Part shown: in pieces, positions 1 to 30,640 of the stretch
How positions within the stretch are numbered: the stretch's first letter is position 1
Layout: each line of letters begins with the position of its first letter
From: a virus
IMG/VR virus record: IMGVR_UViG_3300009537_000112
Location: 1 to 30,640 of that record
Direction: 5' to 3' (one strand)
DNA length: 30,640 bases
The notes under the pieces: generated by a model
What the model saw: only the letters and a program-made list of their open reading frames with translations
Databases searched by the model: none
What the model was told of the DNA's origin: nothing
Position numbers and translations under genes: made by a program

Positions 1-93
1 GAGCCGATACCATTTCCGCCGCCGCCACTTGAATCCGTTGTAGGTCTCCTGTTTCTGATTGGTCAGCTTGTAGCGGATAATATCCTTAGGCAT
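1..93 (-). CDS. Small basic protein, 3' end cut off by the window edge
   Basis: The reading frame starts at an ATG preceded by GGGGAGAAG, a good SD, and runs off the left end after 31 residues. The visible part begins MPKDIIRYKLTNQKQ and ends in a strongly basic, aromatic stretch (WRRRKWYR). Its start overlaps the end of the upstream 42-residue membrane ORF, so the two are probably translationally coupled. The family is not recognised, and the rest of the gene lies outside the window. Confidence 0.6.
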   Translation of the reverse strand, partial: MPKDIIRYKLTNQKQETYNGFKWRRRKWYRL

Positions 94-214
94 CTTCTCC
101 CCTTCCCCTTGCAGCACTGAAAAACCACACCAGCAGCCCTAGCCAGCCCGAGCCGGCGCAGAGCATCAGCACGGTTAGCGACATCGGCACGAGCCACCCC
201 AGCGGTTCTCTCAT
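86..214 (-). CDS. Very small single-span membrane protein, 42 aa
   Basis: The ORF begins MREPLGWLVPMS. Nearly the whole middle is hydrophobic (LTVLMLC, then GWLGLLVWFF), giving one or two short membrane segments, and it ends with a charged tail (RGRGEDA). It starts 6 nt after the stop of the secreted protein at 220-522, with a weak GGTGA SD inside that gene's end, and its stop overlaps the next start. The compact spacing is what argues that it is real. Function is unknown; small phage membrane peptides are often holin, spanin or host-interaction factors, but nothing here decides between them. Confidence 0.5.
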   Translation of the reverse strand: MREPLGWLVPMSLTVLMLCAGSGWLGLLVWFFSAARGRGEDA

Positions 215-219
215 GTGGT

Positions 220-522
220 TCACCGTGGACTAATCAGAAGGTTCCCGAGACCGTTGATCCTGTTAATCAGATCCTCGGCCGTGGTTCCGTTCTCCGGCGA
301 GAACTCTACCCTTAGATCGTTCAGGTTAATGATGATCCAGTTTCTCCGGTTCGGGTCCTCGATCAGGATATAACTGCCTCCGAACTGATCAACCAGGGAA
401 TCCCCGGTCGTGAAGAACCCCTCTGGGTATTCCGGGGGCAGTACTGTTGCGTTTCCGGGGCCGCTCAGGGCCACCAAGAACAGGGGCGAAACCATCATCA
501 TCAGTGCGCTTCTTCTTGTCAT
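220..522 (-). CDS. Small predicted secreted protein, 100 aa
   Basis: The N-terminus has a signal-peptide pattern: MTRRSALMMM followed by a hydrophobic core (VSPLFLVAL) and a possible cleavage near GPGNA. The mature part is about 75 residues with alternating beta-like stretches (GGSYILIEDP, NWIIINLNDL) and a C-terminal helix (TAEDLINRINGLGNL). It starts inside the end of the nuclease gene (ATGA overlap) with an AGGAG SD about 8 nt upstream. No family is recognised. It could be a periplasmic or lipoprotein-like host-interaction factor; there is no lipobox cysteine, so a lipoprotein is unlikely. Confidence 0.65.
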   Translation of the reverse strand: MTRRSALMMMVSPLFLVALSGPGNATVLPPEYPEGFFTTGDSLVDQFGGSYILIEDPNRRNWIIINLNDLRVEFSPENGTTAEDLINRINGLGNLLISPR

Positions 523-968
523 CGTCCGATCTCCTCATACTTCCAGATACCGTTTTGATAGGTGACCGCCCGGAACCTGAACCAGGGATACATCTCCGCG
601 GCGATCTTGAGCTTGTTCCGGCTGAGGACGGCTCCCTTGGCCTTCCAGGATCCCTTGACCTCGTCGAGGATCATCAACCCGGGTTCGTCGCTAGAGGGTA
701 TCACCAGGAAGTCCGGAGTATACGTAGTGGCCTTCGCCAGACGGAGCCGGATCGCTTCGTACCGCCAGTCGGATATCCGGCCGCCGATTTTGATAATCTC
801 GAGGCGGTTGGCGTACTTAGCCTCGAGCTTACTCCGGTACGGGCCCACCTTCGGAGAGGGCTCAGGACCGTCCGGTTGCCAGGGGCTCTCCCCCGGTCCC
901 CAGACCCGGGGAGGGCGTCCCTTTGCCACCAGGTGTTCCTGGTACTGCTCCTCAGTCCAGTTAACCAC
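519..968 (-). CDS. DUF1064-type PD-(D/E)XK nuclease, 149 aa
   Basis: The sequence fits the phage DUF1064 family, thought to be small Holliday-junction or recombination nucleases of the PD-(D/E)XK fold. Visible markers in order are YRSKLEAKYANRL (acidic residue in the first helix), TYTPDFLV (the catalytic Asp strand) and LDEVKGSWK (the E-x-K element). A helix with an Asn/Lys-rich segment and a C-terminal WFRFRAVTY strand follow. The length is normal for the family. The likely start is a GTG at 966-968 with GGAAG upstream, overlapping the previous stop. It sits in the early DNA-metabolism part of the genome with the SSB-like gene, consistent with a role in replication or recombination intermediates. 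Confidence 0.8.
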   Translation of the reverse strand: MVNWTEEQYQEHLVAKGRPPRVWGPGESPWQPDGPEPSPKVGPYRSKLEAKYANRLEIIKIGGRISDWRYEAIRLRLAKATTYTPDFLVIPSSDEPGLMILDEVKGSWKAKGAVLSRNKLKIAAEMYPWFRFRAVTYQNGIWKYEEIGR

Positions 969-1704
969 GACGCACTTCCGGAGAGGCCTTGGTATAGGTG
1001 TTCGTGGGATCCCCGGAGGGTACCTGGGGAATCTCCATAAAGATGATCATGCCGTTCTTGTCGTACCCCGACAGATACATCTCCCCGGTTTTGGACCCCC
1101 GGTTGAGGACCCACCCTAGAGGCAGTTGGAGGTTCTCTCCCCACCTTTCGTCGTAGCCGGGGGACTGGCCGGCGGTCGGCATTCCGATCAGGGCATCCGG
1201 CCGGCCTGGAGCCGGGTGGTTGTAGTCGAAGGCAAACTTGCGCTTCCAGCTGCCATCCCGGCCCGTCAGTTCGGCGCGCTCCGGAGCCTCCTCCTGGAGC
1301 TCCTGATACTCATCCCCGGAAAAACGCCGGACCTTGACCGACCCATCGCTGTAAATCTCGTTTGTAACCACGCTCCACAAAACAGGTTCCGCCGACACCT
1401 CCACGATCAGGGGAGGATCCAGCGGGTCCTCCCAAGGAGGCACGATGGTTTTTTCCTCAGCCTCGTTCCTCTCCTGTATGTGGAGTAACTTTTTGGCCTC
1501 ACTCAGGGTTGCGTGACGGGTAGTTCCGTCGTCCTCGCGCTTCCAGAGATCGGCACCCTGCCAAGGTGTCCCTTTTAAGTGAAACTCCAGCGAAAAACCT
1601 TCTTGGTCCCCGGCCTCGGCCAGGGCGGCTGCCCGAACCATCGGGATCTTGATATATGTGGTTTTTCCTGATTCGCTCTTGACTCGGGTGTTTACGGTTT
1701 TCAT
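961..1704 (-). CDS. Uncharacterised 247-aa early-region protein
   Basis: A long, well-formed ORF with an AAGGAG SD 5 nt before its ATG. It starts inside the stop of the zinc-ribbon gene (ATGA overlap). The protein begins MKTVNTRVKSESGKTTYIKI and has mixed charged and beta-rich stretches (PLIVEVSAEPVLWSVV, GEMYLSGYDKNGMIIF). It has no membrane segment, signal peptide or nucleotide-binding motif that I can see. I do not recognise the family. Its position between zinc-ribbon and nuclease genes suggests a role in DNA metabolism or host takeover, but that is only context. Confidence 0.7.
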   Translation of the reverse strand: MKTVNTRVKSESGKTTYIKIPMVRAAALAEAGDQEGFSLEFHLKGTPWQGADLWKREDDGTTRHATLSEAKKLLHIQERNEAEEKTIVPPWEDPLDPPLIVEVSAEPVLWSVVTNEIYSDGSVKVRRFSGDEYQELQEEAPERAELTGRDGSWKRKFAFDYNHPAPGRPDALIGMPTAGQSPGYDERWGENLQLPLGWVLNRGSKTGEMYLSGYDKNGMIIFMEIPQVPSGDPTNTYTKASPEVRRG

Positions 1705-1979
1705 GGGTTCTCCTTCCGGTATTTGACCGGGATAAAATTAGTGGACGACCTCTCTGTAGCACTGATCGGGACACCGGGATGGCGATCCGGCCAGTCCCTC
1801 GGAAGGCCATCAATTGGGAGGCACCGTCCGCAGACCCAGTGCCGGCGGCCCGGAAACTTTGCCCGGAAAACAGACCGGACTCCGTCCTCATACGGAGGTC
1901 TCCAAAACAACTGGCCCCCACAGTTGGCGCACGGTTTCTGGTTTTGGTTTTCGAAAGAAATAACAGGTCTCTTGTTCAT
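1701..1979 (-). CDS. Four-cysteine zinc-ribbon protein, 92 aa
   Basis: Two CxxC pairs are visible at residues 17/20 (CANC) and 50/53 (CGRC), separated by a basic, aromatic loop, which is the spacing of a zinc ribbon. The C-terminal part is rich in Pro, Arg and Trp. The start is preceded by the 12-mer AAAAGGGGGAGA, which also occurs upstream of TerL and near the scaffold gene. The stop overlaps the start of the next gene. No enzyme domain is seen; it could bind nucleic acid or a host protein. Confidence 0.7.
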   Translation of the reverse strand: MNKRPVISFENQNQKPCANCGGQLFWRPPYEDGVRSVFRAKFPGRRHWVCGRCLPIDGLPRDWPDRHPGVPISATERSSTNFIPVKYRKENP

Positions 1980-2022
1980 TCTCCCCCTTTTCCCAAGCTT
2001 ACACCCCGTTCTAACGGAAAGT

Positions 2023-2226
2023 CTAGCTTTTTTTTCGCTTGAGCAATCTCACCGGGTACAAACCCAATTTCTCGGAGTTCCACCAGTCCGGTTTCACGGG
2101 CAGGATCCGGTGCTGCATCAGGAGCCGGATCCTCTGGCGTTCCCACTCCAGTACCTCCCTGAGCTTCGCCTTCTGCGGATCAATCCGTTGTCCGATCTTC
2201 AGATCTGCTTCTGTTAATCTATTCAT
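2023..2226 (-). CDS. Small basic helical protein, 67 aa
   Basis: I chose the ATG at 2224-2226 (MNRLTEADLK) rather than the one two codons upstream because it has AAAGG and GGGG at usable spacing. The protein is mostly helical and basic (REVLEWERQRIRLLMQHRI, ending LLKRKKS), suggesting RNA or DNA binding. No domain is recognised. It lies downstream of a stable hairpin at 2258-2285 and upstream of the zinc-ribbon gene, in the same direction. Confidence 0.6.
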   Translation of the reverse strand: MNRLTEADLKIGQRIDPQKAKLREVLEWERQRIRLLMQHRILPVKPDWWNSEKLGLYPVRLLKRKKS

Positions 2227-2257
2227 CCCCATCCTTTCCAGGCAGAGTCCCGCCCAG

Positions 2258-2285
2258 GGAAGGGGGGTTGGTTTATCCCCCTTCC
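2258..2285 (-). terminator. GC-rich hairpin between two small genes
   Basis: GGAAGGGGG pairs with CCCCCTTCC around a loop of about 10 nt. It lies about 35 nt downstream of the stop of the gene at 2321-2560 and upstream of the next start. There is no T-run on the minus strand after it, so it may be a processing or attenuation hairpin rather than a full intrinsic terminator. Confidence 0.45.
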
Positions 2286-2320
2286 GGAGCCGGTTTCTAC
2301 TGGGAGTCGTTCCTGCCCCC

Positions 2321-2560
2321 CTAAGCCTTTAGGCTCACCAAAACAGGAACACCGTCAGGGATTCCTTGCCCCCTCGGGTAAATGCACGTCGGCCTTTCCG
2401 CCCGGGCATCCTTCGACTCTTCAGTTTTCTTTGTCAGGAATCCCTCTCCCAGCACTACGCCCTGGGTCTTGGAGCTATCGCAGGACGGTCCCGTGCTCGA
2501 GGATCTCCAATCGGGGGAGGGGCTTGACTTTTCGGGTTTCTTTTGGTAAGTTCGCATCAT
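2321..2560 (-). CDS. Possible small Ser/Lys-rich protein, 79 aa, leaderless-like start
   Basis: This is the first ORF after a strong promoter at 2585-2614 and spans most of the space to the next hairpin. It begins MMRTYQKKPEK and is rich in Ser, Lys and Glu, with a more ordered C-terminal part (GVVLGEGFL, GIPDGVPVLV). There is no SD before the ATG, which lies only about 25 nt after the -10 box, so translation would be weak or leaderless. No family is recognised. Coding is plausible but not certain; the alternative is an untranslated leader region. Confidence 0.45.
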   Translation of the reverse strand: MMRTYQKKPEKSSPSPDWRSSSTGPSCDSSKTQGVVLGEGFLTKKTEESKDARAERPTCIYPRGQGIPDGVPVLVSLKA

Positions 2561-2614
2561 AGATAATTTTTATTCGCTTTGGGAATTATCTACCTGAACG
2601 TCCTACAGTGTCAA
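2561..2614 (-). promoter_or_regulatory. Sigma70-type promoter with inverted-repeat operator
   Basis: On the minus strand, TTGACA (2609-2614) and GATAAT (2585-2590) are 18 nt apart, matching 6/6 and 5/6 consensus positions. The -10 box lies inside an inverted repeat, AGATAATT...AATTATCT (arms 2584-2591 and 2561-2568), with a 15-nt spacer. The second arm ends at the start codon of the gene at 2560. The repeat could be an operator or an RNA hairpin in the leader. The region is AT-rich against a GC-rich background and follows a terminator directly. Confidence 0.75.
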
Positions 2615-2618
2615 GGGG

Positions 2619-2653
2619 AAAAGAGGATCGGGCGAATAACTGATCCGATCCTC
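2619..2653 (-). terminator. Intrinsic terminator after the SSB/zinc-ribbon operon
   Basis: On the minus strand, GAGGATCGG pairs with CCGATCCTC (arms 2645-2653 and 2623-2631), followed by TTTT at 2619-2622. Outside the T-run the stem can continue, with AAGGGGA pairing to TCCCCTT, so the whole structure spans about 2613-2660. The stop codon of the gene at 2667-3134 is just upstream. The next promoter's -35 box begins immediately after it. Confidence 0.75.
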
Positions 2654-2666
2654 TCCCCTTGGTACC

Positions 2667-3134
2667 CTACCTAGCACTTTCCTGGCCTAGTCGTGTCGGG
2701 TACCAGGTAACGCATTTCCGGTTAGTTGCCGGGTTCACCTTGACTGGTCCTTGGTAGACGTAGCCATCACTCATTAGATCCGGGAGCCTCCTGGAGGCCT
2801 TGGATCCGCTCGAGTCCATTCCTTGCCCTGGGAGCATCGCAGCGTACTCCTGGGCGGTCCTTCCCGGTGATCCTACCACCGCTCGCAGCAGGATCCACTT
2901 ATCCTGGTCCCGCCGGCCTGATTCCGTCAGAGCCTCCGCGGACTCCTTCGAGGTTGATAAATCCTCTCTTCGAGCCAAAGGCTCCGTGTTTGGAAACTCC
3001 GGGGCCCGGGCCGGCTCCGGAATCAGCCCCAGATCCAGGCTCGAGCAGGAAGGGCAGAGACTTTCCCTGCCCCTCCTGACTACTCGCCACATATCTCCAA
3101 CCCACCCGCACCGTTCACAGCGAAACACAGCCAT
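2667..3134 (-). CDS. Zinc-ribbon plus winged-helix-like protein, 155 aa
   Basis: I start it at MAVFRCERCG (ATG at 3132-3134) because AAGGGGGAAG lies just upstream. The N-terminus has a zinc ribbon with C6/C9 and C27/C30. A disordered, Pro/Ser/Glu-rich linker covers about 35-78. A helical segment (WILLRAVVGS, TAQEYAAML, SRRLPDLMSDGYV) then looks like a winged helix with a recognition helix. Together these suggest a DNA- or RNA-binding regulator or replication accessory. It begins 10 nt after the stop of the SSB-like gene, so the two are probably co-transcribed, ending at the terminator at 2619-2653. Confidence 0.7.
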   Translation of the reverse strand: MAVFRCERCGWVGDMWRVVRRGRESLCPSCSSLDLGLIPEPARAPEFPNTEPLARREDLSTSKESAEALTESGRRDQDKWILLRAVVGSPGRTAQEYAAMLPGQGMDSSGSKASRRLPDLMSDGYVYQGPVKVNPATNRKCVTWYPTRLGQESAR

Positions 3135-3144
3135 CACTTCCCCC

Positions 3145-3765
3145 TTAGAACGGGATATCGTCATCTGTGATACCCGGTGCTGCGTCTGAGCTGCCCCGTG
3201 CTGGGCGATCCTGGTACATTGCAAGGGCAAGGTCCACCGTCCACCGCATCATCCTCTCAGGGTCCGCGTGGGCGATTCTCGCCGCCAACAGGTGCTCCGC
3301 AATGGTCAGGCAATTATCCATCCTGACGTCCCACTCCGGAGCCGGCGGAGGCGTCCTCAGCACGGGCTGAGGCTTCGCCCCCGGCAGCGGCGGCAAAGGA
3401 GCCTGTACCGGAGCCGCTACAGGAGCCGGAGCCTGGGCAGGAATCGGTGGGGCAGGAGCAGCCGGGATCGGGAACGGAACCGGGGCCGGCTGGACCGGGA
3501 CCGGGACCTGTCCGGGTTGGACTCCCGGCCTGACCGAATCCAGCACGTAATTGGTGTATTGGCCGTTCTGGACTGTTTTGTAGGTGAGGTCCAGGCGGAC
3601 ACCGGGTTGGACCTGTTCCCATCCTAGGGAACCCGCCACCTTCGGCCAGTTGTAGGTCTGGTACCTGATATCGTTCGTTCCGACGATGTCGAACCGACGC
3701 CAGGGTCCGGAGTTCCCTTCTCCGTCTCGGACAAAAACCTGTTTGACTTCAACTGTTGTTTCCAT
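3145..3765 (-). CDS. SSB-like single-stranded DNA-binding protein with DDDIPF tail, 206 aa
   Basis: The last six residues are DDDIPF, the hallmark C-terminal tip of bacterial SSB proteins, which recruits replication and repair partners. Residues 1-80 form a beta-rich, OB-like segment (PWRRFDIVGT, GVRLDLTYKTV, TNYVLDSV). Residues 81-143 are a Pro/Ala/Gln linker, longer and more proline-rich than usual, and residues 144-187 form a helical segment containing a Met/Leu-rich helix. The OB part does not read like canonical SSB, so this may be a divergent phage SSB or another OB-fold recombination protein. The start METTVEV is chosen for its AAGGAG SD; an upstream in-frame ATG lacks support. Confidence 0.78.
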   Translation of the reverse strand: METTVEVKQVFVRDGEGNSGPWRRFDIVGTNDIRYQTYNWPKVAGSLGWEQVQPGVRLDLTYKTVQNGQYTNYVLDSVRPGVQPGQVPVPVQPAPVPFPIPAAPAPPIPAQAPAPVAAPVQAPLPPLPGAKPQPVLRTPPPAPEWDVRMDNCLTIAEHLLAARIAHADPERMMRWTVDLALAMYQDRPARGSSDAAPGITDDDIPF

Positions 3766-3798
3766 GATATTGTTCTCCTTGATTCGTTCTCCATTCCG

Positions 3799-3831
3799 CA
3801 CCGGAGCCCCGGACCATCCGGGGCTTCGGTG
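3799..3831 (-). terminator. Strong hairpin at the end of the moron-like operon
   Basis: A 15-bp stem (core AGCCCCGGA with TCCGGGGCT, extended by CACCG with CGGTG) closes a 3-nt loop. It begins 3 nt after the stop codon of the gene at 3834-4091 and precedes the SSB-like gene. There is no T-run on either side, so termination would be partial or the hairpin may protect the 3' end. Confidence 0.6.
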
Positions 3832-3833
3832 TT

Positions 3834-4091
3834 TCAGAAGCAGGTATCACATGTACAATGCTCTCGTTCTCCGCCGGACGCAATAGACCCGGAACGGCAG
3901 AACCGGGAACCCTTATGTCTCGGTGCCACCAGGTTCTTGCTCCACCGCTCTTCCCAGTATTCGTGGCAGACCGGGCACCGGGTGGCCTTCCGTGAGTCCA
4001 GGAGGTTCCCCTCGAGCATCTCTTCCTCTGAAAGGTGTTTCACTCCGAACGCGGTCGCCAGCCTCCAGTAGACGCACCGTTCCCTGATCAT
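3834..4091 (-). CDS. Cysteine-rich zinc-binding-like protein, 85 aa
   Basis: Several Cys/His pairs are seen: CPVCHEYW near the middle, and C-x-C-x-x-C with a neighbouring His at the end (HCTCDTC). These suggest one or two metal sites. The start ATG overlaps the previous stop (ATGA), and the protein ends directly before a strong hairpin. No enzyme family is recognised. It is the last gene of the four-gene cassette that starts at 5239. Confidence 0.6.
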   Translation of the reverse strand: MIRERCVYWRLATAFGVKHLSEEEMLEGNLLDSRKATRCPVCHEYWEERWSKNLVAPRHKGSRFCRSGSIASGGEREHCTCDTCF

Positions 4092-4390
4092 ACGTACTTC
4101 CTGGACCGTGCCCGGTTGATGTCCCAGCGCAGGAACATAAAGTCGTCGTAGGAGTTCGCCTCCACCGACGCCAGCCGCACCATGCGCTCAAACTCCGTCA
4201 CCGCGTCCGGGTCGCAGACGTATTCCGGAGCCGCCGTCAAGGTGTGCCCTAGTTTCGAAAAACGTTTGCTCCAGCGTCCGAAGAGCTCCCAGAGCTTCTC
4301 CGCCTCCCCTTCGATCAGGATATAGGCTCCGTCTTCCGGGTACGGGACGTTCAGCCGTGATTCAATTCTCAACATCCACACTTGATTCAT
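4088..4390 (-). CDS. Uncharacterised 100-aa protein in the moron-like cassette
   Basis: The protein begins MNQVWMLRIESRLNV and has a beta-alpha pattern (DGAYILIEGEAEKLWELFGRW) with a charged C-terminal helix. There is no signal peptide, membrane segment or known motif. It overlaps both neighbours by 4 nt (ATGA on each side), so it is translated as a unit with the XRE regulator upstream and the Cys-rich gene downstream. The function is not recognised. Confidence 0.62.
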   Translation of the reverse strand: MNQVWMLRIESRLNVPYPEDGAYILIEGEAEKLWELFGRWSKRFSKLGHTLTAAPEYVCDPDAVTEFERMVRLASVEANSYDDFMFLRWDINRARSRKYV

Positions 4391-4581
4391 AGCACTACGT
4401 CCTCCATCTTCAGGCCCAGGGCGTCCGCCATGTCCTTTACGGTTTCGGGTTTCCCCGTCTGCCCCTTCTCAATCCGGGACACCGTCCTCGGGTCCTTGCG
4501 GATCCGGGCCGCCATCTGGCCGATCCCCCAACCCCGCACCATCCGTGCCCGTTTCAATAGATCGCCGTTGTATTCCGGCAT
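4387..4581 (-). CDS. XRE-family helix-turn-helix regulator, 64 aa
   Basis: A compact Cro/C1-type HTH: LLKRARMVRGWGIGQMAARI is helix 1 and 2, KDPRTVSRIEKGQT is the recognition helix and turn, and KPETVKDMADALGLK is helix 4. The protein is a bare DNA-binding domain with no sensor or dimerisation region. Its SD (GGAAGGGGG) lies in the short gap after the 216-aa gene. It is the obvious candidate to regulate its own cassette, possibly at the promoter at 5283-5311, but that target is an inference. Confidence 0.85.
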   Translation of the reverse strand: MPEYNGDLLKRARMVRGWGIGQMAARIRKDPRTVSRIEKGQTGKPETVKDMADALGLKMEDVVL

Positions 4582-4588
4582 TTAGACT

Positions 4589-5239
4589 TCACCCCCTTCC
4601 TTTGCTTGTGTTGTCCTCTGGTTGTGGCACGATTGCGTCACTGGTAGCTGTGCCGTGTAGGCACATCCATGAAAATATCACCCTCTTCTCGTCTGTCAGG
4701 AAATCTTCCTCGATCTCGACGCCGCACAAATCCATCGGGCCACACTCGGCGCGGTCGACGGCCTGATCTTCGCATCTCGGCCGGTTCGCTTCGGCCAGGG
4801 CTTCTAGTTCGCGGGGTAACATACCCTGTCGTGCGACGAGGCTTCCAGCAATCATCCATTCCAGGTGCCTCTTTTCACATTCGAGCTGCAGGATAGCGAG
4901 TCTGCGCGATTCGACCCATGCCGACGGGCAAAGCTTCAGTTCCGCATCGTTTTCCTTCCAGCATTTGATCAGGGCGTCTATCTCTGAGATGGTTTGCGGA
5001 CAATCATCCTCTTCTCCAGTCAACCATCCCAGAGGGTCGTCTGTGAGTGCAACTGGCAGAGTATCGACAGTGAAAAAGTCATCAGCAAATCCGACTAAAT
5101 GCAGAAAGTCCAGACTCCGGTCGGTTGGGTCTGGTGAGCCATAGCGCTCGATTATTCCACCCTGCCGCAGAAAAACCTTGCACTTGTGTCCGTTATGGCC
5201 GAAATACTCGCGAATAAACGCTGCGTCTGCTTTGGTCAT
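4589..5239 (-). CDS. Uncharacterised 216-aa first gene of the moron-like cassette
   Basis: The start is set at MTKADAAFIR because AAAGGAG precedes that ATG; an in-frame ATG 36 nt upstream has no SD. The protein is acidic, with a run EEDDC and several scattered Cys residues, and a long helical middle (RRLAILQLECEKRHLEWMI). No catalytic motif or membrane segment is recognised. It is the first gene behind a near-consensus promoter. Its base composition looks more AT-rich than the structural genes beside it, which fits a separately acquired gene. Confidence 0.65.
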   Translation of the reverse strand: MTKADAAFIREYFGHNGHKCKVFLRQGGIIERYGSPDPTDRSLDFLHLVGFADDFFTVDTLPVALTDDPLGWLTGEEDDCPQTISEIDALIKCWKENDAELKLCPSAWVESRRLAILQLECEKRHLEWMIAGSLVARQGMLPRELEALAEANRPRCEDQAVDRAECGPMDLCGVEIEEDFLTDEKRVIFSWMCLHGTATSDAIVPQPEDNTSKGRG

Positions 5240-5282
5240 CTGCGTCTCCTTTGCGGTTGCGGTTGATTCGTTCACTACAGAC

Positions 5283-5311
5283 AGTATACTGCATCAACCG
5301 GACATTGTCAA
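5283..5311 (-). promoter_or_regulatory. Near-consensus sigma70 promoter of the moron-like cassette
   Basis: On the minus strand, TTGACA (5306-5311) and TATACT (5283-5288) are separated by exactly 17 nt, matching 6/6 and 5/6. It lies about 44 nt before the chosen start of the 216-aa gene. A short inverted repeat, GTTTA...TAAAC, sits at about 5335-5351, upstream of the -35 box. Confidence 0.88.
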
Positions 5312-5370
5312 GCACAAAACGACCCCGGAATATGTTTAGGTGAAATAAACCTGGTGGGGAGGGCGGTAGG

Positions 5371-6666
5371 TTACCGGCTGCGTTCTAGTTCCCGCCGGAG
5401 CTGCTGGTTCTCCTGCTCGAGCCGCTCGATACGTTCGTCTAGTTTGCGGATTGCCAGGAACGACATGGAGATTGACGTTATCGGATCAAACGCCGGAACC
5501 TGTTGTTTTCCCATGTTTTTGGCGTACCAGGGGCCGTTCCCGTGAAGGTCTCGCGGGTAGATTACGGGGCCGATGAACCGTTTCGGCTTGCCGTTCGGGT
5601 TGCGGTAGTTTGAGTCTCGGTATTCCCATTGGTATAAAGGTATCCTCTTGACCTCCTCCAAGGCTCGCTCCTCGTTGTCGTAGCGCCGGATTCGGGTTTT
5701 GGCCTGGTACCAGGAGGTCTGATCCCCGACCACGGACCCCGCGGTGTCTGACACCCCAGGACTTCCCGACGATCCAGTTGGGGCCGCGGTATGCTGACGC
5801 AGCTTGCCCGCAGCATCGGTCCAGTAATACTGTTGGGTAGCGTCTGCCTCTCCCAGCACCAGGGTTCCCGCCGCAGGACCCTCCGCTCCTGCGTTTGAGT
5901 TGCGCCCGATAGATACCGATTGACCCCTCACGTTATTTCCCTGGTCTACTGCGTTGATTACCAGATCTTGGTCCTCGCTGAATGTAAACACTGCCGTTCC
6001 TGCACTCCGGATTACGAAGTTATCCCCAGCAGAGGTGGCGGAGTAGTTCAGGGTGAGGTCCCCGCCATTGTTGTAAATCTCCCCGACCTTACTAGAGGCA
6101 GCCCCGGACCCGGAAAACGTCACTTTCTCACCCGAGGCCACCCAGATCTCTCCCGAGGTGTCGAGAGAGAGCGTCGGCGTAGTCCCTACCGCGGAGCCTC
6201 TTCCCAGGACCAGCGTGTCCGCTGAGTCATCCAGCCCCAGGTAATAGTCCTGGGCGTTCCCGTCCCAGACGATTTTCGAATCCGATGCCGCCCCGGTTCC
6301 CACCGTCAGGGTGAGCCCGATAAACTGGTACTGCTCGGTGATGTTGTCCACCGTGTACACCAAAACGTCCGCTGAGGTGTAGACATCAATCCTGTAACTC
6401 AGGGACTCATCCAACCAGATATCGGCTCGCCCGGCTGCGTCCAGGACGACCGGGTTGGCGTTCACGCTCCCCTTGGTGGAGTCGGTGTAGCTGGCCTGGT
6501 TCGTCGTCGTGCCGGCGATGTAGGTGTAGACCTTGCCGGAGGCCAGTGGGTTTCCATTGGTGTCGATGATCTGCTGTTTTGGCACCCACGGGATGGCGTC
6601 CTGAGCCACCAGGGCCGGGACTCCCATTAGGGTTGCGAGTAGAAGTATTTGTAATATTGTCTTCAT
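5371..6666 (-). CDS. Tail fibre/spike with signal peptide and C-terminal coiled coil, 431 aa
   Basis: I set the start at MKTILQILLL because an AGAGGA SD precedes it. The first 21 residues form a Sec-like signal peptide (hydrophobic core, ALVA then Q). Residues about 28-120 match the head-binding type N-domain of phage spikes (NGNPLASGKVYTYIAGTTT, then VVLDAAGRADIWL). The middle is beta-rich (LVLGRGSAVGT, VTFSGSGAASS). The C-terminus, about 315-431, looks like an S74-type intramolecular chaperone region with WYQAKTRIRRYD and ends in a coiled coil (LDERIERLEQENQQLRREL). It is the last virion gene in P22-like order. The signal peptide is unexpected for a cytoplasmically assembled tail part. Confidence 0.8.
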   Translation of the reverse strand: MKTILQILLLATLMGVPALVAQDAIPWVPKQQIIDTNGNPLASGKVYTYIAGTTTNQASYTDSTKGSVNANPVVLDAAGRADIWLDESLSYRIDVYTSADVLVYTVDNITEQYQFIGLTLTVGTGAASDSKIVWDGNAQDYYLGLDDSADTLVLGRGSAVGTTPTLSLDTSGEIWVASGEKVTFSGSGAASSKVGEIYNNGGDLTLNYSATSAGDNFVIRSAGTAVFTFSEDQDLVINAVDQGNNVRGQSVSIGRNSNAGAEGPAAGTLVLGEADATQQYYWTDAAGKLRQHTAAPTGSSGSPGVSDTAGSVVGDQTSWYQAKTRIRRYDNEERALEEVKRIPLYQWEYRDSNYRNPNGKPKRFIGPVIYPRDLHGNGPWYAKNMGKQQVPAFDPITSISMSFLAIRKLDERIERLEQENQQLRRELERSR

Positions 6667-6687
6667 TTCGTGGTATCCTCTTCTCAC

Positions 6688-6799
6688 TATGTTGTCCATC
6701 GTTGCCTTAATCGGTGCGCTCATCCTTATCGGGTTCCAGATCAGCCCCGCAATCGGGGTCTACCTTGCGCTCCTGTCCTTGTGGTCCCTGCGCTACTGA
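6688..6799 (+). CDS. Doubtful 36-aa hydrophobic ORF, opposite strand
   Basis: The plus strand of this short gap between two minus-strand genes holds an ATG-to-TGA ORF starting MLSIVALIGALILIGF, hydrophobic almost throughout. Its stop lies next to the stop of the converging minus-strand gene at 6793. It fills most of the gap, but there is no SD and no plus-strand promoter, so it may be chance. Confidence 0.22.
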
Positions 6800-8448
6800 A
6801 TCGCGGGTTGCTCCCCATGGGCCGGAGCCGGAGACATCGGGGGTTCCCAGCCGCCTTCGGGATACTGCTCGTAGTAGGAATCCATTCGCCTGATTAGCTC
6901 TTGCCGGTACTCCTCAATCCTGGCGGCCGGGGAGACCTGAGGCAGCGTCCGGCTGGCCGTCCTGCCTCCTCTACCCACCTGGGCTTTCCGAATCAGGATC
7001 GCGATCCGACTTTTGACTGTTGGATTTTCCAGGACCGATCTGATGACCGCCGCCAGACCCGCTCCCGCAGCAGCAAACCCCGCTCCCCCTGCCATTCCAC
7101 CGATCACCGCTCCGCCCGTGCCGGCGGTGGTTGTGGTCAGCTGTATCAGGTCCCGGTTATTGATCCGCTTGACCGCTCGCTCCAGAAACGGAGTGATGTT
7201 GAACAGCTCCGACTCCAGTGCGTTGATGTCAGAAATTTCCGGGAAAGCAGCAGCTATCTCCTCTTTCAGTCCCCGGACCAGGGCTTTCTGGGCTTCCTTG
7301 TTCGCGTCTTTCAGCTCTCCGTAGGCCTTCCGCAGGACCCGTCCAGTCTTCACCTTCAGAGCCTGGGCTTCCTTCAGTGGGATCTGCTGCCTGGCATTCC
7401 GGAGAGGATCGTCTGCCGGCAACCCGAACATCTCCCGCTTGGAAACGATTTTGGCCCCGTAGGACTTCAGAAACTCCTCCCGTGCCTTGATGATTGCCCG
7501 CATGTTTTTGTTCGGATTCACCGTTCGGAAGCGGTCAATGACCTCATCTAGTGTTTTCACCACAGCGGTGGGATCCACCGTCATTCCCTTTGTAGCTCCC
7601 TTCTCGATCATCATCGAGATTTGCCCGTTCAGCTCTTCGATCACCGGGCCGATGCTGTCAATTCCCTTCTGGTTGACGACAATCCCTTGATCCACCCCCG
7701 TCCTGATGGCTCGGTTTCCCTTCGCCACGAGGTCGGGGTTGCTGCCCAGGAAACCCGCAGGCTTCATCGCCGATTGGTAGATCTTGTAAGGGTCCACGGC
7801 CCGGGCCACTGTTCGCCCGGCTGCCGCAGCTCCACGCACGACGGCCTGGACCGGATCGAGAAGAGCCCCGGCCTCTCCTGCTGTTGCTCCCGCTGCTGCT
7901 AGTTTCGGTGCAGCGGTGCCGGCTTTCTTCAGCATCCCCGCCGCCCCGCGCATCGCTCCGCCGGCGGCTCCGATTACGATAGAGAGGTCAGCCGCGAACC
8001 CGGCCGGGTCGTGGTAGGCCGTGTATCGAATGTCGTCCCATGATCCGTACCGCTCTTTCAAACTATCGACAATCGCATCCACCGGGCTCGGTGGAGCTCC
8101 AGGTGCTGGCTCCGGTCCCGTGATCTTTCGCCAGACGTCGACCGCCACCGATCCCAGGGCCTTCAGCGTCGGCGGAACGTCCCAGTCTCCCTGCTCGTTC
8201 CAGGGAGTAACCGCCCCCTTGACGGCGGCCCCGGCATCACGGACTAGATCCTTGGTGGAGGTCACCATGTTGACCGCCGACCCTATCGGGGTCATCGGCT
8301 CCGGGTAGTCCCGGGAGAACGGGGGTTGCTCTGGGCCTTGCGGGCCGGCAGCGATCTCTCCTTCGATGAACTCGAAGATCTCCTCGTCGGTGGCATCCGC
8401 CGGAACTAGATATGACACCCCCTCAAAGGTAACCGTTTTGGTTGGCAT
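6793..8448 (-). CDS. Putative ejection/internal virion protein, 551 aa
   Basis: In P22-like order this is the third large gene between the gp10-like protein and the spike, the place of the DNA-ejection proteins. The N-terminus MPTKTVTFEGVSYLVPADAT is followed by Ala/Gly-rich helical stretches. A very hydrophobic Gly/Ala segment at about 445-470 (GGAVIGGMAGGAGFAAAGAG) precedes NPTVKSRIAILI, a combination often seen in phage proteins injected into or across host membranes. The middle is helical and charged. No lytic transglycosylase or peptidase motif is visible. The start codon lies next to the stop of the downstream-coordinate neighbour at 8449. Confidence 0.58.
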   Translation of the reverse strand: MPTKTVTFEGVSYLVPADATDEEIFEFIEGEIAAGPQGPEQPPFSRDYPEPMTPIGSAVNMVTSTKDLVRDAGAAVKGAVTPWNEQGDWDVPPTLKALGSVAVDVWRKITGPEPAPGAPPSPVDAIVDSLKERYGSWDDIRYTAYHDPAGFAADLSIVIGAAGGAMRGAAGMLKKAGTAAPKLAAAGATAGEAGALLDPVQAVVRGAAAAGRTVARAVDPYKIYQSAMKPAGFLGSNPDLVAKGNRAIRTGVDQGIVVNQKGIDSIGPVIEELNGQISMMIEKGATKGMTVDPTAVVKTLDEVIDRFRTVNPNKNMRAIIKAREEFLKSYGAKIVSKREMFGLPADDPLRNARQQIPLKEAQALKVKTGRVLRKAYGELKDANKEAQKALVRGLKEEIAAAFPEISDINALESELFNITPFLERAVKRINNRDLIQLTTTTAGTGGAVIGGMAGGAGFAAAGAGLAAVIRSVLENPTVKSRIAILIRKAQVGRGGRTASRTLPQVSPAARIEEYRQELIRRMDSYYEQYPEGGWEPPMSPAPAHGEQPAIQ

Positions 8449-9933
8449 TTAGCGTGCCTTTCGTTTCAGCTTCCCGGTCGCTGGGTCCCGCTCGAGTTCA
8501 ATTCCTCCCGGAGTCGTCCCCGGGGAACCTCGAGGAGCAGGTGGTGGGGGAACGGGGCGGACCTCCGCCGCTCCAGGTCGACCCCTCGAGTAGACGTCGC
8601 TGGACCGACCCATCGGCTGAAGGAGTTTCAAAGTTCGCTCTTTGAAATCCAAATTCTCCCTAATCATCTGCGTGTTCCGCGCCCAGCTCTCCGGGTCCCA
8701 CTCGTACTTGAGACTCGTGGAGGCCTGCTCGAGAAACGCATCCGTCGGGCTACTGCCTCCCTTGTAGATCGTGGCAAGTTCAGCATGGGAGTCCTTGACT
8801 CCAGAGATCAGGGTTGTAGCCACGGCCCCGAGTTCCCCTCCAGCCTCCGCTGCTAGCTGGATCTGCGCCTTATTGATTCGCGCAAACCTGGTACCCGACG
8901 CCTTGCGTTTAAAGTCCTTGTAGAGATCGTCCAGTTGGTTGAGAGTATTACGGTAGGTTTCGATAGCCCGAAGTAGCGCCACCGGAGTCGGGGAGTTCTG
9001 GCCTCGGACGAAGGTTTCCGTAGCCTTGTAGTCCAGCAGTGCCGCGGCGTGGTCATACTCAGGATACTTTTCGGCCAGAATCTTCTTGACCGCGAACCCC
9101 AGGGTTCCCCTGGGAAGTACCGGGGTCTGAGTCCCTGCGACGATTCCGGCTGCAATCGGAGCCGCCATCTCTTCTTGGGCCCGGGCCTTGTCGCCAGTGA
9201 TTGAGCCCTTCTCACCCATATCTATGTCGTACTTTCCGGTGTCTGGGTTGTAACCCATCACATGGACTTTCCCGTCCTCCTGGAGGATGTCCTGGGTCGT
9301 CTTCCGGTCGTCTGATCCTCTGCCGCTAGAAGCTGGGTGCATCCGCCTATACTGTTCCTCTTCTTCGGGGGTGAGCAATCGGGACTTCTCGTCCTGCGCG
9401 TGGTGGTACAGAGAGACCAGGCGATCATCAATCTGACCGTTCCACTCGTCGGGGATCCACTCAATTCCTTTTTCTTTGGCCGCCGGCACAATCACCGCGT
9501 TGTAAACCGCTAGGCGGTTCTCCGCGTTGGCGTAGGTCTTGAGGTAGGGAAGCATGGCCTTAGCGGCCTCCTCAGCCATCTTGCGTTGCTTCTCCGTCGC
9601 CTCCATGCGCTCCTTCTTCAGCTGGACTTGGTCCTTCTGGTGGCGAGCCGCTTCCTCGAACAGGCCGATAGCGACCAGTTCGCTCTGGATTTTCTCGTGG
9701 TCATAGTACGCCACGCCCTTCGAATCCTTTTTCCAGTTCCGGGCGTAGATCTCCTGAACGAGCTTCTGCGTGGCGAGCCGCTTCTCCTCCTGTTCTCGCT
9801 CCATCCGTGCCCGGTTGTTGCGGTCCTTGTAGTACACACCTTGTTCACGCAGGGCGGCTGCATTCGTGATTTCGTTCTGCGTTTCCAAAGGCGTCTTGAC
9901 TTCCGGAAACTGGTACGGTGGGAAAGAAGACAT
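8449..9933 (-). CDS. Putative ejection protein, helical/coiled coil, 494 aa
   Basis: The start MSSFPPYQFPEV is chosen for its GGGAGGGTGG SD and because its ATG overlaps the previous stop (TAATG). Residues about 30-125 are a long charged coiled coil (MEREQEEKRLATQKLVQEI, KERMEATEKQRKMAEEAAK). The C-terminus is a Pro/Arg-rich tail (PPPPAPRGSPG). It sits second among three large genes after the stabiliser. Length and helical character fit P22-type ejection proteins such as gp20, but no sequence motif proves it. Confidence 0.55.
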   Translation of the reverse strand: MSSFPPYQFPEVKTPLETQNEITNAAALREQGVYYKDRNNRARMEREQEEKRLATQKLVQEIYARNWKKDSKGVAYYDHEKIQSELVAIGLFEEAARHQKDQVQLKKERMEATEKQRKMAEEAAKAMLPYLKTYANAENRLAVYNAVIVPAAKEKGIEWIPDEWNGQIDDRLVSLYHHAQDEKSRLLTPEEEEQYRRMHPASSGRGSDDRKTTQDILQEDGKVHVMGYNPDTGKYDIDMGEKGSITGDKARAQEEMAAPIAAGIVAGTQTPVLPRGTLGFAVKKILAEKYPEYDHAAALLDYKATETFVRGQNSPTPVALLRAIETYRNTLNQLDDLYKDFKRKASGTRFARINKAQIQLAAEAGGELGAVATTLISGVKDSHAELATIYKGGSSPTDAFLEQASTSLKYEWDPESWARNTQMIRENLDFKERTLKLLQPMGRSSDVYSRGRPGAAEVRPVPPPPAPRGSPGTTPGGIELERDPATGKLKRKAR

Positions 9934-12900
9934 TAGTACCACCCTCCCATTGCTCTGTTAGGGACCGGCATCTGCCACTTCGTCATCGGCGGTGGGCCGT
10001 AACTCGGCGGAGGTCCTATCGGGCTCTGTTGCTGATTCATCTTTGTGATCACGGCGTTGTTGGCCGCCGTGTTGTTAGCCGCCGTCTGCACTGTTTGAGG
10101 TCCTAGTATTCCCTGCGTTGGCGGACTGTAAGTGTAACCCAGAGGACCTCCCTGGCCTCCCGTCCCCGGGTACCACTGGTCCGCGATGGGTCCTTGATTC
10201 CAGGGATTCGGACCTCCCGGTCCCGTCGGACCCGCCTGGGTGTAAGTCTGCTTAGGATCCCAGGGGTTGGCCCCTAAGGGATCGTAGGATAGGCCTCCGC
10301 CTTGCTGCGGATTCGGTGGCGGAGGAGGTAGAGCTGTTTTCAGGGGCGGTGCCGCGACAGGGTCTTGATCCCAAGGGTTTGGGCCGCCCTGGGGGTTCGG
10401 AGGAGGTGGCGGAGTCGAATAGAACTTGTTCGCATTTGGGTCTGGTGGCAGGAATTGCTGCTTTACCGCCTGGGTGGGTCCTTGAGTTGAATCAAAGGGG
10501 TTCGGGCCGAGCTTGTCGTAGTTCAATCCTCCCGTGCGCTGAGATGTCAAAGTAGATCCACCAGCAACTGGTGTCGGCATTATGCTCGGGAGTCCTCCGG
10601 GCGTCGGTACCGGATCAGGAGTTCCCAGTAGATCTCCTTGGTTAAACCCCACCATACTGTCGGTATAGCTCGGGTTCGGATCCCAGGGGTTTGCTCCGAG
10701 CTTGTCATAGTTCAGGGCGGGCGGCCCACTCTTGAAGGCGGCTGGGGCCTTGGTTGGCGGCGGAGGCGGCTGCACCACGTCTGGGGTCACGTCCTTGGCC
10801 GTCGTGTCGATTACCCTGGACGCTGACGCCACCGACCCGGGGGCCGCCATCTCCGTTCCCATGAACTGCTTCATATCTATCCCCGGATACCCCCCCACAG
10901 AGTTTACGGAGGTCGTCGGAACAGGCGTTCTCTCGTATGTCCTCATATTAGTGAGGTAAGGTTTCCCCGATCCGTCACGGTCCAGCTTGAATCCGGGGGG
11001 AACGTCGTAGGTGATTCCGCTAATTGGGTCATATCCCGCTGCCTGCGATCCGGTCACCCGGCCCGATCCTCCGCCCTGGGGTCCTAGATTGGGAGCTCCT
11101 CCACCAGTAGTCGACTCCGAACTCCATTTCGCTTCAGCTTCCGGGTACCCACCAGGGCCAGCGCCTTTACCCGTAGGTGTGCCGGCCCCTCCGCCACTAC
11201 CTGCACCAGGACCACCACCGGGAGCCGCTCCGCCGCTACCGGCAAACATGCCGTAGAGGTCTCCTACGGTGATACTGCCGTCATTGAATGCTCCTATCAG
11301 GTCCTCAAACGACATCCCGGCCAGTCGTGGATCAAGACCTCCACCGCCGCCCCTGGTGGAGGAGAAGTTCGTTTCTGGGTACGCACTCTGCTTGCCGTCC
11401 GGGTTCCTGGGGTCGTAGTAGAGTTCGTCGCCACCTCCGCCGCTGCCGGGATAACGCCTCAAGACCTCCTGCTGTCCCAGGTTGGCTAGATTAGCCAACC
11501 CTTGACCGTAGGCGTTACCGACCCCGATAGCCCCGGCTGCCGCGGAGTTTCCCATCGATTGATAGTTGGACCCCACCCGCGACGCGATTCCGGAGTTGAC
11601 TTCTCCAACGAACCGCCCACGTGCGATTCGCTCATTCTCGATAAAGCGGATCATCTCAGCTTGTTCAGACGCCCCCAACTCGCCGAACCTCTGGTAATCG
11701 GCTGCGTCCATTTCGCCACCCCGCGCGATCATGTCGCTGAGGTACCGTCCGTATTCCCTGGCCTGAGCAGAGGTCATCTCCCCTTCCCGGGCCCGGATGT
11801 CGCCCTCATACCTTCCCTGATCCAGACGATCCGCAGCGAGGTTTCCGCCTAAACGATTCAAAAGGTCAGACTGGTAGCGTCCTGAGCTCACGATATCCGC
11901 GGCCTCAGCATCCCCTCTTGCCCTGCTCAGATCCGACCCGTAGAAACCGGCCTGCCGCAGGTCATCGGCGGTCTGGTAACCGCCCCGCTGCTTTGCATCA
12001 GCCATCCAGCGGCCCTGATCCGCAATCTCGGCCGCCGTCATCTCACCGCCACGGATACCAGTTTCTGCTAACCAGCGGCCCTGCTCTCCGATATCCGCCG
12101 CCTCGAGGTCACTTCTCCGCAGCTCCTCATCAGCCATCCAGCGGCCCTGCTCTCCGATGTCTCCGGCTTCCAGTTCTGATCGCCGCAGTTCCGCATCCGC
12201 CATCCAGCGGCCCTGGTCGGCGATATCCGCCGCTGTGCGTTCTCCGCTCCTTGCGGTGTTCTCCCCTACGAACCGACCAAGATCGGAAATCTCGTCCCCG
12301 GCTCTCCGGGCCACTTCGCGGGTTCCGGACGCCCGGTACATGCCCGTATCCATCGCCCTGTTTCCGGACCTGATCCCGAGGTTCTCTTCGACTCCGGAGG
12401 CATACGCTCCGTAGCGGTTGATGTCGTCTGCCGCTCCTCGCCCGAACTCTGATTCCGCTCCTACATTCAGGGCGGCTGCATCCTGACCCACCCCGACTAA
12501 ACCGGATAGCCGCTCATAGCGCTTATCCTGATCGGTCTGGAACTCGTTAAACTTTCTGCCGTAGGCCTTGCTGTACTCGTCGGACGCTACCCCCTGAATG
12601 TTCCGGTTCAGCTCCAGCGCCGCTCGTCCACTCAGGAGTCCGCCACGACCCGCAGCGGACCTTTCCGCGGCCTTCTGGGCCTGCTCGAGCCGGAACCGGT
12701 GACCCGGATCTCCTTCGAAGTCCTCAGCGGTGTAGGAGAAGGCCTTCCCCAGTCGCCCCTCCGTACCCATTTCGGCCTGGAGGGCGTCGGCCCCGGTGAT
12801 TCCGAGAGCCGAATAGGGCGAGGTTTCTCCGCGCTGCCGGCCCAGGACATCGGCGCGAGTTCCAAGAGACTCGAGCTTTGCCGACTTGGCAAGATTCAGT

Positions 12901-13841
12901 GCCCGATTAGCCGCCGTTCTTTCGACGCCGGCGGCGGTTGTCGCCCCGCCCTCGGCCTCGGTGCTCGACTGATCGGTATATTCCTGTTGGAAGTCCACTG
13001 CGGCCTTCCCGAACTCCGACCGCTCATCCCTTGCGGTACCGTAAGCAGCATTTCTACGGGTGTCTCCCTCTTCGAGGTACTGACCCCTGGTATCGCCGGC
13101 AGCGGCCAGAGACCATCCCCTGCGCTTGGCCCCTTCTTCGAGGTACTGACCCCGGGTTCCCGCTGCCGCATTGAGGGAGTCTCCTCTTCGCTTGGCCCCT
13201 TCTTCCAGATACTTACCCCTGGTATCGCCGGCCGCCCCGATGGCTTCGTCTCTACGCCTGGACCCTTCCTCGAGGTACTGACCCCGGGTTCCCATTGCCT
13301 CCTGGGTAGCGGTGTCCCGCTGCCTGATCGCCTCCGCTGTAGTCTCGTCGGTTCGGGCCAGGGCGTCGCCGTAGCCACCCGCGCGGCGCTGGCTCGCTTC
13401 GTATCCGTATTCCTGTTCCCGCTCCAGTGCCTGCCGCGCTCTCTCTTGCCGGGTCTGCTCCGCTCCAGCCACTCCACCGGCAGCAGCATTTACAGCTGAG
13501 TCGTACCCCTTCGCCCGTTCCTCCAGCTCGAACTTGCCGTACCCCTCAGCCAGTCCCCGGGCCTCTCCTAGGGCGTCTTGCCTCTCGTCCATCCCCTTCG
13601 TGAGGTACTTTCGCCGGGTCTCAGACGGCTTTGACCAGTCGTTCCTGTACTCTTTGATAGCGTCCTCGAGCTCGGCGTCGTATCTCTCAATAGACGCCTT
13701 CCCCAGGTCTAGAGAGACCTGTTGCGCTCTCTCGAGGTACTCGATCTGCTGACGGGCCGCTCGCTCGGATGCGGCTGCTCCGATAAAGGCCGCTCCCAGG
13801 CTGCCCAGTGCCGATATTCCCGCAGTTGCTCCAGCTCCCAT
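9933..13841 (-). CDS. Giant 1302-aa repeat protein, putative ejection protein
   Basis: By position this is the first and largest ejection-type virion protein. Residues 1-30 are Gly/Ala-rich and hydrophobic, followed by helical, charged segments. Residues 184-271 hold four 22-residue repeats with a G-x-Y-L-E-E-G core. Residues 473-736 hold twelve contiguous 22-residue units, each with G at unit position 6, eleven of them with an aromatic residue two places later. Residues about 740-960 are Gly-rich and probably flexible. The C-terminal third is Pro/Gly-rich with repeated YD-x-LG-x-NP[WF]D motifs. Twenty-two is two hendecads, which fits long amphipathic or coiled-coil helices. It overlaps the next gene by a TAATG. 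A tail-tube-like or scaffold role is possible, but P22-like order favours ejection. Confidence 0.6.
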   Translation of the reverse strand: MGAGATAGISALGSLGAAFIGAAASERAARQQIEYLERAQQVSLDLGKASIERYDAELEDAIKEYRNDWSKPSETRRKYLTKGMDERQDALGEARGLAEGYGKFELEERAKGYDSAVNAAAGGVAGAEQTRQERARQALEREQEYGYEASQRRAGGYGDALARTDETTAEAIRQRDTATQEAMGTRGQYLEEGSRRRDEAIGAAGDTRGKYLEEGAKRRGDSLNAAAGTRGQYLEEGAKRRGWSLAAAGDTRGQYLEEGDTRRNAAYGTARDERSEFGKAAVDFQQEYTDQSSTEAEGGATTAAGVERTAANRALNLAKSAKLESLGTRADVLGRQRGETSPYSALGITGADALQAEMGTEGRLGKAFSYTAEDFEGDPGHRFRLEQAQKAAERSAAGRGGLLSGRAALELNRNIQGVASDEYSKAYGRKFNEFQTDQDKRYERLSGLVGVGQDAAALNVGAESEFGRGAADDINRYGAYASGVEENLGIRSGNRAMDTGMYRASGTREVARRAGDEISDLGRFVGENTARSGERTAADIADQGRWMADAELRRSELEAGDIGEQGRWMADEELRRSDLEAADIGEQGRWLAETGIRGGEMTAAEIADQGRWMADAKQRGGYQTADDLRQAGFYGSDLSRARGDAEAADIVSSGRYQSDLLNRLGGNLAADRLDQGRYEGDIRAREGEMTSAQAREYGRYLSDMIARGGEMDAADYQRFGELGASEQAEMIRFIENERIARGRFVGEVNSGIASRVGSNYQSMGNSAAAGAIGVGNAYGQGLANLANLGQQEVLRRYPGSGGGGDELYYDPRNPDGKQSAYPETNFSSTRGGGGGLDPRLAGMSFEDLIGAFNDGSITVGDLYGMFAGSGGAAPGGGPGAGSGGGAGTPTGKGAGPGGYPEAEAKWSSESTTGGGAPNLGPQGGGSGRVTGSQAAGYDPISGITYDVPPGFKLDRDGSGKPYLTNMRTYERTPVPTTSVNSVGGYPGIDMKQFMGTEMAAPGSVASASRVIDTTAKDVTPDVVQPPPPPTKAPAAFKSGPPALNYDKLGANPWDPNPSYTDSMVGFNQGDLLGTPDPVPTPGGLPSIMPTPVAGGSTLTSQRTGGLNYDKLGPNPFDSTQGPTQAVKQQFLPPDPNANKFYSTPPPPPNPQGGPNPWDQDPVAAPPLKTALPPPPPNPQQGGGLSYDPLGANPWDPKQTYTQAGPTGPGGPNPWNQGPIADQWYPGTGGQGGPLGYTYSPPTQGILGPQTVQTAANNTAANNAVITKMNQQQSPIGPPPSYGPPPMTKWQMPVPNRAMGGWY
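10150..10720 (-). repeat. Degenerate repeats coding NPWD motifs
   Basis: This part of the giant gene encodes at least three copies of a YD-[KP]-LG-[AP]-NP-[WF]-D motif and two further NPW[DN] copies, separated by Pro-rich spacers. The repetition is visible in the DNA as recurring GGATCCCAGGGGTT-like blocks. The encoded segment is probably disordered with short linear motifs. Confidence 0.7.
11634..12425 (-). repeat. Twelve tandem 66-bp units (22-residue repeats)
   Basis: The encoded residues 473-736 form twelve units of exactly 22 residues. Glycines occur at 478, 500, 522, 544, 566, 588, 610, 632, 654, 676, 698 and 720 with no gap. Most units read roughly D-I-x-x-x-G-R-[WY]-x-x-D, then a charged helix ending near A-A. 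The DNA copies have diverged, so this is an old array kept by protein structure. Confidence 0.92.
13029..13292 (-). repeat. Four tandem 66-bp units (22-residue repeats), second array
   Basis: Residues 184-271 contain four units with the core T-R-G-[QK]-Y-L-E-E-G, spaced exactly 22 residues (glycines 187, 209, 231, 253). DNA identity between these units is higher than in the longer array, as seen in the repeated GAGGTACTGACC blocks, suggesting more recent duplication. More degenerate copies may lie at about residues 75-122. Confidence 0.9.
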
Positions 13842-13845
13842 TACT

Positions 13846-14289
13846 CTACCTCAGGCCCAACTGGTGGACCGTTTCCAGCGGAGTGTATCCCCGCCTTTGG
13901 TACAATTTCTCCAGCGTACTTCCATAGGGGGAAATCATCTCGATGCGCTCGGCTCCTTGCGCTGCCGCCCAGGCCTCTCCGGCCTCCAGCAACTCCAGGG
14001 CCGTCCCGTTGGACCGGGCCTCAGGCTCGACCCACCAAAGGAGCTCCGTTCCGACCTTCTCTCCGCTAAAGACATGAGTGACCACTCCCAGGGCGATTAC
14101 CCCGACCACCTGCTCTTCCTTCTCGGACAGCAGCAACAGGTGTTCGGGGGAGGCGATAAACAGGGAGGCCAGGTCAAAGATCCGGGCCGGGTCCGCCCCT
14201 ACCTTGTTTTTTAGGTTCAGCCAGGCGTGGCACTCTGTCGCCATCTCCACGATCCGTGGGATATCCTCCCTTGTAGCCCTCCTGATCAT
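13846..14289 (-). CDS. GNAT-family acetyltransferase, 147 aa
   Basis: The order of elements is that of GNAT enzymes: an N-terminal MIRRATREDIPRIVEMA strand-helix, a central VVGVIALGVV strand, then the acetyl-CoA motif A region WWVEPEARSNGTALELL, where R-S-N-G-T-A stands in for the Q/R-x-x-G-x-G/A loop. LYQRRGYTPLE follows near the C-terminus. The length is normal. It lies inside the virion operon between the tail knob-like gene and the giant repeat protein, overlapping its upstream neighbour by 4 nt. The substrate cannot be told; a virion protein or host protein are both possible. Confidence 0.85.
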   Translation of the reverse strand: MIRRATREDIPRIVEMATECHAWLNLKNKVGADPARIFDLASLFIASPEHLLLLSEKEEQVVGVIALGVVTHVFSGEKVGTELLWWVEPEARSNGTALELLEAGEAWAAAQGAERIEMISPYGSTLEKLYQRRGYTPLETVHQLGLR

Positions 14290-14768
14290 ACCGCCCTCAT
14301 AGTGATCACGACACAGACGCCGGCGACTCCCGTCAGGACCCCTGTGTAGCTCACGGAGAGCCGATCCCCCGCTACTAATCCCAAGTCTGCTGGCGTAGCG
14401 GTAAGGACTCCTGACTGCACCGTGTTTGCAGTGGCTTTGAGAGATAGTCCCGTTGTGAGCACAGCCACACCAGCGGCGGGTGCGTCCGTCCCTGTATCCT
14501 TCGTAATGCCCACCGAGACCGCTCCCGCGTCAGACCCCGCAACAGAATGTATCTCTCGTACCGCTTCAATTACGAACCCCCGATCTGCGACGAAGAATAC
14601 CTCATCCACCAGGTCTCCGTTTGCTTCCTGGTAATAGGCCGCGCGATCCAACTCCGCCCGGTACAGGCTCTCATAGATCTGGCTGAACCACCGCCACCAG
14701 GGCCGCATAGCGATCCCGTGATCATCTGTGATTACTTGGCGTGTCGGTGGAGGTGCTAGCACCGTCAT
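14286..14768 (-). CDS. Putative tail tip/needle-like structural protein, 160 aa
   Basis: The N-terminal 35 residues include MRPWWRWFSQIYESLYRAE, an amphipathic aromatic segment. A short helix follows, and the C-terminal 100 residues are beta-rich (GAVSVGITKDTGTDAP, VLTTGLSLKATANTV, LVAGDRLSVSYTG), resembling the small knob domains of phage fibres and tail tips. It directly follows the gp10-like gene with an ATGA overlap, the position of the tail needle gp26 in P22. It lacks the long trimeric coiled coil of gp26, so this is a positional and architectural guess. Confidence 0.5.
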   Translation of the reverse strand: MTVLAPPPTRQVITDDHGIAMRPWWRWFSQIYESLYRAELDRAAYYQEANGDLVDEVFFVADRGFVIEAVREIHSVAGSDAGAVSVGITKDTGTDAPAAGVAVLTTGLSLKATANTVQSGVLTATPADLGLVAGDRLSVSYTGVLTGVAGVCVVITMRAV

Positions 14769-16192
14769 GATAAACCCTGCGATACTTCGACGTAACCGTC
14801 GATCAGAGAGACCTTCACCGGATCGGTAATCACGAACTCATAGACCCGGTCTCGGGAACTACCAAGCCGGTTGAATTGCACCCGCTTTTTTCGCTCCCCC
14901 ACCTTACCGATTGACCTGGTGTGGGTGTTCGACCAGTTAAACCCCCCGTCGTCACTGAACCGCATCATCACTTTCGGATCCGAACCCTGTCCCGTCTGGA
15001 GGCCGACCCCCACTTCCATGTCAAGGATCAACTGGTGGTGGTACAACCGTTTATTCTCCTGCGAGATATGCGGCGTCCGACGGAGCCGGCGAATCGGATC
15101 CGCCCCGTCAGTATAGGTGCCCAGGGACATCTCGTGAATGGTCGAGGTTTCGCGGTCACCCAAGAGGTGGCGTCCGTACGCATGAACGTATGACAGTCCC
15201 CGCGCTGCCTGGAAGCCCAGAGCAGGGTGCCAGTAACCGCGCTCGTGCCACAGACCCGTCGCCGCGTCGTACGCCCAGGTTGCTCCGGCTGCCGGGAAAT
15301 TCAGCACGTAGAACTCGTGCCCTTCTGCCTGGTAGGAGTAGGCGACTGCGTCCGACGTCTGTGAGTAGTTCTGGATTGCCGTTTCCACGGCGTGGTTGGA
15401 TACCCGGGTCGGCTGGAAACCTTCCGCCCGCCAGACCACTCCAGATCCTCTCCGGGATGCCCCCAGCCACATCAAGGAATTAGCAACTATAGCAATCGAG
15501 TTGATCGCGTCTATTCCCTGCTCGATCAGCGAGCCCTGGACGCGCTCGAAGGGGAAATCCAGGTTTCCGCTGTTATACCAGACCTCCGTGCGCTCTGAGC
15601 CGAACAGCCAGAGCTCCGCGTGGTTTGGGTATATCGCCTTCAGGGTATCCGGCGAGGACTCCGCAGAGGCGAACTCCAGTGCGTTCCAGGCGGTTCCGTC
15701 CGTCACTGAGCTAATGTAGAACTTCTGGGTGTCCTGCTCATTCACGATGAAATAACTGTCGAGGTAACAGCCCATCGTGACGACTGCCGGGAAGTCGGCA
15801 TCTGCTATCTGGGTCAGGGTGGTGCCGGATAGAATGTACCCTTTACCGCCACTGATAATCAGGTACTGGGATCCATTGAAAGAGATCGACGCCGGCTTGT
15901 TATCGTCCAGAACCGATCCCAGAGCCGTAGTTGCCCCCAGGGAGTCCACGTCCCAGACCTGCTCTCGCCCTACCGCAATAACTCTGCCGCCATTCTCGTC
16001 GGATTTGAACAGCCCCCGGATCGGCCCGTCATCTACCGTCGCAAAGGTGCTCAGGCCAGGAGTCCCATGTAAGATAACAGTATTCTTCCCGGTTTGAGAC
16101 TCGACCATTTCGGGATACAGGTTCACGGTTTTCTGCCCATCTCCCACCTTGCTCCTCATCTCGTACGATGGGCCGATGAATCCGAATTTCAC
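14765..16192 (-). CDS. P22 gp10-like packaged-DNA stabilisation protein, 475 aa
   Basis: The sequence fits the P22 gp10 family of tail-hub proteins that seal the portal vertex after packaging. Characteristic parts are FGFIGPSYEMRS at the start, KTVNLYPEMVES, beta-propeller-like repeats (GGKGYILSGTTL, LWLFGSERTEVWYNSG, LMWLGASRRGSG) and a C-terminal jelly-roll-like end. I start it at the GTG at 16190-16192, where GGGGGG lies 9 nt upstream and GTGA overlaps the previous stop. That gives 475 residues, close to P22 gp10 (472). The longer GTG start 30 nt upstream lacks such support. Confidence 0.88.
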   Translation of the reverse strand: MKFGFIGPSYEMRSKVGDGQKTVNLYPEMVESQTGKNTVILHGTPGLSTFATVDDGPIRGLFKSDENGGRVIAVGREQVWDVDSLGATTALGSVLDDNKPASISFNGSQYLIISGGKGYILSGTTLTQIADADFPAVVTMGCYLDSYFIVNEQDTQKFYISSVTDGTAWNALEFASAESSPDTLKAIYPNHAELWLFGSERTEVWYNSGNLDFPFERVQGSLIEQGIDAINSIAIVANSLMWLGASRRGSGVVWRAEGFQPTRVSNHAVETAIQNYSQTSDAVAYSYQAEGHEFYVLNFPAAGATWAYDAATGLWHERGYWHPALGFQAARGLSYVHAYGRHLLGDRETSTIHEMSLGTYTDGADPIRRLRRTPHISQENKRLYHHQLILDMEVGVGLQTGQGSDPKVMMRFSDDGGFNWSNTHTRSIGKVGERKKRVQFNRLGSSRDRVYEFVITDPVKVSLIDGYVEVSQGLS

Positions 16193-16911
16193 CCTCGGTA
16201 TCCCCCCGAGTAGATATCCCACTGACCGCCGCCGCCCTGCTGGATCCCTGGATCTATTCGCAGCACCGGAGCGACTGAGTTAACCGCCTTCAAGGAGTTT
16301 TTCGCCTCCTTTGCGATCCGGACGATATCCTCAGGTACGATCCGCCCGAACTCCGGGGCCAGCTCCCGGGCCAGGTTGTACCGGAGCATCCGCTCGTAGC
16401 CCGGCGGATAGGCCAGTACCGTCGTCAGACCCAGCCCGGAGACCAGGGCCTGCCAGGTGTACAACACCAGCGTATTGGCCGCGTTGCAGATCGGGTGCAG
16501 CCAGATTTTGATCTTGGTCGGCTCGTTCTCCACCCAGAGTAGGTCCGGGACTGCGCCGGTGAGGCTCTTATCGGAAATCTTCGCCCATCGGTAGTGATCC
16601 ACCAGAGTTATCGGGTATTCGGTCGTCAATCCGGCCTGGATCAGGCCGGCTGACTCTACTTTCAGGGGTCGTGCTCCCGTCAGGTCTGCTCCAGAGGGTC
16701 CCAGCGTGTGCGGGTTCGTGCTTGCGGTAAGAGTGTAGGTGTCCCGGGACTTCTCATGCACCATCAGAGCCTCGTTGGAGAGACTCTCGGTCAGCTGGTT
16801 CAGGACGGCCAAGGAGTCGAGAGAATCCGCCCCCTGAGCCGTTTCTCCTGCGCCGAGAACCCCGATCAACCGCAACGAACTATGAATGAGATCGCTTGCG
16901 GTGGTAGCCAT
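16189..16911 (-). CDS. Head-to-tail adaptor, P22 gp4-like, 240 aa
   Basis: It precedes the gp10-like gene, where P22 gp4 is found. It starts MATTASDLIHSSLRLIGVLG, typical of this adaptor group, followed by helices with LDSLAVLNQLTESLSNEAL and an adaptor-like YPPGYERMLRYNLARELAPE helix with a downstream helical pair. It is longer than P22 gp4 (166 aa), so it is a related adaptor rather than a close homologue. Overlaps on both sides show tight operon structure. No muramidase motif, which some gp4 proteins carry, is visible. Confidence 0.68.
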   Translation of the reverse strand: MATTASDLIHSSLRLIGVLGAGETAQGADSLDSLAVLNQLTESLSNEALMVHEKSRDTYTLTASTNPHTLGPSGADLTGARPLKVESAGLIQAGLTTEYPITLVDHYRWAKISDKSLTGAVPDLLWVENEPTKIKIWLHPICNAANTLVLYTWQALVSGLGLTTVLAYPPGYERMLRYNLARELAPEFGRIVPEDIVRIAKEAKNSLKAVNSVAPVLRIDPGIQQGGGGQWDIYSGGYRG

Positions 16912-17099
16912 TACTTACGCCGCCTACGTTTCGGTACCGGCTTGGGATCCTCCTCCTTCGGGGGAGGCTTCGTCAAGGGGTCCGGTATATCGGCCGGACT
17001 CTCGTACCATCCAGGCCCCAGAGCATCCGACTCTCCTGGATCCTGCACTAGGACCGGGTTTGCGGCGGCAGCATATCGCCACGAGGGAAACTTCTTCAT
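16911..17099 (-). CDS. Small Pro/Lys-rich virion-region protein, 62 aa
   Basis: The ATG at 17097-17099 (MKKFPSWRYAAAANPV) has a GGAGG SD and is preferred over an upstream in-frame start. The protein has a VQDPGESDALGPGWYESPAD core, a pattern I associate with small proteins beside coat genes in many phages, then a basic tail (PKEEDPKPVPKRRRRK). The function is unknown; its basic tail suggests contact with DNA or an acidic partner. Confidence 0.65.
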   Translation of the reverse strand: MKKFPSWRYAAAANPVLVQDPGESDALGPGWYESPADIPDPLTKPPPKEEDPKPVPKRRRRK

Positions 17100-17157
17100 G
17101 GTTGCCTCCAGCAGATTCCCGGGGCAGGCTCCCCGCCCCGGGGAATCCATCCAGCGA

Positions 17158-17988
17158 TTAACTGGCCTTAGTTACAGTTATGCCGCCGTCGGCGTTCGCC
17201 TGACCCGAGATAAACCAACTGGTTCCATCACTGATCAGGGTAACATGGTCTCCCACCACCGATACCCCGTCCACGAAGGTGATGGTGTCACCATCCGCAT
17301 CGTAGGGTCCGTCGTCGCCGGTGTCGACCTCCAGCTCGTTGATCCCTCCGATAAACAGGTTGGCGCTCGCTGCCGTCACGACTGTATACGATGCCGAGAC
17401 CGGAGCCGCTGCGACGAAGAACGTGAATTTACAACCGGCGCTCGGGGCCGGCAGCGTCACCGCGAACTCTGTCGCGTGGTTCAGGAACACGGTCTTTCCG
17501 CATTCTGAGGTCGTCAGGGTGTCCACCGCCGCCAGAGTCTCTACCAGCTCAATAGAGCCGAGAATATCCACCTGCCTCCAGACCGATCCGGTACAGGTGT
17601 ACCTGTTGCCCGAAGGCAGCACGATCAGCGGAGTGTAGGCCGGGTACTCGGAGGCCGCCGTACAGGGGCCGAACAGCTCGTTCTGGACGTAGCGGTTCGC
17701 CGGGTTGATGTAGATCAAGGAGCCAGTGGCGTGATTGTCGGCTTTCGTGCCGGCGTATCCTCGGGTAACGGTGATACGCCCGGTTGCAACCGCCGTGATC
17801 CGCATGGCTTCTTTATCCACTACCGCGATCTCGCCGACCGCAGCGTTACTCGAGGAGGCCACGTCGATACGGGTTTCCGTACCGTCGACCGCCTCGCCCA
17901 GTGTCGTAGAATCCAGGGCCGTCTGCCCCAGTCCCACTCCTGCAATCAGGAGTAGTACCAGGGTCAGTGTGTAAATGCTTCTCTTCAA
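17158..17988 (-). CDS. Signal-peptide-bearing protein next to the coat gene, 276 aa, TTG start
   Basis: The start is a TTG at 17986-17988 with a perfect AGGAGG SD 8 nt upstream, and no better start exists. Residues 1-21 form a signal peptide (MKRSIYTLTLVLLLIAG, then GLG before Q). The mature part is beta-rich: RITVTRGYAGTKADNHATG, a pattern seen in phage head and fibre proteins, then VTLPAPSAGCKFTFFVA and DGDTITFVDGVSVVGDHVTL, like Ig-like or jelly-roll surface domains. It sits directly after the coat gene, so a decoration protein is plausible, but a Sec signal would send it across the membrane. It could instead be a secreted host-surface factor. Confidence 0.65.
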   Translation of the reverse strand: MKRSIYTLTLVLLLIAGVGLGQTALDSTTLGEAVDGTETRIDVASSSNAAVGEIAVVDKEAMRITAVATGRITVTRGYAGTKADNHATGSLIYINPANRYVQNELFGPCTAASEYPAYTPLIVLPSGNRYTCTGSVWRQVDILGSIELVETLAAVDTLTTSECGKTVFLNHATEFAVTLPAPSAGCKFTFFVAAAPVSASYTVVTAASANLFIGGINELEVDTGDDGPYDADGDTITFVDGVSVVGDHVTLISDGTSWFISGQANADGGITVTKAS

Positions 17989-18042
17989 CTTCTTATCCTC
18001 CTAGAGGGTGATTGTTTCGCCCACTTTCAGTTCTGTTGCCTG

Positions 18043-19257
18043 TTAGCTCGCAACCCGGCACATCAGTTCCGGGTACAGCACTTTCCAAGCGTACAAGACA
18101 TCCAACCTACAGGGCAGGATATCAGTCCCGATAATGTACTGGCGCACCAGGCGCACACTAAGCCCCACCTTGGACGAAGCGGTTCTTCCCGCCATGTCCA
18201 CACCCTTGGGGATCATCAGATCCGCGCTTGCGAGGGTGATTCCATCCGGGTGGCAAGCAATCCCGATTGGGTTGGATGCTGCCTCCGTCCCCGCGGGAAC
18301 GATGGCGGCCCCGTCTGCCGGCAGCGCATCAACATTCTGGTACGGCCCGCTCGCGAAGATCGCCGGAGACACCGGGATCGTAGCATTGCCCGATCCGTCG
18401 GAGGTCACGTCATCGGTGACGACGAACTGGCGCAGACGCCCCCAGCTCTGCCGGGACTGAGGATTTACCCCATTAACGGCAGCGACCGTGAAGACATCGC
18501 CCTGCGTCAGGACGAGGGTGCTTGCGGCCCAACCATCGGTCACGATGCTGGTGTCCCCTTCCGAGCCGGCTCCGTTGGTAAGCGGAGTCGAGCCCGTCGT
18601 GAAGGTTCCCTTCGTGTGAACCGGACAATTCTGGTTCATGTTGAACTTCAGTCCGGCGGCGATACCCATCGTACCCTGCTTGTACTGCCTGGACACCTCG
18701 GTCGTATCATGAAACAGACCGGTCAGGGCGTTGACAATCGTCGCCTGCATAGCAGGAGTGATCGTCACAGACCGCTGCCCATCCACCGGAGTTGCCTCCT
18801 CCGTCATGAACTGCCCCGCTTGGAGGTAGGGCAGCAGGGTTGCCGGGACCGTGCCAGGAGTCCCGACCTGGTTGGCGATGTTCTTGTACTCCTGGAGGCC
18901 ATCAAAGTCGATCTGGTTGGCAATGGCCGCCATAGCGGTCTTCAGATACCGCTCAGAGAACTGGTCGATGCTGAGAGTCAATTCCTGCGTGCTGAAGCTG
19001 AAGGCCACGTGCTTCCGCTTGTTCAGCCCTAACGGGATTTTCTTCTCTTCAACGTCCTGCAAGTCCATCGCCTCTCCGGTAGAGACGGTGAACCGGACTG
19101 GCTGCCGGATCTCGATCTGGTCACCGACCTTTGCACCGCTGACGGCAAACTTGGATGAATACTGGCGCTTCGCCATTTTGGCGAACGTCAGGTTGTTTTC
19201 CAGTCTCCTCAACGATTCCTTCGTGAGAATACTGGAGTTCAAGGTTGTATTAGCCAC
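18043..19257 (-). CDS. P22-type major coat protein, 404 aa
   Basis: This matches the P22 coat family. The N-arm MANTTLNSSILTKESLRRLE is followed by KMAKRQYSSKFAVSGAKVGD, and the spine-like segment SFSTQELTLSIDQFSERYL lies at about 88-107. An inserted beta-rich domain with GDVFTVAAVNGVNPQS sits at about 255-270, like the I-domain region. The C-terminus IIGTDILPCRLDVLYAWKVL is typical. Its length is close to the P22 coat (430). The order portal, GroES, scaffold, coat supports it. A short gap with an SD separates it from the scaffold gene. Confidence 0.9.
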   Translation of the reverse strand: MANTTLNSSILTKESLRRLENNLTFAKMAKRQYSSKFAVSGAKVGDQIEIRQPVRFTVSTGEAMDLQDVEEKKIPLGLNKRKHVAFSFSTQELTLSIDQFSERYLKTAMAAIANQIDFDGLQEYKNIANQVGTPGTVPATLLPYLQAGQFMTEEATPVDGQRSVTITPAMQATIVNALTGLFHDTTEVSRQYKQGTMGIAAGLKFNMNQNCPVHTKGTFTTGSTPLTNGAGSEGDTSIVTDGWAASTLVLTQGDVFTVAAVNGVNPQSRQSWGRLRQFVVTDDVTSDGSGNATIPVSPAIFASGPYQNVDALPADGAAIVPAGTEAASNPIGIACHPDGITLASADLMIPKGVDMAGRTASSKVGLSVRLVRQYIIGTDILPCRLDVLYAWKVLYPELMCRVAS

Positions 19258-19279
19258 TGTACTTCTCCTTGACCCCTAC

Positions 19280-20227
19280 CTACGCCTCCTGCGCGTCCCG
19301 TACCCGTCGAAAGTCGTCGTAGGACATGTTAGTTAACGCATCCACGGACGTATCCGACCCTGGGCTCACTGAACGGATTGGAGAAATAGGCGCAGGGGCC
19401 TTTGATATCCTATTTGGTTTTCTGAGAGGAGCAGCAGCGTGCCTCGGTGCCTGGAGTTCCACCCCCAGGCGTCCGATCTCAGCGACCGAGCTATAGGCAT
19501 CCATCTGAGCGATCTTGCGAGACTCTTCGGGATGCTGGCCCAGATAGTAGAGGATGTCCGCACCGCGAGGATGCCGGAATAGCGTTTCGGCCATCGCATC
19601 CGATACCGGTACTTCTGGATTCAATGCGACTTCGTCGAAGTCCCGAATCCGTTCCGCCGCCTCCACCTTCTTCCGTTCCCAGTCAGATTGAAGCTGTGCC
19701 CGGGCTTGCTGCTCCCGCTGCCTGGCTGTCTGCTGACTGACTCGGCCCAAGGTCTCCAGGACGGCGGCCTGGGTCCTCTCAGTCAACCAGAGCTCCTCAT
19801 CCTTTCGGTAAGTCTCCAAGTCATCGTACTCGTCTATATTCGGACGTGCCCGCGGACCCTTCGGTCTGTCTGGTTGAGCCGGCTGGAGGGCTCGTTGAAG
19901 TTCCTCTATCCGGGCTTCCTTCGCCCGGAGTTCCCGCGCCAGGTGCTCAATCCGCTGCTGGGCGCGAGAAGGTTTGTGCTGCTTAACGGTCTCCTCTGGT
20001 TGTTCTTGTGCTGGCTCCCCCGACGCACCAGCGGCGCTTTCCGCCTCTTCTTCCGAGGCTTCGGAGGGTTCGATGTCTACTGCGTGATCTTCGTGCAGGG
20101 ACTCAGATGTCGTCCCCTCGGATGCCTGCTGCTCAGGCTCGGGCGAAGGTGTCGTATCAGCCAGGGCCGCCTCGACCTGTTCCTGGCTGTCGGTTGTGGA
20201 CGATATCGTGACGACGTCGTCTGCCAT
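19280..20227 (-). CDS. Scaffolding protein, 315 aa
   Basis: The start MADDVVTISSTTDSQ is taken because AAAGGGAG precedes that ATG; the longer upstream frame has no SD. The protein is acidic at the N-terminus (SEASEEEAESAAG), has a central coiled coil (SRAQQRIEHLARELRAKEA), a second charged helical region at about 155-215, and a basic segment (PLRKPNRISKAP) before a short C-terminal helix. This is the usual shape of P22-like scaffolds, where a basic C-terminus binds coat. It lies directly before the coat gene. Confidence 0.82.
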   Translation of the reverse strand: MADDVVTISSTTDSQEQVEAALADTTPSPEPEQQASEGTTSESLHEDHAVDIEPSEASEEEAESAAGASGEPAQEQPEETVKQHKPSRAQQRIEHLARELRAKEARIEELQRALQPAQPDRPKGPRARPNIDEYDDLETYRKDEELWLTERTQAAVLETLGRVSQQTARQREQQARAQLQSDWERKKVEAAERIRDFDEVALNPEVPVSDAMAETLFRHPRGADILYYLGQHPEESRKIAQMDAYSSVAEIGRLGVELQAPRHAAAPLRKPNRISKAPAPISPIRSVSPGSDTSVDALTNMSYDDFRRVRDAQEA

Positions 20228-20315
20228 TAGATTCTCCCTTTCTTGTTTTAGCGACTCCAGGCGATCCCAATCGCCCGGTCGGATTTGGTTTCGGGGGAGA
20301 ACCGGTAGAAACGGG

Positions 20316-20359
20316 AAAGGGGGAGACCTCAACCCATCTCGGTCCGATTCTCCCCCTTT
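20316..20359 (-). promoter_or_regulatory. Long hairpin in the scaffold leader
   Basis: AAAGGGGGAGA (20316-20326) and its complement TCTCCCCCTTT (20349-20359) can form an 11-bp stem with a 22-nt loop. It lies in the 205-nt gap between the GroES-like and scaffold genes. No T-run follows on the minus strand, so it could be an attenuator or an mRNA-processing site that changes expression between portal and scaffold/coat. The gap also contains TGATAC-ACTG-GTATCA (about 20405-20420) and TATAGT, a weak -10 candidate without a good -35. Confidence 0.5.
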
Positions 20360-20432
20360 TCTGTCCCAGTGCCATTTTTAGCGTGCAGCACTATATTGCA
20401 CGACGTGATACCAGTGTATCACCAACCCTATG

Positions 20433-20708
20433 TCACAATCGCGCCAGAATCTCAGGTTCCCGGGTAACCAGGATCTCCTGTCCGTCTAATTCCATCTCCT
20501 CTACGTGCCAGTTGGAGATCAGTACATGGTCTCCCGGGGCGACAGACATCGCCTTGCGCTCCCCGTTCTTGAGCCGGCGGCCCGGGCCCACCGCGACCAC
20601 CTTAGCTTGCTCTGACTTTTCCTGGGCCTTTGGCGGGATCCAGATATGTCCGATCTTTTCACCGATCTTGAATCTCCGCACCCAGACCACGTCATCAAGT
20701 AACGTCAT
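20433..20708 (-). CDS. groES: Phage GroES (Cpn10)-like co-chaperonin, 91 aa
   Basis: The protein aligns by eye along its length with bacterial Cpn10. Residues 16-30 form the mobile loop with the GroEL-binding hydrophobic triplet (GHIWIP, triplet 22-24). Residues 37-43 are VVAVGPG, the conserved strand. Next come GERKAMSVAPGDHVLIS, matching the G-D-x-V-x-x element, then ELDGQEILVTREPEILARL, the last strand and helix. The length is near the usual 95. It starts inside the portal stop (ATGA) with GGGGAGG upstream. It probably acts as co-chaperonin for host GroEL in folding coat or another virion protein, as T4 gp31 does for gp23. Confidence 0.87.
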   Translation of the reverse strand: MTLLDDVVWVRRFKIGEKIGHIWIPPKAQEKSEQAKVVAVGPGRRLKNGERKAMSVAPGDHVLISNWHVEEMELDGQEILVTREPEILARL

Positions 20709-22786
20709 ACCGTCCTCCCCAGGGCTTGCTGCTCGATAAAATCGCCCATCCTCTGCAATTCTGCACGCATCGCTTCACGTTCGGAGTCGTTCTGGATTCG
20801 CTCTTCCGTTTTGATTAGATCGATGCGGGTTCGGAGCCACTCAATCCGCTCCTCGGATTGCAGTTTCATCTGCTCGATCTCCATCTTACTCTGGAGCTCC
20901 AACTGCTTGCCCTGGATCTGGGCCGCCATCTGTTGGTTCTGGGCCGTCGCCTGCTGGAGCTGTTGCTGTAGCTGTGCGAGCTGCTGCTGGACCTGAGGCG
21001 GAACCTGGGGCTCCGCGTCTCCCTCCTCCTCGAGAAGGTTTGGAGGAACCATCTTCTTGAGCCGCTTTGCCAGCTCAGGGGCTCCCGGCCAGTCCATGTT
21101 CTCCACCATGAGGTCGCCCATCCACTGGATGGCCCCGGGATTGGCCGTCAGGAACCTACCCATAGCGTCCAGTGCAGCCTGTCGCCGGGTCATAAACGAC
21201 GGGCCGGCAGAAACCGTTACGTCGTAGGTCCCGACCCCGATATTGTAGATTTTCTCCACGGCCCCATCTTCTTGAGGTTGCTCCTCCAGCGCCGGGGCGG
21301 CCGGATCGTTTACTAGTGACACCCTCTTCTCGGTGTTGTCGGCTCCGATAATTCGGTCAATCCGGGGAACATCGTAGATATGAGGGATCAGGTCAACCAG
21401 GATCCGGCCCAGGTGCCTCAAGGATCGGTGGAGGTTGTCTGCGTAGTTGTAGGTCGAGGAGTCGCCCTCAGCCTGCCTCTGGGCGATGGCAACTCCGGAC
21501 TCCTGCGGTCCCTGGTCTCCTAACTGGGCTCCGTAGAGACCCATTGTAGCCTTCAGGTCCTCGGCGGACTGCTGCTTCGCCATGCTGATTGCCTGGACCG
21601 GTGGCTCGAACGGCTGCCGTGCCGGGCCTGACAGAGGGTTCCCGGCATCGTCGGTAACCGGATTGTACTCGAGGTATCCGTAGGAGGTCGTATTGGCCTG
21701 ACCCCAGTTATTTTCGTAGCCTTCGAAGGTCCCCTTCGGTCCGATGAAAGGAGCTTTCGGGGCCAGGGCGATCATTTCTGTTTGGGCAGAGTTCCAGTAG
21801 TTGTAAGCTCTCTGCGGATCCTTGGCGAACCGGACCATGCCCCAGAACTTGCGCTTTCCCTCGATGTAGGACTCGTCGCCCAGGACCGGTACAATCGGGA
21901 TCCACTTTCCCGGCCAGGGCTTCTCCTCGAGGATCTCTGTGGCCACAATCTTTTGCCACTTTACCGACCGCTCCTGAACCCAGCGTTCCCGCTCGACCTT
22001 GTCCTCCAGGAGGGCACGTTCCTTTGCGCTCAGTTGGTCCGCATCCACCTCATCCCAATAGACGGTCTCTCCGCCCATCACAACCAGACGCCGGCGCTTG
22101 GTTGAAACCTCGAAGTACTCAGCAACCCGGATACTGTCTTCTCCCACCCACACCTGAGCATTGTTCTCGCCCTGGTCCGACCACTGCTCGAGAGCATCCA
22201 TGTCGACATCCGGGTAGAGTTTCTTGAAGACATCCTTTGGGATCTCCTCGGTGATAAACGCGTATTGGGCGTCCGAGAGATCCGCCTTGTTGGCGGCTGG
22301 GTCGATGTATACGGTAAACGGATTCGGGATCCGCTCAATCAGGATCTCCTGGTCGAAGGTCTTCTCCGAGATGTAGTCGGTCAGGACCCGCAGGAAACCG
22401 AATCCTATCTTTGCCTGGTGCTCTGCGGCCGTGTCGTACGCCACCTCTGCGTCGGACCGGACTTCAATGTGTCTGATGATTCCCTGGAAGACCTCTGCGA
22501 CCTCTGGGTCGGAATGGGAGTCCACACCGGAGACCTTGACCGCCGGACGGTTCTGCCGCTGCTCGTTCGTTACCTGCTTGATAAACTGGGGGATGCGGTT
22601 GATCGTCAAGCAAGGCCGGGAGTTGGAGGCCCGCTCGCTCCGCATCGAGGCGTCCCATTGGTCTCCCTCGGCGAACCGGCCATCTTCGCGGGCTTCTTCC
22701 CGCCCGGATGACTCGTACTCCACGCATTTCTCATATCGTTTAATGGCTCGCCTCAGGAGGTCGTTGTCTTCAATCTTCTCTGGCAT
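20705..22786 (-). CDS. P22 gp1-like portal protein, 693 aa
   Basis: The N-terminus with RFAEGDQWDASMRSER, RPCLTINRIPQFIKQVTNEQR and GIIRHIEVRSDAEVAYDTA is typical of P22-like portals. The central wing and stem regions follow (IERIPNPFTVYIDP, GPFEPP-like loops). The C-terminal 100 residues form a Gln-rich coiled coil (LQQQLQQATAQNQQMAAQI, then KMEIEQMKLQSEERIEWL), matching the barrel helix of P22 gp1. Length is near P22 gp1 (725). Its ATG overlaps the TerL nuclease-half stop (TAATG), and its end overlaps the GroES-like start. Confidence 0.92.
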   Translation of the reverse strand: MPEKIEDNDLLRRAIKRYEKCVEYESSGREEAREDGRFAEGDQWDASMRSERASNSRPCLTINRIPQFIKQVTNEQRQNRPAVKVSGVDSHSDPEVAEVFQGIIRHIEVRSDAEVAYDTAAEHQAKIGFGFLRVLTDYISEKTFDQEILIERIPNPFTVYIDPAANKADLSDAQYAFITEEIPKDVFKKLYPDVDMDALEQWSDQGENNAQVWVGEDSIRVAEYFEVSTKRRRLVVMGGETVYWDEVDADQLSAKERALLEDKVERERWVQERSVKWQKIVATEILEEKPWPGKWIPIVPVLGDESYIEGKRKFWGMVRFAKDPQRAYNYWNSAQTEMIALAPKAPFIGPKGTFEGYENNWGQANTTSYGYLEYNPVTDDAGNPLSGPARQPFEPPVQAISMAKQQSAEDLKATMGLYGAQLGDQGPQESGVAIAQRQAEGDSSTYNYADNLHRSLRHLGRILVDLIPHIYDVPRIDRIIGADNTEKRVSLVNDPAAPALEEQPQEDGAVEKIYNIGVGTYDVTVSAGPSFMTRRQAALDAMGRFLTANPGAIQWMGDLMVENMDWPGAPELAKRLKKMVPPNLLEEEGDAEPQVPPQVQQQLAQLQQQLQQATAQNQQMAAQIQGKQLELQSKMEIEQMKLQSEERIEWLRTRIDLIKTEERIQNDSEREAMRAELQRMGDFIEQQALGRTV

Positions 22787-23526
22787 TAGACCCCCATCCA
22801 GGACCGTTCATTCGGTCGCCCCTGGTAGCTCATCTGGTTCCCGGTCTTCTTGACGGGCTCACACTTCATTCGGTCGACGCCACTCATCAGCAAGTAGCGG
22901 GTTGCATCCATAAGGTGATCCTGCTTTTTGACCACCCGGCCTTTATCGTCCCGACGGTAAAGGCGGAACTCCTCAAACCACTTCTGGCAGGACGCGAACA
23001 CCTTCAGCCTACCTATCGACAGCTGGGTCCAGACCAACCGCAGCCCTGCCTCGACGGCGTTATTGGCCGGCTTCACATCGAGGCCCATTTCCCGATACAT
23101 TTTCAGCAGCTGGATTCCGTCCTTCTGCGCTCGGCCCCGGGATGCCGGATCCACTACACCGGGAATCCATGCGCCGCGGCTCTTGATCGCTCCGGAATGG
23201 ACGATAGGCTCCGCTTCGCCTCTCCAGTGCTCGCTGTACAAGTAGATTGTTTGGGTCTCTAGGTCCTTGGCCCCCCATATCGCCGCAGTGCAGTTCCAGC
23301 CGACATCGAACCCGTAAGCCCGGGGCCAGTGGTCTGGGAGATCGAAGTCCGCGATCCGGATGTCCTCCTCTGGAACCGTGTAGATCTTGCCGGACCCCAG
23401 GACCGGGACCCCCTTGAATCTGGCTTCCCTCTCCCACTCCGGGTACGAGTTCCAGAGTAATTGCCGCTGTTCCTCGCTCAGGTGGGGCACTTCGTCCCAG
23501 GTGCAGCCTACTATGAATCGGCTCAT
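22786..23526 (-). CDS. terL: Large terminase, C-terminal half (lid and RNase H-like nuclease), 246 aa
   Basis: This ORF is only the second half of a large terminase. It begins MSRFIVGCTWDEVPHLSEEQ, a sequence normally found inside TerL just after the ATPase core. The nuclease acidic residues are all present: FDVGW (residues about 74-78), VVDPAS (about 120-125) and DHLMDATRY (about 204-212). YLYSEHWRGEAEP and AVEAGLRLVW are further family marks. The ATG overlaps the stop of the tiny membrane ORF (ATGA), and its end overlaps the portal start. The matching ATPase half is 2.2 kb away at 25704-26408. It could act in trans with that half. Confidence 0.93.
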   Translation of the reverse strand: MSRFIVGCTWDEVPHLSEEQRQLLWNSYPEWEREARFKGVPVLGSGKIYTVPEEDIRIADFDLPDHWPRAYGFDVGWNCTAAIWGAKDLETQTIYLYSEHWRGEAEPIVHSGAIKSRGAWIPGVVDPASRGRAQKDGIQLLKMYREMGLDVKPANNAVEAGLRLVWTQLSIGRLKVFASCQKWFEEFRLYRRDDKGRVVKKQDHLMDATRYLLMSGVDRMKCEPVKKTGNQMSYQGRPNERSWMGV

Positions 23527-23624
23527 CTCCAGTGCCTGATGTACTCGACCAGGAAGAAGGTGCCCCCGATAAGAATCAGGAGGATCACTCCTCCCAACGT
23601 CGCCCAGAATACCGGTTCACTCAT
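23523..23624 (-). CDS. Very small single-span membrane protein, 33 aa
   Basis: The ORF reads MSEPVFWATLGGVILLILIG, then GTFFLVEYIRHWR, a clear single membrane span with a basic C-terminus. Its ATG overlaps the previous stop and its stop overlaps the TerL nuclease-half start, both by ATGA. That precise fit makes it likely to be translated. The function is unknown. Its last third is coded over what looks like a leftover TerL reading frame (see findings). Confidence 0.6.
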   Translation of the reverse strand: MSEPVFWATLGGVILLILIGGTFFLVEYIRHWR

Positions 23625-23881
23625 TCAAGGTTCCTCAGCTCTTCCTGAATGAACTCACTCACCTCCGCCGGCGTCTTGAACAGGTGCCGGTCCTCGCCCC
23701 GGGTGTCGTAGTCGTAGATCTGTGCCCCGTCCTTGTCCTCTTTTCGGTACTCACACTCCACCACATAGCCGTTGGCTGCGTTGTCTATTCGGATCCCTCG
23801 TAAAGTCTGCTTGGCGACCTCCCGCTTATCCTTGCCGCTGGCCGTCTTGATCCCGGTGACCTCTGCTAATACTTCAGCCAT
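23621..23881 (-). CDS. Uncharacterised 86-aa protein in the terminase insertion
   Basis: The ATG at 23879-23881 overlaps the previous stop (TGATG), with GGAGC upstream. The protein begins MAEVLAEVTGIKTAS and has a basic middle (GKDKREVAKQTL), a beta pair (GYVVECEYRKEDKD) and a C-terminal helix (PAEVSEFIQEELRNLE). No family is recognised. It could be a small DNA-binding or head-associated factor. Confidence 0.65.
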   Translation of the reverse strand: MAEVLAEVTGIKTASGKDKREVAKQTLRGIRIDNAANGYVVECEYRKEDKDGAQIYDYDTRGEDRHLFKTPAEVSEFIQEELRNLE

Positions 23882-24363
23882 CACGTGCTCCTCGGAGGTT
23901 CGCCCACTTCCGCCTCGGTGAGTTCCTCGAGGCAGGCCGTCGCGCTCAGGGTGATGGACCCCGTCGGAGCGCCCTCGAGGCCTACCACTATGATTCCCCC
24001 CGGTGGGATAAGCGGCATTTCCGCCACCCGTACCGGGAGAAAGTAGAATCCGTCCTTGATGTCGGCGCTCTCCCGGTGCAATACCACCCCTGCCGTTCCC
24101 CGGACGGTATTGTTGCGAGATACCGTTCCTCCGTACACTGGTGCCCGCGGATTGTACGGAGCCGGCGTCACGGTAGCGACCGGGGTTCCCGCCACCGTGT
24201 TCCTGTGGACCGAGAACGGCAACACCTCACTGGTGTCCTGCGCCTCCTGGGTCACGATGGCCCAGCGGAGTCGGGACCAGTGTTTCGCCGATGCGGTGAT
24301 CTCAAGCACATTCTGGGCCGCCGTGGCTGCTACCGCTCCCGTTACTACTGCATAATCAGGCAT
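23881..24363 (-). CDS. Possible capsid decoration or head-fibre protein, 160 aa
   Basis: The protein is beta-rich and starts MPDYAVVTGAVAATAAQNVL. RLRWAIVTQEAQDTSEVLPF and PPGGIIVVGLEGAPTGSITL look like parts of a jelly-roll or Ig-like virion domain. It has no signal peptide. An AAGGGAGAG SD lies upstream in a 30-nt gap after the beta-helix gene. It lies between the two terminase halves, so it may be cargo inserted into the packaging module. Decoration is the best guess from fold character alone. Confidence 0.5.
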   Translation of the reverse strand: MPDYAVVTGAVAATAAQNVLEITASAKHWSRLRWAIVTQEAQDTSEVLPFSVHRNTVAGTPVATVTPAPYNPRAPVYGGTVSRNNTVRGTAGVVLHRESADIKDGFYFLPVRVAEMPLIPPGGIIVVGLEGAPTGSITLSATACLEELTEAEVGEPPRST

Positions 24364-24393
24364 TTTCTATACTCTCCCTTCGGGTTCGTTTCG

Positions 24394-25383
24394 TTAGGCT
24401 GCTTCCTCCAGCAGCATCAGTCTCCGCTTCCTCATCCTTCGGTCCAGAGCCGTTCTCCCCGATGACCGCTCCGCCGCCTGGGCGTCTGCCCCAATACTCC
24501 ACCGGATAATGTTCTCTCGGTCAATGTCATCCGTGAAGGAGCCGCTCAGGTCCGCTCCGTATCCCTTAGCTCCGGCATCATCCAGGTCCAAGTGATAGTC
24601 CTTGTCACCCGCGTTAGCAAAGGTGAAGGTCTGACTAGTCCTGGAGGAGGTGCCCGGAGCAGTCCCATCCTCGGAGGCGTTATTGTTTCCGGTCCACGTT
24701 CCGGTCGCTCCGTTGTCGTCAAAGTCATTCCCGGTACTCCCGGTTGCCAGGCAGTTCTTCGCCACCGTTGTACCGTTATGTGCCCAGAAACCCGCGCCGC
24801 CTGCTCCCACTGATGTACAGTTCAGAAACTGCGCCGCAGAGCCCACCGCTAAGAACCCCCTCCCGTCTGGATTGATTGAGATGCAATCAATCACCTTCGC
24901 GCTAGTATCACTGCGTAACCCCGTTGTGAAACCGGCTCCGGCATTCGTCGGAGAATCAGCAATACACCCCACCATATCCGCACCAGCGGAAAAAGTAGAA
25001 CACCACCAGACTGGATATTCGATAGAGTCAGTGATGGCGGAGGTTCCTACCAGATCCTGGAAAGAGGAGTTCGCCTCCTGTATCTGAAAGGGTCCCTTCA
25101 CCGCGCCCCCGTCGAATATAACCCCTGTATCGGGGGTCCCGTCATGGAAGGCTCCGGCGGCTGGACGAACGATCCGGAAGTAACTGGCGCTCGTAGTTGC
25201 TCCCGCTAGGATCACGGCCACATTGTAGGTCCCGGCATCACACTCCAGCACTTCGCTCTGGGTGGCGGAAACAAGGTTGATATCGGTGTCGCTTTCCCAG
25301 ACGGCCGGGTCGGTGTAGTCCCCTCCGCTGGACTTCAGCGTAGAGATATTCTCATTCACTCCGGTTCTGCGTGCTGACGCCAT
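24394..25383 (-). CDS. Right-handed beta-helix protein, 329 aa
   Basis: Short strands with turn-rich repeats (KVIDCISINPDGRGFLAVGS, AAQFLNCTSVGAGGAGFWAH, TTVAKNCLATGSTGNDFDD) are typical of parallel beta-helix proteins such as pectate-lyase-like and tailspike domains. The N-terminus ENISTLKSSGGDYTDPAVWE is the usual opening of these phage proteins. No catalytic triad can be assigned. The C-terminus is basic (RRMRKRRLMLLEEAA). It could be a virion surface or carbohydrate-binding protein. It is the largest gene within the terminase insertion, and TAATG overlaps its upstream neighbour. Confidence 0.75.
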   Translation of the reverse strand: MASARRTGVNENISTLKSSGGDYTDPAVWESDTDINLVSATQSEVLECDAGTYNVAVILAGATTSASYFRIVRPAAGAFHDGTPDTGVIFDGGAVKGPFQIQEANSSFQDLVGTSAITDSIEYPVWWCSTFSAGADMVGCIADSPTNAGAGFTTGLRSDTSAKVIDCISINPDGRGFLAVGSAAQFLNCTSVGAGGAGFWAHNGTTVAKNCLATGSTGNDFDDNGATGTWTGNNNASEDGTAPGTSSRTSQTFTFANAGDKDYHLDLDDAGAKGYGADLSGSFTDDIDRENIIRWSIGADAQAAERSSGRTALDRRMRKRRLMLLEEAA

Positions 25384-25703
25384 TACACTCCAATCTTACG
25401 GTCGGTCACAAACCCCTGCTTGCGTTTCGGAGGTCCGAACGTCACCCGCTCACCGTTCTGCGTCATATGCCCCGCCAGCTTGGAGAGATCCGCTCGGAAC
25501 GGGAACTTCTCGCCCTTGCCCCGGCGTTCGAAGAACTCGTCAACGAACGTCTGGGTCAGCTCCATTAGGACGATGGTGTGATTGATCAACTCCTTCGAAC
25601 CCACCCGGCCCAGCGGCTTTCGAATGTTCACGACGTCCCCGGGAGAACGGCGCTTCGCACCGGGTGTATTGACTGTAGAGATCCAGACTTCGTAGAGAGC
25701 CAT
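25383..25703 (-). CDS. Uncharacterised 106-aa protein, first gene of the terminase insertion
   Basis: The ATG follows the stop of the ATPase half with no spacer (TAAATG), so it depends on coupled translation; AGGTAAGGTG lies upstream. The protein starts MALYEVWISTVNTPGAKRRS, then PGDVVNIRKPLGRVGSKE, a KRR-x-GD-x-V pattern I associate with a small protein of unknown function in related phages. Its C-terminal third is basic. There is no endonuclease motif (no HNH, GIY-YIG or LAGLIDADG), which argues against a homing-endonuclease origin for the insertion. Confidence 0.65.
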   Translation of the reverse strand: MALYEVWISTVNTPGAKRRSPGDVVNIRKPLGRVGSKELINHTIVLMELTQTFVDEFFERRGKGEKFPFRADLSKLAGHMTQNGERVTFGPPKRKQGFVTDRKIGV

Positions 25704-26408
25704 TTACACCTTACCTCCCGGCAGAAAGCTTAGTACAAGCGGTGTCAGGCCCATCAACGGAGTAAAGGTGAGCAGCACCAGGCCGTCTACAGTGACCGTC
25801 CGCATCAGGCACTCCCCGTAGATGTCCAGGGGCGGCTCCTCATCGAGCCAGATCACGTGCTGTTCGGTTCCTTCGAATCCTTCCCGGCCCTGGTCGTAAG
25901 ATTTGAAATTAAGGGTGCTATGCCCTCCGGTTACGTGCTTGACGTAGACCAGCTCGAGGGCCTCGGGAATGCCCGCCTTGCGTGAGGTGTGGATGATCTT
26001 GTCCGCCGGGATCATGCCGGTACCCAGGGAGGATACCGGGCCAACCATCTTCATTTGCAGGATATCTCGAACCGTTTTTCCGGTGTTCCCGGCTGCCCAG
26101 GCCATCACCGGATCCCGAAACCGCCGGCCTTCCCACCAGTCCGGATAGATCCCGGTTAAATGGCAGGTGACCTCATATCCGCCAACCCCCTCGGTCTTGC
26201 CCACCCGGTTGCCGGCGATAAACGCACGCTCGCAGTGTTCGCGTCCTGCCCTGAAGAAGCTGAGGTGCTTCGGGTAGAGCTCCCGGCGCAGAGGTCCGGA
26301 ATCTCGGTAGAAATCTTTGATTCTCCGCGTCTTGGCTAGACGTAGAGCTATCTGAAGGTTCTCGAGACTGACCTGGGAGACCGATCCTAATTTTTGTGGT
26401 GCCGGCAT
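25704..26408 (-). CDS. terL: Large terminase, N-terminal half (packaging ATPase core), 234 aa
   Basis: The Walker A element is AFIAGNRVGKTEG (about residues 63-75), Walker B with catalytic glutamates is HVIWLDEEPP (about 184-193), and the coupling motif is LLTFTP (about 213-218). The ORF then stops at LSFLPGGKV, where an intact TerL would run on to the lid and nuclease. The remaining half is at 22786-23526. It starts at ATG 26406-26408, 15 nt after an AAAAGGGGGAGA SD; a 10-codon ORF starts closer to that SD in another frame. Without its lid subdomain the ATPase would probably need the other half in trans. Confidence 0.93.
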   Translation of the reverse strand: MPAPQKLGSVSQVSLENLQIALRLAKTRRIKDFYRDSGPLRRELYPKHLSFFRAGREHCERAFIAGNRVGKTEGVGGYEVTCHLTGIYPDWWEGRRFRDPVMAWAAGNTGKTVRDILQMKMVGPVSSLGTGMIPADKIIHTSRKAGIPEALELVYVKHVTGGHSTLNFKSYDQGREGFEGTEQHVIWLDEEPPLDIYGECLMRTVTVDGLVLLTFTPLMGLTPLVLSFLPGGKV

Positions 26409-26419
26409 ACGAAAAGCAT
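26387..26419 (-). promoter_or_regulatory. Possible 10-codon leader ORF overlapping the TerL start
   Basis: An ATG (26417-26419) with AAAAGGGGGAGA 4 nt upstream opens a reading frame MLFVCRHHKN ending at TAG (26387-26389), out of frame with TerL. The TerL ATG is 11 nt further on, 15 nt from that SD. Translation of the short frame could set TerL dosage; this is only an inference from spacing. Confidence 0.35.
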
Positions 26420-26438
26420 TGTGTCTCCCCCTTTTCGT

Positions 26439-26930
26439 TTAGCCTGATCCGTTTACGTGCCCGTTCTCCTGACCCTTATCGGTCATCCTTTCTATCATAC
26501 GCTCAATCTCCGACGCGGTGAACACCTCGCTGACCATTGCCACGATGGGCGGCTGGTTCCCGATCGTCTCCACCTTTGACCGGATATCGAATCTGTCCCT
26601 GTACTTCTCCGGGTTCGCTGCCTTCATAAGGAATATCAGCAGGGTGTCCGAGTAGTTGAGCTTGGTTCCGCAGACCTCGCCCTGGTAGAAGACCGGTTCT
26701 TCTACTCCCTGGACGGCCCTACGGTGCGCTTCGTCCTCGAGCAGGCTCAGGGCCTCGTCCCGGGCCTTGTCGAGTTCCTTGACGTACTCCGGGTCCGTCG
26801 CAACCCACTTATAATGTGCTGCCGTAGAAATCCCGGCCGTGGCAGCGGACACGTCTATCCGGGCGGTTGCCCGGTAGGCGGCCAGAAACTTGGCCTGGTT
26901 CCGGAGTTTGTCGTCCCTTTTTCTTGCCAC
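26439..26930 (-). CDS. terS: Small terminase subunit, 163 aa
   Basis: It lies directly before TerL. It has an N-terminal HTH-like part (QAKFLAAYRATARIDVSAAT, then STAAHYKWVATDPEYVKEL), a central helical oligomerisation region (EALSLLEDEAHRRAVQGVEE), and LLIFLMKAANPEKYRDR, a phrase typical of phage TerS proteins of this type. The C-terminus is a charged tail that would contact TerL or the portal. The likely start is a GTG at 26928-26930, with only a weak SD (GAGAAAG). Its 5' end overlaps the broken end of the methylase ORF in another frame. Confidence 0.78.
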   Translation of the reverse strand: MARKRDDKLRNQAKFLAAYRATARIDVSAATAGISTAAHYKWVATDPEYVKELDKARDEALSLLEDEAHRRAVQGVEEPVFYQGEVCGTKLNYSDTLLIFLMKAANPEKYRDRFDIRSKVETIGNQPPIVAMVSEVFTASEIERMIERMTDKGQENGHVNGSG

Positions 26931-27538
26931 TGACTTTCTCTTACTCTACTACAACTCCTCGACGCCTTGCACGTTGTGCTTTCGCCACGGCCTCGAGCGA
27001 CGCCATCCCCACAGGCAACGCGAACCCGTCTCAGTCGCTCTGATAGCTGCTGGAAATAGGCCGATAAGTCGGTTCGCTGCCGGTTGACGCCTCGGCCTGG
27101 ATTGCCCAGGTGAGGGAGCCCACGAGTTACCTTGCCGGATTTGTTGCACCATCCCGTACCACTCCAGGCACACAGCCCCCAGACCCACCAGCCGGCAATC
27201 TTGACGTCGTAGAAGTCCGGTTCTGTCTTCATCCTCTCACGAAAGCCCTCTTGATCCACCAGCCATTGGTGCCGTGCGCTCAGGTCTGCCTCGTTTACCG
27301 GCCAGTCCGCGTGAAAGGCCACGGCGGCTGGATCAGAAGCCAAGGCCCGCCAGAAGTTAGACAGGTAGCAATCCTTGTCGTTGACCGTCTCGACCTTTGG
27401 CTTAGTAGGGCGACCCAGGAGCACCGCCAGCGATCCGGCGAAAGGCTCGACGTAGTTTCGGACTGGGCCGAACCTCTGCCAGACTAGATGGGCCACACGG
27501 GATTTTCCACCGAACCAGGGGAAGGGAGCCTTCAGCAT
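26855..27538 (-). pseudogene. Truncated D12-class (Dam-like) adenine methylase
   Basis: Residues 1 to about 175 fit a Dam-like N6-adenine methylase: PFPWFGGKSRVA at the N-terminus, NYVEPFAGSLAVLL (AdoMet motif), ETVNDKDCYLSNFWRAL, then WWVWGLCAWSGTGWCNKSG and LSERLRRVRVACGDG. In family members a DPPY catalytic motif follows. Here the frame instead runs into Ser/Arg-rich sequence that is simply TerS coding DNA read in another frame. The C-terminal third with DPPY is missing, so methyl transfer is unlikely. It overlaps the upstream small gene by 7 nt. Confidence 0.8.
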
Positions 27539-27759
27539 TGCTCCTCCACGAACAGCGCCATCCGCTCGCCCTTCTGCATGATGACCGCTCGAGGCTGGGA
27601 ACGGAAGCGCCGCCTAGCGTACCTCCCCGGGATGAGCCGCCAGATGGTGCGGCCCTTGATCCGCTTGCGCTCTCGCAGTAGCCACTCCCGCCAGGTGATG
27701 CGGTGGCCCTGGTAATTGAACTTCAACTCCGCCGGCCGGTAGGGGTAGAGTTGTCTCAT
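27532..27759 (-). CDS. Small highly basic protein, 75 aa
   Basis: The protein is rich in Arg and Lys (REWLLRERKRIKGRTIWRLI, then RYARRRFRSQPR) with a short hydrophobic C-terminal strand (GERMALFVEEQ). An AGGAG SD lies 6 nt before the ATG. It overlaps the methylase start. The charge suggests nucleic-acid binding; no domain is recognised. Confidence 0.62.
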   Translation of the reverse strand: MRQLYPYRPAELKFNYQGHRITWREWLLRERKRIKGRTIWRLIPGRYARRRFRSQPRAVIMQKGERMALFVEEQC

Positions 27760-27768
27760 GATGTGCTC

Positions 27769-27795
27769 CTAGAACGGGATGTCATCATCTCCGGG
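27769..27795 (-). other. In-frame SSB-like tail relic after the holin-like stop
   Basis: Directly after the TGA stop of the holin-like ORF, the same frame continues with PGDDDIPF and then a TAG. DDDIPF is identical to the end of the SSB-like protein at 3145-3765, where the preceding residues are PGIT. It is either a leftover 3' end of an SSB gene or a readthrough extension. The downstream gene's AGGAG SD begins inside the TAG. Confidence 0.7.
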
Positions 27796-28155
27796 TCACT
27801 TTGGATCAGCATGGTTCCTCAGGGTCCGGGCGTTCTTCCAGAAGGCGTAGACGCCGGAGGACCCACCTGCGATGAACAGGCCCGTGACCCAGGTAGTGAT
27901 CTGGGCGGGCTCCCGGCGGAAGAGTTCGGCGACCATGTCGAGTTCGATTGTAGTTGCGATCTTGATGCATAGCGCCATACTCAACCAGGGTTTAAGGTCA
28001 AAGGCGTCGGAGGTCTGCCGGTCCAGGAGCTCCTCTAGTTTGGTGAAGGCCTTGCTGTGGAAAATCTGATACAGTGCTCGCTCTACCAGAATAGCCAGGA
28101 TGGCGTAGGCGGTGAGGATGCCCGCCAGGTTCTCTAGGTATTGGTCGCTAATCAT
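27796..28155 (-). CDS. Holin-like membrane protein, 119 aa
   Basis: Two to three hydrophobic segments are visible: LAGILTAYAILAILVERALY (about 10-29), WLSMALCIKIATTIEL (about 57-72) and WVTGLFIAGGSSGVYAFW (about 88-105). The last segment matches a GLFIAGGS-x-G pattern of small phage holin-like proteins. It has charged ends and no signal peptide. GGAGGG lies 9 nt before the ATG. It lies beside two other membrane proteins with coiled coils, which looks like a lysis module, but an endolysin is not seen nearby. Confidence 0.6.
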   Translation of the reverse strand: MISDQYLENLAGILTAYAILAILVERALYQIFHSKAFTKLEELLDRQTSDAFDLKPWLSMALCIKIATTIELDMVAELFRREPAQITTWVTGLFIAGGSSGVYAFWKNARTLRNHADPK

Positions 28156-28225
28156 CCCGGACTACCCTCCAGGTTTGAAACATGATGGCACAGAACACTA
28201 TCCCGGCCAGCAGGATCTCATTCAT
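28148..28225 (-). CDS. Tiny membrane peptide, 25 aa
   Basis: The ORF MNEILLAGIVFCAIMFQTWR plus RVVRDD-like tail is one short membrane span with a basic then acidic end. Its ATG overlaps the previous stop and its stop overlaps the holin-like start. The fit suggests it is translated, though it could be only the leader carrying the holin SD. The function is unknown. Confidence 0.42.
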   Translation of the reverse strand: MNEILLAGIVFCAIMFQTWRVVRDD

Positions 28226-28502
28226 CTCTAGCAGCCCCTTGGTTGAAGAACAGCCGCGCCTCGATCACTTCCAGCTTCCTGATGAGAGCATCCATGCGCT
28301 CTTGCAGATCCTTGATCCGGCTGCGTAGTTCCGTCTGGGTCGCGATATCTTCCGCGATGATTCGGTTGCGCTCGGCCACGACCCTCTCTGCTTGTTCGCT
28401 CACCGAGAGCGTCCAGTTGGCCATCAGCAGAGCGACTGCCATCCAGAGGAGACCTCCCAGAACGAACAGGTGCGTTACTGACAGGTACCTATGCAGTCTC
28501 AT
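28218..28502 (-). CDS. Membrane-anchored coiled-coil protein, 94 aa (inner-spanin-like)
   Basis: One N-terminal membrane segment (FVLGGLLWMAVALLMANW, about 13-30) is followed by a long charged coiled coil (QAERVVAERNRIIAEDIA, then LRSRIKDLQERMDALIRKL). This layout is that of an inner-membrane spanin or a membrane-anchored adaptor. The start overlaps the previous gene's end (ATGA). There is no overlapping lipoprotein gene for an outer spanin, so the spanin idea is tentative. Confidence 0.55.
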   Translation of the reverse strand: MRLHRYLSVTHLFVLGGLLWMAVALLMANWTLSVSEQAERVVAERNRIIAEDIATQTELRSRIKDLQERMDALIRKLEVIEARLFFNQGAARDE

Positions 28503-28834
28503 TGTTGTGAATCCGACGGGGAGAAAGGGCGGTGATCGAATTTAGTCGACGTATAGACGTACCTCTCCAGCGATTTGAGCCGTTCCTCGATGCGTCCCAG
28601 CCGCTCCTTCAGGAGGGCGTTGGCCCGGGCGGCTTCGTCGTGAAAGTCCTTTGCCTCGTGCATCAGATAGTCCCGTCGGAGGACGATGTTCGCCTGCTCC
28701 ATGGCATCTATCCTAGAATAGGTGCTCATCAGACTTCCAATCCAGACCGTCATCAGACCCGCCAGAGCGATGAGGGAACCAATGATGGCGGTCTTTGCTT
28801 CGAGGTAGGACTTCGGCCGGCGGGATTCATCCAC
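28499..28834 (-). CDS. Membrane-anchored coiled-coil protein, 111 aa
   Basis: A basic N-terminus (MDESRRPKSYLEAK) leads into a membrane segment (AIIGSLIALAGLMTVWIGSL) and a coiled coil (RANALLKERLGRIEERLKSL). The C-terminus is a polar tail. The layout resembles its downstream neighbour, so the two may be paired or distantly related. It is the first gene after the palindrome-rich region at 28835-29326; no convincing promoter is found there. Confidence 0.6.
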   Translation of the reverse strand: MDESRRPKSYLEAKTAIIGSLIALAGLMTVWIGSLMSTYSRIDAMEQANIVLRRDYLMHEAKDFHDEAARANALLKERLGRIEERLKSLERYVYTSTKFDHRPFSPSDSQQ

Positions 28835-29326
28835 CCCGTGAGTGTAGCAATTTTCACCGACCCGACTACTATTGACATTGGTAAAACCAAAAAATTAGTA
28901 CAAATGTGTGATAGCTATCACCTTATCCGACCCTCGTGAGTCAAACCATCAGGCTCTGTGCAAATCCTGCCATAGCCGAAAGACTGCTGCTGCTGCTGCA
29001 ACGGGCCCCGGTTCCCTGGAGGTGTGATGAGACAGTTTCCCGAATGGCATCCTGCCGGTCTTCAGGCTTTCGGCCCCGCTCGCTAGCACAACGCTCCATC
29101 GCCACCGGCTCGAGATGGCTTCGATTCCCCGTCTGCTCCGTGGGTGTTCATCCGGGAGTTTCACCCTTCAGGCCATCCGCTCTCTCATCACACCTCCATC
29201 TCCCTGACGGGCGGGAACTCCGGCATTCGGGACTGTCGAGTATTGCCCTTTTGCAAGCACCCAGGCTGCCGGAAACGGACTATCAGAAGCCTCTCAGCTC
29301 ACCCAAGGAACGCTATATCCCGCCCG
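28835..29326. other. Gene-poor region with palindromes
   Basis: No convincing gene is seen over about 490 nt. The end near the lysis-like genes is AT-rich. It holds TTGACA (28872-28877, plus strand), the inverted repeat TTGGT-AAA-ACCAA (28878-28890) and the perfect 14-bp palindrome GTGATAGCTATCAC (28908-28921), which look like protein-binding sites. Further on, a 16-nt SD-plus-start sequence (TGGAGGTGTGATGAGA) occurs on the plus strand at 29017-29032 and on the minus strand at 29183-29198, so the 150 nt between are flanked by an inverted repeat. ORFs there have shadow-like composition. No tRNA was found by eye. Confidence 0.6.
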
Positions 29327-29334
29327 TCAAGATC
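29186..29334 (-). repeat. Stop/start-associated repeat, copy 1
   Basis: On the minus strand, GATCTTGACGGGCGGGA (29319-29334 region) contains the stop codon of the gene at 29327-29551. About 100 nt later TCCCGCCCGTCA, the perfect 12-nt complement, is followed by GGGAGATGGAGGTGTGATG, an SD and start. The 31-nt block at 29186-29216 is identical to that at 29549-29579. After this copy there is only a six-codon ORF, so the copy seems to have lost its gene. Confidence 0.85.
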
Positions 29335-29551
29335 TACCAAGAAACTTAGCCGCTTCCTTTCCAAGATCTTGCTCCAAGAATTCCCCGTCTTTCAGACCTA
29401 GTCTTGATCTTGCTGACTTAATCGCGTCAGGGGTCGCCCCTCGGAACCCAGTAATATGCCTCAACAAGCAGATAGAGCAGACCTTGTCCCCAGAAACATT
29501 TAGGTAAAGATCTGTTGTGTTGCCGCATATCGGACATTGTTTCCCCATCAT
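29327..29551 (-). CDS. Zinc-ribbon protein with helical tail, 74 aa
   Basis: Two CxxC pairs (CPICG at residues 6-9 and CSICL at 25-28) form a short zinc ribbon. A helical C-terminus (PDAIKSARSRLGLKDGEFLE) follows. The start is one of two adjacent ATGs after GGAGG inside the repeat element. Its stop codon lies inside the next copy of the repeat. The function is unknown; similar tiny ribbons in phages often bind host transcription or translation proteins. Confidence 0.68.
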   Translation of the reverse strand: MMGKQCPICGNTTDLYLNVSGDKVCSICLLRHITGFRGATPDAIKSARSRLGLKDGEFLEQDLGKEAAKFLGRS

Positions 29552-29637
29552 CACACCTCCATCTCCCTGACGGGCGGGACCCGGATCGAATTGGTTTGCA
29601 ATCACCGTTTGCCAGCACCAGGCCGCCCGTCAAGATC
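29549..29637 (-). repeat. Stop/start-associated repeat, copy 2
   Basis: GATCTTGACGGGCGG (29623-29637, minus) holds the stop of the gene at 29630-29869. The complementary CCGCCCGTCA arm follows about 45 nt later with the SD and start of the next gene. The arms pair perfectly over 10 bp and the SD block is identical to copy 1 over 31 nt. Confidence 0.88.
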
Positions 29638-29869
29638 CGTATTCGTACTCCGTGTCCATCTCAGCTATCACGCTGTCCTCATAGTGCTGTTGAGCTAACT
29701 CCTCGCACGTGGGGCAAAGGTCCATCTCGGCCCCGTACCCGTCGGCTGTCCACGCTTCGGGAGGACAGTTGCAGTTGTAAGGTTCCCCGCAGTCTGGACA
29801 TTGATGTGTGTGGAATGTACCTGCATCCCGGTATTTCTGAACGATCGTCTCTTGCGTTATTTTATCCAT
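29630..29869 (-). CDS. Cysteine-rich zinc-binding protein, 79 aa
   Basis: The start MDKITQETIV has GGAGGTGCG upstream. CPDCG (24-28), CNC (33-35) and CPTC (52-55) give six cysteines, enough for one or two zinc sites. The C-terminus is acidic (EDSVIAEMDTEYEYGS). It is not a duplicate of the neighbouring ribbon. No function is assigned. Confidence 0.65.
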   Translation of the reverse strand: MDKITQETIVQKYRDAGTFHTHQCPDCGEPYNCNCPPEAWTADGYGAEMDLCPTCEELAQQHYEDSVIAEMDTEYEYGS

Positions 29870-29893
29870 CGGTCGCACCTCCAAAGCCCTTGG

Positions 29894-29910
29894 CCCGCCC
29901 GTCAAGATCA
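29894..29910 (-). repeat. Stop-associated repeat, copy 3 (left arm only)
   Basis: TGATCTTGACGGGCGGG follows the stop of the gene at 29911-30141, matching the first arm of the two other copies over 15 nt. The second arm is absent; instead GGAGGTGCG serves as SD directly, after a CCAAGG/CTTTGG-like short hairpin. Confidence 0.8.
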
Positions 29911-30141
29911 TCACCAACTGCATTCCGGTGCCTTGCACTCGGCGTCACACATATCCATGGCGATCGCGCAAATTGGAACGTACAGCAACCATCCGTTGAC
30001 AAAGCTGCCGAAAAAGATGTAGCTCCACTGGCAGACCAGCGCGGAGCTACAATCTACCGCCTGCACCTGCTGCGCCGGGGCCAGCAGGCAGAGCAGCACG
30101 ACGACGATTCCGACCCCCAGGTTACGCTTCAGGTTCTTCAT
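29911..30141 (-). CDS. Small secreted or membrane cysteine-rich protein, 76 aa
   Basis: The start MKNLKRNLGVGIVVVLLCLL is a clear signal peptide with cleavage likely after VQA (residue 28). The mature part of about 48 residues has six cysteines (DCSS, VCQW, ICAI, MCDAEC, ECSW) and an aromatic, hydrophobic middle (WSYIFFGSFVNGWLLYV) that could be a membrane segment. An AAAGGA SD precedes the start. Disulphide-bonded periplasmic or envelope location is likely. The function is unknown; a superinfection-exclusion role is one possibility. Confidence 0.68.
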   Translation of the reverse strand: MKNLKRNLGVGIVVVLLCLLAPAQQVQAVDCSSALVCQWSYIFFGSFVNGWLLYVPICAIAMDMCDAECKAPECSW

Positions 30142-30187
30142 TTCACGGTCCTTTCTTTCTTCCCTTCCGGTGCCCTTAGAAAGAGTC

Positions 30188-30580
30188 TCAGCACATCGCT
30201 CCACAGCCGATCAGGAAACACGCCCAGAGGGGCAGCACGTCGCAACAGTGCTCGCAGTCAGGCGGGATGTAGACGAAATCGCCAGACCAGGCCCTATCCG
30301 CTTCTCGGATTGTCTCCAGGCTCGATGGCGCTCCCCCACGTACCCGGGCGGCTTCCAGTTGTGACATCCTTGTGATGCACCGCTGGAGGCACATTCGCAA
30401 GAGCAGGCCCATCAGGACCAGCCATACCAGAGCCTCCGAGAGTGCCAGGAGCCAGCCATGGACGCATCCCATCAGCACGAACCGGATGAGTCCCAGCACC
30501 AGCAAGGTTCCTGGGAGGCATTTCATCCATACCGGGAACTCCTCATGTCCGGTTAGTTGCTTCTTCAGCCACGCTAGCAT
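30188..30580 (-). CDS. Integral membrane protein with Cys-rich C-terminus, 130 aa
   Basis: Two hydrophobic segments (LPGTLLVLGLIRFVLMGCV, about 22-40, and LSEALVWLVLMGLLLRMCL, about 47-65) are followed by a polar loop of about 45 residues. The C-terminus has clustered cysteines (PDCEHCC, then LWACFLIGCGAMC). AGGAAC precedes the start. Its stop is about 46 nt before the secreted Cys-rich gene, and both proteins share a Cys-rich character, so they may act together in the envelope. Confidence 0.62.
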   Translation of the reverse strand: MLAWLKKQLTGHEEFPVWMKCLPGTLLVLGLIRFVLMGCVHGWLLALSEALVWLVLMGLLLRMCLQRCITRMSQLEAARVRGGAPSSLETIREADRAWSGDFVYIPPDCEHCCDVLPLWACFLIGCGAMC

Positions 30581-30640
30581 TTTCTAAGTTCCTCGGGTAT
30601 CTCTGTTACTCGTTCGACACAAGCCCATCGGGCCAGTTGG
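30574..30640 (-). CDS. 3' end of a gene cut by the right window edge
   Basis: The minus strand enters the window in a frame reading QLARWACVERVTEIPEELRK and a final Cys before TAG at 30574-30576, overlapping the next start. The composition looks like coding sequence and it leaves no gap, but only 21 residues are visible and no family can be named. Confidence 0.4.
   Translation of the reverse strand, partial: QLARWACVERVTEIPEELRKC

Follow-up and report, generated by a model that had tools for sequence, protein, structure and literature searches.

A large terminase encoded as two genes in a P22-like head module and recurrence of the same split among related phages

The large terminase (TerL) is among the most conserved of phage proteins and is often used as a one-gene marker. 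In the viral DNA studied here its gene is present as two open reading frames with five small genes between them, which raises the question of whether this is a decaying gene, a gene whose products are rejoined, or a packaging motor that works as two polypeptides. The window, i.e., the whole stretch of DNA analysed, is the complete 30,640-bp record IMGVR_UViG_3300009537_000112 of IMG/VR, a linear virus record representing an incomplete fragment.

Head module and terminase genes of the window

The window possesses a P22-like late/head module, the whole set of genes of which is read on the minus strand. It consists of the small terminase TerS (26439..26930; phrog_4044, E-value 3.8e-34), the first TerL polypeptide TerL-N (25704..26408, 234 aa), five small genes, the second polypeptide TerL-C (22786..23526, 246 aa), a P22-like portal protein (20705..22786; P22_portal, E-value 5.6e-181), whose start overlaps the TerL-C stop by 1 nt, and further head genes. 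Downstream of the portal lie a GroES-like gene (20433..20708) and genes for a scaffold, P22 coat protein, and head-closure and ejection proteins, as identified with Pfam and PHROG. The head module is otherwise complete, and the TerS - TerL - portal neighbourhood of P22 gp2-like TerL proteins is present.

TerL-N, the ATPase core polypeptide, matches Terminase_6N (E-value 2e-12) over positions 2-149 of 215 as well as phrog_31467 (E-value 4.5e-62), while TerL-C matches Terminase_6C (E-value 9e-10) and phrog_5653 (E-value 5e-22). Ahead of its Terminase_6C match, residues 4-54 of TerL-C match the 3′ end of Terminase_6N that TerL-N lacks (positions 163-213), and the two proteins are therefore consecutive pieces of one TerL. 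TerL-N ends in TFTPLMGLTPLVLSFLPGGKV-stop and TerL-C starts with MSRFIVGCTWDEVPHL. Walker A (GNRVGKT), Walker B with the catalytic Glu (LDEE) and motif III (TFTP) are all located in TerL-N, with nuclease Asp residues found in TerL-C at D74, D126, D203, and D207. Each TerL half gave one match within the 30.6-kb linear record and no other TerL of the same family was found there; an earlier note on this DNA had named an additional complete terL as a possible refutation. ATPase and nuclease thus lie not on the single polypeptide of a standard TerL but in two ORFs 2.2 kb apart and, as the same is the case in 58 of 161 relatives (see below), the TerL of the window is considered to be a two-gene variant.

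Five genes occupy the gap, here referred to as cargo. Cargo gene 1 (25383..25703, minus strand, 106 aa) has no Pfam or PHROG family; its ATG follows directly on the TerL-N stop (TAAATG), and its ribosome site GGGAGG sits within the final TerL-N codons. Cargo gene 2 (24394..25383, minus strand) encodes a 329-aa protein which by eye is beta-helix-like, a label that reflects the appearance of its sequence; it has no Pfam or PHROG match and no homologue in the collections searched, and a single-sequence AlphaFold model of it gave a pLDDT of 33. Cargo gene 3 (23881..24363, minus strand, 160 aa), earlier labelled decoration-like, is likewise without a Pfam or PHROG family. Cargo gene 4 (23621..23884, minus strand; 87 aa from a GTG start, or 86 aa from the next ATG) has a GTGA overlap with gene 3, and cargo gene 5 (23523..23624, minus strand) codes for 33 aa with one hydrophobic segment and a weak match to phrog_32436 (E-value 0.006). 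The latter has ATGA overlaps at both ends, the second being with the TerL-C start, and may serve coupled translation in the window. No homologues of any of the window's cargo proteins were found in the collections searched. Going from TerL-N to TerL-C, the genes first abut (TAA-ATG), next overlap by 1 nt and then leave a gap of 30 nt, and the last three joints are overlaps of 4 nt each (GTGA, ATGA, ATGA). The earlier note had described a terL in two ORFs with 2.2 kb and five genes between them, intact Walker A, Walker B and nuclease Asp positions, and tight joints throughout; the coordinates and the joints agree with this description.

Position of the cut in the protein

The site of the cut was placed on an AlphaFold2 model of L163, a fused relative (56-sequence alignment, pLDDT 92, pTM 0.84). 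It maps to a loop at approximately residues 233-241, where there is a local dip in pLDDT (80), flanked by a helix (223-228) and a strand (242-247), the latter being followed by helices 257-266 and 269-277. The solved ATPase domains of Thermus phage P74-26 (4znl) and T4 gp17 (2o0j) align up to L163 residue 282, and the solved nuclease domains of P22 (4dkw), SPP1 and G20c begin at residues 281-285. The division between ATPase and nuclease that had been proposed in the earlier note therefore has to be moved: the cut is within the ATPase domain and precedes the boundary by about 45 residues. TerL-C thus supplies the final ATPase-core strand in addition to the lid and the RNase-H-like nuclease, and without it the ATPase half is incomplete.

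The D6E TerL structure has a P-loop arginine in contact with the lid, to which it is believed to relay hydrolysis in cis (PMC5727402). The window has the equivalent arginine (R68) in TerL-N and the lid in TerL-C, and judging from the model the ATP-hydrolysis relay would have to cross a non-covalent joint.

Occurrence of the split in related phages

IMG/VR and a set of bacterial genomes, one per species, were scanned with TerL-N and with alignments of the N half and the C half. A close-relative scan with TerL-C alone gave nothing, but the alignment scan did give relatives. Both halves were found at 232 loci, 165 of them fused and 67 split, and removal of near-copies left 161 rows of which 58 are split, with the same split point throughout. 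The resulting 36% is not an unbiased frequency, since the alignment used to collect the loci itself included split members. The two-polypeptide arrangement that the earlier note thought unusual is thus borne out as a split but is not unique to one genome, and the genomes with the same split that it suggested searching for do exist.

In every split, the N ORF stops about 5-30 aa past the motif TFTPLxGLTxVVxxFLP and the C ORF starts a few residues ahead of the W in (S)(K/R)xxVxAxWDDVPHL. Neither a stop nor a piece in another frame was found within the halves of any of the 161 rows, a test which needs both halves to be recognisable and which badly broken genes escape. With a constant split point in 58 of 161 non-redundant relatives and no break elsewhere, the split of the window is more than a chance event. 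Among the fused relatives, the two matched parts lie 6 to 108 nt apart, a variation consistent with a tolerant loop at the cut site.

Cargo, which the earlier note had placed between the halves and which is indeed there in the window, is absent from 24 of the 58 splits. In these the two ORFs are separated by -8 to +2 nt (16 with a 4-nt overlap, four with 1-nt, two with 8-nt, and two with the ORFs 0 or 2 nt apart). A further 33 have inserts, which are 35 to 6138 nt long, and in the remaining case (L012, a 4-kb contig) the order is reversed, with the C half ahead of the N half. Stop-start overlaps of the ATGA and TAATG kind are frequent and suggest that translation of the halves is coupled.

The same junction occurs in isolates of Azospirillum, Sphingomonas, Aminobacter, Chromohalobacter and Acidovorax. 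When 385 evenly drawn genomes of one alphaproteobacterial class were checked for both halves, 18 gave a clean match of both, 11 being fused and seven split, one of the seven having an internal stop; the split is common in alphaproteobacterial prophages. Two circular records possess exactly one N and one C half and no fused copy of the same TerL family as that of the window, which is the family covered by this result. These are the metagenome-assembled phage MW202785.1 (40,038 bp) and NZ_CP103299.1, a 54,159-bp phage-like circular plasmid of the cultured bacterium Endozoicomonas gorgoniicola PS125. No cultured plaque-forming phage with a split TerL was found among the relatives.

Evolution, selection and cargo turnover

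A quick LG+G4 tree was built from both halves (161 rows, 425 columns, unrooted). The split/fused label requires 23 parsimony changes on this tree as against a mean of 47.3 for shuffled labels, and at least 10 changes are forced by well-supported branches. A tree with all split rows in a single clade is rejected by the AU test (p 5.4e-9), and a clade of 20 rows, mostly alphaproteobacterial prophages (Roseomonas, Acetobacter, Azospirillum, Sphingopyxis, Metarhizobium, and Aminobacter), is entirely split with a support of 99. The split has therefore arisen repeatedly, and at least once long ago. The sister of the window (L086) and its relative of highest identity (L163, 64%) are both fused. An unrooted tree gives no direction, and it is from the rarity of split TerL outside the group that the fused form is taken to be the older state; re-fusion of split halves is possible. 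An internal start in fused terL that would predispose the gene to splitting was also considered but not supported, as a start with a ribosome-site-like motif was present in 5 of 103 fused genes compared with 5.6% of control positions.

Purifying selection acts on both halves. In split pairs that are 80-98% identical, dN/dS is mostly 0.04-0.3 for the N half and 0.04-0.18 for the C half, the exception among N halves being that of L134, which looks recombinant and is the one such case seen. The split rows have kept the N, R, G and K of Walker A, the D-E-E of Walker B, the T and P of motif III and the first nuclease Asp, and other catalytic positions show the same variation in split as in fused rows. 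Reassortment of halves between phages was considered from the raw correlation of N and C distances (0.22 in split, 0.79 in fused rows) but was not supported, the values being 0.40 and 0.47 at matched divergence.

The cargo is swapped between otherwise similar loci. L010 and L020 have halves that are 92% identical and inserts with nothing shared; their DNA homology runs to position 2520 in L010, where the TerL-N stop is at 2519, and resumes from 4983, 27 nt before the TerL-C ORF (from 5010). The same pattern was found with L195/L205 and with L102/L106, the last two belonging to one and the same strain. In four Acidovorax prophages the matched halves are separated by 14, 950, 1005, and 2083 nt. 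Cargo proteins across loci are mostly unrelated to each other, and include a Dam methyltransferase (L184), DUF1643 (L113), beta-helix or tail-fibre-like proteins (L022, L137, L128), LPD23 (L005), and gp49/66 (L021), along with many to which no family was assigned.

Alternative explanations and the proposed motor

The window is a single metagenomic virus contig, and a split terL could in principle be a product of assembly or sequencing error, yet with the same junction present in many independent genomes, including isolates and closed circular records, this can practically be dismissed. An unlikely reading is that such genes are dead or dying copies in defective genomes, with packaging performed by another terminase or not at all. 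The window is an incomplete fragment, and degenerate prophage copies do occur among the relatives (L083, L084, L135, and G149). L135 and G149 carry internal stops, and L083 and L084, the nearest relatives of the N half, retain TerL-N without a C half beside host or mobile genes; these two were also considered as single-half motors, which was rejected as their surroundings look like remnants. Decay is contradicted by the constancy of the site, by selection on the halves and by their persistence: breaks in a dying gene would fall anywhere, but all 58 are in one loop with none seen inside the halves, dN/dS is well under 1 for both and catalytic residues are retained, and there is a deep all-split clade. 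The two circular genomes with their single N and C halves and the otherwise complete head module of the window also speak against it.

Rejoining of the halves into one TerL by a self-splicing intron, an intein, ribosomal frameshifting or bypass has a precedent in the terL of Jug phages, where the interrupting group I introns do splice (PMC12363816), but is very improbable here. No Rfam match at the gathering threshold was obtained for the window and 13 split loci, the insert of the window gave chance hits only at E-values up to 10, with no group I or II intron, and in the 24 insert-free splits there is no room for one. Beyond its last conserved residues TerL-N continues for just 5-30 aa or so, which is too little for half an intein. 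Two of 26 adjacent splits contain slippery heptamers, and the halves were on that account not classed as a programmed frameshift gene pair; a stretch of at most 15 nt with both frames open is found in eight of the 26, and in the window frameshifting is impossible with 2.2 kb between the frames. As regards ALTERNATIVES, an intron was not found, an intein has no room and slippery sites are absent in 24 of the 26 adjacent splits. In agreement with the earlier note, which saw no homing endonuclease or intein motif and proposed the search with intron models, no homing endonuclease was found with Pfam and/or PHROGs in the cargo of the window or in the scanned cargo proteins of other loci.

The same cut having arisen independently many times in related phages, the motor is very probably made of two proteins which assemble into a two-polypeptide TerL protomer, with the gap between their genes acting as a slot for cargo. 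The earlier note's picture of a stable, expressed-looking motor with cargo between its halves is well supported by this comparison of sequences. One operon would give two polypeptides for one protomer of the packaging motor, TerL-N bringing the P-loop, Walker B and motif III and TerL-C the last ATPase-core strand, the lid and the nuclease. The halves may associate by strand complementation and through the native domain interface, the protomer then being a heterodimer. As to a possible order of events, a tolerant surface loop would first have acquired a frameshift or stop, giving two coupled ORFs, and the gap between them would then have become a slot in which accessory genes were gained, swapped and lost with both halves under selection. 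Cargo is not needed for the split but comes and goes afterwards in the late operon.

In models of force generation the P-loop core and the lid are taken to be parts of a single chain. That the two have been separated in nature many times independently shows that a non-covalent joint at this point is tolerated or favoured by evolution, and the natural split TerLs offer existing material for experiments on the coupling between ATP hydrolysis and DNA movement. More speculatively, the motor of the broad P22-like group might be an obligate two-subunit ATPase that docks by completing one beta sheet, in which dissociation or exchange of the lid-nuclease subunit could switch between cutting and pumping and the recurrent split could provide a cargo slot in an essential operon.

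Comparison with known systems

TerL itself, intron-split terL (PMC12363816) and split phage DNA polymerases (PMC10580990) are already known. In the open-access literature no paper was found on a TerL working as two genes without splicing or on a recurrent split at one site, and the only split, fragmented or bipartite terminase found there was the intron-split terL of the Jug huge phages. The latter has been seen as two to three fragments with genes between them (PMC12363816), which resembles the situation in the window. However, the group I introns of Jug splice the mRNA back, whereas for the split TerL described here no intron was detected, nothing intervenes between the halves of adjacent splits, and homing endonucleases are not what makes up the cargo. 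The OM43 phages MEP401 and MEP402 have a split DNA polymerase for which no intron was identified (PMC10580990). This is a different enzyme, and in the passages concerned splicing is left open and recurrent independent splitting at one site is not described.

The split halves seem to be present in databases already, as they are matched separately by PHROG 31467 ("unknown function", 261 positions, N half) and PHROG 5653 ("terminase large subunit", 199 positions, C half), but these families are not linked to each other and that of the N half is not recognised as a terminase. In a RefSeq record, the halves are annotated as "terminase family protein" and, for the C half, "hypothetical protein". With the C half labelled in this way and the N half in a PHROG of unknown function, surveys based on TerL may miss or miscount such phages.

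Among characterised terminases the comparison is with P22 gp2, which belongs to the same family. No PDB entry matches the family profile better than the P22 TerL nuclease domain (4dkw; E-value 3.8e-57), with a structural Z of 25.3 over 183 residues, and the head module is also shared (P22 portal, P22 coat). The difference is that gp2 is one chain, whereas in the window the protein is encoded by two genes, with the cut within the ATPase domain.

Split terminase loci of unusual arrangement

Acidovorax sp. A1169 carries two related prophages on two contigs (L102 and L106), and the site at which the large terminase is split is free of cargo genes in one of these, while ~950 nt are present there in the other. 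The two prophages are a natural before/after pair for the cargo. The order of the halves is reversed in L012 (2095-3965), a 4-kb contig, with the nuclease half, TerL-C, lying ahead of the ATPase half, TerL-N, and a 112-aa ORF located in between. In locus L134, TerL-N (9998-10615) is far more diverged from its relatives than is TerL-C, with the exception of its last ~40 residues, which looks like the result of recombination inside TerL-N.

The closest relatives in sequence of the TerL-N of the window (65%) are those of two Acidobacteria genomes (L083, L084), where the neighboring genes are unlike a phage head module. No TerL-C was found in a search of these two genomes, leaving TerL-N as an orphan, and both loci look like prophage remnants.

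Other genes of the window

The window encodes a GroES co-chaperonin (20433-20708, minus strand; Cpn10, E-value 5e-18) between the portal and scaffold genes, whose partner is presumably the host GroEL, acting on the P22-type coat protein. An ORF on the minus strand (26855-27538), overlapping the adjoining small terminase gene by 76 nt, has a partial match to the D12 adenine methyltransferase family, limited to the first ~64 of 253 positions, and is probably a truncated or frameshifted methyltransferase.

Plasmid-borne relatives

In the circular plasmid of Endozoicomonas gorgoniicola PS125 (L250, NZ_CP103299.1), TerL-N is publicly labeled "terminase family protein" whereas TerL-C (4680-5402) is a "hypothetical protein", the nuclease half thus having been missed by public annotation. 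A relative of the split TerL is also present on five Acinetobacter baumannii plasmid records, with 57% to a split N half. TerL is fused in both records inspected (two of the five); L249 and L252 are circular A. baumannii plasmids of ~55 kb. The A. baumannii plasmids bearing this relative look like phage-plasmids.
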